Origin: Bacillus salipaludis
GTDB taxonomy: Bacteria > Bacillota > Bacilli > Bacillales_B > DSM-18226
Direction: 5' to 3'
Assembly: GCF_004358205.1 (NCBI RefSeq)
Contig: NZ_SMYO01000018.1
Location: 7,638-71,637, forward strand
DNA length: 64,000 nucleotides
In this document: in pieces, positions 1-64,000 of the stretch
How the letters are laid out: every line of letters starts with the position of its first letter
How positions within the stretch are numbered: position 1 is the first letter of the stretch
The notes under the pieces: model-generated
Database searches by the model: none
What the model was told of the DNA's origin: nothing
The model's input: only the letters and a program-made list of their open reading frames with translations
Position numbers and translations under genes: made by a program

Positions 1-7
1 AAAACGA

Positions 8-481
8 TTGGAGTTGATTGCATTGAACAATTTCAATCCTGAAAAACTATCTGTTGAATACATGGATGGGATTACTGCTACGGGTCCTGTTATTCCAAGG
101 AGCTACACGCTCACTCATTCTGATTTAACTGGAGATCTGTTTTTAACCATTGGAATTCATTATGCCTGGGATAAAATCAATCCTATGCGAGATGAAGTAT
201 TAGGTGAATGGAAACAAATTGGAGGTACCTTTTATTATTGTGTTTATTTGCATATTGATCAAGGCCAATATAACCAAAATCAAGCAGCAAAACGCAATGA
301 AATATTTAAACGTGAATTACCACTTGCCTTAACAGCTATTCGATACGGCGACAGATTTTTTTTCAACGCATACCCTCATCTAGATCAAGCGACAATAATC
401 ATTAACTTTATGTCCGCCTTTCCCCAGTTTGCTAGACAAGAAAGCTGGGGAACCTTCCACCATTTTTCATACAGATCATGA
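8..481 (+). CDS. Staygreen (SGR) family protein, putative magnesium dechelatase
   Basis: The protein carries the Staygreen family signature IPRSYTLTHSDLTGDLFLTIG-like block near residues 28-50, followed by a conserved acidic and aromatic core and a C-terminal H-F-S segment. In plants SGR removes magnesium from chlorophyll a; non-photosynthetic Bacillus-like bacteria carry homologues, some with dechelatase activity in vitro, but their natural substrate is not established. At about 157 residues it has the short length of the bacterial form, without the plant Cys-rich tail. The open frame runs to the left edge, so the start is uncertain: TTG at this position or the TTG five codons further in are both possible, and the gene could begin outside the window. 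No neighbour on this side is visible to suggest a substrate. Confidence 0.8.
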   Translation: MELIALNNFNPEKLSVEYMDGITATGPVIPRSYTLTHSDLTGDLFLTIGIHYAWDKINPMRDEVLGEWKQIGGTFYYCVYLHIDQGQYNQNQAAKRNEIFKRELPLALTAIRYGDRFFFNAYPHLDQATIIINFMSAFPQFARQESWGTFHHFSYRS

Positions 482-504
482 TCTAAGATTGTATGTCACA
501 ACTA

Positions 505-650
505 ACATAGTCACTTCCCCCACCAACGTACATTGTTCTTATCATTTACTTGAAACGAAAAAGCTCATTTGCAGTTTATAATAATAAGGAGGCACTAAAT
601 CAGCGCCTTCTTATTATAAACTGCCTTTATTTAGTAAGGTTCTCCGTATC
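505..650. repeat. Dispersed intergenic repeat with long hairpin, copy A
   Basis: The stretch starts with a CCACCAACGTACATT-type segment and holds a long inverted repeat (GCAGTTTATAATAATAAGGAGG pairing with its complement about 10 bases later, at about 571-624). A clearly related sequence in the same order lies at 14025-14200. It is probably a non-autonomous mobile or REP-like element. The rest of the spacer to the next gene shows no convincing gene; a 69-codon frame across the hairpin has no ribosome site. Confidence 0.6.
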
Positions 651-767
651 ATGTCTAATGGAAAAAATCGGCATAAAGACAAGTCGATTTCACTTCTTTA
701 AAAAAATAAGCTACCCAATTGTGATTGTAAAACGCACAATTAAGGTAGCTAAAACTTAGTAAAGAAT

Positions 768-2837
768 TCAATATGTTTTTAGGTATACGGAATTTGAATA
801 TCCACTATAAATTTTTTTCCCGTTTACTGTTCTATAGGCCCTGATTTTGAAGTAATACAGCTTGCCTTTTGATAGTTTAGTATTTGTATTACTAATAGTA
901 GAACCCGATGTAAGAGTGGCTACTTTCGTATATACGCCTTTATAGGACGTCGCCCTGAAAAGTTCGTATCCGCTGGCTTCTGTCCCTTTTGTCCAAGTCA
1001 GTTTAATTGAAGTGCTGCTTGCTCTGGATGCCTTTAGTCCGGTTGGTGCCGCAAGGACTGGCGTACCACTTACAATGGTCGAATAGGAACTATAAACCTT
1101 CGTACCATTCACCACTCGGTATGCCCGAACCTTGTAATAATACGCTCGGTTCGTTACCAAACCACTGTTCGTGTAAGAAGAAGTGGATGTAGCGAGATAA
1201 CTGTATGTTCCCGTTTTCGTTGTAGCCCTGAAAATTTGATAGCCTTGTGCTCCGGAAACAGGCCCCCAGGTGACTTTTACTTTGCTGTAACCCGCTGAAG
1301 TGGCTTTCACCCCACCCGGTACTGCCGTATTTTTTGCATAGCGTGCAGATAGGACAACAGCAGATTTAATCGGTGTTTGTAGATTGTATGGGACGGTATC
1401 TTTTGAACTTTTAAACCAGCCGACAAACGTATAACCTGTTCGAACTGGTGCTTTTACTGATAAAGGTTTTGCCCCATAATTAACCTTTTGAGAGCTAAGG
1501 ACTCCGCCATCGTCGTTCTTAAAGATAACCTGATATTGGTTAATCTTATAAAGGGCAGTAATGGTTAAATCGGAAGTAGCATTGGTAAACTTCTGATTCC
1601 AGCCAGTAAAGGTATAGCCAGTCCGGCTTGGCTGTGCAGGTGCTGTAATCGGCATATTATATTTCACTTTTGAATCACTCAAAATAGATCCATTATAGTC
1701 TTTGAAAATAATTGTATAGACTTTAGGTTCGTAAACAGCCTTTACCGTAAGATCAGACGTTATCTTGTTAAATGCTTGATCCCACTGTAAGAATGTATAT
1801 CCATCCTTTGATGGAGTTTGAGGTGCATTGGCAGATGAACCATATGCGACCGTCTGAGTATCAAGGACCGTACCATTGGAATCCATGAACACGACTTTAT
1901 AATGATTGATCTTATACTGGGCAGTTACCACTAGGTCCGATGTAACATTGCTGAAATCGATATCCCAGCCTGTTAATGTATAACCCGTTCTCTCTGGATT
2001 TTCAGGAGGATTAGCCGCAGATCCATATCCAATCTGCTTAGTAGAAAGGACCGTACCGTCCGCATCTTTAAAAACAACCGTATATGTCAAGTTACCCCTC
2101 AATGCATCGATTGACGTTGGACCATAATCTAAATCTACATTTCCCGATATTCCTGGGACTGTATCTTGGTCGTACTGCCAAGCCGTCCATTCGGTCCACC
2201 CGCCAACTGCTGGCGGTTGAGTAACGCCATAGCGTGCAATCCAAAGGGGAAGATCTGAAAGCTTGCCACCAAAATCGTTGTACTGCTGTACAAACCATGC
2301 ACCTGTGTAGACCATTACATGGCGATGCGTCAGTGATTTTACCGTATCGGTAAAGACTCTTGCCCAGCTGGCTATTTCATCGGAAGTTAGCGTTCCAGTA
2401 GAAGTAGGTTGTTCTAAATCAAGAACAGGCATGATCTCTCCAAAATCGCCCATTCCTCCATTCGTCATCACATTGACGAAATACTGCGCTTCTGCTTTTG
2501 CATCGTCAGGGCTATATGGCGCACTCGGACTTGCATAGTGGTAGGCACCAATAGGGAGCCCTGCTGCCCTTGCTCCCTGCACATTAGTCGAAAACATAGG
2601 GTCGGTATATGTTGTACCTTGTGAAGCCTTTGCATAGACGAAAGCTATACCTGAGTTTTTGACCTGCTTCCAGTCAATAGTTCCTTGCCAATGCGATACA
2701 TCAATCCCTTTTAAATTGGCGCTTGTCGCTGGCGGCATTACTCCAGACGCCAAAGCTGCAGAATGGCTCGTTAGCAGAACGCTAATCAGCAGAACAACAA
2801 AAATAAACGAGCGCATCCACTTTGCTGCATGTTTCAT
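768..2837 (-). CDS. Secreted GH25 lysozyme with InlB B-type repeats and two fibronectin type III domains
   Basis: The protein cleaves peptidoglycan glycan chains outside the cell. A signal peptide covers about residues 1-30 with cleavage after an ALA-SG-type site. A GH25 domain follows (about 40-245), with the DVSHWQG opening and the acidic LDLEQP motif typical of the active site. Then come four repeats of about 60 residues with the GYTFxGW pattern (Listeria-Bacteroides/InlB B repeats, about 250-500), and two fibronectin type III domains (about 510-597 and 598-689), both containing the RAYRxVNGxKxYSxYS motif. The repeats probably mediate wall or surface contact. The start is well placed after a purine-rich AGGGAGAGA site. 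It appears monocistronic and is isolated from its neighbours. Confidence 0.9.
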   Translation of the reverse strand: MKHAAKWMRSFIFVVLLISVLLTSHSAALASGVMPPATSANLKGIDVSHWQGTIDWKQVKNSGIAFVYAKASQGTTYTDPMFSTNVQGARAAGLPIGAYHYASPSAPYSPDDAKAEAQYFVNVMTNGGMGDFGEIMPVLDLEQPTSTGTLTSDEIASWARVFTDTVKSLTHRHVMVYTGAWFVQQYNDFGGKLSDLPLWIARYGVTQPPAVGGWTEWTAWQYDQDTVPGISGNVDLDYGPTSIDALRGNLTYTVVFKDADGTVLSTKQIGYGSAANPPENPERTGYTLTGWDIDFSNVTSDLVVTAQYKINHYKVVFMDSNGTVLDTQTVAYGSSANAPQTPSKDGYTFLQWDQAFNKITSDLTVKAVYEPKVYTIIFKDYNGSILSDSKVKYNMPITAPAQPSRTGYTFTGWNQKFTNATSDLTITALYKINQYQVIFKNDDGGVLSSQKVNYGAKPLSVKAPVRTGYTFVGWFKSSKDTVPYNLQTPIKSAVVLSARYAKNTAVPGGVKATSAGYSKVKVTWGPVSGAQGYQIFRATTKTGTYSYLATSTSSYTNSGLVTNRAYYYKVRAYRVVNGTKVYSSYSTIVSGTPVLAAPTGLKASRASSTSIKLTWTKGTEASGYELFRATSYKGVYTKVATLTSGSTISNTNTKLSKGKLYYFKIRAYRTVNGKKIYSGYSNSVYLKTY

Positions 2838-3132
2838 AGTCTCTCTCCCTTAAATCTGATATAAAATTATGTATTCTAGCAATCTACTACCTTATGGGAA
2901 AACTACTAGTTTATAATTCTATCATACATAAGGGATAGCATATGAGTAAATGTTGAATAATTGGTAATAACCCACAACACAAGCCAATATTTGGGTATGA
3001 TTTTGAAGAGAGGAAAAAGAGAAAATTGATTAAATTAGTTATCGTTTCAGTACCAAGATTTCATAATAATTTTTTGTATTATTGCTAATTAAAAAGCTCA
3101 TCTCGCCAAAATATATCCCTTGCTATGCTATC
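2838..3132. other. Intergenic spacer, promoter side of the lysozyme gene
   Basis: AT-rich sequence with no gene that I can support. It should hold the lysozyme promoter on the minus strand, but I see no promoter good enough to place. Confidence 0.4.
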
Positions 3133-3288
3133 CTAATATCCGAAAATAGCTACATACTGATTTTGCAATACAAACCTATTATCTAACCATCCTAAGGTGT
3201 TCAAGACATATCCTCCGGTTACATCACCACGTGCAAACGAAACAATACTTGGCTGATTCATCGTTGTCCTAGAATAATCGTTATACAT
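3133..3288 (-). CDS. Small hypothetical protein (51 residues)
   Basis: A complete short reading frame starts at ATG with a good AAGGAG ribosome site seven bases upstream and ends at TAG. The product, beginning MYNDYSRTTMNQPSIVSF and ending VAIFGY, has no signal peptide or membrane segment and is rich in Asn, Tyr and Gly, as many small spore-associated Bacillus proteins are. I do not recognise a family. A perfect 20-base palindrome lies immediately upstream of the ribosome site, in the presumed 5' leader, which suggests the unit is real and perhaps regulated. Confidence 0.5.
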   Translation of the reverse strand: MYNDYSRTTMNQPSIVSFARGDVTGGYVLNTLGWLDNRFVLQNQYVAIFGY

Positions 3289-3300
3289 AACCTACTCCTT

Positions 3301-3320
3301 ATCATGGTGATCACCATGAT
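3301..3320. promoter_or_regulatory. Perfect 20-bp palindrome upstream of the 51-residue gene
   Basis: ATCATGGTGA is followed directly by its exact complement TCACCATGAT, with no loop. It lies 12 bases before the start codon of the small minus-strand gene. A loop-free perfect palindrome is more like a dimeric protein-binding site than an RNA terminator. The regulator is unknown. Confidence 0.45.
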
Positions 3321-3498
3321 GATTTTCTGACGGTCTAAAAGAATTATTGCTCTTTATCTAATAAGTAATATCCATTCACCAGCATCATAAAATTTATAAG
3401 GCCAGCTGAATTTTCATGAAAATATTGCATAGCTCCCGCTCTCGAGGTTTTTGGAGGATTGAATTTCGTTTATTATTCATCATAAAGGAGAGGAAAAG

Positions 3499-3990
3499 GT
3501 GAAAAAATTCAGTTCTTTCGCTGGTACCGTTACCATGATACAAGATTATTTAGTAAATTCAGACGAGGAATTAAAAGGGTGTTTTAAGTTAATGTCCTTA
3601 TTAAGAGGAGATGGTTCAATCGTAAATTTCGTTATTAGTCCAACAACCTATTTTTTGGATCGAGTTATGGTTTCAGTTGGAGATCATGTAACTGGTTTTT
3701 ATGATGTCAATCTACCCGTCCTTTTAATTTATCCCCCACAATATCAGGCTCTCATCATCGTAAAAGATAACCCTTATCATAATGTAAAGGTTGATTATTT
3801 TGATAGTCATCTGGTAAGTAGTGATGCCCAGTTACAATTGAATATTTCTAATTATACGCCGATATTATTACAAAACGATCAACTCTTCACATTGAGTCCT
3901 GCAAACCGAAATTTACTCGTTGTATATGGTCCCACCACACTAAGCATTCCTGCCCAAACTACTCCCTTTAAAATCATTGTTTTATGCTAA
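3499..3990 (+). CDS. Conserved hypothetical protein of Firmicutes
   Basis: The 163-residue protein resembles a conserved uncharacterised family of sporeforming Firmicutes with the recurring pattern IVNFVISPTTYFLD, then VGDHVTGFYDVNLPV and LIYPPQYQA, and a C-terminal SIPAQTTPFKIIVLC. It has no signal peptide or membrane helix, and its alternation of hydrophobic and polar residues suggests an all-beta fold. It starts at GTG after an AAAGGAGAGG ribosome site. It stands alone, with no adjacent gene on the same strand within 500 bases. No function is assigned. Confidence 0.7.
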   Translation: MKKFSSFAGTVTMIQDYLVNSDEELKGCFKLMSLLRGDGSIVNFVISPTTYFLDRVMVSVGDHVTGFYDVNLPVLLIYPPQYQALIIVKDNPYHNVKVDYFDSHLVSSDAQLQLNISNYTPILLQNDQLFTLSPANRNLLVVYGPTTLSIPAQTTPFKIIVLC

Positions 3991-4563
3991 TCATTTTAGA
4001 GGATATAAGGGCGTTATGGCCTCTTTGTTATTTACCGACTTTTCTCTCCTCGTAGAATAATCATTCCAATTGTTTATTTATCCCTACAGACGATGACCAG
4101 TTTACACCTAAAGAGTCTGTACAAATTTTTAGCTTATTAGAATTCCTAAAAAAAGCCGATTCGAGAACAGATTTCGAATCGGTTTATTTATCTTTAAAAA
4201 AACCTCATTTACTTATAGTTAGGTTCATTTTGATTAATAATAGAGACGAAAACTCCCAAATAATATAATTGATATTGGCCATCAGGTTTATAGATCCATA
4301 TGACAACCTATACCACTTCAAAGTATTGTTGGAGTGGCCTTTTACTTTCCATATATATAGAAAGCTATGACTAAAACAATAATGTCTGGGAACAATTTAA
4401 ACAGCTAAATCAAGCAACAAATTTCCAACTATGTCAGATCCATAAATCGGTATTTTATTTAAACTAACCACTAGATTTTAGGATAAACTGATACTTTTAA
4501 ATATACCAATTATTTGCTACTATTACTCCATAAAATACTCTAATTTAAAAAGGAACGATACAT
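3991..4563. other. Intergenic region with terminator and repeat fragments
   Basis: Beyond the terminator at 4156-4190, the region contains a short CCTCATTTACTTATAGTTAGG segment that recurs in related form at 5751-5800, 14163-14193 and 21146-21175, so it is part of a dispersed repeat. No gene is supported. Confidence 0.4.
4156..4190 (+). terminator. Rho-independent terminator
   Basis: CCGATTCGA and TCGAATCGG pair around a nine-base loop, followed by TTTATTTA. It lies downstream of the conserved hypothetical gene and can also act on the other strand because an A-run precedes it. Confidence 0.65.
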
Positions 4564-5715
4564 ATGCGATTTAAACCAAACTATGCCCCAGGACCAACGG
4601 ACGTACGTGAGAATGTACGCTTAGCGTTAGCTAAAAAAACAAATAACCCTGATTTTGATAAAGAATTCATCCACTATTACCATGAGGTGTGCCAAAAGAT
4701 GGGCCAGGTCATGGGGACTACAAATGAAGTACTGCTGCTTGCCGGAGAAGGGATTCTAGCTTTAGAAGCTGCCTGTGCGAGCTTAACTGAACCTGGTGAC
4801 CGTGTCCTAGTACTGGATAACGGGATATATGGTGAAGGTTTTCAATATTTTGTGAAAATGTATGGAGGAGAACCTGTTGTCTTAAGTTTTGACTATCATA
4901 AAGACATACCTGCTGAAGAACTACGCAACTATTTAGAAAAAGATCATGACTTCAAATATGCAACATTTGTTCATTGTGATACACCAACGTCCATGTTAAA
5001 TGATGTTAGTCAACTCTCCCCCCTACTAAAAGAATATGGCATTCTAACAGTGGTTGATTCAGTAGCTGGTATGGTTGGTGAACCAATCGATGTCGACCAA
5101 AATCAAATCGATATTTGCTGCGGGGGTACTCAAAAGGCGATCTCAGCACCTGTTGGCTTAGCGATCGTTTCCATTAGTGAAGACGCTAAAAAATCGATGA
5201 ATAACCGTATAACACCAATTGCTTCTTATTATGCAAACCTACAAATTTTCGAGGGATATATTGAAAAAGGAACCTTACCTTATACGATGCCCGCTGGAAA
5301 TATTGAAGCTTTAGATGTTGCCTTGGACAATATTTTAAATGAAGGACAAGTGGCGGTTTATGACCGACATGCGAAAATTGCGAACGCAGTAAGGAAATCT
5401 GTTCAAGAATATGGACTATCCTTATTCTTAGAATTAGGAGCCTCCAATACGGTAACTGCCGTCATCATTCCAGAAGAAATAGGCGCATTACGATTACAAC
5501 AACACATCCAAGAAACATATAATTTATTCATTGCTACTTCTTTGGCGCAATATGAAGATGTTATCTTGCGTATTGGTCATATGGGTGAAAATGGCTTCGT
5601 TGAAAAAGTTCTATCTGTATTAACAGTGATCGATCATGGCCTACGTGATTTAGGTTTCAAAGGAAAGGGTAATCTTGGACAACTATTCTTAGATGCCTAT
5701 AGAGCAGAAAATTAA
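4564..5715 (+). CDS. PLP-dependent class V aminotransferase (alanine-glyoxylate / ureidoglycine-glyoxylate type)
   Basis: A fold-type I pyridoxal-phosphate enzyme of the class V family that includes serine-pyruvate, alanine-glyoxylate and the purine-pathway PucG aminotransferases. The N-terminal PNYAPGPTDVRENVR motif is typical; the PLP-binding Asp is in VVDSVAGMVG and the Schiff-base lysine in CCGGTQKAISAPVGLA (about residues 197-205). At 383 residues it is complete. The start is ATG after an AAGGAACG site. A PucG-like role in moving the amino group of ureidoglycine to glyoxylate is possible because the window also holds a urate-degradation operon, but that operon is 22 kb away, so the substrate remains open. 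Confidence 0.8.
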   Translation: MRFKPNYAPGPTDVRENVRLALAKKTNNPDFDKEFIHYYHEVCQKMGQVMGTTNEVLLLAGEGILALEAACASLTEPGDRVLVLDNGIYGEGFQYFVKMYGGEPVVLSFDYHKDIPAEELRNYLEKDHDFKYATFVHCDTPTSMLNDVSQLSPLLKEYGILTVVDSVAGMVGEPIDVDQNQIDICCGGTQKAISAPVGLAIVSISEDAKKSMNNRITPIASYYANLQIFEGYIEKGTLPYTMPAGNIEALDVALDNILNEGQVAVYDRHAKIANAVRKSVQEYGLSLFLELGASNTVTAVIIPEEIGALRLQQHIQETYNLFIATSLAQYEDVILRIGHMGENGFVEKVLSVLTVIDHGLRDLGFKGKGNLGQLFLDAYRAEN

Positions 5716-6025
5716 GAAATCAATTAATACGATTAATACTTGAAACTACCGAACCTCATATACTTTTGATAGGGTTCACCTTAATTTATCTAAATGAGGT
5801 GTAAGCCCGTATTTAAATAGTGCAAATTAATAGAGTAGCACCTCCTGTTTGTATCAATTAAAGGAGGTGTTTTTCTATGCTACAACAAAATAGACCATTG
5901 TCCCCCTCTGACGTAGGAATCTAAAAAATATTCCCTTCATAGTTGTTGGTAATCCCTCAATTGACTACAAATAAATTATGCGAGAAAATATAAACCAAGA
6001 GATGATAGTAGAGAGGGGGATATCA
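5716..6025. other. Spacer with repeat fragment and promoter region of padR
   Basis: It contains a copy of the GGTTCACCTTAATTTATCTAAATGAGG repeat segment (about 5755-5800), the terminator at 5839-5874 and the padR upstream region. A TTGACTA half-site at 5961 resembles the palindromes in front of the ABC genes, hinting at autoregulation. Confidence 0.4.
5839..5874 (+). terminator. Terminator downstream of the aminotransferase gene
   Basis: CACCTCCT and AGGAGGTG form a perfect eight-base stem followed directly by five T residues. Confidence 0.65.
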
Positions 6026-6547
6026 TTGGAAGAACGTTCGCTTATTTTACTTGGATTGCTTATGAGTCAAAGTCAACATGGATACCAAATCAATGAATTT
6101 ATAGAGAGAAACTTAAGTGCAGTGACAGATATGAAAAAACCTACTGCCTATGCAACTTTAGATAAACTCAGTCATAACGGATATATTGATATTCAGTTGG
6201 AGCAAGAAGGAAACAGACCGACCCGAAAAGTGTACTCCATTAATGAAAATGGCAAGAAATATTTTTACGAATTATTATTGCTGAATTTATCTTCAGCCGA
6301 AAGTGTGAATTATCAAGGAGATATTGGGTTAATGTTTATTGATTTTCTCCCTTTAGAAAAAACAATACCTGCGTTGGAAGAACGGTTAAACAATAATAAG
6401 AAATTATTAGCACTCATCAAACAAACTCCATCCCACGGAGAAAGATCGGGAGTCAATCTTGCGGTAGAACACAAAATGGCAATGTTGGAAGCAGAGGTTG
6501 CCTTTCTTGAAAAGTCGATAAGAAAGCTTTCCCCTTATTTGAAATAA
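6026..6547 (+). CDS. PadR family transcriptional regulator of the adjacent ABC exporter
   Basis: The protein has a PadR-type winged helix at the N terminus (LILLGLLMSQSQHGYQINEF, then KKPTAYATLDKLSHNGYI) and a C-terminal helical dimerisation region with the LEAEVAFLEKSI helix. I chose TTG at this position because GAGAGGGGG lies six bases upstream and homologues begin with MEERSLILLG; an ATG 16 codons upstream has no ribosome site. The protein is 173 residues long. It precedes an FtsX/ATPase pair on the same strand, the usual arrangement for a PadR repressor that controls an efflux operon. Two identical palindromes lie in the intervening promoter region. Confidence 0.85.
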   Translation: MEERSLILLGLLMSQSQHGYQINEFIERNLSAVTDMKKPTAYATLDKLSHNGYIDIQLEQEGNRPTRKVYSINENGKKYFYELLLLNLSSAESVNYQGDIGLMFIDFLPLEKTIPALEERLNNNKKLLALIKQTPSHGERSGVNLAVEHKMAMLEAEVAFLEKSIRKLSPYLK

Positions 6548-6659
6548 TTCTCCCTCTATAGGTAGTGCTAAATTTAAGGAAACCTTGTTATGGGGTTTCC
6601 TTTTCCTATTTATGCATGATCAAATCCCCCATTACTTCCTTTTTGCCTTTCTGCCCTCA

Positions 6660-6727
6660 ATTAGTCACAGTTGACTAATCACCGACAAAATAATATAATA
6701 CTATCAAATTAGTCATCTATGACTAAT
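6660..6727 (+). promoter_or_regulatory. Promoter with two identical 20-bp operator palindromes
   Basis: ATTAGTCA-N4-TGACTAAT occurs twice with perfect arms, at 6660-6679 and 6708-6727, with centres 48 bp apart. Between them lies a consensus-like promoter: TTGACT at 6671-6676, a 17-base spacer and TATAAT at 6694-6699. One operator covers the -35 box and the other the start of transcription, an ideal layout for repression, presumably by the adjacent PadR protein. A half-site occurs upstream of padR as well. Confidence 0.75.
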
Positions 6728-6753
6728 CATAAATATTTAAAGGAGGACTTACA

Positions 6754-7875
6754 TTGTTTCTGGCTTTAAAAGAATTAAAACATGGCAAATTTCGTTTCCT
6801 TATGATTGGAACCATTACCGTCCTTATAGCTTGGCTAGTCTTTATTCTGTCAGGTTTGGGAAACGGGCTTTCCACTCTGAGTGCTGCCACATTTAAAAAC
6901 ATGAAAGCAGATTACGTTACTTTTGAAGAAGGATCCAGATCCTCTATGAGCCGTTCACTATTACCTGAATCATTAATGGATGAACTAGAAGAGCAAGATC
7001 ATGTTTCTTCGGCAGCACCGATGGGGGCCACAATGGCTACCGTTTTAAAATCCACTCCTTCCAAAGATAGTGAAAAAGTAGATATTGCGATATTAGGTAT
7101 CAATCCGGGGAGTTTTTTAGAACCAAAGGTGATTGAAGGAAATCCTCTTAATAATGATAAATTATTAGGAGTTATCGCTAATGACACCTTAAACGACAAA
7201 GGCTTTAAAATTGGAGACACTATCTCCATTGAAGGGTCATTAGAGAAAATGGAGATTATCGGATTTGTAGAAAATGAAACGTACAATCATTTACCTGCTA
7301 TTTTTACCACACTAGATAAATGGCGCTCCATTCAATTTGCAGCACCTGGTTCTGATAATGGAATTAAGAATCCAGTAAACGGTATTATGCTTCAAGGAGA
7401 AAATATTGATTCGCAGAAATTAAATAATCTTTACCATAACACTGAGACCGTTACAAAGGCTGCAGCGATTCAAGGAATGCCTGGTTACAAAGAGGAAAAC
7501 GGTACAATTATGATGATGCTTGCCTTCCTTTTGGCAATCTCTGCTTTTGTACTAGCCGTCTTCTTTTATGTACTTACCTTGCAAAAATCCAATCAATTTG
7601 GCATTTTAAAAGCAATTGGCGCAAGTAATGGATTTTTAGGTAAAACCATTGTGTCACAAGTTTTTCTACTTTCACTTAGTAGTATTGTTGTTGGAATACT
7701 CTTAACCTATGGAACAGCACTCATTCTCCCAGAGGGAATGCCGTTTTCACTAGATATAAAGCTTGTCGTCATTTATGCTTTTTTATTGCTCGTAATATCA
7801 ATTTTAAGTTCATTGATTTCTATCCGTAAAATTACAAAAATAGACCCACTTCAAGCCATTGGGAGGATTGAGTAA
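6754..7875 (+). CDS. FtsX-like ABC transporter permease
   Basis: A MacB/FtsX-type permease: one N-terminal membrane helix (about residues 15-36), a large extracytoplasmic domain, and three C-terminal helices (about 250-275, 293-320 and 328-352). It ends with the cytoplasmic motif IRKITKIDPLQAIGRIE typical of the family. It starts with TTG after AAAGGAGG. The stop codon overlaps the ATG of the ATPase gene by one base (TAATG), so the two are translationally coupled. Together with the PadR regulator it forms a probable drug, peptide or envelope-stress exporter; the substrate cannot be inferred. Confidence 0.85.
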   Translation: MFLALKELKHGKFRFLMIGTITVLIAWLVFILSGLGNGLSTLSAATFKNMKADYVTFEEGSRSSMSRSLLPESLMDELEEQDHVSSAAPMGATMATVLKSTPSKDSEKVDIAILGINPGSFLEPKVIEGNPLNNDKLLGVIANDTLNDKGFKIGDTISIEGSLEKMEIIGFVENETYNHLPAIFTTLDKWRSIQFAAPGSDNGIKNPVNGIMLQGENIDSQKLNNLYHNTETVTKAAAIQGMPGYKEENGTIMMMLAFLLAISAFVLAVFFYVLTLQKSNQFGILKAIGASNGFLGKTIVSQVFLLSLSSIVVGILLTYGTALILPEGMPFSLDIKLVVIYAFLLLVISILSSLISIRKITKIDPLQAIGRIE

Positions 7876-8573
7876 TGTCTGGAATAATGTTTAATCATGT
7901 ATCCAAGGTTTATCAGCAAGGGGGAAATCAAGTAGTTGCGCTTAGTGACGTTTCACTTTCCGTCGACCAAGGAGAATTTATTGCCGTCGTTGGTCCCTCA
8001 GGTTCAGGTAAAAGTACGTTTCTCTCTATTGCCGGGGCCTTACTGCAAGCCTCAGAGGGAGAGGTAATGCTTAATGGAATAGTATTAGGGGATTTAAAAG
8101 AGAAAGATTTATCAAAAGTGCGCCTTGAAGAAATAGGGTTTATATTACAAACTAGCAATCTAGTTCCCTATTTAAATGTTCTCGACCAATTACTTGTTGT
8201 TAGAAAGATGGCGGGTAAAATGACAAAAAGAGATAAAGAAACTGCCAAAGAGTTACTTCAACATCTTGGACTAGAATCAAAAATAAAGAAATTCCCAGAA
8301 CATTTATCCGGAGGAGAACGTCAACGAACGGCTATTGCTCGTGCATTGATGAATAATCCTTCGATTATTTTGGCAGATGAACCAACAGCAAGTCTTGATA
8401 CTCAAAGGGCCCATGAGGTTGTCCAACTTATTGCAAGGGAAGTAAAATCCAGAAAAAAAGCAGCGATTATGGTAACCCATGATGAACGAATGTTAGAATA
8501 CTGTGACAAAGTATATAGAATGGAAGATGGTAAACTTAAGTCGGCTGATTATTATTTGGAAAAGGCAAAATGA
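7875..8573 (+). CDS. ABC transporter ATP-binding protein (MacB/LolD-type)
   Basis: Walker A GPSGSGKST at residues 40-48, Q-loop at about 91, signature LSGGERQR at 144-151, Walker B IILADEPTASLD from 164 and the H-loop in MVTHDE are all intact. The 232-residue size fits the LolD/MacB class that pairs with FtsX-like permeases. It overlaps the upstream permease gene by one base and is followed by a strong terminator, so it is the last gene of the operon. Confidence 0.92.
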   Translation: MSGIMFNHVSKVYQQGGNQVVALSDVSLSVDQGEFIAVVGPSGSGKSTFLSIAGALLQASEGEVMLNGIVLGDLKEKDLSKVRLEEIGFILQTSNLVPYLNVLDQLLVVRKMAGKMTKRDKETAKELLQHLGLESKIKKFPEHLSGGERQRTAIARALMNNPSIILADEPTASLDTQRAHEVVQLIAREVKSRKKAAIMVTHDERMLEYCDKVYRMEDGKLKSADYYLEKAK

Positions 8574-8900
8574 CAAAAAGAAGGAAAATGGAGCCCTAGA
8601 CTAAAAAGGTAGGCTAAACAAGAATCTCATAAAAGATAAATCTTGTTTAGCCTATATTTGTCGACCTGGTTCATTTCAGCCGACTTTGCCTAGCTTCACA
8701 CAATCTGACTACTACCATTATGTGCATGATGAGAATCAGATCTTTTTAACATATGCTCCCCTTTCGTTTAAGTACAAAATTCACATTCCTACCCTCTCTA
8801 ACTTTCTAACAAAAACCTTTTCATAATATCTAAAAACTTTTTTGGGCTCGATACAGGGTATTTGTTAAGTACTACTCATTTTGATAAAAGCAATTCTTTG
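8574..8900. other. Spacer between the convergent ABC operon and hydrolase gene
   Basis: Holds the operon terminator; the remainder is AT-rich sequence with no supported gene. Confidence 0.4.
8610..8654 (+). terminator. Terminator of the ABC exporter operon
   Basis: A perfect 14-base inverted repeat, TAGGCTAAACAAGA and its complement, encloses a 17-base loop. The 3' side is only moderately T-rich (ATATTTG). Confidence 0.65.
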
Positions 8901-9395
8901 CTATAAAAAAGTTAAAAATCTATTATTCCAAAGATTCTCATGATGCTCAATGATTGTTTTAGCTCCTAAAAGTTCGCTGTTAAGGGTTGTCGTCAACCCT
9001 TTTTTCATAAATAATCTATATCCTAATCCATGAGCCATTCTAATCGTTGTATCTACACAATATTCAGTTTGTGCACCACAAATTTCAAGTTTATTTATCT
9101 TTAATTTCTTTAGTTGTTCATTCAAATCAGTCTTATAAAATGAGTTTGCATGTGTTTTATTAATATAGATATCTGTATCTTTAGCATTTAGTTCCGGAAA
9201 TAGTTGCCATTCTGGAGAATTCAGAACCAAATCACTATCATTATGTTGAACAAAGATTATAGGATTATTCTTTTCTCTAAATAAATGGATTCTTTGGTTA
9301 ACACCATTTAATACATACGATAAGTTATAAAGTGGAATATTTTCAGGCTGTACACCGATTTGCAAGTCGATAATGATTAATGCTGTATTTTCCAT
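8901..9395 (-). CDS. Isochorismatase-like cysteine hydrolase
   Basis: A small (164-residue) hydrolase of the isochorismatase/nicotinamidase fold. The catalytic triad is visible as the Asp in IIIDLQIGV, the Lys in INKTHANSF and the Cys in GAQTEYCVDTT preceded by the usual cis-peptide region. The chosen ATG gives the usual MENTALIIIDLQ start; a GGAG site is about 12 bases upstream, and an in-frame TTG 11 codons earlier is possible but poorly placed. Close relatives act on amides or are of unknown substrate. It stands alone. Confidence 0.85.
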   Translation of the reverse strand: MENTALIIIDLQIGVQPENIPLYNLSYVLNGVNQRIHLFREKNNPIIFVQHNDSDLVLNSPEWQLFPELNAKDTDIYINKTHANSFYKTDLNEQLKKLKINKLEICGAQTEYCVDTTIRMAHGLGYRLFMKKGLTTTLNSELLGAKTIIEHHENLWNNRFLTFL

Positions 9396-9496
9396 AATTA
9401 TTATTCTCCTCATACCTTTTTTTAACAATTAATCTATTTAAGAATATCATAAGATTTTCCTTATGTACTTTTCAAAGGAAAAAAATGCACTAAAAT

Positions 9497-9560
9497 TGTG
9501 GCCAGTCCCCCACTGATGTAAAACTTTACTCCACCTGGGGACTGACCCCTTGAACACTGC
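9497..9560. repeat. GGGGACTGACCCC-type palindromic repeat, copy 1
   Basis: An imperfect palindrome with CAGTCCCC and GGGGACTGACCCC arms ending CTTGAACAC. A second copy lies at 13930-13987. A reading frame across it (9461-9745, minus) has no ribosome site and is not called. Confidence 0.6.
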
Positions 9561-9757
9561 GAAAAGCCCTTTTCAAAATCAGTCCATTTATATGGTAAAA
9601 ATCCAGAAAAAAAGCTTGTCAGTAAGGCCATTTTTAGGCTTATCGACAAGCTTTTTACGTTCACTGGATCCTTTAAAATGTCTATTGCCTCTTTTTCTTT
9701 TGCGTCCAAGATTTCAAAGATCCTTATAGTAAAAAAAGTAGACAAAATATGTCCACT

Positions 9758-10963
9758 TTATTTTGTAAGATAATAAATATTTTTCCTATTAACAATATTT
9801 TCAGCGTTTTGTTTCCGTTGTTTTTTATACTTCTTCTCGTAATTAACAAACATTGAAACATTGACTAAAATTCCTGCAGCAATTGCTAATTGAATTAGAG
9901 AAGATCCTCCATAACTGACAAATGGTAGGGGGACACCAGTAAGTGGGATGAGGCCAGAGATACCAGCAAGATTAACAAAAGCTTGGATGCCAATCATGCT
10001 TGAAATACCGATAGCTAGTAAACTTCCAAATGGATCTTTGCATTGCAATGCAATATAAATTCCCCTTAACACTATATATGCTAATGTAATGATTACAAAA
10101 CCAACACCCCATATTCCTAACTCTTCAGCAATAACCGCCATAATAAAGTCTGTATGTGATTCTGGCAAATAACCAAGCTTTTCAATCCCTTTTCCCAATC
10201 CTAATCCATTTATTCCACCATTACCAATTGCTATGTATGAATTTACAAGGTGATATCCAGAGGTTTCTTGAAACTTAAATGGATCTTTTAAAATTTCAAA
10301 ACGATTCATTCGAGTTGATGTGAATATTTTATTATAAAAAAGGAGAAAAAATGGTATCAGTACTATAACACCAAGTGTACCTAGTTTCGATAAATTTTTA
10401 ATATTGATTCCAGAAGAAATAATGATTGCTCCGGAAAATAATAAAATAAGTTCAACTGTACCGAAATCCGGTTGAATCGCAATTAATATACAAACTACTC
10501 CTAAATAAACTAAAGGAGGGATAACCCCTTTTTTAAATTCATTTATATATTCCTGTTTTTTAGCATACTGTGCAGATAAATAAATAATCACACAAAGCTT
10601 AACAAATTCTGCCGGTTGAATACTAAACGGTCCAATTTTAAACCAACTTTGTGCATTTCCAGCCACATGTCCAAAGAGAAAAAGCGCCATTAGGATAAAA
10701 ATGGATGAAAAAACAATCGTTATAAGTACTTTTTTGCTTTTCAAGGCTTTATAAGGGAATAAGGCAGTAATCACAAAGAAAAAAGCACCACATAGTAAAA
10801 ATAATTTTTGTTTCTGATAGAAATAATCACTGGAAACTCCATATCTTTCTACAGCAGTAGCCATGCTCGCACTATAGACCATGATTAAACTAAAGAGAGA
10901 TAATAAGGTTATCGCAATAATTAAAGTATAATCATAGGATTTTACAATTTTCTTAAACATCAT
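9758..10963 (-). CDS. ftsW: FtsW-type SEDS peptidoglycan glycosyltransferase
   Basis: A polytopic membrane protein (about ten helices, 401 residues) of the SEDS family that polymerises lipid II. Features seen are the N-terminal SYDYTLI and VYSASM segment, PFSIQPAEFVKL, the loop with PESHTDFIMAVIAEELG holding the functionally important Asp, and the family signature TGVPLPFVSYGGSSL near the C terminus. Similarity to Bacillus FtsW extends to the first residues. It starts with ATG after GAGGAAATG. It lies outside any cell-division cluster, so it may be an additional FtsW paralogue rather than the housekeeping copy. Confidence 0.88.
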   Translation of the reverse strand: MMFKKIVKSYDYTLIIAITLLSLFSLIMVYSASMATAVERYGVSSDYFYQKQKLFLLCGAFFFVITALFPYKALKSKKVLITIVFSSIFILMALFLFGHVAGNAQSWFKIGPFSIQPAEFVKLCVIIYLSAQYAKKQEYINEFKKGVIPPLVYLGVVCILIAIQPDFGTVELILLFSGAIIISSGINIKNLSKLGTLGVIVLIPFFLLFYNKIFTSTRMNRFEILKDPFKFQETSGYHLVNSYIAIGNGGINGLGLGKGIEKLGYLPESHTDFIMAVIAEELGIWGVGFVIITLAYIVLRGIYIALQCKDPFGSLLAIGISSMIGIQAFVNLAGISGLIPLTGVPLPFVSYGGSSLIQLAIAAGILVNVSMFVNYEKKYKKQRKQNAENIVNRKNIYYLTK

Positions 10964-11501
10964 TTCCTCCTCTTTAATAATTTCTAAAAAATTTTTAGTA
11001 GTTATGTTTCATAAATTATGACTAAATCTTACTATGTATATGAAAAGGTAATTCCGGCTTTACTATAGCAAAAAAGTATTAGGATTTTATTACAAATAAA
11101 CTATAATTTGATTATTTTATCAATCGAGTTAAAAGGAAGACGAAAAAAAACGAAAAAACACCTTAAATATAAGGTGTTTTTATTTAGCAATAGATAGTAA
11201 CACTCTTCAAAAGGAATGATTTTCTTTCAATTGATTGAGAAAATTGCACGTAAAGTAGCAGGTGTTATTTGCTTAATTTCAAGAAGTGTGTTCGGCATAT
11301 TAAAAAATAAAAACGATTAAACCTAATCAGCTACTCCACAGACAATTAATTTAATATTTAATAAACCTTTACATAAAATCCATTAAAACTTAAAAAATTG
11401 CTTATATAATATGATTGTGATTGATAAATACAGTTTTTCCAAAGAAACAGTAAAATCTTTTTTTGATATAAAAATCTGAAGACTAAAATGGGGTATCTGT
11501 C
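10964..11501. other. Intergenic region upstream of ftsW-like gene
   Basis: Holds a bidirectional hairpin with T-run (ACACCTT/AAGGTGT, about 11158-11182) and the ftsW-side promoter region. I see no gene. Confidence 0.4.
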
Positions 11502-11636
11502 ATGGAAAATATCTTTTTATCAATATACTTCACTACAGTTATTTATACTCTTTTATATATTAACTCAGCTTCTAGGCATGGGGATAACTTTAAAGACATG
11601 CATAATAACTATATGACTATAAATTGGATGGAATAA
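11502..11636 (+). CDS. Possible small membrane-anchored peptide (44 residues)
   Basis: A short frame from ATG to TAA gives a peptide with a hydrophobic N-terminal half (IFLSIYFTTVIYTLLYI) that could span the membrane, then a polar tail with His and Asn. The ribosome site (GGGG nine bases upstream) is weak. I do not recognise it, and it could be chance. Confidence 0.3.
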   Translation: MENIFLSIYFTTVIYTLLYINSASRHGDNFKDMHNNYMTINWME

Positions 11637-11853
11637 TAAATAAATTGAACTGTTGGTTTGTTTACTATTTTGACTGCTTTCCAAATTTCAGTTAAGCATG
11701 CTGGATACATGCACGAAAAAAGGCGCCCTGCAGCTGTCGCATTTGTTTAAGGCACAAATCTTTTAAGGTTATTAAAATTTCAATAATATCATGTATGCAT
11801 TTAATGAATTACGACATATTTATTTAAATCTGTATGATGAAAGGAGGGATACT

Positions 11854-11982
11854 ATGAAAAAGATTAGCAGTACATTACAAAAAATGATTGAAAAAAATAA
11901 AAGTGAGATTTTATCCAATCAAACTAAACTGATCGATATAGAGAAAAAAGTTGACACTAAAATAATTGCCAATGGAAAATAA
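11854..11982 (+). CDS. FbpB-like Fur-regulated basic protein family peptide
   Basis: The 42-residue product MKKISSTLQKMIEKNKSEI... is Lys-rich and helical and resembles the FbpB family of Bacillus, small proteins tied to the iron-sparing response in which FbpB helps the FsrA sRNA. The ATG chosen has AAAGGAGGG seven bases upstream; an earlier in-frame ATG lacks a ribosome site. No good Fur box is visible upstream, so iron control is not supported by the sequence and the assignment rests on composition and pattern only. Confidence 0.55.
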   Translation: MKKISSTLQKMIEKNKSEILSNQTKLIDIEKKVDTKIIANGK

Positions 11983-12290
11983 CATTGATATAAAATGGCT
12001 CTTATCTGTATTTCAACAAAAATATCCAGTTTCCTTTAAAGTAAGTTATTCAATTAAATGCCTGTTTGTGCAATTACACTCTCCTCCTCCAGTAGGAGGA
12101 ATCTATGTAAAGTATGAATCTCGAAATACAAAAATGTAAATAAAGTGTAATAATCATAATCGGCACGAGGATGTTATAATCATCCTTTTTAAAATAACCA
12201 ACCCCCTACTCGCTTTAATCACTTCTAAAGTCACTTAACCATTCTCAAAACAGGGGTAAAAATTTATCTTTTAATTGGGGGATTTTAATA

Positions 12291-12446
12291 ATGTGGGTAG
12301 TTACTGTCCATTCAAAAGAACATACTATAATGTTTGAGTTTGACACAGAAAGAGAAGCAAGAGAAACTTTTGAGAAAATTCAGGGTAACAAAATCCTTTC
12401 AGAGATTATCTATTTCAATGATTCTTGCTTAGAAAAAGCTGTTTAG
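12291..12446 (+). CDS. Small conserved hypothetical protein (51 residues)
   Basis: A complete frame follows a GGGGG-type ribosome site and encodes MWVVTVHSKEHTIMFEFDTE..., an alternating beta-alpha pattern (two strands, a helix with EREARETFEKIQG, and a final strand). The sequence resembles small conserved Bacillus proteins of unknown function. It is flanked by spacer on both sides and followed by a terminator at 12569. Confidence 0.65.
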   Translation: MWVVTVHSKEHTIMFEFDTEREARETFEKIQGNKILSEIIYFNDSCLEKAV

Positions 12447-12568
12447 GATTCCTACCACATTTTACTGGGTTTCCCGGTATTTTCATTGTTCCTGCTACTG
12501 GGCCAACATAATAAATTTTCACCTGTAAGAAGATTTTTTAATTTGAATAAGAGAATTTAACAAATTTA

Positions 12569-12596
12569 AAACCACCAAGACTGGTGGTTTTTTATT
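12569..12596 (+). terminator. Terminator
   Basis: AACCACCA and TGGTGGTT pair around a tetraloop-sized loop, followed by TTTTTA. It probably serves the 51-residue gene. Confidence 0.65.
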
Positions 12597-12763
12597 CTTA
12601 GTTTAATTTTCCAAGTTTTTTAACTGCTTTTTGATAAGTTGTAAAGTAATACTATACCTACTCATCCCGGTTCCCTTATTCAATTTCGAATCCTGCCTCC
12701 GATCCTTCGGATGGGTGCGATCAATACATTTTTCTTTTGCCTCCAAGATTCCAATCATCTGAA

Positions 12764-13549
12764 TCAGTTCATATCGCGGTTTAAAAAAGTAAATAGATTG
12801 GGCACTCGATCAATAAAATATTTATAATGATGCTCTCCATTCTTAACCACTTTAAATTGTGAATAAAAAATTTTATTCTTTATTATTTCACATACTCTTT
12901 CATTTGATTTTAGGAATTTCTCACTTACAACATGATCATTTCTAGCTTCTTTGTCCCCACAATCCATATAAAAGCTTTTAATATGTGACAAATTAGACTC
13001 AAATAGAAGGTTCTCTATTTCTTCCTGGTTACGGTAGAACGCACAGGAAATTCCCGCTACATGCTGAAATGCTTCAGGATAAACACAAGCAGCATATGTT
13101 GATATAAGTACTCCGAGAGAGGCACCCGCTATTGCGTTTGCGTTTTTCAAGGTGCGATACTTATTATGTATGAATGGAATAAGCACATTCACAATAAATT
13201 CAACATATTGTTTCCCCTTACCTCCAGTTGTACTGGGTTGTCCTAGGACATCTTCGCAATATGCACCATCCACCCAAGGACAATACTCGTTTAATCTCTC
13301 TTTAGGATTTTGATCGATGGCCACTACAATAACATCCAATTTTTTATCATGGAGGTACTTTTCTAAACCTAAAGATACTCCACCTATTGCTTCACGATCA
13401 TCAAATACATTTTGTCCATCATGCATATATAGCACAGGATACTTTGTTCGTGTAGATTGATAACTTTCAGGCACATATACTCTTATTTTCCTATTTTCTT
13501 TAAAGGCATTTATACGAATAGAATGAAATTCTAACATTGTCTCCCTCAC
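12764..13549 (-). CDS. Alpha/beta-hydrolase of the esterase D / BesA-like family
   Basis: A 261-residue cytosolic hydrolase of the putative esterase (PF00756) type. It shows RVYVPESY, the PVLYMHDGQNVFDD block conserved in siderophore and tributyrin esterases, the nucleophile elbow GASLGV (about residue 140) and a C-terminal His in NGEHHYKYF. The elbow lacks the usual final glycine pair (GxSxGG), a minor deviation. Relatives include the bacillibactin esterase BesA, but no siderophore genes are nearby. A perfect 17-bp palindrome lies just upstream of the start and is a candidate operator. Confidence 0.75.
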   Translation of the reverse strand: MRETMLEFHSIRINAFKENRKIRVYVPESYQSTRTKYPVLYMHDGQNVFDDREAIGGVSLGLEKYLHDKKLDVIVVAIDQNPKERLNEYCPWVDGAYCEDVLGQPSTTGGKGKQYVEFIVNVLIPFIHNKYRTLKNANAIAGASLGVLISTYAACVYPEAFQHVAGISCAFYRNQEEIENLLFESNLSHIKSFYMDCGDKEARNDHVVSEKFLKSNERVCEIIKNKIFYSQFKVVKNGEHHYKYFIDRVPNLFTFLNRDMN

Positions 13550-13553
13550 CCTT

Positions 13554-13570
13554 GATTATGATTCATAATC
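13554..13570. promoter_or_regulatory. 17-bp palindromic operator candidate upstream of the esterase gene
   Basis: GATTATGA-T-TCATAATC is a perfect inverted repeat five bases outside the coding region. It resembles but does not match Fur (TGATAAT-N-ATTATCA) or PerR boxes. Confidence 0.4.
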
Positions 13571-13929
13571 CGTAATGAACTTCAGTAGATGGCTATGTTA
13601 AGGTCTTATCCCATTCCTCAATAGCAAAACTAAATCCAACACATTTAATCCCGCCTTAGACACGAACTCAAAACAATTATAAAATCATCGAAGGCATATG
13701 TATATTTTTAAAAGGCTGTTTTCGCAAGGATTGTTGTTTTTCGAACAGATTTAATAGTAAACTTTTGACCCTAAGGCATGCATTCGGACACGATTGCCCT
13801 TGGCTTCATCAAAGATATTCGAATGAGACCATTATTCAGACTCGATTACCTTGGATCTCATCATAGACTGTCCGAAAAAGCCCCTAAATGGATCATATTT
13901 TACCAAGAGCAACAAAGTTTGAAAAATTG

Positions 13930-13987
13930 GGGTCAGTCCCCGTGTGAGCTAACGTTCTACTCCACAAGGGGACTGACCCCTTGAACA
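13930..13987. repeat. GGGGACTGACCCC-type palindromic repeat, copy 2
   Basis: GGGGTCAGTCCCC at one end and GGGGACTGACCCC at the other, ending CTTGAACAC exactly like the copy at 9497-9560. The inner 25 bases differ more than the arms, which suggests selection or recent activity of the ends. Confidence 0.65.
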
Positions 13988-14024
13988 CAGATAATTATTT
14001 AAGAGTATATGTTACCAATTAACA

Positions 14025-14200
14025 AAGTCGCTTTCTCCACCAACAACGTACATTCTTCATATAGTTTACTTCAAAACAAAAAACTTAAATTTGCAGTTTA
14101 TAATAAAAAGAAGAAAGCACTTAAATCATTGCCATCTTCTATAAAAACTGCACCTATTTATGATAAGGTTCACCTCAACTTATCTAAATGAGGTTTATTC
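14025..14200. repeat. Dispersed intergenic repeat with long hairpin, copy B
   Basis: Shows the same order of segments as 505-650: CCACCAA..CGTACATT, TTTGCAGTTTATAAT, then the partner arm ending AAACTGCA. It continues into AAGGTTCACCTCAACTTATC and AAATGAGG, which recurs alone at other sites in the window. Arms are more diverged than in copy A. Confidence 0.6.
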
Positions 14201-14251
14201 TGTGCCGAATTTCTGTATCCCCATATTTTATATCTGTATGGATAAGGCTCC

Positions 14252-14743
14252 TCATATAAGCTTTTTGAATAAGACTTCCAGTTCCATTGATTTTTTTAAC
14301 GTATTGAAAATAGGGGAATTTTTAAGGGCACTGAAGCAAAAATCATCAAAATCATTGTCCTCAATTTCAACAAATAAAAAAACGGTTACAGTTATTTTTC
14401 TGATAAACGGTTCTTCATCATACCCTTTCACACCTACCAAGGATAGAGGGTTTTCCAGTGAAAGGTTCAAAACTCCTTCAATTTCTTCAATAATAGAGCC
14501 CCTTTTTTTCGACACCTCTAAGAGCGTCAAAATGATGCTGCTTAAAACGGATCCGGCGAAGTATTCGAGACTCGTGATTTCGTTGTATTCTGGATCAAAA
14601 CTCATTTGCTTTTCTATTTGAAAGCTCATTTGATTTGTAAAAACTTTTACCGATGAGAGATCATTTGACGTCCCCCTAAAGCTCATATCAAAAATCCTGG
14701 ATTCATATAATGTGTTTATTTCATCTTTTGACTGCTTATTCAT
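14252..14743 (-). CDS. OsmC-like protein lacking the catalytic cysteines
   Basis: The 163-residue protein has the OsmC/Ohr outline: an N-terminal beta region, then SLEYFAGSVLSSIILTLLEVSKKRG where OsmC proteins have the long helix with the peroxidatic Cys, and a C-terminal helix with NSPIFNTL where CPI with the resolving Cys is expected. Both positions carry other residues; the only Cys in this part is in DDFCFSAL. It is therefore unlikely to be a thiol peroxidase and may bind a small molecule. It starts with ATG after AAGGAG and overlaps the end of the MetE-like gene by eight bases, so it is the last gene of that cluster. Confidence 0.65.
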   Translation of the reverse strand: MNKQSKDEINTLYESRIFDMSFRGTSNDLSSVKVFTNQMSFQIEKQMSFDPEYNEITSLEYFAGSVLSSIILTLLEVSKKRGSIIEEIEGVLNLSLENPLSLVGVKGYDEEPFIRKITVTVFLFVEIEDNDFDDFCFSALKNSPIFNTLKKSMELEVLFKKLI

Positions 14744-15917
14744 ACTTACTCCTTAGTATTAAAGCCGCTCCTGTCAATGAGCGTATTTTAGCTGAGATAT
14801 TTTCATAGATGTTAACCGGACTATTGGCGAAGGTTGCAAAACCGCAGTCAGGATTTAGCCATATTCTTTCCTTTGGAAGATACGTCATTGCCTCTTCGAC
14901 TCTTGAAAGGATAGGATCCAATGTCTCCATTTCATCTGTACGCGGATTGATCACGCCTAAACCAAGGGTGGCATGCCCCCTAATTCTTGAATCAGCCAAT
15001 AACGAACTTAGTTCACCTGCCCGTGGTGTTGAGAATTCAAGTGTTAAAAGGTCCGGATTCACACTAGCAAATAACTCAAGCAGTGGAGTATATGGACCTG
15101 TCAATAATATGCTCTCATTCTTGCTCCAGTTGCCTCTGCAGACATGTAAAGAAGCAACCGTCTTTGTTCTATCTATATGACTCATAATCTTTCCAATTAA
15201 GGAACTGGCAAATTCAAGCTCCTCTTTAGGATCTTTTCTCTCAGAAAGAGCTGCACACATAAATGACCTCGGCTTTCCCTCTGTAAAAACAACCTCGGTC
15301 AGAACCGGTTCATCAAATTGAATTACATCAACCCCTATATTCAAAAGATGATCTATCTCTTCCTTCATGATCTTTATTACATCTTGCCCAAGTTCTTCCT
15401 TGCTGCCATAAACCTTACCAGAGAGATTAGGAAGCCACATCGATCTGGTTAGAAGATAGGGACCTGGCATTGTGATCTTAACGGGTTTGTTGGTGAACTT
15501 CTTCATCATCAAAAGCTCATTTGCGACAATATCGCCATTGTAGTTCAACTTACCAACACAAATAGCATTTTTAATGCTGACAGCCGGAACGTCAAGCGCG
15601 GTCAAAATATTCTCAAAAGCTTTTTTATCATCAATATAATCGAGCATTTCACTCATGTTCATCATTCTAACGCCGCTAATTTTATCGGAAACAAAGGACA
15701 CATAGTTATCCCGTCCGAGCTCTCCGCTTGTGATGATATCAATCCCTAAATCCTCCTGCAGCTTAATGATCTTTTGCGTTTCAATCTCAATAAGCTGGTT
15801 GAAGTCATTTGGTTCAATCGTTCCTTTTCTCATCATTCTGAGGGCTCTTAGAACCTCTTTTGACCTTGGCATGCTCCCAATTAAGGAAGCGGGAAATAGC
15901 GGTAATGGCCTATCCAT
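14736..15917 (-). CDS. Stand-alone MetE catalytic-core protein (cobalamin-independent methionine synthase-like methyltransferase)
   Basis: A single-domain member of the MetE C-terminal/UROD-like superfamily, about 393 residues, lacking the N-terminal half of true MetE. The zinc site is intact: His and Cys in SLHVCRGNW (about 258 and 260), Glu in TLEFSTPR (about 294) and Cys in NPDCGFAT (about 358). IQFDEPVLTE is the usual substrate-side Asp/Glu motif. The family includes YxjG/YxjH, the core-MetE methionine synthases and epoxyalkane:CoM transferase, so it probably activates a thiol for alkyl transfer. The start is ATG nine bases after GGGGG; an earlier ATG overlaps that site. It sits third in a cluster with a flavoprotein and a binding-protein homologue. 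Confidence 0.8.
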   Translation of the reverse strand: MDRPLPLFPASLIGSMPRSKEVLRALRMMRKGTIEPNDFNQLIEIETQKIIKLQEDLGIDIITSGELGRDNYVSFVSDKISGVRMMNMSEMLDYIDDKKAFENILTALDVPAVSIKNAICVGKLNYNGDIVANELLMMKKFTNKPVKITMPGPYLLTRSMWLPNLSGKVYGSKEELGQDVIKIMKEEIDHLLNIGVDVIQFDEPVLTEVVFTEGKPRSFMCAALSERKDPKEELEFASSLIGKIMSHIDRTKTVASLHVCRGNWSKNESILLTGPYTPLLELFASVNPDLLTLEFSTPRAGELSSLLADSRIRGHATLGLGVINPRTDEMETLDPILSRVEEAMTYLPKERIWLNPDCGFATFANSPVNIYENISAKIRSLTGAALILRSKYE

Positions 15918-15948
15918 GTGTTTCATCCCCCAAAATGGATGTAAATGG

Positions 15949-15990
15949 TTAAAAGAGAAGCAGCGAAAAAAAAACGCTCTTCTCTTTTAA
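15949..15990. promoter_or_regulatory. Strong hairpin between the binding-protein and MetE-like genes
   Basis: On the minus strand TTAAAAGAGAAGAGCG pairs with CGCTGCTTCTCTTTTAA (one bulge) around a loop of T residues. Because the T-run is in the loop rather than after the stem it looks like an mRNA processing or stabilising hairpin, or an attenuator, rather than a simple terminator. It may set different levels for the two halves of the cluster. Confidence 0.5.
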
Positions 15991-16037
15991 ATAAACAAGT
16001 TTAAAGTTTGTCTAGCAAAAATTCATTCACGAATTAC

Positions 16038-16853
16038 CTATATGAAGAACTTCAGATAGTCATTGGCTTCACGTAATTGCTGAAATCCTGTGATTCTGCC
16101 TTCAACCCATTCTTTCAAACCTTCCATATCCATCATCTTCCTATGAGCTTCATTGTTATAGTCCATTCTATGAAGCACCTTTTGCCATTCTATGAACCTA
16201 TCAGTTGAAAAAACAGGATGAGCTACGAAAATACAGTGGTCAAACAAAGCGGTTGTATCAATGCATACCAGTTGATTTTCATCAATTGCGCCATCCTTCT
16301 TCCAAGCTTCCCAGTTCAAATCTAGAGTAACAGAGGCGTCTACAGTTCCCTCCATCAACGCTTTAATAGCATCCAGCTCTCCACCTATATGGTCTCCATG
16401 TAGGCCTACGCCAATATCAAACCTTTTCTCAGTGTAGTCCGCTCCATACTCAAGTCCATTTTTATGCAAATGGTTAATTGGTATTAATCTTGCCTGAGGA
16501 GAGTCTATCGCTCCAAAGCCAATTGTCTTGCCCCTTAGCCCGGCTAGATTTGTGATCCCGCTGTCTTTTCTCACTATAAAACAGGTCTTTCTGTCTCTGT
16601 CCGTATCTCGCATTGAACCCATCTGGCATTTTCCATCGGTTCTCAAATAAGCGTCCAACCATGCAAGGGGCGAATTCCAGGCAATGTCTATTTCCCTGTT
16701 TAATAAACCGTCAACCTGTCCTTCGTAATCCTTATAGAAGATACATTCGATTTCAAGGCCTTCCTCTTTGAAAAAATCGGCGATGATCCCCCAGATAACG
16801 GTAACCCTCGGATCATAAATAACAGCCCCTACTTTTATTCTATCGTTATTCAA
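16038..16853 (-). CDS. PhnD/SsuA-type substrate-binding fold protein without signal peptide
   Basis: The protein has the two-lobed periplasmic-binding fold of the phosphonate/sulfonate/nitrate type: IKVGAVIYDPRVTVIWG at the N terminus, DIAWNSPLAWLDAY, CFIVRKDSGITNLAGLRGKTIGFG with the hinge, and VDASVTLDLNWEAW. There is no signal peptide or lipobox, and no ABC permease or ATPase adjoins, so it is probably cytosolic: a ligand sensor, an enzyme (as THI5/NMT1 is in thiamine synthesis) or a chaperone for a cluster intermediate. I prefer TTG seven bases after AAGGAG over the GTG that abuts this site. It begins 23 bases after the flavoprotein gene. Confidence 0.7.
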   Translation of the reverse strand: MNNDRIKVGAVIYDPRVTVIWGIIADFFKEEGLEIECIFYKDYEGQVDGLLNREIDIAWNSPLAWLDAYLRTDGKCQMGSMRDTDRDRKTCFIVRKDSGITNLAGLRGKTIGFGAIDSPQARLIPINHLHKNGLEYGADYTEKRFDIGVGLHGDHIGGELDAIKALMEGTVDASVTLDLNWEAWKKDGAIDENQLVCIDTTALFDHCIFVAHPVFSTDRFIEWQKVLHRMDYNNEAHRKMMDMEGLKEWVEGRITGFQQLREANDYLKFFI

Positions 16854-16876
16854 TGAGCTCACTCCTTATATTGTGG

Positions 16877-18004
16877 TTATGGAATCATCTGACCTGTTAA
16901 TGCTTTTCCAAGCCAAATAGCCAGAACGTCGGCACTTGGAGCCATAATTTGTCCGGCATATGCGTCTCTCAGAAGCCTTTCCGTAGGGAGAGATTTATTG
17001 TAAGCTTTCCCTCCACCCACTCTCATTGCAAGCCTTCCACATTCGATTGCAGCTTCTGAGGCCACGATTCTTGCCGAGAGAATCTTTGCAAGTGCATCAG
17101 CTTCACTGTTGGCACCCGCTCTAGCAGCGTCTAGAGTAAGTGCTCTAGCGGCTGCTGCAGTTTTATAAATATTTGCAATATGAATTTGAATTGTTTCAAT
17201 ATTAGCAAGGGTTGTCCCATCCGGATATTGTCTATCCACAGCATGGTTGCTGGCTATTTCAAACATATGCATGGCAGTACCGCTATAAACGGCTCCCAGC
17301 CCTGTGACGAAAAATGGAGCTACCACGTTGAATACCTGCTCTTCTCCTGAACCTTCTGCCCCAATGCGGAAAGATGAATCCAAAGTGACATTCTCAATGT
17401 GCATTGGACATGACGCATTACCTCTCAATCCAAAGCCATTCCATTTTGACAAGTCAAAGGATAGGCCTTTTGTTTCCAGAGGGAATACCCAATTGTTTAT
17501 TTTTCCTTCTTCAACAGATGGTGCAAGAACGAGATAGTAAGAAGCATATGTTCCAGATGTGACCATACTCTTTGTTCCGTTAAAAGTTGTGTTGTCCCCG
17601 TTAACCTCAGCAGTCATTTCCGGAATATAGAAGTGTGTTCCTGTTCCTAATTCGCTGTAGGCTAAAGCCATGAATTTCCCATTTTCTACAATGTCTGTGA
17701 AAATATTTTGCTTTAGTTCGTCACTTCCATGAGTTAGAATACACATCAATGCGACATTATGCATCATGTAACAAAGGGCTGTAGTTGAGCAGGTCTCTGC
17801 AAATGCCAGACAAGCCTGGGCATGCTCTTCAAGTCCTTTGCCAAATCCGCCATATTCTACAGGTATAACCAGTTTTAAAAAGCCGTTTTCACTTAGCTTC
17901 TTGAAGGACTCTTCAGGAAATTTCGACTCCTTGTCAGTCAATTCAGTGTAAGGCAGTATGTAGGACCTTGCAAAATCTTTGCCTTGTTGATAAATATTGT
18001 TCAT
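16877..18004 (-). CDS. Acyl-CoA dehydrogenase-like flavoprotein (possible monooxygenase/desulfurisation type)
   Basis: The 375-residue protein has the acyl-CoA dehydrogenase fold: an N-terminal helical domain (FPEESFKKLSENGFLKL, PVEYGGFG), a central beta domain (ALAYSELGTGTHFYIPEM, FNGTKSMVTSG) and a C-terminal helical domain ending RVGGGKAYNKSLPTERLLRDAYAG. The catalytic Glu position cannot be assigned with confidence, and DszC/SfnC-like flavin monooxygenases share this architecture. The start is ATG after GGAGGGTGAGG; an earlier in-frame start lacks a site. It is the first gene of a four-gene minus-strand cluster with a binding-protein homologue, a MetE core and an OsmC-like protein, which points to metabolism of an organosulfur or other methylated compound. 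This is inference. Confidence 0.75.
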   Translation of the reverse strand: MNNIYQQGKDFARSYILPYTELTDKESKFPEESFKKLSENGFLKLVIPVEYGGFGKGLEEHAQACLAFAETCSTTALCYMMHNVALMCILTHGSDELKQNIFTDIVENGKFMALAYSELGTGTHFYIPEMTAEVNGDNTTFNGTKSMVTSGTYASYYLVLAPSVEEGKINNWVFPLETKGLSFDLSKWNGFGLRGNASCPMHIENVTLDSSFRIGAEGSGEEQVFNVVAPFFVTGLGAVYSGTAMHMFEIASNHAVDRQYPDGTTLANIETIQIHIANIYKTAAAARALTLDAARAGANSEADALAKILSARIVASEAAIECGRLAMRVGGGKAYNKSLPTERLLRDAYAGQIMAPSADVLAIWLGKALTGQMIP

Positions 18005-18116
18005 ATATTCCTCACCCTCCATAAAATCCCATATTATTAATATAAAATTTTTTATGAATCCATTTTCATATAAACACAATCAATGCTGCAAAAAGAGCTT
18101 CACTATAGAACAAATT

Positions 18117-18788
18117 TTAAGAAAAGAGTCTTATCTTATTAGCTAAATAACCCCAACCAATGACAAGAACGGTAATAGCAGCAGGAATCAATAAATGGTA
18201 ATCGTGTGGAAGAATATACTCGAATTTTGGTTCTCCCGCCATCATTTCACCTGCTGTCCAAGCTAATATTCCAGCACCAGCATAAGAAATGATGGGGTAC
18301 TTTTCCATTGCCTTTAATATCAATTGGCTGCCAAAAACAACGAGAGGAATACTCACAATAACTCCAATTATGATACCGGATATATTTCCTTCAACAGCAC
18401 CAGCAATAGCAAGTACATTATCAAGGGACATGATGGCATCAGCCGTAATAATGGTTTTCACAGCGGAAATGAAACTTGAACCCCCTTCTCGATGAGAGTC
18501 ATGTTCATCACCGATTAGAAGTTTTATGGCAATATACACGAGAAGAAGACCGCCTACAAAAGTTACGAAAGGTAATTTTAGTAGGTAAACAATAGCTACT
18601 GCAAAAATTAAACGTAAAATAATCGCTCCAACTGTTCCCCAAAAGATGGCTTTCTTTTGTTGCTTCTTTGGAACATTACGTGATGCCATCGCGATTACAA
18701 CTGCGTTATCCCCACTTAATACAATATTGATTAAAATAACCTCCAAAAGAACCGCAAATGACAAACCAAAGATCTCCAAACTATTCAC
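18117..18788 (-). CDS. TerC family integral membrane protein (YjbE-type)
   Basis: Seven or so membrane helices and the family motifs LSGDNAVVIAMA near the N terminus and ADAIMSLDNVLAIAGA in the middle, each with the conserved Asp-Asn pair, place this in TerC/YjbE. Bacillus members export manganese, especially to load exoenzymes during secretion. No yybP-ykoY manganese riboswitch is seen upstream, unlike many relatives. The start is GTG as given; a TTG three codons later, six bases after AGAGGTG, is equally plausible. The four-gene cluster starts about 110 bases downstream and could be co-transcribed. Confidence 0.88.
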   Translation of the reverse strand: MNSLEIFGLSFAVLLEVILINIVLSGDNAVVIAMASRNVPKKQQKKAIFWGTVGAIILRLIFAVAIVYLLKLPFVTFVGGLLLVYIAIKLLIGDEHDSHREGGSSFISAVKTIITADAIMSLDNVLAIAGAVEGNISGIIIGVIVSIPLVVFGSQLILKAMEKYPIISYAGAGILAWTAGEMMAGEPKFEYILPHDYHLLIPAAITVLVIGWGYLANKIRLFS

Positions 18789-18935
18789 CTCTGGAACAAG
18801 CTTAGTAAGTCATTATATTAATCTGAGGTTTAAAAAAGACCCAATTTGTGATATTCTGCGTTTTACCAGAGATTTTCCAAATACCACTTTGAACAAGTAC
18901 GCTGAATCATAAAAAACATCAATTTTTTAAAACAA

Positions 18936-19119
18936 GGCTGTGTTAAAGAACATTGTTGATTTTTTACCCCGTTGATTGGAGTGGAAGACACGAAGACTCC
19001 TGCGGGAGTACGGGGCAGGGGAGACCCCACAGGAGCGAAGCGACGAGGAGGCTCACCGGCACGCCCGCGGAAAGCGAAGTGCCTGGAACGGAAATCAACA
19101 GACTAGTTTAACAGAGCCT
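18936..19119. repeat. Bacillus GC-rich MITE-like repeat, copy 1 (184 bp)
   Basis: The element has terminal inverted repeats GGCTGTGTTAAA and TTTAACAGAGCC (one mismatch) and a GC-rich core with GGAGCGAAGCGACGAGGAGG-type text that forms internal hairpins. A second copy in the opposite orientation lies at 41087-41333. This sequence family is widespread in Bacillus and relatives. The rest of the 18789-19164 spacer shows no gene. Confidence 0.75.
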
Positions 19120-19164
19120 ATAACAAAGAAAGAGAGCTGACGGGCCCCGCCTGCTCTCTTCCTA

Positions 19165-19371
19165 TTATTTTTCTTTTGTAACAGCGGAAAGCGCAGGTTT
19201 TTTCGTTTCCTCTTTGTTATCATCAGATACTAAATCCTTAGCGGCACTTTTGAATTCGGTTAATGTACGCCCGAATGCCCGGCCCACTTCTGGCAGTTTT
19301 GAAGGACCAAAAATGATTAGAGCAATAACCAGTACTAAAATTAACCCTGGAATACCAATATTGGAAAGCAT
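19165..19371 (-). CDS. tatA: Twin-arginine translocase pore subunit TatA
   Basis: A 68-residue TatA: one N-terminal membrane helix ([16 protein letters not shown]), the hinge [19 protein letters not shown] with the conserved FGP motif, an amphipathic helix and a charged tail. It starts with ATG after AAGGAG. It lies 55 bases downstream of a metallophosphoesterase with a Tat signal on the same strand, recalling the phoD-tatAd-tatCd arrangement of B. subtilis, but no tatC is present here. Confidence 0.93.
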
Positions 19372-19426
19372 TTTGATTCATCTCCTTTTTAAGTAATGGC
19401 ATTGTGAATGGTTATCTCTCACATTT

Positions 19427-20647
19427 CTATCTAACTATTTTTTCTTGTTTTTTGTTTTCTGGTATTGGGCCAGGATCAGTGCTTTGATCATTTGCTGTAA
19501 GGTCAATGCCAAAGTCCTTTGCAAAAACCATATGTGTTTCAACTAATACATCTGCTTTAGTTTCATCCAAATTAAATACACGGGCACCGCGCAGTCGATT
19601 TCGTTCAGCCCCCGGCAATCCGTAGGCACCAAATCCGGTACTGCCTGAATAACCCAGTAATATTCCAAAATAATTCCCCATGTATGTGTTTACGTGGTCA
19701 TGACCGCAAAACACACCTTTGACATCTCCTCTGTCAAGCATGGCCGAAAACATGCCACTATTAATGGGCCCCGGGCACTCCTCTTCATTCCTTTCTCCTA
19801 CTATTTGATGCTTTTTTATTGCTCGGGCATGGTCAATATCTGTTCTGCTATCAACACTATCAAACCACATGTAACGATGTTCCCAAAGAGGGATATGAAT
19901 GAACATGAGAGAAGGTACTTTGTAACCAAACTGTTTCTCCAGCCTTTTGGAAGTCTCAAAATACCAGTTGACCTGATTTGAACGAATCCAATCCCAAGTA
20001 GGATATCCACTAAAATCCTGCCCCGCAATCGTTTTAGGAGCATACCTGCCGCTATCTAGCAGCCAAAGATTGAAAGCGGCTTTCTTTCCTGCGGAATCCC
20101 TAATCAGCAGGTTCATGTTTCCCGTTCCGTTTATATCCGTTACTCCCGGCTGATTAACATTGTATTTGTATGCCATATAAAATTTAAGCATGGCTTCCTC
20201 ATCAAGTCCGCCTTTTGGTGTTGAATCTTCATCATGGTTGCCAAAAGTAACAGCCCACTTGATCCCCCTCTGTTCCATTGGCTGGGCCACATTGTTCATA
20301 GCTTGTCTCATCTCAAGCTCCGAATTGCAGCCACCGGTGATAATGTCACCATTTAGTACTACAAAATCTGGTTTCTCACTATCAAGCACTTTATTCATTA
20401 ATTCGATTGTACGGCGATCAATCTGCTCATCATCCTGTGTATCGTTAAACTGCACGATCTTAAACTTTCCATCTGGATTGAATTGTAGTTTAGCATTATC
20501 ATTTGTTTCAGCGTGAGCGACGGTAGTACCGAATAGATTGACACCTGGTATGCCAGCAGAAGCGATTGTTAAGGCAACTGTACTCATTCCTCCAATTTTT
20601 ATGAAGTCCCTCCTGTTTAAAACCTTGTTTTCATTTTGTTCATTCAT
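19427..20647 (-). CDS. Tat-exported metallophosphoesterase (Dcr2-like)
   Basis: The N terminus has a twin-arginine signal (NRRDFIKIGG followed by a hydrophobic stretch and AHA cleavage site). The calcineurin-like phosphoesterase domain shows QFNDTQDDE, VLNGDIITGG, TFGNHDED, IHIPLWEH and FCGHDHVN, the dimetal ligands of the family; the first motif has Asp-x-Gln in place of the usual Asp-x-His, as in the Dcr2-like branch. It probably releases phosphate from organic esters outside the cell. Its own TatA follows directly. A candidate Pho box upstream suggests induction by phosphate starvation. Confidence 0.88.
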   Translation of the reverse strand: MNEQNENKVLNRRDFIKIGGMSTVALTIASAGIPGVNLFGTTVAHAETNDNAKLQFNPDGKFKIVQFNDTQDDEQIDRRTIELMNKVLDSEKPDFVVLNGDIITGGCNSELEMRQAMNNVAQPMEQRGIKWAVTFGNHDEDSTPKGGLDEEAMLKFYMAYKYNVNQPGVTDINGTGNMNLLIRDSAGKKAAFNLWLLDSGRYAPKTIAGQDFSGYPTWDWIRSNQVNWYFETSKRLEKQFGYKVPSLMFIHIPLWEHRYMWFDSVDSRTDIDHARAIKKHQIVGERNEEECPGPINSGMFSAMLDRGDVKGVFCGHDHVNTYMGNYFGILLGYSGSTGFGAYGLPGAERNRLRGARVFNLDETKADVLVETHMVFAKDFGIDLTANDQSTDPGPIPENKKQEKIVR

Positions 20648-20730
20648 TAGAATCCGCCCCTATTCATTTAATAGATTATAATTGTTTAAATCATGCCAGT
20701 TGAGCTGGAAAGCATTAAACTTTTTGTACA

Positions 20731-20757
20731 TGTCAAACTTTATCAAAAGATTGTAAA
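20731..20757 (-). promoter_or_regulatory. Candidate Pho box upstream of the metallophosphoesterase gene
   Basis: On the minus strand TTTACA, TTGATA and TTGACA occur with starts 11 and 10 bases apart, close to the TT(A/T/C)ACA repeats with about five-base spacers bound by PhoP in Bacillus. A TATAAT box with a weak -35 lies downstream, as expected for an activated promoter. Confidence 0.5.
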
Positions 20758-21089
20758 TTCAGTTTTATAGCAACGTAAATTATTCCGATATTTTTCTATT
20801 TAGGAATTTCCACCCATTTTAATTATATGTAAGATAGATTTTAGTCATATACGAGCATATTTTGGGTTCTTTTGACTTATATAATAAATTCCATTCTTGA
20901 TTTATGGGCGGAACAATGAGAAAAAAGTGGTAGTGAGGAAAGAATGTATTGTAAGAGGATTGTAAAATTTTATTATATATATATGTGATGCTTATCGGAG
21001 CATAATAGAACCGCAAAGCTTCAATAGGGATTAAAGTAAATAAGAAGCCCATGGAGGTATATTTTAATTACTTGCAACATTAAAGAAAA

Positions 21090-21126
21090 AGCCTATTCAA
21101 GATTTATTTGCTCTTGAGTAGGCTTG
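21090..21126 (-). terminator. Terminator-like hairpin
   Basis: AAGCCTA-TTCAAGA pairs with TCTTGAG-TAGGCTT across a nine-base loop. On the minus strand it is followed by TTTTTC, so it can terminate transcription of the monooxygenase-nitroreductase unit. Confidence 0.55.
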
Positions 21127-21197
21127 TTTGTTTTTTGAAAAAAACTCATTTACTTATGATACGATTCACCATTTCATACTATTTAAGAGGCCGAAAT

Positions 21198-21494
21198 CTA
21201 TAATTTTAATGGCTGCCCCTCAAATGCTTTAACTTCTAATGGTGCAGTCAAAAAGTCTTTTGCATTTGCTACGAACTTGGTAAAGTGCTCGCTTGAGTTA
21301 TGCTTGGCAACAGCTTGCATATCCTCCCAAATCTCCACCATCGTAAATACATTTTCGTTTTCTGTATCTTTTTGAAGGAGATATGATATATTTCCGTTTT
21401 CTTCTCTTGATGCAGCAATTAACGGCTGAATTTCCTCTAGAAACAAATCCTGTTTCGCTGGATTTATATGGAATGTGGCATGAATAATAATCAT
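21198..21494 (-). CDS. Antibiotic biosynthesis monooxygenase-domain (ABM/YgiN-like) protein
   Basis: A 98-residue ferredoxin-like-fold protein with the IHATFHINPAKQDLFLEEIQPLI opening, the NISYLLQKDTEN segment and MVEIWEDMQAVAKHNSSEHF with the conserved His of the ABM/YgiN family. Such proteins act on quinones or are small cofactor-less oxygenases. The gene follows the nitroreductase gene by 31 bases on the same strand and probably shares its promoter. The pair fits a response to quinones or electrophiles, as with the mhq and yod genes of B. subtilis. Confidence 0.85.
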   Translation of the reverse strand: MIIIHATFHINPAKQDLFLEEIQPLIAASREENGNISYLLQKDTENENVFTMVEIWEDMQAVAKHNSSEHFTKFVANAKDFLTAPLEVKAFEGQPLKL

Positions 21495-21525
21495 CGAACG
21501 TCAATCCCTTCTTATTTAGGTTTCA

Positions 21526-22173
21526 TTACTTCCATTGCGCGACTTGATCAATAGGCAGACGAACGGATGGGTGTCCGTTATCTGCTGCTTTACCAATCGA
21601 GATTAACATAACCGGAACATAACGTTCTTTATCCAATCCAAATGCTTCTGCAATTTTGTCTTTTTCATATCCGCCGATTGGATTTGTATCGTATCCATAA
21701 GCGCGGGCAGCAAGCATGAACTGCATGGATACAAGTCCGCCATCCACTAAAACAATATCTTCCATAGCTTCACGTGAAATCGTTTCAAAATAGCCTGAAT
21801 AGGAAGCGTGAATTCTTTCTTTTACTTCTAAGGGCATAAATCCCTTCTCTACAGCTGCGCCGAAGATTTCTTCAAATTTCTCAAAATTATTCAAATCACC
21901 AAATACGGCAATAACGGCTGATGAAGTTTCAACTTGAGTTTGGTTAAAACGTGCCAGTGGGGCAAGTGTTGCTTTTGCCTCAGGACTTTCAATCACAAGA
22001 AAGCGCCATGGCTGCATATTAACAGAAGAAGGAGCACGTGTTGCTAATGTAAGAATTTCAGTCATTTCTTCATGGCTGATTTTTACGGATTTATCATAAT
22101 TTTTAATGGAACGTCGTTCTGCCACAATTTTATTAAAATCATTCGTTACTTGTGTTTTAGTCATAGTAGTCAT
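21526..22173 (-). CDS. Nitroreductase family FMN oxidoreductase
   Basis: The protein has the FMN-binding RRSIKNYD motif, the ATRAPSSVNMQPWRFLVI block and the GGLVSMQFMLAARAYGYDTNPIGGY segment of the nitroreductase family, and is about 215 residues long, similar to MhqN/YodC of Bacillus. It reduces quinones or nitro compounds with NAD(P)H. It starts at ATG after AGAGGAAA. It faces a TetR-type gene across a spacer with a long inverted repeat and leads a two-gene unit with the ABM protein. Confidence 0.9.
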   Translation of the reverse strand: MTTMTKTQVTNDFNKIVAERRSIKNYDKSVKISHEEMTEILTLATRAPSSVNMQPWRFLVIESPEAKATLAPLARFNQTQVETSSAVIAVFGDLNNFEKFEEIFGAAVEKGFMPLEVKERIHASYSGYFETISREAMEDIVLVDGGLVSMQFMLAARAYGYDTNPIGGYEKDKIAEAFGLDKERYVPVMLISIGKAADNGHPSVRLPIDQVAQWK

Positions 22174-22236
22174 AGTTATATTTTCCTCTTTTCGTTATAA
22201 GTATTGTTTATAATATTTGAGTTCCATGATTTAATT

Positions 22237-22272
22237 CATTTTAGACAAAAATATTATAAAGTGTCTAAAATG
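22237..22272. promoter_or_regulatory. TetR-type operator between the nitroreductase and TetR genes
   Basis: CATTTTAGACA and TGTCTAAAATG are perfect 11-base arms separated by 14 AT-rich bases. The position in the divergent spacer makes it the likely target of the adjacent TetR regulator. Confidence 0.7.
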
Positions 22273-22393
22273 TTAGCTGTGTATAACCTTACTCCACTTT
22301 CTTTTCGTTGTAAACTGAAAAGAATTGGAATATCAGAATTTGAATGAACACCATTGGATTATGATATAATTTCCTGATAGAGGGAGTGGTAGT

Positions 22394-23056
22394 TTGAGAA
22401 AAATTGCACCTGTTGAAAGACAGATGATGAGAAAAGAATATGTAAAACAGTTAGTCCATGTCGTTCGGACTCAAGGATTCCTTTCTCTTACTATTCAGGA
22501 TATCGCAAAAACGATGAATTTAAGCCGGGCCTCCTTGTATAACTACTTTTCTTCGAAGGAAGACATTATTATGGAGCTGACGAATCTCTGTATTGATTAT
22601 ATAAATGAAGCTGGTAAAACCATTTCCAATGAAGAGTTATCTTATCCCCTTCGTTTCCAAAAAGTGTTTGAACAAGCTGTTTTTTCAGCTGTTTATGCTT
22701 CAGATCTTTATTTGACTGATTTAAAAACAAGTTGTATCCATCTTTATGAAAAAAAGATGCACTCAAGAAAAGAACAACTGTCTGCGATTCATACCTTTTA
22801 TCGAAATGGCATGAAAGCAGAAGTTTTTAATCAATTGAATCCCTCAATCTTAATTATTCAGGATGAAACTGTACTAGGGAAATTGGTGAATACAGCCTTT
22901 TTAGTACAAGAAGAATTGTCATTGAAACAAGCTCTATTGGATTATTATGTAGCGAAGAAAACCCAGGTACTAAAGCCCGAATACTTGCAAAACACAGAAA
23001 ATGAAGATATTCATGCGATGGTAGAAAACATCCTCAACAAGCTGGCAGCCATCTAA
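22394..23056 (+). CDS. TetR/AcrR family transcriptional regulator
   Basis: The N-terminal helix-turn-helix is clear (FLSLTIQDIAKTMNLSRASLYNYFSSKEDII, residues about 25-58), followed by a helical ligand-binding domain of about 150 residues. It starts with TTG after AGGGAGTGG. It is divergent from the nitroreductase/ABM unit, with a perfect long inverted repeat between them, so it most likely represses those genes and is relieved by an electrophile or quinone. A terminator follows immediately. Confidence 0.88.
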   Translation: MRKIAPVERQMMRKEYVKQLVHVVRTQGFLSLTIQDIAKTMNLSRASLYNYFSSKEDIIMELTNLCIDYINEAGKTISNEELSYPLRFQKVFEQAVFSAVYASDLYLTDLKTSCIHLYEKKMHSRKEQLSAIHTFYRNGMKAEVFNQLNPSILIIQDETVLGKLVNTAFLVQEELSLKQALLDYYVAKKTQVLKPEYLQNTENEDIHAMVENILNKLAAI

Positions 23057-23067
23057 AGATTATAAAA

Positions 23068-23107
23068 AGACTCTTACGCGATGGTAAGAGTCTTAAGTAA
23101 TTTTTTG
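23068..23107 (+). terminator. Terminator of the tetR-like gene
   Basis: AAGACTCTTAC and GTAAGAGTCTT pair around a short loop; a T-run (TTTTTTG) follows after a few bases. Confidence 0.7.
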
Positions 23108-23304
23108 TTTGGAACTATACGTTTTGAAACGAGCTTTATATTTTTTGGTGAATTCTGTTTAAAATCGATGATAATGTTTGATTTACATTTTTTAATTCCT
23201 TCATATCTATTTCATGTGTGCTCTAATGGGTACGATTATTAGATCTTTTGAGCTATTTATTTACTTAAGCATTTGTAATTGAAGATGGTAAATATTTTGT
23301 TAAA

Positions 23305-23486
23305 CTACTTTAATTTCTTCAAAATTCCCCTCAATAAAAAACCAAAGACTAATCCCGGTATAATGGACAACATTGGAAGCCAATCTGTACCAATAATATT
23401 CCAAAAAAGATGAGTATAATGCCCGTTACATATTTTCCATTTAATAACTGACCAAAACTAGGAAGAACAAGGCTCTTAATAATCTT
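23305..23486 (-). pseudogene. Frameshifted relic of a small membrane protein
   Basis: One frame reads KSLVLPSFGQLLNGKYVTGIILIFFGIL; a shifted frame continues WNIIGTDWLPMLSIIPGLVFGFLLRGILKKLK and then stops. Together they look like one small two-helix protein of a type common in Bacillus, now broken by a frameshift and lacking a start codon. The remainder of the 23108-23304 spacer is featureless. Confidence 0.5.
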
Positions 23487-23504
23487 ATATTGAGATTCAT
23501 TTCG

Positions 23505-24509
23505 TTAATTCTGTATTAATTTGTCATGGTCGACTGCTTGTGGAGGTTCCTCCATCCAGCCGTGTTTAATCATAATGTTGGCTCCATCTTCGACATACAG
23601 GGCGACTTCTGGGATCAATGACATATATTTAAGTCCTAAATCTCTCCTTAGACTTGCTGCTAATGCTGTTCCATAATATCCAATCCCTGCTGCAACCATG
23701 GTTGCAACATGAAACATCATTAGTTTATCCGAAAAAACACTTGCGGTTGTATCTAAAACAGACGAACCTAAACTTATAGGGGCAGGCAGATCCTCCTTGG
23801 TTAAAAAATTGCTAAAGGTATCTACATATTTTTGAGCAAGCTCTTTCCCTCTTATAAAATACTGTTTTACATCTTCATTTTGAGCAGTCTGAGCAAAGCC
23901 CGTTACAATTTCTTTACCGATAACATTAATTAGAGTATTTAAGTATAAATGAGTGATTTCATGTGAATTAATAGACCTTTTTTTCCCAAAAAAACCTGTT
24001 AAATAATATTGTTTTTCTACAAAATCCACCTTATCAGGAATAGGTATTGAAGGAGGTTTTACATAAATCCCTTGTTTTAGCATTAGTTCGCGTGTTCTGT
24101 CCTGCAATTCAACCCCTTTATTCAATATACGCTTATGAAAAGCAACAACATCTGGACGTGTCGCAACGGTTAGTCCCGCACTGCTGGCAGTCATTGCAAA
24201 TACAGCCATTTGACTTAAATGCTTTAAGAAAAATGTATCTGTAAAAAGTCTTGGAGCTTTTGTATTAACATCTTGTTCTGTAAATCCAATGGGTATCGGG
24301 AAATTCTCTTTTTGAAATAGTTCCTGCATGATGGAAACATTCTCTTTTGCTGTATCGAGTGTCCATTCAATAATAGGGCGTATTTCTTTATCTTCTACTT
24401 TTTCTAAGAAATAGCTGTCGATACAAACAGCTATTGTATCGCCCATGTATTGAGTCCATAAACCAGCCATTTCCGCAGAAGTTAAAGGAATATTTGTTTT
24501 ATCTTCCAT
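23505..24509 (-). CDS. DUF3231 family protein (spore-coat CotF-like four-helix repeats)
   Basis: The 334-residue protein has two related helical halves, each starting with a T-x-x-E-x-x-x-LW/LY pattern (LTSAEMAGLWTQYMGD and INSHEITHLYLNTLIN) and containing the F-S/T-D-x-F/L-M motif. This is the DUF3231 family, ferritin-like in outline and related to spore-coat CotF proteins. It starts with ATG after GGAGGTTG. A paralogue with the same organisation is at 53598-54596. The function is unknown; association with the spore is inferred from the family. Confidence 0.85.
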   Translation of the reverse strand: MEDKTNIPLTSAEMAGLWTQYMGDTIAVCIDSYFLEKVEDKEIRPIIEWTLDTAKENVSIMQELFQKENFPIPIGFTEQDVNTKAPRLFTDTFFLKHLSQMAVFAMTASSAGLTVATRPDVVAFHKRILNKGVELQDRTRELMLKQGIYVKPPSIPIPDKVDFVEKQYYLTGFFGKKRSINSHEITHLYLNTLINVIGKEIVTGFAQTAQNEDVKQYFIRGKELAQKYVDTFSNFLTKEDLPAPISLGSSVLDTTASVFSDKLMMFHVATMVAAGIGYYGTALAASLRRDLGLKYMSLIPEVALYVEDGANIMIKHGWMEEPPQAVDHDKLIQN

Positions 24510-24605
24510 TGGAACAACCTCCTGTTTTCAATTCATACATCATCGAATAATATCCCCTGAATAGTGGAAAATATAAATGAACAACCTATCAAATCCATCG
24601 AATGA

Positions 24606-24637
24606 AAAAAGGGACCCTTAGAATAGGTCCCCCAGAT
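24606..24637 (-). terminator. Terminator of kdgT
   Basis: GGACC and GGTCC arms with flanking G/C pairs, followed on the minus strand by TTTTTTC. Confidence 0.6.
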
Positions 24638-24717
24638 TTTTTTCTCGGCATTTTTTTACTTGAACAGATTCTAAACGCCGATTTTTTTATTGATTGTTCC
24701 TGCTAATGGGCCTGTTA

Positions 24718-25686
24718 TCATGCTGCACGTGCAAATGATTTATTAGCTTTTTTCCTTTCGGACCTTTTAAATACATAGCTAACAATAATCGGACAGACGA
24801 TTGCAGATATTACACATGCTGCCGCAACTTGTGCAGTAGCTGCTTGTGCTACTGATGCTAAAGTTGGATCTGCGGCTGCAACAATAACTGGTGTAGCTAC
24901 AGCATTTCCTGCAGTTGACCCTGTTGCTAAACCAACTATTGGATTTTCTTTAAATAACTTCAAAAGTAGGTAAGCTCCAATTCCAGTGAATGCAGCTATT
25001 AATCCTAGTAAGATGCCAGGACCTCCCGCTTTTAGGATAGTTGAAAAATCCATTCCTGCACCTAATGGGAATGAGAAAAATGGGATTAATAATAATTTAC
25101 TGCTTCCAAGGAATTTTCTCATATCAGGATCAATATTTCCTAAAATCATTCCGATTACAATTGGAATTAATACTCCTAAAAGTGTTTGAAAAGGAATGGT
25201 GGCAAGACCGGATGCACCTAATGCACCTAATGTGAAAAATGGACCATCTTTTAAAGAAAATAACGCATATGCTCCTACATCTGTTTCGTCACCATACGAT
25301 GAAGCAAGCGATGCATATAACCCGCCATTAGCATTTAATAACGCTGCAAGGATGGCTAATGGAGATAATCCTAGTATTCCGGCAGGCCCAAAAAACATTG
25401 CTACAGCTAAACCTATACCAGCACCTACTATAAATTTCCCTGTTAATAATATTGCACCTTTTTTTAATGCCTTTGGTGCTAATTTGAAATTAATTTGGGA
25501 ACCAATTAAAAACATAAAACATGCCAAAATGGTTGATGATGCTTCTTTACTGAATAATGCTGTTGTAAAACTTCCAATTTGTAAAACTTGCGGAAAAAAT
25601 GTATTTGTTAATACCCCTAAAAAAAGTGGAACAACCATCAGGCCGCCTGGAATTTTATCTAGCGTTTTCTTAATTGGAATTTGCAT
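24718..25686 (-). CDS. kdgT: 2-keto-3-deoxygluconate permease
   Basis: A ten-helix transporter of the KdgT family: MQIPIKKTLDKIPGGLMVVPLFLG at the start, FMFLIGSQI, LLNANGGLYASLASSYGDETDVGAYALFSLKDGPF in the middle and GSTAGNAVATPVIVAAADP near the C terminus are family hallmarks. It imports 2-keto-3-deoxygluconate, the product of pectin and hexuronate breakdown, with protons. The ATG chosen has GGAGGATGG upstream; a longer frame of 29 more codons lacks a site. No kdgA or kdgK is adjacent. A near-consensus catabolite-control site lies upstream. Confidence 0.9.
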   Translation of the reverse strand: MQIPIKKTLDKIPGGLMVVPLFLGVLTNTFFPQVLQIGSFTTALFSKEASSTILACFMFLIGSQINFKLAPKALKKGAILLTGKFIVGAGIGLAVAMFFGPAGILGLSPLAILAALLNANGGLYASLASSYGDETDVGAYALFSLKDGPFFTLGALGASGLATIPFQTLLGVLIPIVIGMILGNIDPDMRKFLGSSKLLLIPFFSFPLGAGMDFSTILKAGGPGILLGLIAAFTGIGAYLLLKLFKENPIVGLATGSTAGNAVATPVIVAAADPTLASVAQAATAQVAAACVISAIVCPIIVSYVFKRSERKKANKSFARAA

Positions 25687-26211
25687 TTCCCATCCTCCTA
25701 AAATAGTTTTTATAGCTGCATTTATGAATTCTTCCGCGACATAATCATGTAAGCGGAAGTAGAACAACACCATTCTTCACGCTGGCTAATCTGTAAAAAA
25801 CCATTATTTTTTCTACTATTTGGCCAATTTCTACATTAATCGCAGAAAGCGATTCCATTTATCTTTGCGGGTTATTTCAATCCCCGTTTGTTTTGTTACA
25901 AGTTCATCATATTCCCAAGTAAACCGTTTTCATAGTTTATGAAAGTTTTTTAATTTTTTTTGTAAATAAAAAAAGTAAGCGGTATCCATAACTGCTTACA
26001 GAAAGTTTTTTATTAAGTGCTCTTTAAATTTGTTATATTATTTATTATTTCTAACGTTGATATAGCAGGTTTTAAATTACTTTCTTGGACTTCCCCTTCT
26101 CTTCCATGAATACTCGGTTGGAAGCTTACTTTTTTCTGCCAAAAAAAGCCTCCTTCGCTTTTGGGGTATCCCAACATAGCAAAGGAGGCTCCACATCTGT
26201 TTGATAGTACC
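25687..26211. other. Intergenic region between kdgT and the purine operon
   Basis: Contains a near-cre sequence at 25919-25932 (minus strand TGAAAACGGTTTAC, two mismatches at the 3' end to the CcpA consensus), which could place kdgT under catabolite control, and the terminator hairpin at 26149-26191. No other gene is supported; a 94-codon frame at 26013-26297 overlaps the M20 relic in another frame and is not called. Confidence 0.4.
26149..26191 (-). terminator. Terminator of the urate-degradation operon
   Basis: On the minus strand AGCCTCCTTTGCT pairs with AGCGAAGGAGGCT around a GC-rich loop, followed by TTTTTTT. It lies just beyond the M20 relic and so ends the whole operon. Confidence 0.75.
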
Positions 26212-26400
26212 TCAAACAGTCTTGGGGGAAAAAACATCGTCAAAACCAAGCTTACAAAGCTGCTGATGTAAAAGGGAAGCCATCGGGTAACAATCACCAG
26301 AAGGATTATCTGATGGAGTTTGCACTAATTTTTGTAAAAAACCAATCATTTACGCTTGGTGCTCCTCAATCCACTGAACTAGAAATGACTTATCTTGCAT
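26212..26400 (-). pseudogene. Truncated relic of an M20 family amidohydrolase/peptidase
   Basis: A frame starts with ATG behind GGAGGAG and reads MQDKSFLVQWIEEHQA, a TAA stop, then MIGFLQKLVQTPSDNPSGDC...LHQQLCKLGFDDV before stopping again. The second part is the characteristic N terminus of ArgE/DapE-type M20 hydrolases (the L-V-x-T/I-P-S-x-N-P-x-G-x motif). Only about 60 of some 400 codons remain. It lies directly downstream of the allantoate amidohydrolase gene and was probably the last gene of the purine operon. Confidence 0.7.
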
Positions 26401-26420
26401 GATAAAACTCCTCCTCTTTG

Positions 26421-27650
26421 CTATTTGTAAGCTAGCCGATGCAATAATTGGATCAGAACAGATAGTCCTGTTTCTAAATCATGGTTTGAAGTATATTCAG
26501 ACGGAGAATGACTAATTCCTCCCTGACTTGGAACAAACACTAACGCGGTCGGACACATTCGCGCGAATAACTGGGAATCGTGCCCCGCTCCGCTATTCAT
26601 CACATGATAAGAAATATTACTATTTATACAAATGGTTTGAACTATTTGTTGCAACTTTGCATCCATTTGAACCGGCTGAACATTATGCCAAATTTCTATG
26701 CCAATCTCCAAACCCAATTTTTGAGCTATTTCAAGAAACTGCCGCTTAAACTGCTCGCAAAAAATGCTCAAAACCGAATTCACCGGATGTCTTGCATCTA
26801 CCGTAAATTCCACTTGTCCTGGTATCACATTCGGTACATTTGGTTCCACAAACAGCTGACCAACTGTTGTAACAAAGTCTTCGTCGTATTCTTTCGTTAA
26901 GCCATATAAATCATGAATCATCGTTACGGCTCCCAGAAGTGCATCTTTTCTCCACTTCATTAAGGTTGTACCCACATGATTTGGCTCTCCCTTTACAGTA
27001 ATTCGAAACCTTTTTTGACCGACAATTGACTGAACAATACCGATGGATTTTTGAAGTCTTTCGAGACTGGGGCCTTGTTCAATATGTAATTCAACAAAGG
27101 CAGAAATATCACTACGGACTACGTCAGGTTGCTCGCCAATCCCGAATCCAGCCTCTTTCATTGCCTGCTCAAAACAGATTCCCTCAGAATCTCTAAAACC
27201 ATTAATATCTTGAATGCAATAGATTCCTGTCATCATGCCGGAACCCCAGCAGGCGATGGGAAAACGGCTTCCTTCCTCTTCACACAATGAAACGACCTCG
27301 AGATTCACCTTGGGGTGGCCCTGATGCTCTTTAAGATGCTTTAACGCAAGGATACCTGCTAATATTCCATAAGCGCCATCATATTTTCCCCCTGAAAGAA
27401 CAGTATCGATATGAGATCCCACCAGGATTGTCGGGGCCATTGAATCTTTAGACGCTAAACGCCCAAACAGGCTTCCTATTGGATCATAAGACGTTTGCAG
27501 CCCCAGTTCCTCCATCCATTCCTTTAGGACCTGCTGGGCTTCCTTCCAAGGTTTGGAGTAAAGAGTACGTGTAACACCACCATCAGGAACTGCACCATAC
27601 GAGCTTAGCCACTCGATTGCTTCTGCCAGATTGTTAGGAAATGGACTCAT
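26421..27650 (-). CDS. pucF: Allantoate amidohydrolase
   Basis: An M20-type metallohydrolase that converts allantoate to ureidoglycine, ammonia and CO2. Metal and substrate motifs are visible: GSHIDTVLSGGKYDGAYG, LCEEEGSRF, AFVELHIEQGPSLE and the C-terminal GAGHDSQLFAR and GISHSPSEYT. The length of 409 residues fits. The ATG used has GGAGGGAG seven bases upstream and follows the allantoinase stop by 16 bases; an upstream frame extension overlaps that gene and is not needed. It is the fifth gene of the operon. Confidence 0.93.
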   Translation of the reverse strand: MSPFPNNLAEAIEWLSSYGAVPDGGVTRTLYSKPWKEAQQVLKEWMEELGLQTSYDPIGSLFGRLASKDSMAPTILVGSHIDTVLSGGKYDGAYGILAGILALKHLKEHQGHPKVNLEVVSLCEEEGSRFPIACWGSGMMTGIYCIQDINGFRDSEGICFEQAMKEAGFGIGEQPDVVRSDISAFVELHIEQGPSLERLQKSIGIVQSIVGQKRFRITVKGEPNHVGTTLMKWRKDALLGAVTMIHDLYGLTKEYDEDFVTTVGQLFVEPNVPNVIPGQVEFTVDARHPVNSVLSIFCEQFKRQFLEIAQKLGLEIGIEIWHNVQPVQMDAKLQQIVQTICINSNISYHVMNSGAGHDSQLFARMCPTALVFVPSQGGISHSPSEYTSNHDLETGLSVLIQLLHRLAYK

Positions 27651-27666
27651 GATACTCCCTCCATGG

Positions 27667-29037
27667 TTAGAGACACAGACCAATTTTCTCTTTTGTTATA
27701 CCTGTTTGGTCGTCATAAATAACCTTGCCCCGTAAAATCGTTTTTTTTATTTTGACTAAAAATTCCTTATTCTCATACGGGGAAAATTTATTCCGAAAAC
27801 CAAAGGATTTTTTATCCGCAAAGGTCGTTTCATCCAATCGGATCAACACTAAATCAGCATCCAATCCCGGACGAATTCTCCCTTTTCGATTCGCAATTCC
27901 AAATCGGTCAGCTACACGTGAGGTCCCTAAAGGCAGAATATGTGTTAGTTTTATTTTTCTCTTTAAAGCCTCATCGAGCATTGCAAGCCATGTAAATTGT
28001 ACTCCTTGAATTCCGCCCCAAGAATTCCAAATGGTGTCTGTTGTTTTCATCGTATAAAGACATGGAGAATGATCGGAACCAATCGTATCAATCATGCCCT
28101 TCGAAAGGCATTCCCATAATCCTTCGACCTCTTCCCGAACCCTTAGCGGCGGCGCACATTTAAGGATAGCTCCTTGCTGCAAGAAATCATCTTCATCAAA
28201 AATTAGATAATGCGGACAGGTTTCTAGCGTTACGTTTACACCGCTTTTTTTAGCTAGGTCGATCTGAGCGACTACTTTTGCGGAACTAATATGGACAAAA
28301 TGAATGGCTGTTCCATATTTTGCGGCAAGCTCTAAGGCATAATTTACAGCCTTTTCTTCTGCGGAAATAGGTCTGCTCAAAGAGAAGGCTTTTCGTTCAT
28401 TTACACTAGGACGTTGCTTATAACAAGTAGTCAATCTCACGATCTCCTCTTCCCACTCCGCATGGAGGGCAAGAATTTTATTGTGTTCCTTTGCCACTTG
28501 CATGGCTTGTTTTAAACCTTCCGGTGAAACCAAACTAAAATCCGTAATTCCGCTTTCGCTCATAAATGCTTTCCATCCAATAATTCCATCACTCATTTGT
28601 GCCAATTCTGCCCGGCTTTCAAGATTTGTACCTGTCAATCCCCCCCAAAGAGCATAATCAACATGTGATAGAGAGGTTAAATAATTCTTTTTTTCTAGTA
28701 AATAATGGAGGTTGGTAATAGAAGGGGAACAATTGAGCGGCATGTCAAAAATGGTGGTTGTTCCGCCCATAGCGGCTGCACGGCTGCCTGTCTCTATTCC
28801 TTCCCAATCGGTTCGTCCCGGATCATTAAAATGGACATGTGCATCAATAAAACCGGGAACAACAAGACAGCCGCTTGCATCGATAACATTTTTATTTGTT
28901 TCTTTCAAAGGTTCAGCTTTATCTTTTACTAGGGTGTCAATTCGCTCATCTTTGATTTTTATGCTTATTTCCTGAAATCCAGCATCTGTAAAAACCAAAC
29001 CATTTTTTATCCATAACTCTGTTGGCATCTGTTTCAC
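27667..29037 (-). CDS. pucH: Allantoinase
   Basis: A cyclic amidohydrolase that opens allantoin to allantoate. It shows VVPGFIDAHVHFNDPGRTDWEG with the His-x-His metal ligands, GWKAFMSESG with the carboxylated-lysine position, further His ligands in LALHAEWEE and IHFVHISS, and GSDHSPC with the catalytic Asp. At 456 residues it is full length. It starts with GTG one base after the stop of the hydroxyisourate hydrolase gene, so translation is coupled. Confidence 0.94.
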   Translation of the reverse strand: MKQMPTELWIKNGLVFTDAGFQEISIKIKDERIDTLVKDKAEPLKETNKNVIDASGCLVVPGFIDAHVHFNDPGRTDWEGIETGSRAAAMGGTTTIFDMPLNCSPSITNLHYLLEKKNYLTSLSHVDYALWGGLTGTNLESRAELAQMSDGIIGWKAFMSESGITDFSLVSPEGLKQAMQVAKEHNKILALHAEWEEEIVRLTTCYKQRPSVNERKAFSLSRPISAEEKAVNYALELAAKYGTAIHFVHISSAKVVAQIDLAKKSGVNVTLETCPHYLIFDEDDFLQQGAILKCAPPLRVREEVEGLWECLSKGMIDTIGSDHSPCLYTMKTTDTIWNSWGGIQGVQFTWLAMLDEALKRKIKLTHILPLGTSRVADRFGIANRKGRIRPGLDADLVLIRLDETTFADKKSFGFRNKFSPYENKEFLVKIKKTILRGKVIYDDQTGITKEKIGLCL

Positions 29038-29038
29038 C

Positions 29039-29398
29039 CTAACTTCCTCGGTAAGTACTGTAGCCCCCAGGAGAGATTAACAGGGGTACATGGTAATGAG
29101 TCTCAGGCTGGGAGATTCCAAAGCGGACTGGAACACACTCAAGGAAAGATGGATCTCCCATTACTGTTCCGCTCCTCCTGAAATACTCCCCAATGTGAAA
29201 CCGAATTTCATAGATTCCTTTTTTCATGGACTCCCCCTCCAGGAGCGGCTGGTTTACTCTTCCATCTTCATTTGTATAGCTATTCTGTAAGAACTCAGAC
29301 TGATGACCCGCCCCCACCAGCCACAATTCCACTAAAACCCCGCTTGCTGGCCTTCCTTTGCTCAAATCCAGAACATGGGTTGTCAGCTTTCCTGTCAT
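29039..29398 (-). CDS. pucM: 5-hydroxyisourate hydrolase (transthyretin-like)
   Basis: A 119-residue transthyretin-like protein with the catalytic motifs LTTHVLDLSKGRPASGV, the Arg in the RFHIGEYF region and the C-terminal HYHVPLLISPGGYSTYRGS, ending in the diagnostic YRGS. It hydrolyses 5-hydroxyisourate to OHCU after uricase. Its ATG overlaps the uricase stop by four bases. Confidence 0.96.
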   Translation of the reverse strand: MTGKLTTHVLDLSKGRPASGVLVELWLVGAGHQSEFLQNSYTNEDGRVNQPLLEGESMKKGIYEIRFHIGEYFRRSGTVMGDPSFLECVPVRFGISQPETHYHVPLLISPGGYSTYRGS

Positions 29399-30348
29399 TC
29401 GCCTGACTCCTCAGTATTTTCCACATCCTCGCGTGTCAGCGAAAAACGTTGAAAGCCAAATGGCGGGCGAGGCTCAGTGAATACTTTGCCTTCTTCTGAT
29501 ACTGGAATATCGTCTAAAACGGTTTCCCATGTCCTGTTATTGGACTCGAAGCGAACCTCTATTAATTGCGGGAAACGCTGCAGTATCCTTTTACCGATCC
29601 GATAAATAAGATTTTGGATGGAAGGTGAGGTTTCTTCATGAAAAATGGTACAGGCAATATCTCTTACTTGTTCGGCTGCCACGTATCCTTCCTGTGTATT
29701 TCCTTTGGCATCCTCCATATCGTTATAACGCCAATCAATATTTAAATAGATAAATAGCGGACGGTCGTAGGATTCTGGCAGCGTCGTATATTCATCCTTC
29801 ACGTATCCGTAAAAAGAACTTCCCCTCACCTTTATAAGTTTAAGCCCCTTTAAACTGCTGATTTGGTCGGTTATAGTGATTCCCTCCTTAGTACGTTTCA
29901 CTTCCACAGATGCACAAGCCTGCTCATTTAAAGAATAACGAAACACCAAAGGACTTGGCTCGAAACGATCCTTGGCTGGAACGGGAAGCTCTTCAAAGGG
30001 AATTTGCTCGCCGGACATCTTGACGCAAGTCATTTGCGGATACTTTTCAAGAAAGCGGCGACCGACAAATTCCAAAAATCCTTCTTGAGTTGCCCCCTCA
30101 TATTCCCCAGCATGCTTGAGAATAAAATTTTTCATGGAATCGGTTGCGACAACTACTGTATTATCGCCTTCTGTAAAGGAGGAAAGAAACGCATCTCCCT
30201 CCACTGCCACCTTTACATTCATACCAAAAAGGATATTCTCACGCCCCGTAAAGGCTGATTCAGGGATGGACCGAACCGTTTTAAGTGGCTTTGCATAAGT
30301 ACGATAAACCCAAACAGCTTCCTTTCCATAACTCATGATCCTTTGCAT
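29395..30348 (-). CDS. pucL: Urate oxidase (uricase)
   Basis: A 317-residue cofactor-free uricase with two T-fold halves: MSYGKEAVWVYRTY, NVKVAVEGDAFLSSFTEGDNTVVVATDSMKNF with the catalytic Thr, and SSFYGYVKDEYTTLPES. The C-terminal half has NNRTW and EPRPPFGFQRFSL. It oxidises urate to 5-hydroxyisourate. In B. subtilis PucL this domain is fused to the OHCU decarboxylase; here the ATG follows the decarboxylase stop directly in the same reading frame (GAG-TAA-ATG), with GGAG inside the upstream gene as ribosome site. Confidence 0.95.
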   Translation of the reverse strand: MQRIMSYGKEAVWVYRTYAKPLKTVRSIPESAFTGRENILFGMNVKVAVEGDAFLSSFTEGDNTVVVATDSMKNFILKHAGEYEGATQEGFLEFVGRRFLEKYPQMTCVKMSGEQIPFEELPVPAKDRFEPSPLVFRYSLNEQACASVEVKRTKEGITITDQISSLKGLKLIKVRGSSFYGYVKDEYTTLPESYDRPLFIYLNIDWRYNDMEDAKGNTQEGYVAAEQVRDIACTIFHEETSPSIQNLIYRIGKRILQRFPQLIEVRFESNNRTWETVLDDIPVSEEGKVFTEPRPPFGFQRFSLTREDVENTEESGE

Positions 30349-30876
30349 TTACTCATCTCCTTTTTCAAAGATATCGTTTAGACGGAACCCGGCGATTTTA
30401 TAAACCTCATTTATTGCCGTATTACATTCAACTTCATAGTCACTGTCCACCCGTTCTTTCATCGCAGAAAGAATTGAATCTTTGTTTTGTCCCTTAACCG
30501 CCATGATAAAAGGAAACCCAAATTTCTCAACATATCTTTGATTAAGCGAAACAAACTCTTCGTATTCACCCTTAGAAAGTTTATCTAAGCCGACACCGGC
30601 TTGTTCTTTTTGAGAGACCTCCGACATTTTCAATTTGGTTCCGAGATCGGGATGGGAACGGAGCAGTGCTAATTGCAACGGTTCCTCTGCATTTTGGACC
30701 ACTGTGATCATGGCTTGGAAGAGTTCCTTACATGATTGAAAAGGCTGACGATCCCATGCTTTCTCTACCACCCATGGGGAGTGTTCAAATATCCAGCCAA
30801 CGGTGTTAACAAACTCTTCTTTGTTCATTTGATTGACTTTCTGTAATGTTAACCTTCCTATATCATTCATCTCCAT
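30349..30876 (-). CDS. 2-oxo-4-hydroxy-4-carboxy-5-ureidoimidazoline (OHCU) decarboxylase
   Basis: A 175-residue helical protein of the UraD type that gives (S)-allantoin. It shows the conserved VGWIFEHSPWVVEKAW region, LLRSHPDLGTK with the catalytic His, and FGFPFIMAVKGQ. It corresponds to the N-terminal domain of B. subtilis PucL, here as its own gene and first in the operon. The start with two nearby ATG codons is not sharply defined; the first is used. Confidence 0.92.
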   Translation of the reverse strand: MEMNDIGRLTLQKVNQMNKEEFVNTVGWIFEHSPWVVEKAWDRQPFQSCKELFQAMITVVQNAEEPLQLALLRSHPDLGTKLKMSEVSQKEQAGVGLDKLSKGEYEEFVSLNQRYVEKFGFPFIMAVKGQNKDSILSAMKERVDSDYEVECNTAINEVYKIAGFRLNDIFEKGDE

Positions 30877-31414
30877 TTCTTTATGCTTGGGCTAGCAATA
30901 AAGCGAGCATCTCCTTACATATTACCGTTTTAATTTCCAGGTTAATTCTAACTGATCAGGCACTCAAACAGTTGGAGAATGAAACATGGCAGCCCCCAGC
31001 CTAATCATGACTGGCATTTACTTTTTTAATTTTTTTCCTATAATAGCCAAATGACGAACTATCATCCACATTAGTGTCATATAATCTCACATAGAACTAT
31101 CTTTTGTTTATTTACAAATGGCTAAGATTTTGGAGAAAAGCAATAGAGTAATACTCTGAACAGTAAATTATTTAAATAAGGAGTCGGATGTGAAGACTTT
31201 TAACGCGGTTATTTTAGAAATAATCGATCAGATAATCTGACAACAAGTGAAAAATAAGGAGGCTTTTATATAATAATTAACTAAAGTAAAAGGAATAGGA
31301 ACTCCATTTCCGGGCTGAGATATTAATAATTAAAACAAGATTGCCCCCTTTCATATCAAGGCGTCGTGTATGAATCGAAGGTTTACTTTAATATATAAGA
31401 TAGGAGAGGTTGTT
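30877..31414. other. Divergent control region between the urate operon and guanine deaminase gene
   Basis: It must contain both promoters. A CCAGGTTAATTCTAACTG partial inverted repeat at about 30939-30957 shares only GGTTAA with the PucR box, so control by PucR is not shown. Two ribosome-site-like GGAG segments at about 31180 and 31258 precede only very short frames. No riboswitch was recognised. Confidence 0.4.
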
Positions 31415-31885
31415 ATGTCAGATTTTCGTTTTATGGAAAAAGCCATTGAGATCGCACTTCAGAATGTGCTTACAAGTAACGGGGGACCCTTTGGGGCGAT
31501 TGTTGTGAAAGACGGGAAGATTATTGGGACAGGTCGGAATGAAGTAACGGCCTCGTTTGATCCCACTGCTCATGCCGAGGTCCAAGCCATTCGAGATGCC
31601 TGTAGAAATATTAATGACTTTCAGCTGACTGACTGCGAGATTTATACCAGCTGCGAGCCCTGTCCAATGTGTATTGGTGCCATTTATTGGGCACGGCCAA
31701 AGGCTGTATATTTTGCCTGTACCAAACAAGATGCAGCCAAGATCGGTTTCGATGATCAGTTCATATATGACCAACTCTCACTTCCAATCGAAAATCGAAA
31801 AATACTAATGAAACAAATTTACATTCGAAAAGGTGATTTACCATTTAGAACATGGGAAAAATCTAAGAATAAGGTGGAATACTAA
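31415..31885 (+). CDS. guaD: Guanine deaminase (cytidine-deaminase fold)
   Basis: A 156-residue zinc deaminase with GGPFGAIVVKDGKIIG, the HAEVQAIR motif (zinc His and catalytic Glu) and SCEPCPMCIGAIYWAR with the two zinc Cys residues; the C-terminal swapped segment with the IRKGDLPFRTWEK end matches Bacillus guanine deaminase. It converts guanine to xanthine and feeds the divergent urate pathway, although xanthine dehydrogenase is not in the window. The ATG used has AGGAGAGG seven bases upstream; an earlier in-frame ATG does not. Confidence 0.92.
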   Translation: MSDFRFMEKAIEIALQNVLTSNGGPFGAIVVKDGKIIGTGRNEVTASFDPTAHAEVQAIRDACRNINDFQLTDCEIYTSCEPCPMCIGAIYWARPKAVYFACTKQDAAKIGFDDQFIYDQLSLPIENRKILMKQIYIRKGDLPFRTWEKSKNKVEY

Positions 31886-32094
31886 TCTAACAAAAGAGGA
31901 TGTTTAAAATGGAAAAATATCAATTAGTAAAACGAATCTCTGTACCTGCCAGAAGAGAATTTCTTATACATTGCACATGGAATACACATAAATTAAACTA
32001 GAATATCGATGAATCTTCCGGCAGTAAGGATTCTATTATTGGTTATTTTTGATCAAACACAAAAAGTGGAATAGCCTGCAAACAAAGAAAAGGC

Positions 32095-32130
32095 TCAAAA
32101 CCTTAAGACTAAAGGATTTGGGCCTCTTCT
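32095..32130 (-). terminator. Terminator of the CBS-domain gene
   Basis: On the minus strand AGGCCCAAATCCTT pairs imperfectly with AAGG-TTTTGAGCCT, followed by TTTCTTT. The rest of the spacer after guaD holds a 30-codon frame with a weak site (from 31910) that I regard as chance. Confidence 0.5.
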
Positions 32131-32153
32131 AAATGATGAACTAAGTAATCCCC

Positions 32154-32612
32154 TTAATTAAATATTGATTTTGATAAATTATGGACAATGTCTCCTCGGC
32201 TTATAATCCCTACAACCCTACCGGCTCCATTCACAACAGGAATCTTTTTAAAATGATGCTTCGATATTAAACGAATGGCACTTTCAAAGTCATCATCGGG
32301 TGCTAATGTCTTAATGTTTTTCCTTACCATAATTTCCTCAATTGGGGTATTCATTTTTTCTCTTAATACATCTTCTATTTTTTGCGCTTCTTCTACATAG
32401 GTAACATAGTAAGCTAAATATAATTTCTCTTTATGGGGGGAAAGAAAACGTACGATATCCCCGTCTGAAACAATGCCCACTAAATTTCCTTTCTCATCAA
32501 CCACTGGGACACCGCCAATTCGATTCGTTTCTAAAATAGAAATTAATTCTTTGACCGTTGTTGAATGCTTAGCCGTAATGACATTTCGAATCATAAAATC
32601 GCGTACTTGCAT
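32154..32612 (-). CDS. Tandem CBS-domain protein
   Basis: Two CBS domains make up nearly all of the 152 residues: about 1-58 (RDFMIRNVITAKHSTTVKEL ... GGVPVVDEKGNLVGIVSDGD) and about 88-150 (EIMVRKNIKTLAPDD ... KKIPVVNGAGRVVGIISRGD). Such proteins bind adenine nucleotides and act as energy sensors or regulators of partner enzymes and channels. It starts with ATG after AAGGAGA. The partner is unknown; the MFS gene upstream on the same strand is 50 bases away and could share a transcript. Confidence 0.9.
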   Translation of the reverse strand: MQVRDFMIRNVITAKHSTTVKELISILETNRIGGVPVVDEKGNLVGIVSDGDIVRFLSPHKEKLYLAYYVTYVEEAQKIEDVLREKMNTPIEEIMVRKNIKTLAPDDDFESAIRLISKHHFKKIPVVNGAGRVVGIISRGDIVHNLSKSIFN

Positions 32613-32665
32613 GTTGACCTTTCTCCTTTCTTGTATCTTTATATTAAAAGGAAAATATCATCTAC

Positions 32666-33865
32666 TTAATTATACTCTTCTACTGCATGCCGATCCCGAT
32701 TTTTCTTGCCGCCCGCTAAAGCGAAGTAAGCAAATCCTCCAGCGACGATTAGAACGATTCCAGAGATAAAAACACTGCTATAACCGAATGATTTGGCCAT
32801 AATTCCCAACACGAATGCGCCAATCGCCATTCCTAAATCCATTGAATTGAAGAACAACGAATTGGCGATTCCTACACGATGTTGTTCAACAGAACTAATA
32901 ACCTGTGTTTGAAGTATTGGTGTAACAGATCCATACCCAATTCCAATGATTGCACCTGCCAAAATCATAATCACTGCTGTTTGAGGCAATGAGAGCATAA
33001 CCATCCCAATTGCAAATAAAATAATACAAGGATAAACAATTTTGTTTGCCCCGTAACGGTCTGCCCATACACCTGTAAATGGCCGGAATACAAACATTAA
33101 GCCTGCATAAAGAATAAAGAACGTACTGGCGGCCTTTACAAGGTTAATTTCTTGCGCATACAAAGCTAAGAATGATGCAATACCTGAATAAGCACATGCT
33201 AAGATAAATACTACAAGTGCAAATGGTGCAGCTTTTTTATCAATCAAATCATTAAGATCAAATCTTTTACGAGTTTTCGAACCATTTTCTTGTTTCCCTT
33301 GATTTGGAGCATGAATAACCACGGATAGAAAGATATTTACTGCTGAAATGACAATACAAACAATGTATGCTGTGTTGTATGCTCCAATATTAGCTAAGTT
33401 AAGCCCTATAACCGGCCCAATTACCATCGCCAATCCCATCGCTAATGAGAACCAGCTTAGCCCCTCACCACGTCTTGAATCTGGTATGATTTCTGCACAA
33501 ATGGTACCTTTTACAGTTGTGATAACCCCAAACATGATTCCATGAATTATTCTCAGGATAAATAATGCCCAAATATTTGTTGCAAATGGATAAAATAGTG
33601 TGGCAATAAAAAATGCTGCTGCAGAATAAATAAGTATTTTCTTTTGTGATCCTACACTTACCCACTTACCAGCAAATGGCCGAATAACAATCGCTGCAAG
33701 TAAAAATAGGGTTACTAATAAACCAGCCTGATCCGCCCCCCCGCCAAATTCTTTTGTTAGTTGAATGGGAAGTGCTGTTAATAAGATATAAAATGCTAAA
33801 AAGATAAAAAAGCTGATTGTAGTGATATTTATGAAATCTTTTTTCCATAGTTTTGGTTTAACCAT
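32666..33865 (-). CDS. Major facilitator superfamily transporter
   Basis: A 12-helix MFS protein of 399 residues with the loop motif RPFAGKWVSVGSQKKIL between helices 2 and 3 and its counterpart RPFTGVWADRYGANKIV between helices 8 and 9. These are the GRLxDRxGRR-like signatures of the drug/sugar efflux branch. The ATG used has GGGGAACAGG upstream; a 13-codon extension lacks a site. The gene is divergent from a LysR regulator, which probably controls it. The substrate is unknown. Confidence 0.88.
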   Translation of the reverse strand: MVKPKLWKKDFINITTISFFIFLAFYILLTALPIQLTKEFGGGADQAGLLVTLFLLAAIVIRPFAGKWVSVGSQKKILIYSAAAFFIATLFYPFATNIWALFILRIIHGIMFGVITTVKGTICAEIIPDSRRGEGLSWFSLAMGLAMVIGPVIGLNLANIGAYNTAYIVCIVISAVNIFLSVVIHAPNQGKQENGSKTRKRFDLNDLIDKKAAPFALVVFILACAYSGIASFLALYAQEINLVKAASTFFILYAGLMFVFRPFTGVWADRYGANKIVYPCIILFAIGMVMLSLPQTAVIMILAGAIIGIGYGSVTPILQTQVISSVEQHRVGIANSLFFNSMDLGMAIGAFVLGIMAKSFGYSSVFISGIVLIVAGGFAYFALAGGKKNRDRHAVEEYN

Positions 33866-33928
33866 ATCCTGTTCCCCCTTGATTTTTCTCGTCAATGAAC
33901 ACATCTAGTAACGTACATATTTAGTATA

Positions 33929-33998
33929 TATCGATTTGCCATGCATACATAATTGAATTTTTTATAGAAACCATGCATAATAGTAATACCATCGATTG
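33929..33998. promoter_or_regulatory. Divergent LysR control region with paired ATGCAT and ATCGAT boxes
   Basis: ATCGAT...ATGCATACATAA on one side and ATGCATAATAG...ATCGAT on the other form a roughly symmetric arrangement, with the ATGCAT boxes at 33941 and 33973, 32 bp apart. This spacing over about 70 bp suits a LysR tetramer with recognition and activation sites. Confidence 0.45.
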
Positions 33999-34015
33999 AC
34001 AGGGGAGAATACGGA

Positions 34016-34897
34016 ATGGACTTTGACCAGCTTTTTTATTTCCAAATCGTTGCAAAACATCAGAGTCTAACAAAAGCCTCTGAAGAATTAAATCTTTCAC
34101 AACCTGCATTAAGCCGTTCCATTTTGCGGCTTGAAGAAGAAATTGGTGTCCCTTTACTCGAAAGAAAAAGCCGTGGTGTCGTTTTAAACCAATATGGCAG
34201 GGTTTTTCTAAGCCATGCAAACCAGGTATTATCCGAAATGAAAGAAGCAAAACTAACTATCCATGATATGGTCGATCCACACCGTGGAACCATTTCACTT
34301 GCATTTATCCAAACCCTTGGCTCTAGTTTTGTACCTGATTTAATCAGCGAGTTTCAAAAAGAATTTCCCAACATTCAATTTCAATTATCTCAAAATATTT
34401 CAAGTGAAATTTTAAAAGAAATACATACAGCTAACATTGACATTGGCTTCTGTTCTCCGCAGGAACCGCACGATGATATGTGTTCCATTCCAGTCTTGAG
34501 AGAAGAATTATTTCTTATTGTTCCTGCTGCCCATAGGCTGGCAGGAACAGAGCAAGTCAATTTAAGTGAAGTAGCGGACGATCCGTTTATCTTATTCAAG
34601 CCCCAAACAGCCCTTCATGATTTAATAGAAAACCTCTGTAATGAAGCAGGATTCCTTCCAAGGAAGGTTTTTGAAGGATATGAGGAGAGGACAGTTTCTG
34701 ACCTAGTTGGGGCCAATTTCGGTGTTGCCATTGTACCGTACATTCCTAATCTTGACGAAAGTAAGATTTCTATGATCCGGCTCCAGTCACCTAAATGCTT
34801 TCGAGTAATCCAATTGGTATGGAGGTTAAATGGATATATGTCTCCTGCAGTGACAAATTTTAAAGAATTTGTGGAGAGAAGGGCCTTCCGAGTTTAA
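34016..34897 (+). CDS. LysR family transcriptional regulator
   Basis: The protein has the classical LysR helix-turn-helix (FYFQIVAKHQSLTKASEELNLSQPALSRSILRLE) in the first 45 residues and an inducer-binding domain of about 200 residues. It starts with ATG after AGGGGAG. It is divergent from the MFS transporter with a 150-base shared control region, the usual setting for regulation of the neighbour and of itself. Confidence 0.9.
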   Translation: MDFDQLFYFQIVAKHQSLTKASEELNLSQPALSRSILRLEEEIGVPLLERKSRGVVLNQYGRVFLSHANQVLSEMKEAKLTIHDMVDPHRGTISLAFIQTLGSSFVPDLISEFQKEFPNIQFQLSQNISSEILKEIHTANIDIGFCSPQEPHDDMCSIPVLREELFLIVPAAHRLAGTEQVNLSEVADDPFILFKPQTALHDLIENLCNEAGFLPRKVFEGYEERTVSDLVGANFGVAIVPYIPNLDESKISMIRLQSPKCFRVIQLVWRLNGYMSPAVTNFKEFVERRAFRV

Positions 34898-34959
34898 TAA
34901 CTAAAAAAAGCTGGTATTCCTTTGGTCCCCCCTAGGAATAACAGCAATATATTTATTAT
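34898..34959 (+). terminator. Possible terminator region after the LysR gene
   Basis: AAAAAAGC..GGTATTCCTTTGG and CCCCCCTAGGAATAACAGC form a weak hairpin without a clean T-run. It is listed only because it separates the gene from the relic that follows. Confidence 0.25.
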
Positions 34960-35194
34960 CTACCTTAGGCTTTTTTTGGCAGCTTCCACACTCTCTTCAT
35001 CCTTTGCATCCAGTTTCGCCATCTTAATATTGTCCTTAATGGAAATTATCCTGAGTGACCAATCCCATTTGTACAGAATAAAGTTAACCAATCAGATGAA
35101 AGTGGTAAACGGCCAGCAGCACCATTAACAAGAAAGATTTTGCCCCTGGTATATTTAAGCCAAACAGCTTAAAATTTTTTCTCGAATTTTCCAT
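34960..35194 (-). pseudogene. Frameshifted small gene of unknown function
   Basis: A start ATG with a good AAGGTG ribosome site opens a frame reading MENSRKNFKLFGLNIPGAK, a hydrophobic stretch LLMVLLAVYHFHLIG, then a stop. Another frame continues NFILYKWDWSLRIISIKDN...DAKDEESVEAAKKSLR before TAG. Total length 235 bases is not a multiple of three, so one indel would restore a protein of about 78 residues. I do not recognise the family. The remaining spacer to the next gene holds only degenerate sequence. Confidence 0.45.
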
Positions 35195-35448
35195 ACATTC
35201 ACCTTAAATCTACTCATTTAATTACTATGGGGAATTCCCCCAAAGTGTGGTTAATCTGGATTTATTTGGACAATCTACCTAATATTAGACTAATTGTTTG
35301 GCATCGGGGAAGTTATCCATCAAACGTACCCAACATCTTCGATTGGAAAATTGATTTCCTGAGCTTCAAGTACGGCTAGCAGGAATACGCGTGAATCCGT
35401 TAAGGGATTATTTAACAAAATCACCCTTAGCAAAGGGGAACATAGCAA

Positions 35449-36558
35449 ATGGATAAAATTAAAATAAGCGCATCCCAGCTTTTCGTACTAGTATTTTTAT
35501 TTGAAATGGGTAGTTCAATCCTCTTTGGTCTTGGAGCAAATGCAAAACAGGATGCATGGATTGCCGTATTATTAGGGTTAGCAGGTGGCTTGGTCGCCTT
35601 CTTTGTTTTCTATCGTCTGTTTCTTTTTTATCCAGGATTAATTCTCACCAGCTATATACAGAAAATTGTCGGAAAATGGCCGGGCCGGATTATAGCCTTA
35701 TTCTATATCATCTATTTTATCTATATTGACGCAAGAGTATTACGAGATTTCGGGGAACTCTTGGTAACGACTGTTTATACAGATACACCATTATTCATCA
35801 TCAATACATTGATGGTTCTGACCATCATCTATGGCATTCATAAAGGTTTAGAAGTAATCGCAAGAGTGGGGCAGATTTATTTTGGCATTCTATATTTAAT
35901 GGCCATTTTAGGATTCTTGTTAATTATTTTTTCCGGGTTAATCCATTTTGAATTTCTTCAGCCTATTCTTGAGAATGGCTGGAAACCAATATTTAGAACG
36001 GTTCTCCATGAAACATTTCTATTTCCTTTTGGAGAAGTACTTGTCTTCACGATGATATTCCCATTGGTGAATGAACCAAAGAAAATAAAATTTGTTTGTA
36101 TTGGCGGGATGATTTTAAGCGGGATTAATATTACCATTACTGTGATTATTACGATTTCAACCATTGGTCCGGAACTGTATACCCGCTCAAACTTTCCATT
36201 GCTAACTACCGTTTCTAGAATTCAACTGGCAAATTTTATCGAGCGGCTGGATGTTCTTTTTATGCTCTACCTAATCATTGGAGGTTTTTTTAAAATATCA
36301 CTATATTTTTATGCTGCAGTAGCAGCTACAGCAGATCTATTTCAATATAAAAAAATGGAAAAGCTGGGCTTTCCAATTGGATTGATTATTTTGTTTGCAT
36401 CCTTAACACTTGCATCGACGTTTGCTGAGTTTATTAAAGGACTAGAATTTATTATTATCTATTTAAATTGGCCTTTTGAAATAATCATTCCAAGCATCTT
36501 ACTGCTTATCGCATTCTTTCGAAATAGGAAGAAAAAACCTGATACAAATGTAAATTAA
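35449..36558 (+). CDS. GerAB-type spore germination permease (endospore germination family)
   Basis: A ten-helix membrane protein of the APC-related GerAB/YndE family. It begins with the typical KISASQLFVLVFLFEMGSSIL (the family's I-S-x-x-Q-x-x-x-L...G motif) and contains FGELLVTTVYTDTPLFI and the central FPFGEVLVFTMIFPL. It would bind a germinant in the spore inner membrane. GerAA and GerAC partners, normally in one operon, are absent here, so it is an orphan B subunit. It starts with ATG after AGGGGAA and ends before a good terminator. Confidence 0.88.
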   Translation: MDKIKISASQLFVLVFLFEMGSSILFGLGANAKQDAWIAVLLGLAGGLVAFFVFYRLFLFYPGLILTSYIQKIVGKWPGRIIALFYIIYFIYIDARVLRDFGELLVTTVYTDTPLFIINTLMVLTIIYGIHKGLEVIARVGQIYFGILYLMAILGFLLIIFSGLIHFEFLQPILENGWKPIFRTVLHETFLFPFGEVLVFTMIFPLVNEPKKIKFVCIGGMILSGINITITVIITISTIGPELYTRSNFPLLTTVSRIQLANFIERLDVLFMLYLIIGGFFKISLYFYAAVAATADLFQYKKMEKLGFPIGLIILFASLTLASTFAEFIKGLEFIIIYLNWPFEIIIPSILLLIAFFRNRKKKPDTNVN

Positions 36559-36605
36559 AAAACTGCATTTATGAATCTTTTGAATAGTTTGAACAACTGT
36601 ATCAA

Positions 36606-36643
36606 AAAAATGCTGGGGTAGTTTTGACCACAGCATTTTTTAT
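36606..36643 (+). terminator. Terminator of the gerAB-like gene
   Basis: AAATGCTGGGGT and ACCACAGCATTT pair around a short loop, followed by TTTTTATA. Confidence 0.7.
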
Positions 36644-36693
36644 ATTCTAATTTCATTTACATTATTTTTGTTCTAATTTGTTTACCCTTCGTT

Positions 36694-36891
36694 TTACATC
36701 CGCACCTCTTTAAAAAGAAGATCAACATCTGAATTTACATTAAAAGCCATTGTTTTCAAATCTCTCCGAATATACATGTAACTTACCGTCATTAATGTTG
36801 TCGTATGTTTAATTAAATCTTTTATATCACTTTGTCCTGTTTCTAATCTTTCTAAACGATTAGATAGATCCTTCTGAAGTGGTAAATACAC
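36694..36891 (-). CDS. Possible small coiled-coil protein, perhaps N-terminally truncated
   Basis: A 65-codon frame with heptad-like DLSNRLERLETGQSDIKDLIKHTTTLMT could form a coiled coil. The GTG start has only a weak GGG site and the protein begins abruptly, so it may be the tail of a decayed gene. I do not recognise it. Confidence 0.3.
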   Translation of the reverse strand: MYLPLQKDLSNRLERLETGQSDIKDLIKHTTTLMTVSYMYIRRDLKTMAFNVNSDVDLLFKEVRM

Positions 36892-37045
36892 CCTCGCAAT
36901 AAGAAATTAAGTAGCATTTCTCCCTATTAATCTCATTATTTTCTAACTTTCCTTTATACACAGCTATTATTTCATCCGTTATAGGGGATTCAAATCTTTC
37001 CTTAAAAGAAATGGTCAATGAATATGAAAAGACCCTGCTCGCATC

Positions 37046-37501
37046 CTATTTATCTACTTGTCGTCCGATGAAGTGGTGTGCGGAAAAGCTGCAAATTGAC
37101 CTAGCTACTCTTGTTCGTAAGAAAAAAAAGTTCGGGCTGTAAGCCCTGGCGCTGCATTGTTCCACTAGGTCCTTGAAAATATAAGGTTCAGGGACCCTTT
37201 CTTCTTTTAAGATTGTGTTGATAACCCAAATTAGTATTTGAGTGTACCTAAGTTGTGGTTTATACCTTTCATGGTTGAAGAAGTATTGCTTGTGTAACTG
37301 TTCATTCAGAAACTTTATAAATTTTATTTGAAAAACTTTCTTCTTAATTATCCTCTTCACACGATAAGTTTTTTGTAAATACTTCCTAACCTTTCTATTT
37401 ACGAAGAATAACCTATGATATCTTTCATCATCATAAATATCCTTAAACCAAGAATACTTCTTTAACATTTCAATATTTCGGTCGATTTTTCGTGTATTCA
37501 A
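37046..37501 (-). CDS. Hypothetical basic protein
   Basis: A 151-codon frame gives a strongly basic protein rich in Lys, Arg, Tyr and Phe (for instance RKVRKYLQKTYRVKRIIKKK), with no signal peptide. The TTG at the left has no ribosome site; an internal ATG at MLKKYSWF may be the real start. The family is unknown and the C-terminal third reads like non-coding sequence, so this could be a decayed gene. Confidence 0.35.
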   Translation of the reverse strand: MNTRKIDRNIEMLKKYSWFKDIYDDERYHRLFFVNRKVRKYLQKTYRVKRIIKKKVFQIKFIKFLNEQLHKQYFFNHERYKPQLRYTQILIWVINTILKEERVPEPYIFKDLVEQCSARAYSPNFFFLRTRVARSICSFSAHHFIGRQVDK

Positions 37502-37662
37502 AGAATTACTACCATTGGGTATTAGTGAGGCAAGAAATTCTTAGCAAAAAGATAAGCTGCCTCAATGACAGCTTCCACTCTTAAACACATGTACCCTTTA
37601 GTTAAATAAAGAGAGACTGATTCAGCCACTTTTAAAATATACTACGATGTTTCTTTATTTGT

Positions 37663-38088
37663 TCACTGTGTAAATTCTCTGATAGCTGTTCGAACACAGT
37701 CAACTGTATCTCTTCCATCTGAAGTTCTACACCTAAATGTAACTGTTACAGTTAATTCAAATGCTCCAGACCCAGCGACTTCCACCCTGTCATTGCCTAT
37801 TTTACGAGAATCTCCGACGATTCTTGTATTTCCCGAAATGGAAAATAAACTCCATTCATATATAGTATCTTGGTCATACCCCTCACAAAATACTCCACTA
37901 CATCTTAAATCAGCATCTGCAAAGTAAACTCCACGAGTGCTTGTTCTTCTGATACCTGGAGGCCTTAGGTTAGAACCACGGCAACAACCTTCATTCGGTT
38001 GACCAACTCCATTACATTCACAATCACAACGATTGGTTCGATTGTATCTCATATCCGCCCAACCAGGTTCATTTCGCTTATCGAGCAT
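37663..38088 (-). CDS. Hypothetical Cys-rich protein, possibly spore-surface
   Basis: A 141-residue protein beginning MLDKRNEPGWADMRYNR has a Cys cluster (CDCECNGVGQPNEGCC) followed by a predicted beta-sandwich half with VEVAGSGAFELTVTVTFRC. The ATG used lies seven bases after GAGGTGA; an in-frame start three codons earlier overlaps the site. There is no signal peptide. Cys-rich N termini with beta domains occur in spore coat or exosporium proteins, but this is only suggestive. The family was not recognised. Confidence 0.55.
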   Translation of the reverse strand: MLDKRNEPGWADMRYNRTNRCDCECNGVGQPNEGCCRGSNLRPPGIRRTSTRGVYFADADLRCSGVFCEGYDQDTIYEWSLFSISGNTRIVGDSRKIGNDRVEVAGSGAFELTVTVTFRCRTSDGRDTVDCVRTAIREFTQ

Positions 38089-38224
38089 TGTTATCACCTC
38101 ACTTAATAGCTTGTACTAACAATTTATTCGGATTTTATTTGAGTGTTTGGACAAATTATAAAATCACCATATTTAGTCACTCTCTAAACAATCCTAAAAA
38201 GCTTCTTCAACAAACCTGCCTAGA

Positions 38225-38332
38225 TATACATTTCTTCACAATCTTCTCGACACAATTTAATATGTTATTCCGCAATCTGTCCCGTTGGGGCATAACAATC
38301 GCCTGCTCCAGTAGGGGAAATCCGGGTAAAGT
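38225..38332. repeat. Dispersed repeat shared with 41878-41940
   Basis: ATTTCTTCACAATCTTCTCGACACAATTTAATATG followed by TTCCGCAATCTG-CCCG recurs with few changes at 41882-41938. Its right part (CCAGTAGGGGAAATCCGGGTAAAGTATGAAT) resembles CCAGTAGGAGGAATCTATGTAAAGTATGAAT at 12089-12118. Confidence 0.55.
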
Positions 38333-38470
38333 ATGAATGGACAGAGTTTCCATCTTCAAGACTATCCCAAGTATGATGATTCAATGATTAATGAAGACTT
38401 AGAACGAGATATGGAAACAGACCTGAAAATTGTTGAACTTGGTCGGAGTATTCGGAATACACACAACTAA
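38333..38470 (+). pseudogene. Relic resembling the anticodon-binding region of isoleucyl-tRNA synthetase
   Basis: The frame reads SFHLQDYPKYDDSMINEDLERDM and IVELGRSIRN before a stop. It matches the IleS pattern S-V/F-H-L-x-D-x-P-x-x-D-x-x-x-I-N-x-x-L-E...V-x-L-G-R-x-x-R-N at the junction of catalytic and anticodon domains. A further stretch in another frame (QLKEFVDHIPENFKMALLENGQL, to about 38550) may belong to it. Only some 45 codons are recognisable, so it is a remnant of a second ileS or an insertion of part of one. Confidence 0.5.
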
Positions 38471-38673
38471 AAGAATTTGTAGACCATATTCCTGAAAACT
38501 TTAAAATGGCCTTATTAGAAAATGGCCAACTTTGTCGCAGTAATCCATCCTGAACTAAAGCACTTGGAATTTTGTGAAATAAGGCTTTTCCAATAGGAAC
38601 AAGCCAGAAGGTTAGCCAATAAAATGATACTAGCTTAGCCAGTACTTCTTTAAACAAAAGGAGAATATTCAAG

Positions 38674-40134
38674 ATGGGGACCATAGACGGAAATACTTTT
38701 ATTCAACGATTAAATGGACTGAAAAATGAAATTTGGTTTGATGGAGTAAAAATTAAGGGGAATATCTCCGAACATCCTGCCTTTAAAGGAATTGTTGCAG
38801 CTAAGGCTTCCCTTTATGATTTGCAAAATCAACCAAGCATAAAAGATGAGATGACTTTCTATTTGCCAGAAAAAGAAGATCCTATTGGACTTTCCTATTT
38901 ACAGCCTAAAACGAAAGAGGATTTAAAAAGAAGAAGAAAAATGATTGAACATTGGGCAAGACACACTCATGGAATGATGGGAAGAAGTCCTGATTATATG
39001 AATACTGTCGTTATGAGCTTTGCCTCATCTGCAACCCTTTTAAAGGAAAGAGAAAATTGCTTTCCTGAAAATATTCAATGTCTGTATAAAAGGGCTATGG
39101 AACACGACCTCTCGTTTACGCATACTTTTATAACTCCCCAGGTAAATCGTTCCCAAATCAATTTGGGATTTTCGAAGGAGCCAATCTCGGCTAAGGTGGT
39201 CGATCGAAATGAAAAAGGATTGGTGATAAAAGGTGCCCGCCTACTTGCCACTCAGGGTGGTTTAACGGATGAAGTATTGGTTTTTTCTGCTCCGAGAGCA
39301 TTTTTTGATCCGAGCGAGGCGTTCGCCTTTTCTATTCCTTCTAATACAAAAGGATTAAAATTTATTTGCAGGGACTCTTTTGTCGGGGGAGAATCAACTT
39401 TTAACCATCCCTTAAGTTCAAGATATGAAGAAATGGATTCAATTGTGGTCTTTGAAAATGTTTTAGTTCCATGGGATAGGGTATTTTATTACGATAATGT
39501 AGATGCAGCTACTGACTTTCTCCTTCAAAGTTCTTTTTATCCATTCGCCTACCATCAAGTCGTAACCAGACAAATTGTAAAAACAGAATTTATTCTTGGA
39601 GTGGCACAACTCCTTGTCGAAACAATAAATGTAGGTGAGTATCAGCATGTTCAAGAAAAACTTTCTGAAATCATCATTGGACTTGAAACCATGAAAGCAC
39701 TAGTGGAGAAGTCGGAAAATGATGCAGAATTGGATGAATGGGGATATATGCGTCCCAGTATGATCCCATTACAAGTAGCGAGTAACATTTTTCCGAGAAT
39801 TTATCCCCGATTCACAGAAATTATCCAATTGATTGGAGCCAGTGGAATGGTTTCATTGCCAACGGAAAAAGCCTTTGATTCTGAAATTAGAGTTGAACTG
39901 GACCAATATCTTCAAGCGGATGGTATGAATGCCGAAGATCGAGTTAAACTCTTCCGATTAGCATGGGATCTGACGATGAGTTCATTTGGTACAAGGCAAA
40001 CCCAATACGAAAGATATTTTTTTGGTGACCCCGTTCGTTTATCCAGTATTTTAAACCGAAACTATCTAAAAAATAAACATGTTGAAGAAATAAGCAAATT
40101 CTTAAATCTAAATTTAAAGAGTAGTAATCATTAA
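38674..40134 (+). CDS. 4-hydroxyphenylacetate 3-monooxygenase family (HpaB/YoaI-like)
   Basis: A 486-residue flavin-dependent hydroxylase of the HpaB family, fold-related to acyl-CoA dehydrogenases. Conserved parts are the RRRKMIEHWARHTHGMMGRSPDYMN block near residue 90-115, FTHTFITPQVNRS, the GARLLATQGGLTDEV strand and VPWDRVFYYDN. It uses FADH2 supplied by a separate reductase (HpaC type), which is not in the window. It starts with ATG after AAAGGAG. Its own unit is isolated, so the aromatic substrate remains unknown. Confidence 0.88.
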   Translation: MGTIDGNTFIQRLNGLKNEIWFDGVKIKGNISEHPAFKGIVAAKASLYDLQNQPSIKDEMTFYLPEKEDPIGLSYLQPKTKEDLKRRRKMIEHWARHTHGMMGRSPDYMNTVVMSFASSATLLKERENCFPENIQCLYKRAMEHDLSFTHTFITPQVNRSQINLGFSKEPISAKVVDRNEKGLVIKGARLLATQGGLTDEVLVFSAPRAFFDPSEAFAFSIPSNTKGLKFICRDSFVGGESTFNHPLSSRYEEMDSIVVFENVLVPWDRVFYYDNVDAATDFLLQSSFYPFAYHQVVTRQIVKTEFILGVAQLLVETINVGEYQHVQEKLSEIIIGLETMKALVEKSENDAELDEWGYMRPSMIPLQVASNIFPRIYPRFTEIIQLIGASGMVSLPTEKAFDSEIRVELDQYLQADGMNAEDRVKLFRLAWDLTMSSFGTRQTQYERYFFGDPVRLSSILNRNYLKNKHVEEISKFLNLNLKSSNH

Positions 40135-40641
40135 AACAAATATAAATTTTGGTATTAAATCTCCTAATTTTCTTATCCTGCTAAACTTCCCCCAAAAAAA
40201 CTCCCGTTTTGTAATAAATTAATGTACCGTTTAGTGAAATAATAGGCGTTATAAGCTTCAAAGGGCATAAAATCCAAATAAACAGCTCTTGGCTTTTCGG
40301 ATACACTCCAGAGTATGAATCAGTATAACTTGAGATGTATTTTTATTTAAGAATGTTGTACTATTAGTAATAAGATGGATAGAGCAGGAAAAAGGCCCTT
40401 TATCGGGCCTTTTTTTACTTTTTTCAGTACACAAAAAAACTGCTGATGAAGCTCGATGCTTATTTAACTAAGGCCCGATAGTTTAAGTGTAACCCCTCAC
40501 AAAGTTGAGATGTAACAGGTAGTTTAAAAGGTATTTTCATTCATTCCTATATGTATTTCTGCATTAAACTTTATCCTTTGTGGATTTCTAAAATCGCACA
40601 GGAAAAATCAGCTTTACATAACATAGTTAGGAGGTGTGAAA
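40135..40641. other. Intergenic region with terminator-like hairpin and repeat fragment
   Basis: Holds AGGCCC/GGGCCT with T7 at about 40393-40417 and, at about 40467-40500, a copy of the GATAGTTTAAGTGTAA-CCTTCACAA repeat. No gene is supported. Confidence 0.45.
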
Positions 40642-40839
40642 ATGCTTAGTATAAATACGTATGGAGGTCATCCTGCGCAATATTCTGGAACCACAGGCAT
40701 ACCAATGTTCTATGGACCGTGGGGAAATATTGTTCAACAAAATAGTCATGAATACTATATAACAGCTGGAGGTCATAAGTTTCCTGTCATCCCCAATCCC
40801 CATCTTCCTTATCCCTACGTTATCCCTTCTTATTTTTAA
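40642..40839 (+). CDS. Small Tyr/Gly/Pro-rich protein (65 residues)
   Basis: The ATG lies six bases after GGAGGTG. The product MLSINTYGGHPAQYSGTTGIP...PVIPNPHLPYPYVIPSYF is rich in Tyr, Pro and Gly with no membrane segment, a composition typical of small coat or exosporium proteins. I do not recognise a family. An in-frame GTG two codons upstream lies inside the ribosome site. Confidence 0.6.
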   Translation: MLSINTYGGHPAQYSGTTGIPMFYGPWGNIVQQNSHEYYITAGGHKFPVIPNPHLPYPYVIPSYF

Positions 40840-41086
40840 ATATATAAAAAGCCTAAATAAGGCTAACCGTCCTTTGTAAATTGAAAGCTCATTCTACACC
40901 TCTTCTCTTTTATTTATTAGTTGGTGATTTCTTCATTTTTATTAGCCAGCCCCCCGGGGCAACATCCCGATTAAACCAAACCATCTGTCGAACAAGAAAA
41001 AGCGTCTCTACGTATTATAGAGGCGCTTCTTTTTAAATAAAATCCCATTCTTACTCGTACTCTTTAACAACAGCGATTTTAATTTT
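40840..41086. other. Spacer with a hairpin terminator
   Basis: AAGCGTCTCTACGTATTATAGAGGCGCTTCTTTTT at about 41000-41035 forms a stem with T-run. No gene is supported. Confidence 0.5.
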
Positions 41087-41333
41087 AGGTTGTGTTAAAC
41101 TTGTCTGTTGATTTCCGTTCCAGGCACAAGCGGTCCGCAGACGTGCCGGGGGAGCCTCCTCGTCGCTTCGCTCCTGTGGAGACTCCCCTGCCCCGTACTC
41201 CGGCATCACACTGAATTGCTTCCTTGAATCCACCCACTCACGAAGAAAATGCGTTAGCATTTTCGAGGAGTCTTCGTGCCTTCCATTCCAATCAACAGGG
41301 TTAAAAAATCAACAATGTCCCTTAAAACAGCCT
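41087..41333. repeat. Bacillus GC-rich MITE-like repeat, copy 2 (opposite orientation, with insertion)
   Basis: It is the inverse of the copy at 18936-19119, with ends GGTTGTGTTAAA and TTAAAACAGCC and a shared core (CTGTTGATTTCCGTTCCAGG, GCCTCCTCGTCGCTTCGCTC). It is about 62 bases longer because of an insertion at about 41204-41267 that carries its own small hairpin, GAAAATGC-GTTA-GCATTTTC. Confidence 0.7.
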
Positions 41334-41360
41334 AATTTAAAAAAATGTTTAAATTGTAAT

Positions 41361-41753
41361 TTAATGGTATGGATAGGGGTATGGGTATGGATATGGGTAT
41401 GGATATGGATATGGATAGCCATATCCTGGAGCACCAAAACCAAGACCTGGATAAAAACCAAGACCTGAGCCTGGTCCGCCTAAACCAAGACCTGGAGCAA
41501 AACCAACACCAGAACCCGGCGCACCTATACCTGGACCGCCAAAACCAGGACCTGGACCAAAGCCAAGACCTGAGCCTGGTCCGCCTAAACCAAGACCTGG
41601 AGCAAAACCAACGCCAGAACCCGGCGCACCTATACCTGGACCACCAAAACCATGGCCATGACCATGACCTGGACCATGACCATGTCCTGGACCAATCCTC
41701 TCATATGTTGGACTATAAACATTATAATTAAGAATCACGTTCATCCTCCTCAT
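41361..41753 (-). CDS. Gly/Pro-rich tandem-repeat protein, probable spore-surface component
   Basis: The N terminus (MNVILNYNVYSPTYERI) is followed by a His-Gly tract, two nearly identical 35-residue repeats (GGPGIGAPGSGVGFAPGLG...) and a C-terminal run of Tyr-Pro pairs. The nucleotide repeats are also nearly identical, so the array is recently duplicated. Low-complexity Gly/Pro proteins of this size in Bacillus are often exosporium or coat proteins. The start is unclear: the first ATG or one three codons later, whose GAGGAGG lies too close. A mirror frame on the opposite strand is an artefact of the repeats. Confidence 0.6.
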   Translation of the reverse strand: MRRMNVILNYNVYSPTYERIGPGHGHGPGHGHGHGFGGPGIGAPGSGVGFAPGLGLGGPGSGLGFGPGPGFGGPGIGAPGSGVGFAPGLGLGGPGSGLGFYPGLGFGAPGYGYPYPYPYPYPYPYPYPYH

Positions 41754-42088
41754 TTAATTTACATTAGAGCATATGCAAATTGGGGATAAATTCCTGGGTA
41801 TTCGTCCTGATTCTTAAAATATTATATGACAAAGGCGGATAGGGTAATTATTTAAGCTAGCCTTCCTAGTTAGCTTAAATACATTTCTTCACAATCTTCT
41901 TGACACAATTTAATATGCTTTTCCACAATCTGGCCCGAATAGCAAATAGATCAAGTACAGACGCACAGGAATGTATTAAGTCACCTGGGGCAATATCCAA
42001 TCCAGTGACAATTCCATTTTTCTTACAACCTGTTATGGTTTTTTAGAAAATGTAAAAACACAACTGGACAAAGTTAAATAGCTCTACT
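41754..42088. other. Spacer with dispersed repeat copy
   Basis: 41878-41940 repeats the TTCTTCACAATCTTCT-GACACAATTTAATATG segment of 38225. Nothing else is recognised. Confidence 0.5.
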
Positions 42089-42700
42089 TTATTTTTGTAA
42101 ATTGTTCTTCATTAGAGAGGCTACCTGTATATTATCTTGTTGGGAAGTGTGTTCTAATTGTTTAATGATTAACTCTTGTCGGTCCACGGGATGATTTTGA
42201 CTTAATTTTGCTTTTGCTTCAATTTTTGAAATCTTTATTCTGAATGCTACAATCCCTTTGCTCATTCCTTCGATATAACTGGAGTCTACATTGCTTAAAT
42301 TATACGGACTATCCGTACTCTCATATTTTTTTACCAAGTCATTTAAAGAATCAAATATTACTTTAGGATCTTCAACAATCTCCATCTTTCCATATATATG
42401 AATAGACACATAATTCCAAGTTGGTACTGCCTTCATTGTTTCGTACCAAGAAGGTGAAATATAACAATGGGGACCTTGGAAAACCGCAAGGACCTGCTGG
42501 CCTTCAACATCTTTCCATTGCTCGTTTGCTCGTGCAAAATGGCCATATAAAGCATATTCATCTTTATTTAAGGTCAGTGGAAGATGGGTTGCGTATGGTT
42601 CTCCGTTGTGCTGAGAAAATAGAGTGGCAAAGCTGTACTTTTCGATAAAATCATAAATCATTTCTTCGTCATCTAGTTTAAAATGTTTAGGAATATACAC
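42089..42700 (-). CDS. paiB: PaiB family FMN-binding protein
   Basis: A 203-residue protein with the PaiB pattern: MYIPKHFKLDDEE, FATLFSQHNGEPYATHLPL, YGHFARANEQWKD and GPHCYISPSWYETMKAVPTWNYVSIH. In B. subtilis PaiB with the acetyltransferase PaiA affects sporulation and degradative enzyme genes; the fold is a flavin-binding split barrel, and how it works is not settled. It starts with GTG after AAGGAGGAG. No paiA adjoins it. Confidence 0.88.
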   Translation of the reverse strand: MYIPKHFKLDDEEMIYDFIEKYSFATLFSQHNGEPYATHLPLTLNKDEYALYGHFARANEQWKDVEGQQVLAVFQGPHCYISPSWYETMKAVPTWNYVSIHIYGKMEIVEDPKVIFDSLNDLVKKYESTDSPYNLSNVDSSYIEGMSKGIVAFRIKISKIEAKAKLSQNHPVDRQELIIKQLEHTSQQDNIQVASLMKNNLQK

Positions 42701-42922
42701 GATTAGCTCCTCCTTAATTAAGCTTTGAAAACGATAGTTTCAATATAAGATATACTATAATGCAAACTGAACACATTTTGATTACAAAAATACAATTAAT
42801 GAAAATATATCAATCGTAGGCTTATTTTTGTAATTGGTAGATTTTGGGCTTTAATATCTTCTCTTTCAATAAATACTCTCTTAATATAGCTCCAACTAAC
42901 TCCCTCCCATTCGTCCATAAAT

Positions 42923-42955
42923 AAAAAGAGATTCAAAATTTATGAATCTCTTTTT
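42923..42955 (-). terminator. Terminator of the C39 peptidase gene
   Basis: AAAAAGAGATTCA and TGAATCTCTTTTT form a perfect stem around a short loop and can work on either strand. Confidence 0.75.
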
Positions 42956-42978
42956 ATAACACTATTCTTTTAAATTCA

Positions 42979-43872
42979 TTATCGTACTACAACTGCAAAT
43001 TTTAAAGCATTATAAGATCTTTCAAAAACACTTTTACTTACCCAATATTTATTGTTTGTGCTTTTACTGTTTGGATCTGCCACATAGTAACTGCCAGTAC
43101 TTTTATTGTAACCAATCAATGTGACGACGTGCATATTGTCAACCATATTTACCTTTCCTGCACTTCCCATATCCCACTTAGCCCATGTTGGTTTGGCAAA
43201 ATTTAAGGTAACGTATACAACTGCTGGATTTCCGTTATCTAGCTCTTGTTTTAATTGGGTAGTTGTATACCCTGTTCCATTCACAACTTTACTACTATAT
43301 TTTCGACCAAAATTAGTTAAAGGTTTTGGGAAAATGGATTGGAATACACCATTTACATTTTTGTATGGGGTGCCTGCATATCCAAGATAGGGATTATTCT
43401 TGGTTCTGGGCATTTTATCAAGCAATGTTTTTAAACTTTGACTCGTATAACCTTTATATTTTAAAGCCATTAATAAACTAGCACCTTCGCAACCAAATGG
43501 GGCGTATGTCGGTGTTAATTGACTAACATACGGCACGTTTAACTTTACCGTTTTGACTGCCTGTGTGCTAACTTTTTTAAGATATTTTGAACTTGCGTAC
43601 CCTATGTAACTCTTATATTTGACTTTATACCAATTGCCACTTTTTGAAATATACGTAACCGTTTTTCCTTTTGGCATGACTAGAACACGAGAATATTTTG
43701 TTCCTGGTCCTTTACGTAAATTCAAATTTACTGTTGTTTTATAGGTTGTAGTTGTAGCTGCTTCCACAGCAGATGCGCCGAAAACCTTAGAGCCTAAAAC
43801 ATTTGTATCGGCTAAAACACCACTCGTAAAAATTGCCGATGCGATGAAAGAGCTGGCTAATATTTTTTTCAT
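42979..43872 (-). CDS. Secreted C39-like cysteine peptidase with SH3b domain
   Basis: A signal peptide (residues about 1-38, ending AVEAA) is followed by a bacterial SH3 domain (about 45-102: LNLRKGPGTKYSRVLVMPKG, SGNWYKVKYKSYIGYASSKYL). A peptidase C39-like domain covers the rest, with the catalytic Cys in APFGCEGASLLMALKYKG and His in NMHVVTLIGYNKSTGSYYVADP. It probably binds the cell wall through SH3b and cleaves a peptide there. It starts with ATG after AAAGGGGG and is a single-gene unit. Confidence 0.88.
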   Translation of the reverse strand: MKKILASSFIASAIFTSGVLADTNVLGSKVFGASAVEAATTTTYKTTVNLNLRKGPGTKYSRVLVMPKGKTVTYISKSGNWYKVKYKSYIGYASSKYLKKVSTQAVKTVKLNVPYVSQLTPTYAPFGCEGASLLMALKYKGYTSQSLKTLLDKMPRTKNNPYLGYAGTPYKNVNGVFQSIFPKPLTNFGRKYSSKVVNGTGYTTTQLKQELDNGNPAVVYVTLNFAKPTWAKWDMGSAGKVNMVDNMHVVTLIGYNKSTGSYYVADPNSKSTNNKYWVSKSVFERSYNALKFAVVVR

Positions 43873-44259
43873 AAAAATCCCCCTTTAAATCGTTTTACTA
43901 GCATAATTATCCATTATAACATGTTAGATTTCACCTATTATGGAATAAATGACTGGAGCAGAAATTTTTTAAGAACAGACCAAAAATTAATTCGTTATAA
44001 ATCAGCACTTGTCCATTTCATTTCATTATCTTGTACATATAGTATATTACCGCCAGTATAAAACCAACATATTATATTACCTTCTTTCAATTAAAGAGCG
44101 TAGAGCGTTTGCCTATAATGGCATACGTTCTTTGCTTTTATAGGTATAGCGTATATTTTTCTATTTTAATATGATGTTTGTCCAAGCCACTTTTGTTTTA
44201 TGAAATATTATACATAGTGAAAGTTCTATTTAAGATCTTCTAACAGGTGGTGATCATTA
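43873..44259. other. Intergenic region between the C39 peptidase and YjcZ genes
   Basis: AT-rich. A GAGCGTAGAGCGTTTGCC...GGCATACGTTCTTTGC stretch at about 44096-44138 forms a weak hairpin. No gene is seen. Confidence 0.35.
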
Positions 44260-44261
44260 TG

Positions 44262-44378
44262 TGCTTTGGATACGGTGGTTATGGCTATGGCGGTGGTTTT
44301 TACGGAGGCAGTACATTTGTTTTAATCGTAGTACTATTTATCCTTTTAATTATTGTTGGTACTGCTTTTGTTTATTAA
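44262..44378 (+). CDS. YjcZ-family sporulation protein, probably frameshifted at the N terminus
   Basis: The C-terminal part ([31 protein letters not shown]) is the classic YjcZ-type single-helix spore membrane peptide. In this frame it can be read from GTG at the given start, giving MLWIRWYGYGG. The ATG two bases upstream opens the expected MCFGYGG start but is in another frame and stops early; one additional base after GGTGGT would restore the family N terminus. Either the gene has a one-base deletion or it uses GTG. The ribosome site is a weak GGTGGTGAT. Confidence 0.6.
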
Positions 44379-44430
44379 TGACCAATACACGTTCTAGTGT
44401 AAAGAATCATTCATGCTGGAGGTGTAATAA

Positions 44431-44517
44431 ATGAGCGGACATGGAAATAATTTTGCGTTAATCGTTGTACTATTCATTCTCCTTATCATCGTTGGTGCAT
44501 CCTTTATGTTCTACTAA
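44431..44517 (+). CDS. YjcZ-family sporulation protein (28 residues)
   Basis: The ATG is seven bases after GGAGGTG. The peptide [28 protein letters not shown] is a short polar head and one hydrophobic helix with the family core [16 protein letters not shown]. It lies 52 bases after a longer member of the same family and before a strong terminator, so the two are probably co-transcribed in the forespore or mother cell. Confidence 0.85.
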   Translation: MSGHGNNFALIVVLFILLIIVGASFMFY

Positions 44518-44533
44518 TAGTTGAGCAGGAAAA

Positions 44534-44558
44534 AGGCCCTCTATCGGGCCTTTTTTTG
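44534..44558 (+). terminator. Terminator of the yjcZ-like genes
   Basis: AGGCCC-TCTATC-GGGCCT followed by TTTTTTT; nearly identical to the hairpin at 40393. A second hairpin with AAGCCCT and AGGGCTT arms follows at 44587-44609. Confidence 0.8.
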
Positions 44559-44689
44559 AATATTAATATTCGCATTCTTTAAAATAAAGCCCTCTTTTCA
44601 AAAGGGCTTTTTCCTTTGATTGCAGGACGCCAAGTTTGAACCATAAGACCCCGATTGGTTAACAAGCAAGGCCAGATTGGCCTTGTTTG

Positions 44690-45079
44690 TTAGTTGACTA
44701 CTACTTTTCCAACCATCCCTTCCTGGAAATGGTACCGACATATCAGTTCGTATGTACCGGGCTTTTTCGGTGTTACGGTAATGGTTTTTTCTTTACCCGG
44801 CTGCACTTCGGCGTCAATTCCGAGCTTATCCACTGTGAAGGTATGTTCTTTCTTACCTTGGTTTTTCAAGACCAACGTTGTCGTACTTCCATTCGGAATC
44901 GTGATGGCTTTCGGATTAAAGAAATCGTCGTTCAATACGACCTCAATCGCTTTCACCGACTCAATTGGTTGAGTTACGGCACTGGATTCGGCAAATACAC
45001 CGTGCGTGCCTAGAGTTGTCATAACCACAATCATAACAAGCAATACAAATAATTCTGTTACCCTTTTTTTCACAAACAT
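44690..45079 (-). CDS. Secreted cupredoxin-domain protein
   Basis: A signal peptide (about 1-30, ending HGVFA) precedes a single cupredoxin domain of about 95 residues. Type 1 copper ligands are visible as His in KKEHTF, then Cys, His and Met in ICRYHFQEGM. It probably carries electrons or copper at the outer face of the membrane. The ATG used follows GGAGGGATTG; a 14-codon extension has no ribosome site. It is a lone gene with no cytochrome oxidase or copper genes beside it. Confidence 0.85.
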   Translation of the reverse strand: MFVKKRVTELFVLLVMIVVMTTLGTHGVFAESSAVTQPIESVKAIEVVLNDDFFNPKAITIPNGSTTTLVLKNQGKKEHTFTVDKLGIDAEVQPGKEKTITVTPKKPGTYELICRYHFQEGMVGKVVVN

Positions 45080-45200
45080 TCGCAATCCCTCCTTTCTAAG
45101 CACTATTATCTTCGAATTCATAAAATATTATCACGATAAAATTGGTTCCACCGTGCTTCAACTAGTTACTACATTTTATTTGAAACAATGACCAAGAAAA

Positions 45201-45225
45201 AAGATTGACCCTAATGGCCAATCTT
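45201..45225 (-). terminator. Terminator of the DUF1906-LysM gene
   Basis: AAGATTG and CAATCTT with a short loop, followed on the minus strand by TTTTTTCTTGG. Confidence 0.65.
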
Positions 45226-45231
45226 CCACTT

Positions 45232-46155
45232 CTATTCAATTCTAATTTTTTGTCCTGGTTGCAGTCTTTCAGGTTTAACTTCCGGATTCAAGCTATTTAG
45301 GGTGCCATGTTTCATTTTCAATCCCTTTTCAAGGTTCCAAAAAGTATCACCTTTTTTAATGATATACGTTTTAGGTTTTGATACAGAAGGAGCCTTTCCC
45401 TCTAACCTTAACCGCTGTCCTGCATAAATAACATTAGGATTTACAAGATGGTTTAACTTCGCAAGGTAATCAATTGATAATCCATATTTTTTACCAATTA
45501 CCGAAAGATTTTCTCCAGCTTTTACAATGTGAATTGCTGGAATTTCATCTACCTTTAAAGATTTGGTTTTTGGTACTACAACTTCATCCCATGCGCCAGG
45601 ATCCTTTTTAATATCATTCTTGTCTATAGCAATTCCGGCAACGGTGACCTCATTTTGATATTGGTGCATATGGATGTGATCGGCAACTTTTCCGTTGCTC
45701 CAAGCAAATGTCTGCCAGTAATAATCCACTTTATTTTTTACTGACATCATAACAGCATAAGAGCCATATAATCCAACTTTGTAGTTTTTTAATGTAGCAT
45801 TTAAACCATCGACATAATCGAGAATTCCTTCCATATGGCAGGCTTTGGCATCGAAATCAACCGCAAAGTAAATGGCGCTTCCGGCAGGTTGCCCTACTAA
45901 TGTTGCGAATATTTCCGCATCCTTTGCATCCGCGATTCCTTGGGCTTTCGTATGATAACCTGGAAAGTTTGCACTTTTTTGAGCAATACTAATTAACTTT
46001 AATCCTGCCTCTTGAATTACCTTTGCTTCAGCTGCATCAAATGTTTTCCAACTATTGCCGAGATATCGGGCCACGTAAGAAAAACCTAAATCATTTAAAT
46101 TTCTTGCTGATGCAGCCGTTAATTTTGTAGCGCAATCAACCCCACTTCTCCTCAT
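45232..46155 (-). CDS. DUF1906 (Rv2525c-like glycoside-hydrolase fold) protein with two LysM domains
   Basis: Residues about 3-190 form a DUF1906 TIM-barrel domain of the GH25-like type: GVDCATKLTAASARNL at the start, FSYVARYLG, AIYFAVDFDA with acidic residues at the predicted active site, and VGLYGSYAVM. Two LysM domains follow (about 208-252 and 262-306), with the HIVKAGENLSVIGKKYGL and YIIKKGDTFWNLE motifs. There is no signal peptide, so it may act on the spore cortex or coat from the mother cell, or be released by lysis. The start is ATG after GGGGAGG. Confidence 0.88.
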   Translation of the reverse strand: MRRSGVDCATKLTAASARNLNDLGFSYVARYLGNSWKTFDAAEAKVIQEAGLKLISIAQKSANFPGYHTKAQGIADAKDAEIFATLVGQPAGSAIYFAVDFDAKACHMEGILDYVDGLNATLKNYKVGLYGSYAVMMSVKNKVDYYWQTFAWSNGKVADHIHMHQYQNEVTVAGIAIDKNDIKKDPGAWDEVVVPKTKSLKVDEIPAIHIVKAGENLSVIGKKYGLSIDYLAKLNHLVNPNVIYAGQRLRLEGKAPSVSKPKTYIIKKGDTFWNLEKGLKMKHGTLNSLNPEVKPERLQPGQKIRIE

Positions 46156-46907
46156 GACTTTTCCTCCCCTTTTCCGATTTTTTTCCTTCTTGAATTTCTT
46201 TGTGTTGTATTTTATTCCTATTAAGGTTCACACCCCCTCATATCCGGTTTCTTTTTTCATCAATTGGTACATTCCTCTTTCACTAGTTATATAAAGAAAA
46301 GTAACAAAAAGAGATAGGGTAGAATAACAAAGTTTTATTAAGTATCGAAATTGGGTGAACGATTGGATAAGGAAGGATTTTGTCTTTAAGGGGTTTTTTT
46401 AAAATTTTTTTGATGGGGAGTTTCTTTGGGTTAATTTCTGAAGTAATTTCTGGTATTGTCATAAAATTGCTATACATTTATTTAATGTTAATCTCACAAA
46501 TGATTATTCTTTACCTTGTCAAGTCATGTTTGACCTATACCAATATCTTTAAAATCAATATGAATATTAAGTTGGCTTCTCTCTCCCTTTCATTATAAGC
46601 AATCATTCCAATTGCCATGTTATCAATGAACGCTAAATCTATTCGATACTGATAAAGAAAAATGTGATCTAAAAAATATATTCAAAGCTATGAATTTCTT
46701 TCAAACCAATAGCCCCTTCCTTACTTTCTAACCACGTTAGTTCAATAAAAAAAGATGGCTGCCGCAGCAACCCCTTTATTCCACTATAGCACCTGTTAGT
46801 TGAACAAGCACTTTTTGTTCTATTGCACCTTTTCATCGAAGTATTCATTACGAATAATAAATGTTTTTTTATACATACTATACTTATTGCTAAAAGGAGG
46901 TTCTGTT
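46156..46907. other. Long spacer with repeat copy
   Basis: Two overlapping hydrophobic frames (46283-46477 minus, 46380-46598 plus) lack ribosome sites and look like chance in AT-rich DNA. At about 46755-46810 is a copy of the family with GATGGCTGCCGCAGC and GCACCTGTTAGTTGAACAAG. No gene is supported. Confidence 0.4.
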
Positions 46908-47045
46908 ATGCGTGATAATACAAATTTGGCAGTTACTGTGTTTTTTTCACTTTTAGGCTTTGTAGCAACAATAATTTTTAGCAGCGTCATCATATCTCAA
47001 AATAACCAAATTAAATCAAAACTTGAAAATGCAAAACAAACGTGA
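46908..47045 (+). CDS. Small single-helix membrane protein (45 residues)
   Basis: The ATG lies seven bases after AAAGGAGG. The product is a polar MRDNTNLAV, one membrane helix (FFSLLGFVATIIFSSVII) and a charged C-terminal helix ending NAKQT. An in-frame upstream extension has no ribosome site. The family is not recognised. Confidence 0.6.
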   Translation: MRDNTNLAVTVFFSLLGFVATIIFSSVIISQNNQIKSKLENAKQT

Positions 47046-47495
47046 TTCCTTTCAAGAAAAACTTGAGAGGATTTTTTATGTCATAATATTCATTAAATGC
47101 GTCCTATTATTAACTAACCTCCCGTTACCACAGTAAAAAGTCTCCTGAAATAGCAGCTGGATCTTTAAGGATTGCACCCGTTAACCATCCATGAAGCGTA
47201 AAGAATGAAAATGTATTGATTCCGTCCATACTGTTTCTAAGGCTGGGAGAGGAAGGTCGATAAACTATAGTGCCGTAGAGCCCATCCGTTAGTCTGAATC
47301 CAACGATATTCTCCACTGTAAAGACGCACAGCTGGGCGAAGGGGAAAAAATCTAACCCGAAAAGAAATGTACGTTGATGCGAAGATTATTTTGATAAGCA
47401 AAGACGCACTTTTCCTTATTATTGGAAAGTGCGCTTTTCTTGAATAAGCCAGAAGCTTTATATTGGAAAAAGTGAGTTATAAACGAGACCCTATT
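47046..47495. other. Intergenic region with strong hairpin
   Basis: GCGCACTTTCC-type hairpin (GACGCACTTTTCC / GGAAAGTGCGCTTTT, about 47402-47439) can terminate either strand. A 63-codon minus frame (47125-47316) has no ribosome site and is left out. Confidence 0.5.
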
Positions 47496-48140
47496 CTAGT
47501 TAGCCTGCTTGCTGAAATCTCTCTGAGCTCCCCTATAGCTTCCAATAAGATTTTGATAACCAGGAAGATGATTAGAAATTAAAATCCCAAAACCTTCAAC
47601 ATCATTGCGCCAATCACGTTGTAATTCGCACGCTATGCTAAACCAGTTCAGAAGCTGTACTCCACCATGGGCCATACGCGTTAATGCAGCATCCGCTACT
47701 TGTTTACTGAATGTTCCAGAAGCATCAGTAGCAACAAATACCTCATAACCAGCGTTCACAGCGGAAAGCGCAGGAAATGCAACACAAACATCTGTTACTA
47801 CCCCCGCAATGATCAGTTGTTTTTTTCCAGTTTCTTCGATTGCTTTGACAAAATCCTCATTATCCCATGCGTTAATTTGTCCAGGACGAGCTATTTTTGG
47901 CGCATGAGGAAAAAGTTCAACCAATTCTTGCATGAGTGGCCCATTAGGCCCTTTTTCAAAACTTGTTGTTAAAATAACTGGTAAATCAAAAAACTTAGCA
48001 GTGTTAGCTAGAGCCATAACATTGTTCTTGAATTCATCAACACCATAGTCACGCACAAGACCGGAGATAAGGCCGGTTTGATGATCAACTAAAAGAACAG
48101 CAGCGTCATCTTTATTAAGACGAGAATAGAAATCAGACAT
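47496..48140 (-). CDS. YcaC-type isochorismatase-family hydrolase
   Basis: A 214-residue cysteine hydrolase of the YcaC branch: AVLLVDHQTGLISG with the catalytic Asp, ILTTSFEKGPNGPL, GQINAWDNEDFV and IIAGVVTDVCVAFPALSAVNAGYEV with the catalytic Cys. The substrate of the YcaC group is unknown. It starts with ATG after AAGGGAGG. It lies upstream of nothing obvious; the FMN reductase gene on the same strand is 180 bases before it. Confidence 0.9.
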   Translation of the reverse strand: MSDFYSRLNKDDAAVLLVDHQTGLISGLVRDYGVDEFKNNVMALANTAKFFDLPVILTTSFEKGPNGPLMQELVELFPHAPKIARPGQINAWDNEDFVKAIEETGKKQLIIAGVVTDVCVAFPALSAVNAGYEVFVATDASGTFSKQVADAALTRMAHGGVQLLNWFSIACELQRDWRNDVEGFGILISNHLPGYQNLIGSYRGAQRDFSKQAN

Positions 48141-48323
48141 TTTATTGTCCTCCCTTTAATTAAGGTATAAGTAATCGAAGAAGATTCATAGATTGGAAAA
48201 TAGATTTTAACTCCTTCGTTTGTTCCAATATTATTGAACGGATGATTGGAATTCGTTTCTAAAAAATCATAATGCGTTTGTAGTATTTTAATAAAAATGA
48301 TTGAAAAGCTAGGACTTTATCAA

Positions 48324-48881
48324 TTAATCTATAGCTGGAATGTGATCGATCCAATGAATAAATTGGTTTAAATATTTTTGAAGATAACGTTTTGTTTGTT
48401 CGTCTGTAAGGACTTTCTGATCAGGATCAATCTTTTTATGTACTTGGGAAATCAACACTTTTTGAAATGGAAGAACATGAACCTGCATGGCCTCTAGTAC
48501 TTGTTTGATTTGCAATTGAGCAAAGGCAGTACCTAATCCCCCAGGAGTTGCACCAATTAAACCAACCGGTTTTCTGCTAAGAACAGCGGATTCCCGAGGT
48601 CTTGATGCCCAGTCCAATGCATTCTTTAATACGCCTGGAATCCCAGAATTGTACTCTGGACTTACAATAATGATACCCTCAACGTCCTGGATAGCAGATT
48701 TAAATGATGTCACTGTTTCTGGAACACTTATTTCTAGGTCTTCGTTGAACAAAGGCAGATCATTAATCTCGATCCAACGGAATTGATAGGAATCATCCAG
48801 CTCTGCTAATGATTGAGCAATGATTCGATTATAAGAGTTTTTTCGTAAACTACCACATATAAGGCCGATGGTCTTGGTCAT
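48324..48881 (-). CDS. NADPH-dependent FMN reductase (YieF/ChrR-type)
   Basis: A 185-residue flavodoxin-like oxidoreductase with the GSLRKNSYNRIIA phosphate-binding loop, the SPEYNSGIPGVLKNALDWASR signature and PVGLIGATPGGLGTAFAQ. Relatives reduce quinones, chromate or azo dyes. It starts with ATG after GAGGAGG. It appears monocistronic. Confidence 0.92.
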   Translation of the reverse strand: MTKTIGLICGSLRKNSYNRIIAQSLAELDDSYQFRWIEINDLPLFNEDLEISVPETVTSFKSAIQDVEGIIIVSPEYNSGIPGVLKNALDWASRPRESAVLSRKPVGLIGATPGGLGTAFAQLQIKQVLEAMQVHVLPFQKVLISQVHKKIDPDQKVLTDEQTKRYLQKYLNQFIHWIDHIPAID

Positions 48882-49110
48882 ACATTTCCTCCTCGTTTAA
48901 AATCACTTTCATGTTACCATAATATTCCAAAATAGAGGAAGTGACGTTATACCTAATTTTGTAAGATTATTAATTTAATGAAGTATTTATTACTTTGCAC
49001 TCATTTCCCAAGATATAGAAAAATGGTCTATGTTAATTTTTATTTTCTCTTCCAATTACCATATATTCCTATCATACTAGTAACTATAAAGAATTGGAGG
49101 GAGTACATAA

Positions 49111-50205
49111 ATGGAAGAAAAGAAAGTGACGTGGTTAGAACTCTTTTATGATTTGTTATTTGTGGCGGCGGTTGCGGCTGCGACGCATGTATTACTTCAT
49201 GTTGAAGATGGTCATATCCATGCAGAGTATTTAGTAAAGTTTGTATTAATTTTTATTCCTATCTGGTGGGCTTGGGTAGGGCAAACCATATTTATTAACC
49301 GGTTTGGAAAAGATTTATTTCATCAACGTATCTTTTTAATTCTGCAAATGTTTTTTGTACTAATTATGACATCAAGTTTATCAGCTGATTTTGATCCTTA
49401 TTATCTTTCTTTTTTAATTGGGTATATTGGCTTAAGAGCAGTGACTGCGATCCAATATCTTATTGTCCAGAGTGTAGAAACGGGAGTTCGAAAACAAGCA
49501 GCCCTCTTTTTGGGAAGGTATTTTTGGATTGGAATCGTCATTTCATTATTGTCCGTCTTTTTTGATTCCTGGGTTCGATATGCTGTGTTGTATACGGGAA
49601 TCCTTATTGATATCTTTGTCCCGGTGCTTGGACGAAAATGCTTAGTAAAGGTTCCCACAAATACGGCTCACTTATTAGAGCGATTTGGTCTATTTACCAT
49701 TATTCTCTTTGGGGAAGCTCTTATTAGTACACTTGCGGTCATTCAGCCTAGACAAGGAAACTGGGATTCAATAGGCTTTGCGATCATTTCATTTATCCTG
49801 ATTATATCGATGTGGTGGCAATATTTCGATAACTTGGAGAAGAAACTCGACAAGTCTTTACAAACATCCGGCCAAATCATTATTTATGGTCATCTGTTTA
49901 TTCTAATGTCTTTGAGCATGATTGCAGCATCTATCAGACTATTGTTTTTACGTGAGGTCCATTACCTATTTATCTTATTTTTTGTTTTTGGAGCTGTATT
50001 GCTCTATTTCCTGTCAACTACCTTTGTTTTCCATCAATATAGACATGTGCACCACCGATTAAAAATTTATCATTTAGGGTTATTTTTAGGAATTTTAGCT
50101 GTCTTTTTTATTATTAATTTGATTATTGTTGTACCAAATATTTTGATAATAGCAGAATTAACCTTGTTTTTTATTATTTTTACTAAACTAACAATTTCTA
50201 ATTAA
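49111..50205 (+). CDS. ltrA: Low temperature requirement protein A (LtrA) family membrane protein
   Basis: The N-terminal motif VTWLELFYDLLFVAAVAAATH and the later ERFGLFTIILFGEALIST are diagnostic of LtrA; about ten membrane helices cover 364 residues. The family was named for growth at low temperature in Listeria, but its activity is unknown. It starts with ATG after TTGGAGGG and is a single gene with no partner. Confidence 0.92.
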   Translation: MEEKKVTWLELFYDLLFVAAVAAATHVLLHVEDGHIHAEYLVKFVLIFIPIWWAWVGQTIFINRFGKDLFHQRIFLILQMFFVLIMTSSLSADFDPYYLSFLIGYIGLRAVTAIQYLIVQSVETGVRKQAALFLGRYFWIGIVISLLSVFFDSWVRYAVLYTGILIDIFVPVLGRKCLVKVPTNTAHLLERFGLFTIILFGEALISTLAVIQPRQGNWDSIGFAIISFILIISMWWQYFDNLEKKLDKSLQTSGQIIIYGHLFILMSLSMIAASIRLLFLREVHYLFILFFVFGAVLLYFLSTTFVFHQYRHVHHRLKIYHLGLFLGILAVFFIINLIIVVPNILIIAELTLFFIIFTKLTISN

Positions 50206-50313
50206 AAGCAACCGTTGACAAGAATAAAAAACGTTAAATTAATTCCCATCATTTTTTTGAACTAACCTGTGACGTTAGCTCAACAAGGATTATTACTATT
50301 TAACGTTATTAAG

Positions 50314-50871
50314 CTAGATAAACTTTTCCCCAATTGGTGTAACTATTCCATCCATACTAATAGAATTTTTCTTTTTACGATATTCTTCTAAGTCTTGTTC
50401 GCTTTTATTAGTAGCCCACTGTTGAAGAGTATCTCGTTCGCCATTGTATGAATAAAATGGAACACTATAGCCACAAGACGTTTTTACCGTTTCAATCTTT
50501 ACATGAATTAATTGACGAGAACCAGGTAGGATGTCAAAGTGCTTAGCCATGTCATCCCATTCTGGTGAGTCAGGTAATACTACCTTACCTCTTCCATATA
50601 GACGTAAAATCATCGGGGGACCTTCAAAAGCTAAGAACATAAATGTAATTCTACCGTTATCTATTAAATGAGCACTTGTTTCATTTCCACTACCAGTTAA
50701 ATCTAAATAAGCGACCTCATTTGGTGAGAATATCCTTAGTACATCATGACCTTTAGGGGAAATGTTAACATGTCCGTCTGTTGATAAAGGTGCTGAACCA
50801 ACGAAAAAAATCCGTTGTTTTCTTATAAATTCTATATGTTTTGGAAGTATTGATGAATAAACTGTTCCCAA
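50314..50871 (-). CDS. Pyridoxamine 5'-phosphate oxidase-like FMN-binding protein under T-box control
   Basis: A 185-residue split-barrel flavoprotein: FIRKQRIFFVGSAPLSTDGHVNISPKG at the start, then VAYLDLTGSGNETSAHL and a C-terminal region with VKTSCGYSVPFYSY. Proteins of this group bind FMN or haem-like cofactors; many have no known substrate, and this is not the true PdxH. The start is TTG nine bases after GGCGAGGAGG. A complete T-box leader ends 37 bases upstream, so expression responds to an uncharged tRNA, very unusual for this family. Confidence 0.85.
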   Translation of the reverse strand: MGTVYSSILPKHIEFIRKQRIFFVGSAPLSTDGHVNISPKGHDVLRIFSPNEVAYLDLTGSGNETSAHLIDNGRITFMFLAFEGPPMILRLYGRGKVVLPDSPEWDDMAKHFDILPGSRQLIHVKIETVKTSCGYSVPFYSYNGERDTLQQWATNKSEQDLEEYRKKKNSISMDGIVTPIGEKFI

Positions 50872-50907
50872 AATATATTCCTCCTCGCCTCACCAATTGT
50901 TTAAAAT

Positions 50908-51140
50908 AAAAAGCCTACCATCTCACATAAGAGACGATAGGCTTTACCTACGTGGTACCACTCTTGTTGATTTGCTATTACAACAAATCCACTTTATAAC
51001 TGATTACGGATGTCAACCGTTAAGACTTACATATCAGCCTTACCGCTCGTGGGCGAGTTGGGGACTTTATTGACTGTCTTTCACCAGCCGACAGCTCTCT
51101 CAACAATAAACATTCCTTAATACTCCCAGTCACAACGTTT
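50908..51140 (-). ncRNA. T-box riboswitch leader, probably leucine-specific
   Basis: On the minus strand the leader shows the Stem I opening (CGTTGTGACTGGGAGTA), the AGAGAGCTGTCGGCTGGTGAAAGACAG apical region in part, and the T-box AAGAGTGGTACCACG at 50951-50965. The terminator AAGCCTATCGTCTC...GAGATGGTAGGCTT with TTTTATTTT follows at 50909-50946; its 5' arm overlaps the partner strand of the antiterminator, as in standard T-boxes. The specifier loop reads CCAACTCGCC. By position after AA and before a purine the specifier is CTC (Leu); ACT (Thr) is the alternative. UGGU in the T-box predicts a discriminator A, which fits tRNA-Leu. Confidence 0.9.
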
Positions 51141-51215
51141 GTAAATTTTGTAATTTTCTCAATTTTATTATGTATTATTAAAATGGTCAACCATATTTTT
51201 CTATTTCTTGTTCAA

Positions 51216-51403
51216 CTAAAATGCTTCCGTTAGCAGAATAAGAGGACCGAATCGCCACAGCATCCCGCCTTTACATAACCGTTTATATCTTTTATATATT
51301 TTAAAACTAAGAAATCCCAAAGTTATCAGAATAAAAAATGCTGTATCAATGGCAGCAAGGTCTTCAATATAAGCACCGGTTAGTTTAAGTACAATCCTTC
51401 ACA
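51216..51403 (-). pseudogene. Relic of a small membrane protein upstream of the T-box
   Basis: A frame without start codon reads IEDLAAIDTAFFILITLGFL, SFKIYKRYKRLCKGGMLW and RFGPLILLTEAF before TAG. Composition is that of a real membrane protein end, not chance AT-rich DNA. It overlaps a copy of the CACCGGTTAGTTTAAG repeat at its 5' end. The remaining spacer up to the PadR promoter (51404-51650) shows no gene. Confidence 0.35.
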
Positions 51404-51652
51404 TTATAATTTCTTATTAAATCAGTAAAAGACAATATTCTTAAACCATCAATATGATTTTGTCATTCTAAATTATAAGGGAGTTTATTTCATAGGTGAT
51501 AACTATGGATTCCTCTTAAACAATATCCCCGCTTGTTCTGCCATCAAACGAGATGGAACTGAAATTCCATTATTAAGCTATCATACAACTAACCCTACGA
51601 AAACTAAAATAAAAAATTGAACAAAAAATTTTTAAAAAAGGACATACTATCA

Positions 51653-51695
51653 GTGACATATTACTGTTGATAACAGTATACTGTTATTAACAGTA
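51653..51695 (+). promoter_or_regulatory. Promoter with two abutting 17-bp operators
   Basis: TACTGTT-GAT-AACAGTA (51662-51678) is followed without gap by TACTGTT-ATT-AACAGTA (51679-51695). Both have perfect arms and identical outer bases, so four half-sites are arrayed over 34 bp. A possible promoter (GTGACA at 51653, 18 bases, TATACT at 51677) is completely covered. The adjacent PadR protein is the likely ligand. Confidence 0.75.
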
Positions 51696-51737
51696 AGTGT
51701 TGCCAAAAAAATTTTACATTAGGAGGTTATTTATTTC

Positions 51738-52079
51738 ATGAAACATACAGGGAGACATACAGGTGCATTTCTTCTGCTGTTTTTAACAGAGGGAGATAGC
51801 TATGGAGGGAAACTCCTGCAGAAATGTGAAGAAGAGCTTCCCATCAATCCAATTGATAGTGCCATTCTTTATCGCACATTAAAAACATTAGAGAAAGAAG
51901 GTGCTGTTGAATCTTATTTGGACACATCTAATCAAGATAAGCTGATAAAAATGTACAAAATTACTACAGTTGGAAAAAGAAAATTAGACGATTTTCAAAT
52001 AGATATAGAAGAAAAAATGAAGAACTTATCATTTTTCTTAAATAAATACAAAGAATGGAAGGGGCCAAATCATGATTAA
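51738..52079 (+). CDS. PadR family transcriptional regulator
   Basis: A short 113-residue PadR protein: the winged helix (AFLLLFLTEGDSYGGKLLQKCEEELP, then SAILYRTLKTLEKEGAVESYLD and KMYKITTVGKRKL) with only a brief C-terminal helix. It starts with ATG after AGGAGG. The stop overlaps the next gene by eight bases, so it is the first gene of a three-gene operon with two permease halves. Twin palindromes in its promoter indicate autorepression. Confidence 0.85.
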   Translation: MKHTGRHTGAFLLLFLTEGDSYGGKLLQKCEEELPINPIDSAILYRTLKTLEKEGAVESYLDTSNQDKLIKMYKITTVGKRKLDDFQIDIEEKMKNLSFFLNKYKEWKGPNHD

Positions 52080-52554
52080 TGGTGCTATCCTTTACGCTAT
52101 GGCCATTATTCTTCTTAGTATTTCTTTTATAAAAGATCGAAATAAAACAAGAGATTCTCTATTAAAGTCATGGAAAAGCTTTCGTAATATTATACCTGAT
52201 ATGTTATCAATTATGCTTTTCGTTGGGCTGTCACTATCTATATTAACTCCATCCTTAATTTCTTCAATCATTGGAGAAAAATCTGGATTGACAGGTATTG
52301 TTTATTCAGCATTAATTGGTTCTATTGCACTAGTTCCAAGCTTTGTTGTATTTCCTCTTGGACACACATTAGTCCAAAATGGTGCAGGACTCCCTCAAGT
52401 AGCTGTATTAATGTCTACATTAATGTCTGTCGGAATCACAACTTTACCTATGGAACAAAAGATATTTGGGCGAAGTTTTGCCTATTCTCGCAACGTATCT
52501 GCAGTGGTAATGTCTCTAATATTTTCATATATTATTTGGGTGGTGATGGGATGA
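52072..52554 (+). CDS. Permease half A (split YraQ/ArsP-like permease)
   Basis: A 160-residue membrane protein with about four or five helices. The central motif IIGEKSGLTGIVYSALIGSIALVPSFVVFPLG is shared with the next gene product (MGEKSGIYGILFSLLLGVIAAGPLYVAFPIA), which is the internal repeat of YraQ/ArsP/DUF318-type permeases. Here the two repeats are separate genes. It overlaps the PadR gene upstream by eight bases and the second half downstream by 19 bases. The substrate is unknown; ArsP relatives export organoarsenicals. Confidence 0.7.
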   Translation: MINGAILYAMAIILLSISFIKDRNKTRDSLLKSWKSFRNIIPDMLSIMLFVGLSLSILTPSLISSIIGEKSGLTGIVYSALIGSIALVPSFVVFPLGHTLVQNGAGLPQVAVLMSTLMSVGITTLPMEQKIFGRSFAYSRNVSAVVMSLIFSYIIWVVMG

Positions 52555-53078
52555 ATGAATTAAAAAGGTATCGTTTCTTTTTCATTTTATTATTTGTGCT
52601 CATTATCCTTACCTTTGTAAACCAATCGGTTGGATGGAGCGCATTTCAATTAACAGGAAAAAGCATTTTAGATATGCTGTTTCTACTCCCGCCTGTCTTA
52701 ATATTCGTAGGTTTGCTTGACAAATGGGTGGAGAAAGAACAACTTATAAGATATATGGGAGAAAAATCCGGCATTTATGGCATTTTGTTCTCCCTATTAT
52801 TAGGAGTAATTGCAGCTGGTCCCCTCTACGTAGCTTTTCCAATTGCGGCACTATTATTAAAAAAAGGAGCAAGCATACGCTATATTGTATTTTTTTTAGG
52901 AGTTTGGACAACTGCAAAATTACCGGTTATTGTATATGAATTTGCTTCATTTGGAGTTAAATTTACACTCATTCATATTTGTTTTGGATTGTTATTTTTC
53001 TATTTAATGGGTATTATTTTTGAGAAATTTTATAAGCATCCACAATTGTTAAAGTATGATATAACTAAAGACGTTTAG
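52536..53078 (+). CDS. Permease half B (split YraQ/ArsP-like permease)
   Basis: A 180-residue membrane protein with about five helices, homologous to the preceding protein through the G-E-K-S-G...G-x-I-A-x-x-P-x-x-V-x-F-P motif. The ATG is used with a GGTGATGG site inside the upstream gene. A second conserved piece, GVWTTAKLPVIVYEFASFG, corresponds to VGITTLPMEQKIFG in half A. The two proteins presumably form a heterodimer equivalent to one full-length permease. The operon appears to end here. Confidence 0.7.
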   Translation: MGGDGMNELKRYRFFFILLFVLIILTFVNQSVGWSAFQLTGKSILDMLFLLPPVLIFVGLLDKWVEKEQLIRYMGEKSGIYGILFSLLLGVIAAGPLYVAFPIAALLLKKGASIRYIVFFLGVWTTAKLPVIVYEFASFGVKFTLIHICFGLLFFYLMGIIFEKFYKHPQLLKYDITKDV

Positions 53079-53597
53079 ATTTAGATTGATAAATCTTTAA
53101 TAACTCAATCCCAGATTATTTGTAGCTGCACCTACAACGGACTGTACAGCGAACAGCAAAAGATAGGACTCCTTTTAGAATCTTTCAGTACAATTTCTTT
53201 TGTACTTTCGTCAGGATCTCAGATAGATCAGTTAAGTGGAAACATTAGAAAAGAATTTTATAGAAAAAATTTTTAATAACGGATGGAAAAAAGACAACGG
53301 ATTCCGCTGCCTTTTTCCATCCGTTAATTTAAGAACAATAATTCACAAACTTTGCTTACTGAGTGAAAAAATGGGTATAACGCCTCTACATTAATAATGA
53401 TTTAGAATGGGCTAAAAAAACGGGCAGTTAAATAGGCTAAAAAGACTTCAAATACATATTTAAAAAGGCAAAAACTCACTATACATTTCTTAATATTTTT
53501 TTAAGTAGAATTCCCATTAAAACTAGCAGCTATTTCTCTTTTGGACATTTGTATAATTGCCATCGTATCTTCTTAATCTAAATTTATCCTGGGTCCT
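53079..53597. other. Intergenic region between convergent permease and DUF3231 genes
   Basis: The main feature is a perfect 14-base hairpin (AACGGATGGAAAAA / TTTTTCCATCCGTT, 53278-53325) that can terminate both strands. Otherwise AT-rich with no supported gene. Confidence 0.5.
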
Positions 53598-54596
53598 CTA
53601 TTTCATTAACTGATCTCCGTCAGCTGCATGAGGCGGTCTTTCCAACCACGCATGCTTAATTTGGAGATTTAAACCGTCCTCTGCGTAGAGTCCAATTTCT
53701 CCTTGTAATCGAACATAATCAGCAGCAATGTCACGTCTTGGACTAGCAGAAAGTGCAGTTCCGTAGTTTCCCATACCAGCAGCTGTCATCATGGAAGTTT
53801 GATACAACATTAATTTATCGGAAAAAGGAGACTCCGTTATATCCTGAACTTGTGCATCCCAGGTTACAGGTGCAGGAAGGTCATTTTTATGTAAGTATTT
53901 AGTTAAAACTTCAATTTGTTTCTTTGCAATTTCTTTACCCCGTCTGAAATATTCTCGGACATCCTTAGACTTTGCAACTTGAGCAAATCCAGTGATCACT
54001 GCTGAACCCATATTGTTTGTTTGAATATTAGAGTAGAGGTGAGTAATCTCTGCTGCAGTCAGCGGTCTTTGTTCACCCCACCACCCCGCTAAGAAATGTT
54101 GTTTTTCAACCATGTCCACTTCTTGAAGATAGGGAATATAGGGAGACCTAACTTCTATTCCCTTGGAAAGAAGGACGTTCGTTGTATCATTAAATAATTC
54201 CATTGTAGAAGAGATACAAGACATAAAGTGTTCCCGAATATCATTGCGAAAGGTATGCGGCAAAATGGCACCGTATGTAACTAAAGCCCCTTTAATCATA
54301 TTTTTAGTATAGAATAAAAAGAACTCATCAGAAAAAAGCCTTGGAGAATCCACATTAACATCGTTTTCAGTAAACCCAAGAGGGATAGCATGACCTTCTC
54401 CTTTAAATATTTTTGTAACAACTTGTACATGCTGTTGGGCCAAATCCAAAGCATGCTCTAGTACTTTTTTGATTTCCGCATCTTCGACTTTAGCTAAATA
54501 ATACTTATAAACACATACAAACATAGAATCCGCTATATAATTTGCCCATAGAGCACCCACTTCAGATGAAGTTAAACGAATATGATGAGTTTCCAT
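53598..54596 (-). CDS. DUF3231 family protein (paralogue)
   Basis: A 332-residue two-repeat protein homologous over its full length to the product at 23505-24509: LTSSEVGALWANYIADSMFVCVY, FTENDVNVDSPRLFSDEFFLF, the second half starting LTAAEITHLYSNIQTNNMGS and the end with GLNLQIKHAWLERPPHAADGDQL. It starts with ATG after TGGAGG. Both paralogues are single genes on the minus strand. Function unknown, probably spore-related by family. Confidence 0.85.
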   Translation of the reverse strand: METHHIRLTSSEVGALWANYIADSMFVCVYKYYLAKVEDAEIKKVLEHALDLAQQHVQVVTKIFKGEGHAIPLGFTENDVNVDSPRLFSDEFFLFYTKNMIKGALVTYGAILPHTFRNDIREHFMSCISSTMELFNDTTNVLLSKGIEVRSPYIPYLQEVDMVEKQHFLAGWWGEQRPLTAAEITHLYSNIQTNNMGSAVITGFAQVAKSKDVREYFRRGKEIAKKQIEVLTKYLHKNDLPAPVTWDAQVQDITESPFSDKLMLYQTSMMTAAGMGNYGTALSASPRRDIAADYVRLQGEIGLYAEDGLNLQIKHAWLERPPHAADGDQLMK

Positions 54597-55073
54597 AAAA
54601 ATACCTCCAGTTTTATAACTGCTGATATTATCCCCCTGTAAAAAATACTTTTAAAAATTTTTCCCGTTTTTTTCAATCAAAGTTAGAAAATCTTTGCCCA
54701 TTTGGAGTTTTTTAATTTAAAATGAATGATCCTATAAATGTTTATCAATCTTTAATAAACTAAACTGCTGCCCCTTTAGTTAAACAACTATAATGATAAT
54801 CTACTGTCAAAACTCCTGTTGTTCTTATCGCCTCGGTATTTTTTCACTCATAAATTGCCTTTGCTCCCGATGAATAAAGGCTATTTTTGATGAGTTTCTT
54901 GTATCATTAAAGTAATAAAGTTCAAGATTTTAAACCTAAAAAAGCCGATTCCCTAAATATTTAAGGAATCGGTATTTTTGGAATTGTTTTATTACATAAT
55001 CGCGCCCTTCAATTGAATAAGAACGGACTATATTTTATTGACATCATGGTCAACAAAGATCTGCAGACGAACG
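54597..55073. other. Intergenic region with terminator
   Basis: Holds CCGATTCC/GGAATCGG (54945-54972), the terminator of the minus-strand acetyltransferase gene, and at about 54766 a short copy of the CCCCTTTAGTTAAAC repeat. No gene. Confidence 0.5.
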
Positions 55074-55628
55074 CTAAGTTTCCATGTTTGTAATTTTGCC
55101 GAAAAGTAATGCATCATAATACTTATTCTCTATAAAATAGTGGTCCTTTAATCTTCCTTCTAACTCATATCTATTCTTTTCAAGTATCCGTGCAGAGCCA
55201 ATATTGGCATGAACTACCATGGCATAGAGTTTATGAAGATTAAGGGATTTAAATGCAAAATCACTCATCAATGCAACCATCTCTGTGCCATATCCCTTAC
55301 CCCAATATTGTTTATGTAACACATAACCAATTTCAGCTTTGTTGGCTTCTTTGTCAAAATTGAAAATCATGGCTGTCCCTATTATTGCTTGTGTTAATTT
55401 TTCAACAATGGAGGAATATAAATGAGTACCTACCGACTCACGGTTTAACATTACTTCAATGTGCTGATGAGATTCCTCTAAAGTATTCATCAAATTCCAG
55501 CCAATAAATCGTGAAACTTCTTGATCTGATGCAAAATGATGTATCTCTTGAACATCCTCTACCCTAAGGGCTTTGAAATAGATTTTTTCACCCTCCAATG
55601 AATGAAATAAATCAGCCTGTTTCTCCAT
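55074..55628 (-). CDS. GNAT acetyltransferase (RimJ/RimL type)
   Basis: The 184-residue protein has the RimJ/RimL layout: KIYFKALRVEDVQEIHHFASDQEVSRFIGW, FDKEANKAEIGYVLHKQYWGKGYGTEMVALM with the acetyl-CoA loop, and LHKLYAMVVHANIGSARILEKNRYELEGRLKDHYF. It transfers acetyl to an amine of a protein or small molecule. The ATG used lies after GGAGG; a longer frame lacks a site. Confidence 0.9.
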   Translation of the reverse strand: MEKQADLFHSLEGEKIYFKALRVEDVQEIHHFASDQEVSRFIGWNLMNTLEESHQHIEVMLNRESVGTHLYSSIVEKLTQAIIGTAMIFNFDKEANKAEIGYVLHKQYWGKGYGTEMVALMSDFAFKSLNLHKLYAMVVHANIGSARILEKNRYELEGRLKDHYFIENKYYDALLFGKITNMET

Positions 55629-55931
55629 TTTAACCTCCTTTAACCTCGTTTTATTAATGAACCTCTCCGATGGTAGCAAAAATGTCCCCAATTAAGGTTA
55701 ATATCAATGCACTCCTCTTAGTACATCTTTTCAAATAATTTTCCTTATATATGTTTCAACTATTTCCTGGGAATCTGACCCTATAAAGCAAAAGTGGTCA
55801 CATATTTATTCCCTATAAGTGCCCGATTGAGGAAGATCGCTTCAAATACCTTATTGAAGAAACGCACCTGATAGTTTAAGAAGAAATCTTTAAAGGCGGA
55901 AATCTAATTCATTTAAAGTCCAATTCAATAT
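55629..55931. other. Spacer with repeat copy
   Basis: About 55850-55885 carries GCACCTGATAGTTTAAGAAGAAAT, a member of the dispersed repeat family. No gene. Confidence 0.4.
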
Positions 55932-56369
55932 TCACCTGATTTTCTCCGCCAACTCTAAAATAATTCCCTCTGGACCACGAACGTAGCATAACTTATAACT
56001 ATCTTCATATTGCTGTATCTCACTAAAGATTTCCGTGCCCTTCTTTTTCAATTTTGCAACAATAGCTTCAATATCTTCAACAGCAAAACAAATATGTCGG
56101 ATACCCAGCGTATTTGCAAATGGTTGCTGAAAATCCTTTTCATCTGACGGCGTATAAAATTTAACTAGCTCTATCCATGCCTGACCATCTGGCATTCCCA
56201 ATCCTACACATGCCGTTTTAACATCATTAAGCCCAACTATTCTGTCCAACAGTTCTCCATCCAATTCCCATTCCGCTTGCACTTCAAGTCCTAAATCAAG
56301 AAAAAACGCTTTAGCCTCTGAAAGATCATTTACGTTTATGCTCACATGATCTATTCTATTGACCCTCAT
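55932..56369 (-). CDS. VOC superfamily (glyoxalase/epimerase-like) protein
   Basis: A 145-residue protein of two beta-alpha-beta3 modules with RIDHVSINVNDLSEAKAFF at the start, AWIELVKFYTP, then GIRHICFAVEDIEAIVAKL and CYVRGPEGIILELAEKI. The His, Glu, His and Glu at the usual metal-ligand positions are present, so it can bind a divalent metal. The pattern LDGELLDRIVGL resembles methylmalonyl-CoA epimerase or lactoylglutathione lyase relatives; the substrate is not defined. It starts with ATG after GGAGG. Confidence 0.88.
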   Translation of the reverse strand: MRVNRIDHVSINVNDLSEAKAFFLDLGLEVQAEWELDGELLDRIVGLNDVKTACVGLGMPDGQAWIELVKFYTPSDEKDFQQPFANTLGIRHICFAVEDIEAIVAKLKKKGTEIFSEIQQYEDSYKLCYVRGPEGIILELAEKIR

Positions 56370-56568
56370 CTCTCATACCTCCTATGTTCCTGTTATTTTC
56401 AATACCTATATTTGTGTTAGGTTTGTTTGGTATTCTATTTCGCTTAAAACAGAAAATATCCTTCTTCAACAAACCTGCCCCGTTATTTCAATAAGAAAAT
56501 GCGATCCTTCGTTATTAAAGCATCGCCCCCTTTAGTTTAAGTATATTACTTCACAATGAAAGAAATCT

Positions 56569-56865
56569 TTAATTCTGGACTACCATCCCATTTTTGAATT
56601 TCATCTGCGGAAAACTTCCACCAGCTATCTCTGATTCTGGTATAGCTTCTTCAATTCTTTTGACATCACTTTCATTTAGATGCACATCAAGAGATTTCAT
56701 TGATTCCTGAAGTTGATTTACTTTTCTGGCACAAATCGTCTCCTTAACTGGTATTCCTAGATCAATTCTTGCAGGCTGATACAGGTCGATATAGTCCACG
56801 CCTAAACGTTTAAGCGAATGTTTATCGAGTATAGATTCCAATGATATTATTGTCAACTTGGTCAC
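56569..56865 (-). pseudogene. Aldo/keto reductase relic with internal deletion
   Basis: The frame reads SLKRLGVDYIDLYQPARID, a central aldo/keto reductase strand, then passes directly to NQLQESMKSLDVHL and the C-terminal end EEAIPESEIAGGSFPQM. In intact enzymes these parts are separated by more than 100 residues. N terminus with the catalytic Tyr is missing. It is a decayed gene with an internal in-frame deletion. Two intact relatives are at 59303-61165. Confidence 0.65.
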
Positions 56866-57016
56866 TTATCTATATATTTTTCTCTAACTATCCTGCCCAG
56901 TTCGTCCAGTTAAAATGGGATCATTGCGGCAATCCAATTCTTTTGTGACAGACAATTTCGTTTTTCATATAATAAAAATGTGGAATGCTGATAAATTAAT
57001 AGGCTGGTGGGCTGGT

Positions 57017-57331
57017 ATGAGAATAAATTTATCACAGAATCAAATCGCTGAAATAAAACGAATAGTTCAAAAAGAACTTCTGTTAAAAGGAATCGAACCA
57101 ACAGATGAATATCTATTTATTAACTGTTTTTCGAAAATACATAAGGAAACCGTCTATTATCATCTGTTAGAAGAAAATGATACGTTGATTATTCGCTGCT
57201 ATGCACGCGTTTTTGATAACTTAGGTCTAAGCGAGATAATCAGAGACACAGCAAAAAATATATTTGAATATGTGGTAAAGCATACCGGATTACAAAACAC
57301 AATCTATATAGAAAACGGGATAGAATTTTAA
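57017..57331 (+). CDS. Hypothetical protein (104 residues)
   Basis: The product MRINLSQNQIAEIKRIVQKELL has a helical start, two or three beta strands (TVYYHLLEENDTLIIRCYARV) and a C-terminal helix with IFEYVVKHTG. It has no membrane segment. The ATG chosen has a weak GGTGGGCTGG site; earlier in-frame ATGs are no better. The family is not recognised. Confidence 0.5.
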   Translation: MRINLSQNQIAEIKRIVQKELLLKGIEPTDEYLFINCFSKIHKETVYYHLLEENDTLIIRCYARVFDNLGLSEIIRDTAKNIFEYVVKHTGLQNTIYIENGIEF

Positions 57332-57617
57332 TTTTAGGCTCTGTTAAATTTAATGTTGCAAAAAGGTCCAATTGATGAATAGCTATTGCAGATTGTTCAA
57401 TTAAACTGCTAGTTAGTACTATAAGAAAAAGCCACCATGATGGCAGCTGGATTTTAATCTTTTGCACCATTTATTGTAAGTGCAATATTTCAACATCTGT
57501 TTTGTTTTGAGAAAAAAATAGACTATATCTAACTTTAGTTGAAATAAGATTATTTTGTTTTATTGGGCTTTATTCCTTCCCCACACAAGCTGGTTTGCAT
57601 TCAATTACAAAATCTTA
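57332..57617. other. Spacer with repeat-like sequence
   Basis: AAAAAGCCACCATGATGGCAGCTGG at about 57425 resembles the GCCGCC/GGCAGC part of the dispersed repeat family. No gene or terminator is convincing. Confidence 0.35.
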
Positions 57618-58070
57618 TTAAACGCAAGTAAAGGATTGAATTTGTCTTAGGCTAATACCGTAATTAACCCATCTCTGTCCAGTCCAGCGATACCCTGAAA
57701 CAGAGTTTCGACCAATAAATGTTGGATAGAACCAAAATTGCTCACGACCTCTAAGCCATACATACGTGTATCTGTGTAAACAACGGATCATGCTGCCTGG
57801 GTCTACTGCGTATGCTCCTGCTTGGTGCATTTGTTGAGGAACAACTGATGGCGGTGGCGATGTTGGTGGTCCAGCTTCTGGATCATGATGACCGTGTGGT
57901 GGTCCAGGCGGAGCATGATGACCAGGTGGTGGTGCAGTTGGAGGCTGAGACACGCCAAATTGTCTTGAATCAATGGGCGAATAGTAATCTGTTTGGAATG
58001 GAGATGAAGATAGATAAGCATCTTGACTATATGGAATGTTATAGTACAGATGTAAATGACTAGTATTCAT
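57618..58070 (-). CDS. Pro/His-rich protein with conserved C-terminal domain
   Basis: The N-terminal 35 residues are Tyr- and Ser-rich, followed by a Pro-His-Gly linker (PPPGHHAPPGPPHGHHDPEAG) and a conserved C-terminal domain of about 55 residues (MIRCLHRYTYVWLRGREQFWFYPTFIGRNSVSGYRW). Proteins with such a C-terminal block occur in many Bacillus species and are uncharacterised. The ATG used is eight bases after AAGGAG. A spore-surface role is possible from composition. Confidence 0.7.
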   Translation of the reverse strand: MNTSHLHLYYNIPYSQDAYLSSSPFQTDYYSPIDSRQFGVSQPPTAPPPGHHAPPGPPHGHHDPEAGPPTSPPPSVVPQQMHQAGAYAVDPGSMIRCLHRYTYVWLRGREQFWFYPTFIGRNSVSGYRWTGQRWVNYGISLRQIQSFTCV

Positions 58071-58079
58071 AAAATGCAC

Positions 58080-58664
58080 TCCTTAATGTTTATTTTCAAA
58101 TCATCATATTCATTGGTTATTAACCTATAAACTTGTTTCAGCAAAATGTGTTTTTACCTATAAATCATATTTGGGCTTTATGACTGTGGAACAATTGAAG
58201 TAAATATATTTTTGTGCTGAGGTTAGAATCTTAATATGTTTTTAGCTTAATAAACCTAATCTTGTACCCTTGTCAAGGGCTGTTCCACAAACCTGCCATT
58301 TGGCGGAACAAGCAAAAGGCGCCGCAGCGACCTTGTATTAAACATAAGCGTCCGTTTGTTTAAGTACCATATTTCACAATAACGACACATGAGTACATCA
58401 GCTCTAAATGTGGAGAAATAAATTCTCAATTTTTTCTAGTAGGATTAATCTCCTCATCTATAATCCCAAGTGACTTACGCATCCCATACACCGAAGACAG
58501 CGAAGAGTAGAAATAGAGTCCATAAATTATAATAATTGTAAATATTTACAAATAATAGTTTGTAATAAAATCGATTGTATAGGCATTCATATGCCTTTCG
58601 TTTATACTGAATTATAAAATATCTTTCAAGACCAACAACCAAAATGAAAAAGGGAGATTATTCA
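58080..58664. other. Intergenic region with repeat and gene relic
   Basis: 58272-58380 is a copy of the repeat with CTGTTCCACAAACCTGCC and GTCCGTTTGTTTAAGTACC. On the minus strand, 58426-58545, a frame without start reads YGLYFYSSLSSVYGMRKSL and GIIDEEINPTRKN then stops, apparently the tail of a lost membrane protein. No intact gene. Confidence 0.4.
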
Positions 58665-59078
58665 ATGAAGCTCGATATCTACGTCAACTATCAAGGAGTT
58701 TGCGAACAGGCTTTTCAGTTCTATGAACAGCATCTCGGAGGAAGAATAACATCAATGATGGCTTTCAAACAACTGCCAGATACTACGAACGTTCCGGAAG
58801 GTAGGGAAAACGACATTTTGCATGCCACCATCGAGATTGGGGACACCATTCTAAGGGGAGCCGACATCCCCAAGGCAGAGCCTATGCGGAGTGTCTATCT
58901 GACACTCAGGGTTTACAGTGCAGAAGAGGCGGAGAGACTTTATACCTTGCTTTCTGAAGGAGGAGAAATCTTTATGCCCATGGAAGAAACATTTTTCGCT
59001 TTGCGTTTTGCTCAGCTGAGAGACAGGTTTGGAACGTCATGGATGCTCCTTTGTGAGCGTCAGTACATAGAAGGCTAG
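58665..59078 (+). CDS. PhnB-like VOC superfamily protein
   Basis: A 137-residue protein of the PhnB/DUF1428-like VOC type: MKLDIYVNYQGVCEQAFQFYEQHLGGRI at the start, ILHATIEIGDTILRGAD in the middle and a C-terminal FAQLRDRFGTSWMLL with the final D-x-F-G-x-x-W signature. Its metal-binding residues are not the standard set, as usual for this branch. Function unknown. The ATG used follows AGGGAG; an earlier ATG seven codons upstream lacks a site. Confidence 0.85.
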   Translation: MKLDIYVNYQGVCEQAFQFYEQHLGGRITSMMAFKQLPDTTNVPEGRENDILHATIEIGDTILRGADIPKAEPMRSVYLTLRVYSAEEAERLYTLLSEGGEIFMPMEETFFALRFAQLRDRFGTSWMLLCERQYIEG

Positions 59079-59244
59079 ACTATTCAGATGAAGTCCACAT
59101 CATTCGCTTCTTTGGTTACCTCACCCGTTCAACATAATATCGGCTGCTTGTCCTTGAGCAGCCGAATGTTCTTTAAGAAATGCACCCGGTAGTTTAAGTG
59201 TAATCCTTCACGATATAAAAGTTATTAAATTGTTATCCATAAAA

Positions 59245-59282
59245 AAAGCCGATGTTCACTTGTGAAGGAAATCGACTTTTTG
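59245..59282 (-). terminator. Terminator of the aldo/keto reductase operon
   Basis: AAAAGTCGATTT pairs imperfectly with GAACATCGGCTTTT on the minus strand, followed by a T-run. Just upstream (59178-59222) lies a repeat copy GCACCCGGTAGTTTAAGTG. Confidence 0.5.
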
Positions 59283-59302
59283 TTGTGCTATAGAAAATAA
59301 AA

Positions 59303-61171
<1,869 letters not shown>

Positions 61172-61350
61172 TCAACTCCTTACAGTCAAGATGTATAGAA
61201 AACTTTTAACTCCCTTATTATGCAATAAAAGAACAGGAAACCCTTATATAATTCCTATCAAATCATTGCCTAATCCTCTCACACCACTAACACTTCGGAG
61301 GAATATGTATTAATATGGAACTATAAAAAACAGAGACACAGGAGGTTTTT

Positions 61351-62271
61351 ATGTCCAAACAAATCGACAAACAGCGTTCGGAACTCACCCAACTTATTGA
61401 GAGGCACACAGGTAAGGACGGGGCTCATGAGACTGCAATATCTTCTTTATCATTCTCTCGGTTCTCTGATGTTACAGGTCCAGCTTACGGAGTTTACATG
61501 CCCTCTTTATGCATAATCGTTCAAGGCAAAAAGGAGGTTTTACTGGCACAGGAGACCTATGTGTACGGTCCTGCAGATTACCTTGTTGCATCCGTGAACT
61601 TGCCAATTACCGGTATAGTTACGGAAGCTTCTTCTGAAAATCCGTATTTGGCACTCAAACTTGAATTTACGCCAAACCAAATATTGGAGGTATTACAGGA
61701 TTCACATCTTCCAGTTAACCCAAAAGAAAATGCCAGAAGAGGCATGTATGTAAGCCAAATCGAGGATTCTTTGTTGGACGCTGTAACCAGATTAGTACAT
61801 TTGCTGGAGACTCCTTACGATATACCGGTTCTTGCACCTCTTATCACAAAGGAAATTATCTATAGGGTTTTACAGGGGCAGCATGGAGTTACATTAGGGC
61901 AAATAGGGCTAGAAGGAAGTTCAGCTCATCTAATTGGGGTTGTGATTGAACATATCATGAAAAACTATGACCAATCTTTTCGGATTGAGGACCTTGCAGA
62001 AATTGCGAACATGAGTGTTTCTTCCTTTCATAGGCACTTTAAAGAGGTAACAGCAATGAGCCCTATTCAGTTTCAAAAACAACTAAGACTACAGGAAGCT
62101 CGTCGCCTGTTATTATCCGAGTCAACTGATGCCACCGATGCTGCATTCCGAGTAGGCTACGAAAGTCCATCTCAATTCAGCAGAGAATATTCTAGGATGT
62201 TTGGTCTACCGCCAAAAGAGGATATTAAGCGATTGAAAGAAACCTATGAGCAGCAAATTATAAACCCATAA
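61351..62271 (+). CDS. AraC family transcriptional regulator (YqhC-like)
   Basis: A 306-residue protein with an AraC N-terminal arm domain (about 20-180: YMPSLCIIVQGKKEVLL, YGPADYLVASVNLPITG) and two C-terminal helix-turn-helix motifs (IEDLAEIANMSVSSFHRHFKEVT, then ATDAAFRVGYESPSQFSREYSRMFG). In E. coli the relative YqhC activates aldehyde reductase genes beside it. The arrangement here, divergent from two aldo/keto reductases, is the same. It starts with ATG after AGGAGG. Confidence 0.92.
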   Translation: MSKQIDKQRSELTQLIERHTGKDGAHETAISSLSFSRFSDVTGPAYGVYMPSLCIIVQGKKEVLLAQETYVYGPADYLVASVNLPITGIVTEASSENPYLALKLEFTPNQILEVLQDSHLPVNPKENARRGMYVSQIEDSLLDAVTRLVHLLETPYDIPVLAPLITKEIIYRVLQGQHGVTLGQIGLEGSSAHLIGVVIEHIMKNYDQSFRIEDLAEIANMSVSSFHRHFKEVTAMSPIQFQKQLRLQEARRLLLSESTDATDAAFRVGYESPSQFSREYSRMFGLPPKEDIKRLKETYEQQIINP

Positions 62272-62297
62272 ACCCCTTCCTTATGATCGGGGTTTTT
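62271..62297 (+). terminator. Terminator of the araC-like gene
   Basis: AACCCC and GGGGTT pair across a 12-base loop, followed by TTTTTTG. A 70-codon minus frame across it (62258-62470) is judged spurious. Confidence 0.65.
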
Positions 62298-62510
62298 TGT
62301 GGAGAAATAAGAAAATAATTTGGAAAGAGCATCAAAGGAAAAGTTGGTGTAACCAACAGATTATGAATAATTAAACTTAAACCAACTTTAAACTTAAACT
62401 CTTTGTTAAATCTCCCCCAAACTTTCCTATATTCTTTGTCATTTAATTTTTGTCTCAATTTCTTAAACACACCCTTTACTTCAAGAAGGCTTCAATTATA
62501 AATTTCATTT

Positions 62511-63001
62511 TTAATCCAAATAGGGAGATTTAAATTCTTCCATGTATAATCCAGTCTCTTCGATTTTTTGACGAGCTGTAGGAGAATCTATACTTGCTCC
62601 AATATACATATAATAATCGTATCCGAAGTGAACAAAAAACCTGTCTTTGTAACTTAATTTGCACCAAATAACTTCCCGTAAGCTTAATTTTGCTAACTCT
62701 ATAATCTCCCGCGCACTGACGGATTTACCCACCCAAATGTTTGACAAAAAAGGAACAGCGCTTTGGTTCTTCTTTACTTCATCAGAGCATATTTCAAGTC
62801 ATCTAGATAAAGCTTTTTATAGCCCGTTTCATTCATAAACCTAGTGATGGAATTTAAGTAGTTTGATTCAGTTTTTAAATATTCTTCTTCACTAACCTTT
62901 TTTCCTACCTCAGAAAAACTTGTCCATTCTTCAAGGTCCAGATAAGAGCCTTCTTCCTCTCTCTTTTTCGGGTTATATTTTGTTATTCTCCAAGAAAACA
63001 A
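62511..63001 (-). pseudogene. Hypothetical gene split by a frameshift
   Basis: The first part starts at TTG after AGGGGTG and encodes MFSWRITKYNPKKREEEGSY...GYKKLYLDDLKYALMK. In another frame the text continues KKNQSAVPFLSNIWVGKSVSAREIIELAKLSLREVIWCKLSY...MEEFKSPYLD. The two join naturally at about 62770, so one indel has divided a protein of about 165 residues. The family resembles short uncharacterised Bacillus proteins. If the second part is still made, it would start at an internal TTG. Confidence 0.6.
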
Positions 63002-63188
63002 GTGGTTACACCCCTGCTTTATTTTATTATGAGCGAATTTTTGAGATTTTGAGATAATTTTTTATTCAATTAACCTGTCACTATAGTGTAATAAAAAATG
63101 CTGTTTAAAATGACAGCTTGAACTACAACTCTCCCCCCCATTAATTGAATAAGAACCGTGACATTTATTCCACATTCGCGCCCGTTGA

Positions 63189-63755
63189 TTAATAAGGAAT
63201 TTTTTTCTTCAAATTTTCGTTTTGACAAAAAACAAAGTGATCATCTGGCTCCAAGACGTGCAGATCATCAGCAATGTATCCACGCAACCACAGCGCACCT
63301 TCAATTCGTCTCAGATAGAAACCCTTCGGAAAGTCGACGTCTTTGGATAGTATCTCAGATGCTATTGTAACGGAGCCATACGGAGCTCGATGTCGCCAAG
63401 AAGGTTTCCCCGAATGACCTTCGGGTTGATCCAGATACTCCAATCTTAAGTGGGGTCCTAGCTCAAGGGGGCATAATTTTAAGCCAACCTGGTTCGCTTT
63501 TTCAAAAAGCTGGGGTATAGTAGTTCCTTCTGGAAAGCCAAGATCACGAACTTTGGGCTCAACAGCCCTTACACTGTATATCGTATCTGAAATAGTAAAC
63601 TTATCATCAGCGAATAGCCTCTCTCCAAGCTTATTCATCAAAATAGAATGTTGTTGCAATTTTTGAAGAAGCTGTGATTTCGTAAGACCGCCAACCTCAA
63701 CCGTTCTGATAAGAGTTGGACAGTCGGGGTATATTTTATCTCTTCCAACATTCAT
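63189..63755 (-). CDS. Conserved hypothetical protein
   Basis: A 188-residue protein of a family common in Bacillus and Paenibacillus: TVEVGGLTKSQLLQKLQQHSI at the N terminus, LFADDKFTISDTIYSV, VRDLGFPEGTTIPQLFEKA, LCPLELGPHLRLEYLDQPEGHSG and the end GYIADDLHVLEPDDHFVFC. It is sometimes labelled helicase in databases, without motifs to support this. The many copies in some genomes suggest toxin-immunity or lineage-specific expansion, but nothing here shows it. It starts with ATG after AAGGAG. Confidence 0.75.
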   Translation of the reverse strand: MNVGRDKIYPDCPTLIRTVEVGGLTKSQLLQKLQQHSILMNKLGERLFADDKFTISDTIYSVRAVEPKVRDLGFPEGTTIPQLFEKANQVGLKLCPLELGPHLRLEYLDQPEGHSGKPSWRHRAPYGSVTIASEILSKDVDFPKGFYLRRIEGALWLRGYIADDLHVLEPDDHFVFCQNENLKKKIPY

Positions 63756-63971
63756 TTAAAGTCACTCCTTACGAATTGGTTTTATAAGTTTATGCTGAAA
63801 TCTGTTTCGATTGCTGAAGAAATGAAAATCTGGATTCTTCCACACCCCTGACCCTTTAGTCATAATGAACGAAACGGCTCCCATCGCTTAACGTAGGTTG
63901 CACTTGGTCATAATGTTACTACCCAAAAATAAACCAAGTGTAGAGCTACACACGAAAAGGAGCCGTTTAAT
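63756..63971. other. Foldable leader in front of the transposase start
   Basis: AAACGGCTCC (63872-63881) is perfectly complementary to GGAGCCGTTT (63959-63968), and inside this CACTTGGT (63901-63908) pairs with ACCAAGTG (63933-63940). This is consistent with a structured RNA upstream of an IS110-type gene, where bridge RNAs are encoded. The outer left end of the element is not identified. Confidence 0.4.
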
Positions 63972-64000
63972 ATGAAGGATGTACAAAAATTTGTTGGTTT
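63972..64000 (+). mobile_element. Start of an IS110-like transposase gene (cut by window end)
   Basis: The ATG follows AAAAGGAG by seven or eight bases and opens MKDVQKFVG, matching the usual first residues of IS110-family transposases (K-F-V-G-L-D-V-S-K). Only nine codons are in the window, so the assignment is provisional. Confidence 0.45.

Follow-up and report, generated by a model that had tools for sequence, protein, structure and literature searches.

What process, if any, unites a flavoprotein, a cytosolic protein resembling phosphonate-binding proteins (the binding-like protein, SBP), a MetE core and an OsmC-like protein? Genes for these four are closely packed on the minus strand of a 64,000-nucleotide stretch of Bacillus salipaludis DNA (contig NZ_SMYO01000018.1; hereafter, the window), and a preliminary description of the sequence had proposed that they form a pathway for demethylation, C-S cleavage or alkyl transfer.

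Organization of the cluster

The four-gene cluster is confirmed, and both the open reading frames and the folding analysis bear out the layout first described. The flavoprotein (375 aa, acyl-CoA-dehydrogenase fold) is encoded at 16877..18004 and is followed by the SBP at 16038..16862, whose likely start, a TTG at 16853 with AAGGAG upstream, leaves a 23-base gap to the flavoprotein gene. The MetE catalytic core (396 aa) is encoded at 14736..15926, with an alternative ATG start at 15917, and its gene is overlapped by 8 bases by that of the OsmC-fold protein (14252..14743, 163 aa). Between the SBP and MetE genes, at 15951..15988 of the same strand, lies a hairpin of -29.6 kcal/mol (z -3.4, equalled in 0 of 200 shuffles), and a similar hairpin was seen in 10 of the 14 other loci whose SBP-MetE gaps were inspected and aligned. 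No credible riboswitch was found in the window (one match, at E 0.41).

Distribution of the four-gene unit

The distribution of the unit was assessed in the best 80 of 156 confirmed SBP matches, a sample in which every locus holds the SBP by construction. All four genes lie within 4.5 kb in 71 of these 80 loci, which excludes a chance neighbourhood and answers in the affirmative whether the four families adjoin elsewhere; within this sample, the four-gene unit occurs in 12 named phyla. The overlap of the MetE and OsmC genes recurs in 52 of 59 loci, with a median of -8 (by mechanical ORF starts), and a Dehalococcoidia genome carries MetE-OsmC on one contig and an OsmC-flavoprotein-SBP group on another. 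The unit is rare and patchy: within the family of Finegoldia it was found in 24 of the 130 genomes sampled, and among the 298 other Bacillota in none. Anaerobes are among its carriers, namely Finegoldia, Parvimonas, Anaerococcus and Synergistaceae.

No extra gene or transporter is constant across the loci. Among the variable neighbours, LysR-type genes were seen in seven loci (two members checked) and an NhaC-type transporter in five (three members checked), while a BCCT transporter follows the unit in two Haemophilus loci and lies at a greater distance in another (L015). No riboswitch was detected directly ahead of the cluster in the 16 of 80 loci scanned at gathering thresholds; a SAM riboswitch lies ~1.8 kb downstream of OsmC in one locus (L047) and a TPP riboswitch ~0.8 kb downstream in another (L055).

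The four genes constitute a travelling unit, shared by very distant bacteria, that probably serves sulfur or methyl-group chemistry. No description of the set was found in the open-access literature searched, and the unit is apparently undescribed. The earlier statement that no described system with this gene set was known agrees with that result for the set as a whole; parts of the set have counterparts in the Rv1679, Rv1680 and Rv1681 families of NCBIfam, which are named, though uncharacterised.

The MetE core

Pfam lists Meth_synt_2 (PF01717) alone for the MetE core, and the folate domain PF08267 is not listed. The protein harbors the zinc residues H261, C263, E297 and C361 and the homocysteine residues S18, E69 and D205, as these are named in PMC7857596. 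All seven are present in 71 of 75 MetE-core rows, the four exceptions being three partial ORFs and one protein with Q in place of H. YxjG/YxjH-type proteins have the same seven, so that these residues are no specific mark of methionine synthesis.

Tight grouping with YxjG/YxjH had been named at the outset as an outcome that would contradict the proposal, and the core was found to stand apart. In a tree built from MetE cores, YxjG/H-type proteins and full MetE, a branch with SH-aLRT 94 separated the 32 MetE-core rows from the other two groups. On the model NF005085 (cut-off 313), the MetE core of the window reached 114.7 bits, as opposed to 437-530 bits for six YxjG/H-type comparison rows, and it matches nine NCBIfam models, every one of them under its cut-off.

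Flavoprotein, binding-like protein and OsmC-like protein

The flavoprotein scores above the cut-off of four Pfam acyl-CoA dehydrogenase models, and short-chain acyl-CoA dehydrogenases are its best matches in the PDB. Its closest NCBIfam model is Rv1679/FadE16 (247 bits, cut-off 600), followed by acryloyl-CoA reductase and 3-sulfinopropanoyl-CoA desulfinase. In all 21 aligned rows the catalytic Glu of the YEG motif is replaced, the motif reading MAP and once MGP. Moreover, no match to ETF-alpha was found in 18 of 38 carrier genomes (some of them drafts, and the window's own genome outside the count), the other 20 having one.

The SBP contains the Pfam Phosphonate-bd domain, and its closest NCBIfam model is Rv1680 (209 bits, cut-off 400). 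Its AlphaFold model (pLDDT 85.6) yields Foldseek and VIA-align matches that indicate a PBP fold of the PtxB/PhnD type, at 12-22% identity to the structures listed; its fold neighbours PtxB, PhnD, ArrX and AioX include arsenate- and arsenite-binding proteins (ArrX/AioX). At least 93% of 81 rows agree at 67 positions. No export signal or lipoprotein anchor was apparent by eye across these 81 rows. In 66 of them at most 16 residues lie ahead of the conserved G12; the other 15 have longer ORFs (mechanical starts), and in 14 of these a Met stands directly ahead of the domain. ABC permease or ATPase genes did not directly adjoin the SBP in the maps read; ABC-ATPase-type ORFs were seen farther from the unit in 16 loci (one member checked). 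A PhnD-type fold inside the cell, as first suggested, agrees with both the predicted structure and the short N-termini. According to PMC5408782, a domain similar to the SBP probably senses tetrathionate.

The OsmC-like protein scores 24 bits with Pfam OsmC, under the cut-off of 27.5, and its fold is supported by AlphaFold and Foldseek (best E 1.4e-06). R23 and E89 are kept. No Cys is conserved among its 75 rows, in line with the earlier view that the catalytic Cys is missing: the best Cys column holds 33 of 75, and 16 have no Cys at all. An OsmC/Ohr thiol peroxidase was rejected, as its two catalytic cysteines are absent.

A wider flavoprotein-SBP core

Flavoprotein and SBP form a core that reaches beyond the four-gene unit. 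The pair occurs without MetE and OsmC in 14 actinobacterial and proteobacterial loci, and the two genes adjoin in all 14, as they do in the window. Another partner accompanies the pair in 12 of the 14: a TusA-like/diiron protein in seven (L095 and L099 both carry it; L099 was left out of the SBP tree) and an Rv1681-like radical SAM protein in five. On a M. vanbaalenii plasmid, flavoprotein and SBP lie beside an Rv1681-family protein. No radical SAM protein was found among 13 distinct neighbouring products scanned in the window.

Possible function of the unit

Our best reading, which we hold tentatively, is a cytosolic alkyl-transfer route that is independent of oxygen and of ETF and ends on a zinc-bound amino-acid thiol. 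As to substrate, order and direction, we infer that the four genes would encode a single cytosolic pathway, in which the PhnD-fold SBP would bind a small anionic metabolite, probably sulfur-containing, and pass it to the flavoprotein. The latter would activate or split it using neither oxygen nor ETF, and the alkyl group, most likely methyl, would be transferred to an amino-acid thiol bound by the zinc in the MetE core. This thiol would probably be homocysteine, yielding methionine, and the OsmC-like protein is a putative carrier or docking partner. By analogy with MesD and MesX, the MetE core may add another family, equipped with its own partners, to the folate-independent core synthases.

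Methionine autotrophy of the carriers was considered as proof and rejected, since those without MetE and PF02574 are inconsistent in their homocysteine source, which counts against this best reading. A strong MetE N-domain and a PF02574 protein are both missing from seven of 38 carrier genomes. SahH is absent from all seven, LuxS is present in just two and a strong PF01053 enzyme in just three, leaving three of them, Fenollaria (L036), Anaerococcus (L037) and Lagierella (L043), without a clear source of homocysteine. In most of the remaining carriers MetE or a PF02574 protein is present, so that the cassette is often one route among others. Also counting against this reading are the lack of a constant transporter that would point to a substrate, the absence of a SAM riboswitch directly ahead of the cluster in the 16 loci scanned, and the presence of a TusA-type gene in just 2 of the 80 loci.

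Nearly as likely as alkyl transfer, if likewise short of an even chance, is a desulfurising route, in which the flavoprotein would act as a desulfinase-like C-S lyase, TusA/OsmC-type partners would pass on the freed sulfur, and the MetE core would handle the thiol product or regenerate the carrier. The desulfinase model is among the flavoprotein's nearest; TusA, DsrE and TusA-OsmC genes lie beside the unit in two verrucomicrobial loci (L059 and L072); TusA-like domains occur in the radical SAM or diiron proteins that accompany flavoprotein and SBP elsewhere (hhalign probability 98.4); and three loci have DoxX/DoxD-type neighbours (L061, L081 and L083; Pfam DoxD 23.8 bits in L061, DoxX 19.5 bits and under the cut-off in L083). 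However, TusA-type genes were seen in only 2 of the 80 loci (best 80 of 156), the homocysteine residues of MetE would be left unexplained, and, by eye, most of the fused TusA-like domains have no Cys at its usual position, so that neither they nor the Cys-poor OsmC-like protein resemble a simple persulfide carrier. The link to sulfur made in the preliminary description is supported indirectly, by these verrucomicrobial genes and TusA-like domains, and not by the oxidase of the DszC/SfnC type on which it had also relied. Such an oxygen-dependent monooxygenase, oxidising sulfur or nitrogen, would be consistent with the absent Glu and the carriers unmatched for ETF-alpha, but we consider it very unlikely and rejected the identity: the flavoprotein scores 36.8 bits with the DszC model (cut-off 850) and 79.3 bits with SfnB (cut-off 430.9), its best structural relatives are of another kind, and the carriers named above are anaerobes.

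Dealkylation or detoxification of an organoarsenic, organoselenium or phosphonate compound, with the alkyl group ending on a thiol, is improbable in our view. It draws on the ArrX/AioX neighbours of the SBP fold, on a TIGR04282 protein that adjoins the unit in L061 (136 bits, cut-off 134; named by NCBI as an arsenosugar biosynthesis glycosyltransferase) and on a DUF2064 gene beside the unit in L081, with selD ~6 kb off; yet neighbours of these two kinds were not seen as recurring families among the best 80 of 156 loci, and inspection of the loci brought up no ars or phn genes that recur. Least credible of all is an ordinary YxjG/YxjH-type methionine gene placed beside unrelated genes by chance. 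The Meth_synt_2 domain, the HxCRGN motif and the seven residues in common would fit it, but the conservation of the unit in 12 phyla speaks against it, and it was rejected on the separate tree branch and the scores under every NCBIfam cut-off. The interpretation first offered is partly supported: neither of the two outcomes named as refuting it was observed, the DszC/SfnC oxidase is not supported, and demethylation, C-S cleavage or alkyl transfer is a candidate pathway.

A broader and more doubtful proposal is that the Glu-less flavoprotein and the cytosolic PhnD-fold protein form a modular core that would feed one undescribed sulfur- or methyl-containing metabolite into exchangeable finishing modules, namely a MetE core together with OsmC, a radical SAM protein bearing a TusA-like domain, or a TusA-like/diiron protein. 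The MetE module might then be a fifth kind of folate-independent methionine formation, with neither oxygen nor a corrinoid partner.

Significance and comparison with known systems

The unit is self-contained and spans 12 phyla, its carriers including anaerobes that live on the human body; the literature searched assigns it no function. As mycobacteria have uncharacterised families related to its flavoprotein-SBP core, one solved member would inform many. Should the MetE core make methionine, a donor system would be added to a central metabolic step; should the route desulfurise, anaerobic C-S chemistry would be extended.

The core resembles the Rv1679 (FadE16), Rv1680 and Rv1681 families, in which flavoprotein and SBP likewise stand side by side; that unit has a radical SAM partner where the window has MetE and OsmC, and the flavoprotein and SBP of the window reach neither the Rv1679 nor the Rv1680 cut-off. 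The SBP shares its fold with the PhnD/PtxB binding proteins and differs from them in having no apparent export signal and, in the maps read, no directly adjoining ABC genes. THI5 is a cytosolic enzyme of this same fold. The 3-sulfinopropanoyl-CoA desulfinase, which PMC8360864 describes as a Glu-less, non-redox enzyme that eliminates sulfite, resembles the window flavoprotein in its acyl-CoA-dehydrogenase fold without the catalytic Glu; its model, however, gives the latter 121 bits against a cut-off of 600. YxjG/YxjH-type proteins share the MetE core, its motif and its key residues, and lie on a separate branch. MesD-MesX requires oxygen (PMC7857596). Like the unit, the folate-independent core methionine synthases combine a core without folate domain, the zinc and homocysteine residues and a dedicated partner gene; the unit differs in its partners and, judged by NCBIfam models, in a MetE core that falls under all cut-offs. 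Unlike the oxygen-needing MesD-MesX, the window-type MetE core is found in anaerobes.

The cassette in the window

The four ORFs occupy 18004-14252 of the window on its minus strand. Pfam and NCBIfam identify their products as a flavoprotein of acyl-CoA-dehydrogenase fold, a binding-like protein of family PF12974 (SBP), a MetE catalytic core lacking the folate domain, and an OsmC-like protein. For the SBP, TTG 16853 downstream of AAGGAG is the best start and gives the 23-base gap of the preliminary description; the 8-base MetE/OsmC overlap described there was borne out in the ORFs, and the hairpin in the SBP-MetE gap folds at -29.6 kcal/mol (z -3.4). A similar hairpin, its outer stem nearly constant in sequence, was found in 10 of the 14 SBP-MetE gaps inspected among 80 related loci, all ten in Bacillales by record title, and may set the ratio of the cassette's two halves. 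Downstream of the OsmC gene, at 13929-13980, lies an inverted repeat, GGGGTCAGTCCCC...GGGGACTGACCCC, that by eye resembles a dispersed palindromic repeat; at 21198-23056, ABM-domain monooxygenase and nitroreductase genes adjoin a divergent TetR-type regulator.

Conservation as a unit

A scan with an SBP profile, covering a single genome for each species, gave 169 matches, 156 of them confirmed, and the best 80 were kept as loci, in which the partners were identified by blastp against the window proteins. All four genes lay within 4.5 kb in 71 of these 80 loci, so the neighbourhood proposed from the window alone is kept across 12 named phyla plus a single unplaced record (Bacillota 46, Pseudomonadota 5, Verrucomicrobiota 4, Planctomycetota 4, Actinomycetota 3, Campylobacterota 2 and six more phyla one each). 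Contig ends and maps indicate that five of the nine incomplete loci are cut short (L021, L024, L057, L062, L077) and that four (L046, L066, L079, L080) lack one or two partners within the fetched stretch; the Dehalococcoidia genome of L080 carries a MetE-OsmC pair on a separate contig (L140). Gene order was flavoprotein-SBP-MetE-OsmC in 57 of the 71, OsmC-flavoprotein-SBP-MetE in seven, OsmC-SBP-MetE-flavoprotein in four and flavoprotein-OsmC-SBP-MetE in two, with the flavoprotein inverted in one. That membership is kept while order changes is strong evidence for a joint function.

The flavoprotein gene stands in tandem in Finegoldia magna (three copies, L039:4572-7979) and Gemella sanguinis (two, L022:5553-7975). 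The MetE core of Companilactobacillus versmoldensis is split over two ORFs in the cluster (L034:8826-10011), and a second occurrence elsewhere in the genome is again split over two (L141:848-2011), which is decay or an assembly error.

The cassette is rare and patchy in distribution: the SBP occurred in 9/198 Actinomycetota, 4/249 Pseudomonadota, 1/299 Bacillota and 1/194 Verrucomicrobiota genomes sampled, each count including a centre genome picked for having it, and in 24/130 genomes of the family of Finegoldia. Since SBPs from other phyla retain 60-71% identity to that of the window, this patchy rarity suggests horizontal spread.

The four proteins

The nearest solved structures to the flavoprotein are short-chain acyl-CoA dehydrogenases, and in 21/21 aligned rows its YEG motif is replaced by MAP (once MGP). 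Altered mechanisms have been noted in Glu-less members of the fold; one of them, sulfinopropionyl-CoA desulfinase, releases sulfite in a redox-neutral elimination (PMC8360864). An ETF-alpha match was present in 20 and absent in 18 of 38 carrier genomes, several of them drafts.

Structure comparison matched the SBP to PtxB, HtxB, PhnD and ArrX, and more weakly to THI5; a PhnD-like domain is described as a probable tetrathionate sensor (PMC5408782). At 67 positions of the SBP, 93% or more of the 81 aligned rows agree, which we judge unusual for a transporter binding protein. The OsmC fold was likewise supported; in keeping with the absence of a catalytic Cys read from the window sequence, no Cys of this protein is conserved, the best Cys column reaching only 33/75 rows.

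In the MetE core, S18, E69, D205, H261, C263, E297 and C361 align with full MetE and YxjG/H-type rows, and they match the zinc and homocysteine residues given in PMC7857596; all seven are kept in 71/75 rows. The MetE tree compared 32 sampled cluster rows with six rows above the NF005085 (YxjG/H-type) cut-off, five others and five full MetE. All 32 fell together, apart from these three sets, on one side of a branch with SH-aLRT 94, just below the 95 mark, and long branches flagged in the tree leave their exact placement unsure. The tight grouping with YxjG/YxjH that the preliminary description had named as counting against its reading was thus not seen.

Exchangeable partners of the flavoprotein-SBP pair

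Flavoprotein and SBP also occur together in all of fourteen loci that fall outside the MetE+OsmC group: three plasmids of actinobacteria and eight Actinomycetota-sample and three Pseudomonadota-sample stretches. Within the 5.7-19 kb covered at these loci, neither MetE nor OsmC gave a match at E 1e-3. By phmmer, seven (L094, L095, L097-L100, L106) encode a 400-odd-residue protein with a TusA-like N-terminus and ferritin-like diiron motifs; that of L106 matches Pfam AurF at 30.6 bits (cut-off 29.6), and four others scanned gave no Pfam match. Repeated DEARH-type motifs occur in the ferritin-like part (e.g. L097:335-1615). Five (L081, L082, L096, L107, L108) encode an Rv1681-like radical SAM protein; only that of L081 stays below the family cut-off. 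The genes of the other four adjoin the pair (L107:8735-9847, L108:9070-10182, L082:8825-9823, L096:7697-8695); those in L107 and L108 run convergently, which gives no ground for assuming co-transcription in these two. The L107 protein also shows, at its N-terminus, a TusA-like domain to which no library gave a name. No locus has both partners, and L083 and L093 have neither.

A branch of SH-aLRT 95 in the SBP tree, a quick one without bootstrap that labels L095 'other' and omits L099, separates the MetE+OsmC loci, together with two flavoprotein-SBP loci beside an NhaC-type transporter, from the radical SAM and diiron types. At L046:276-3762 and L079:5442-8816, an NhaC-type transporter gene neighbours a flavoprotein-SBP pair that has neither MetE nor OsmC next to it. 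That MetE+OsmC is exchanged for either a radical SAM protein or a diiron protein suggests that a single intermediate is completed by different chemistries.

Ahead of all four genes, L061 encodes an MTAP-like phosphorylase, a methyltransferase, a radical SAM/SPASM protein, a glycosyltransferase, a TIGR04282 protein and a DoxD match, parts of which recur in L081 and L107. Across these different phyla (L061:1475-6579, L081:1199-10844, L107:1530-9847), the pair stands amid varying combinations of nucleoside phosphorylase-like, radical SAM/SPASM, glycosyltransferase and TIGR04282- or DUF2064-type genes.

Possible functions

The preliminary description knew of no system with this gene set, and we likewise found none described in a library of open-access full texts; Rv1680, the SBP counterpart, appears as a putative phosphonate transporter component (PMC8562490). 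Two readings of the cassette remain close. A desulfurising route with TusA-type partners would fit two Verrucomicrobia loci, L059 and L072, which hold TusA, DsrE and a TusA-OsmC fusion inside the unit (L059 also a PCC-domain protein). Four diiron proteins and the radical SAM protein of L107 have a TusA-like region that matches the TusA domains of these two loci (hhalign probability 98.4, E 7.7e-15, with 5 and 4 sequences compared). However, such neighbours are rare in four-gene loci, a TusA profile run on the ORFs of all 80 having added none, and the missing cysteines also speak against this route.

Anaerobes are among the carriers of the MetE+OsmC type, which makes an obligatory oxygenase unlikely there. 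The other reading is that an alkyl, probably methyl, group would pass to the thiol of homocysteine or of another amino acid. Of the seven carriers that lack a strong MetE N-domain and PF02574, three are also without LuxS, SahH and a strong PF01053 protein, which weighs against such transfer, but the seven zinc and homocysteine residues of the MetE core favour it, and the alkyl-transfer reading is modelled by analogy on MesD-MesX.
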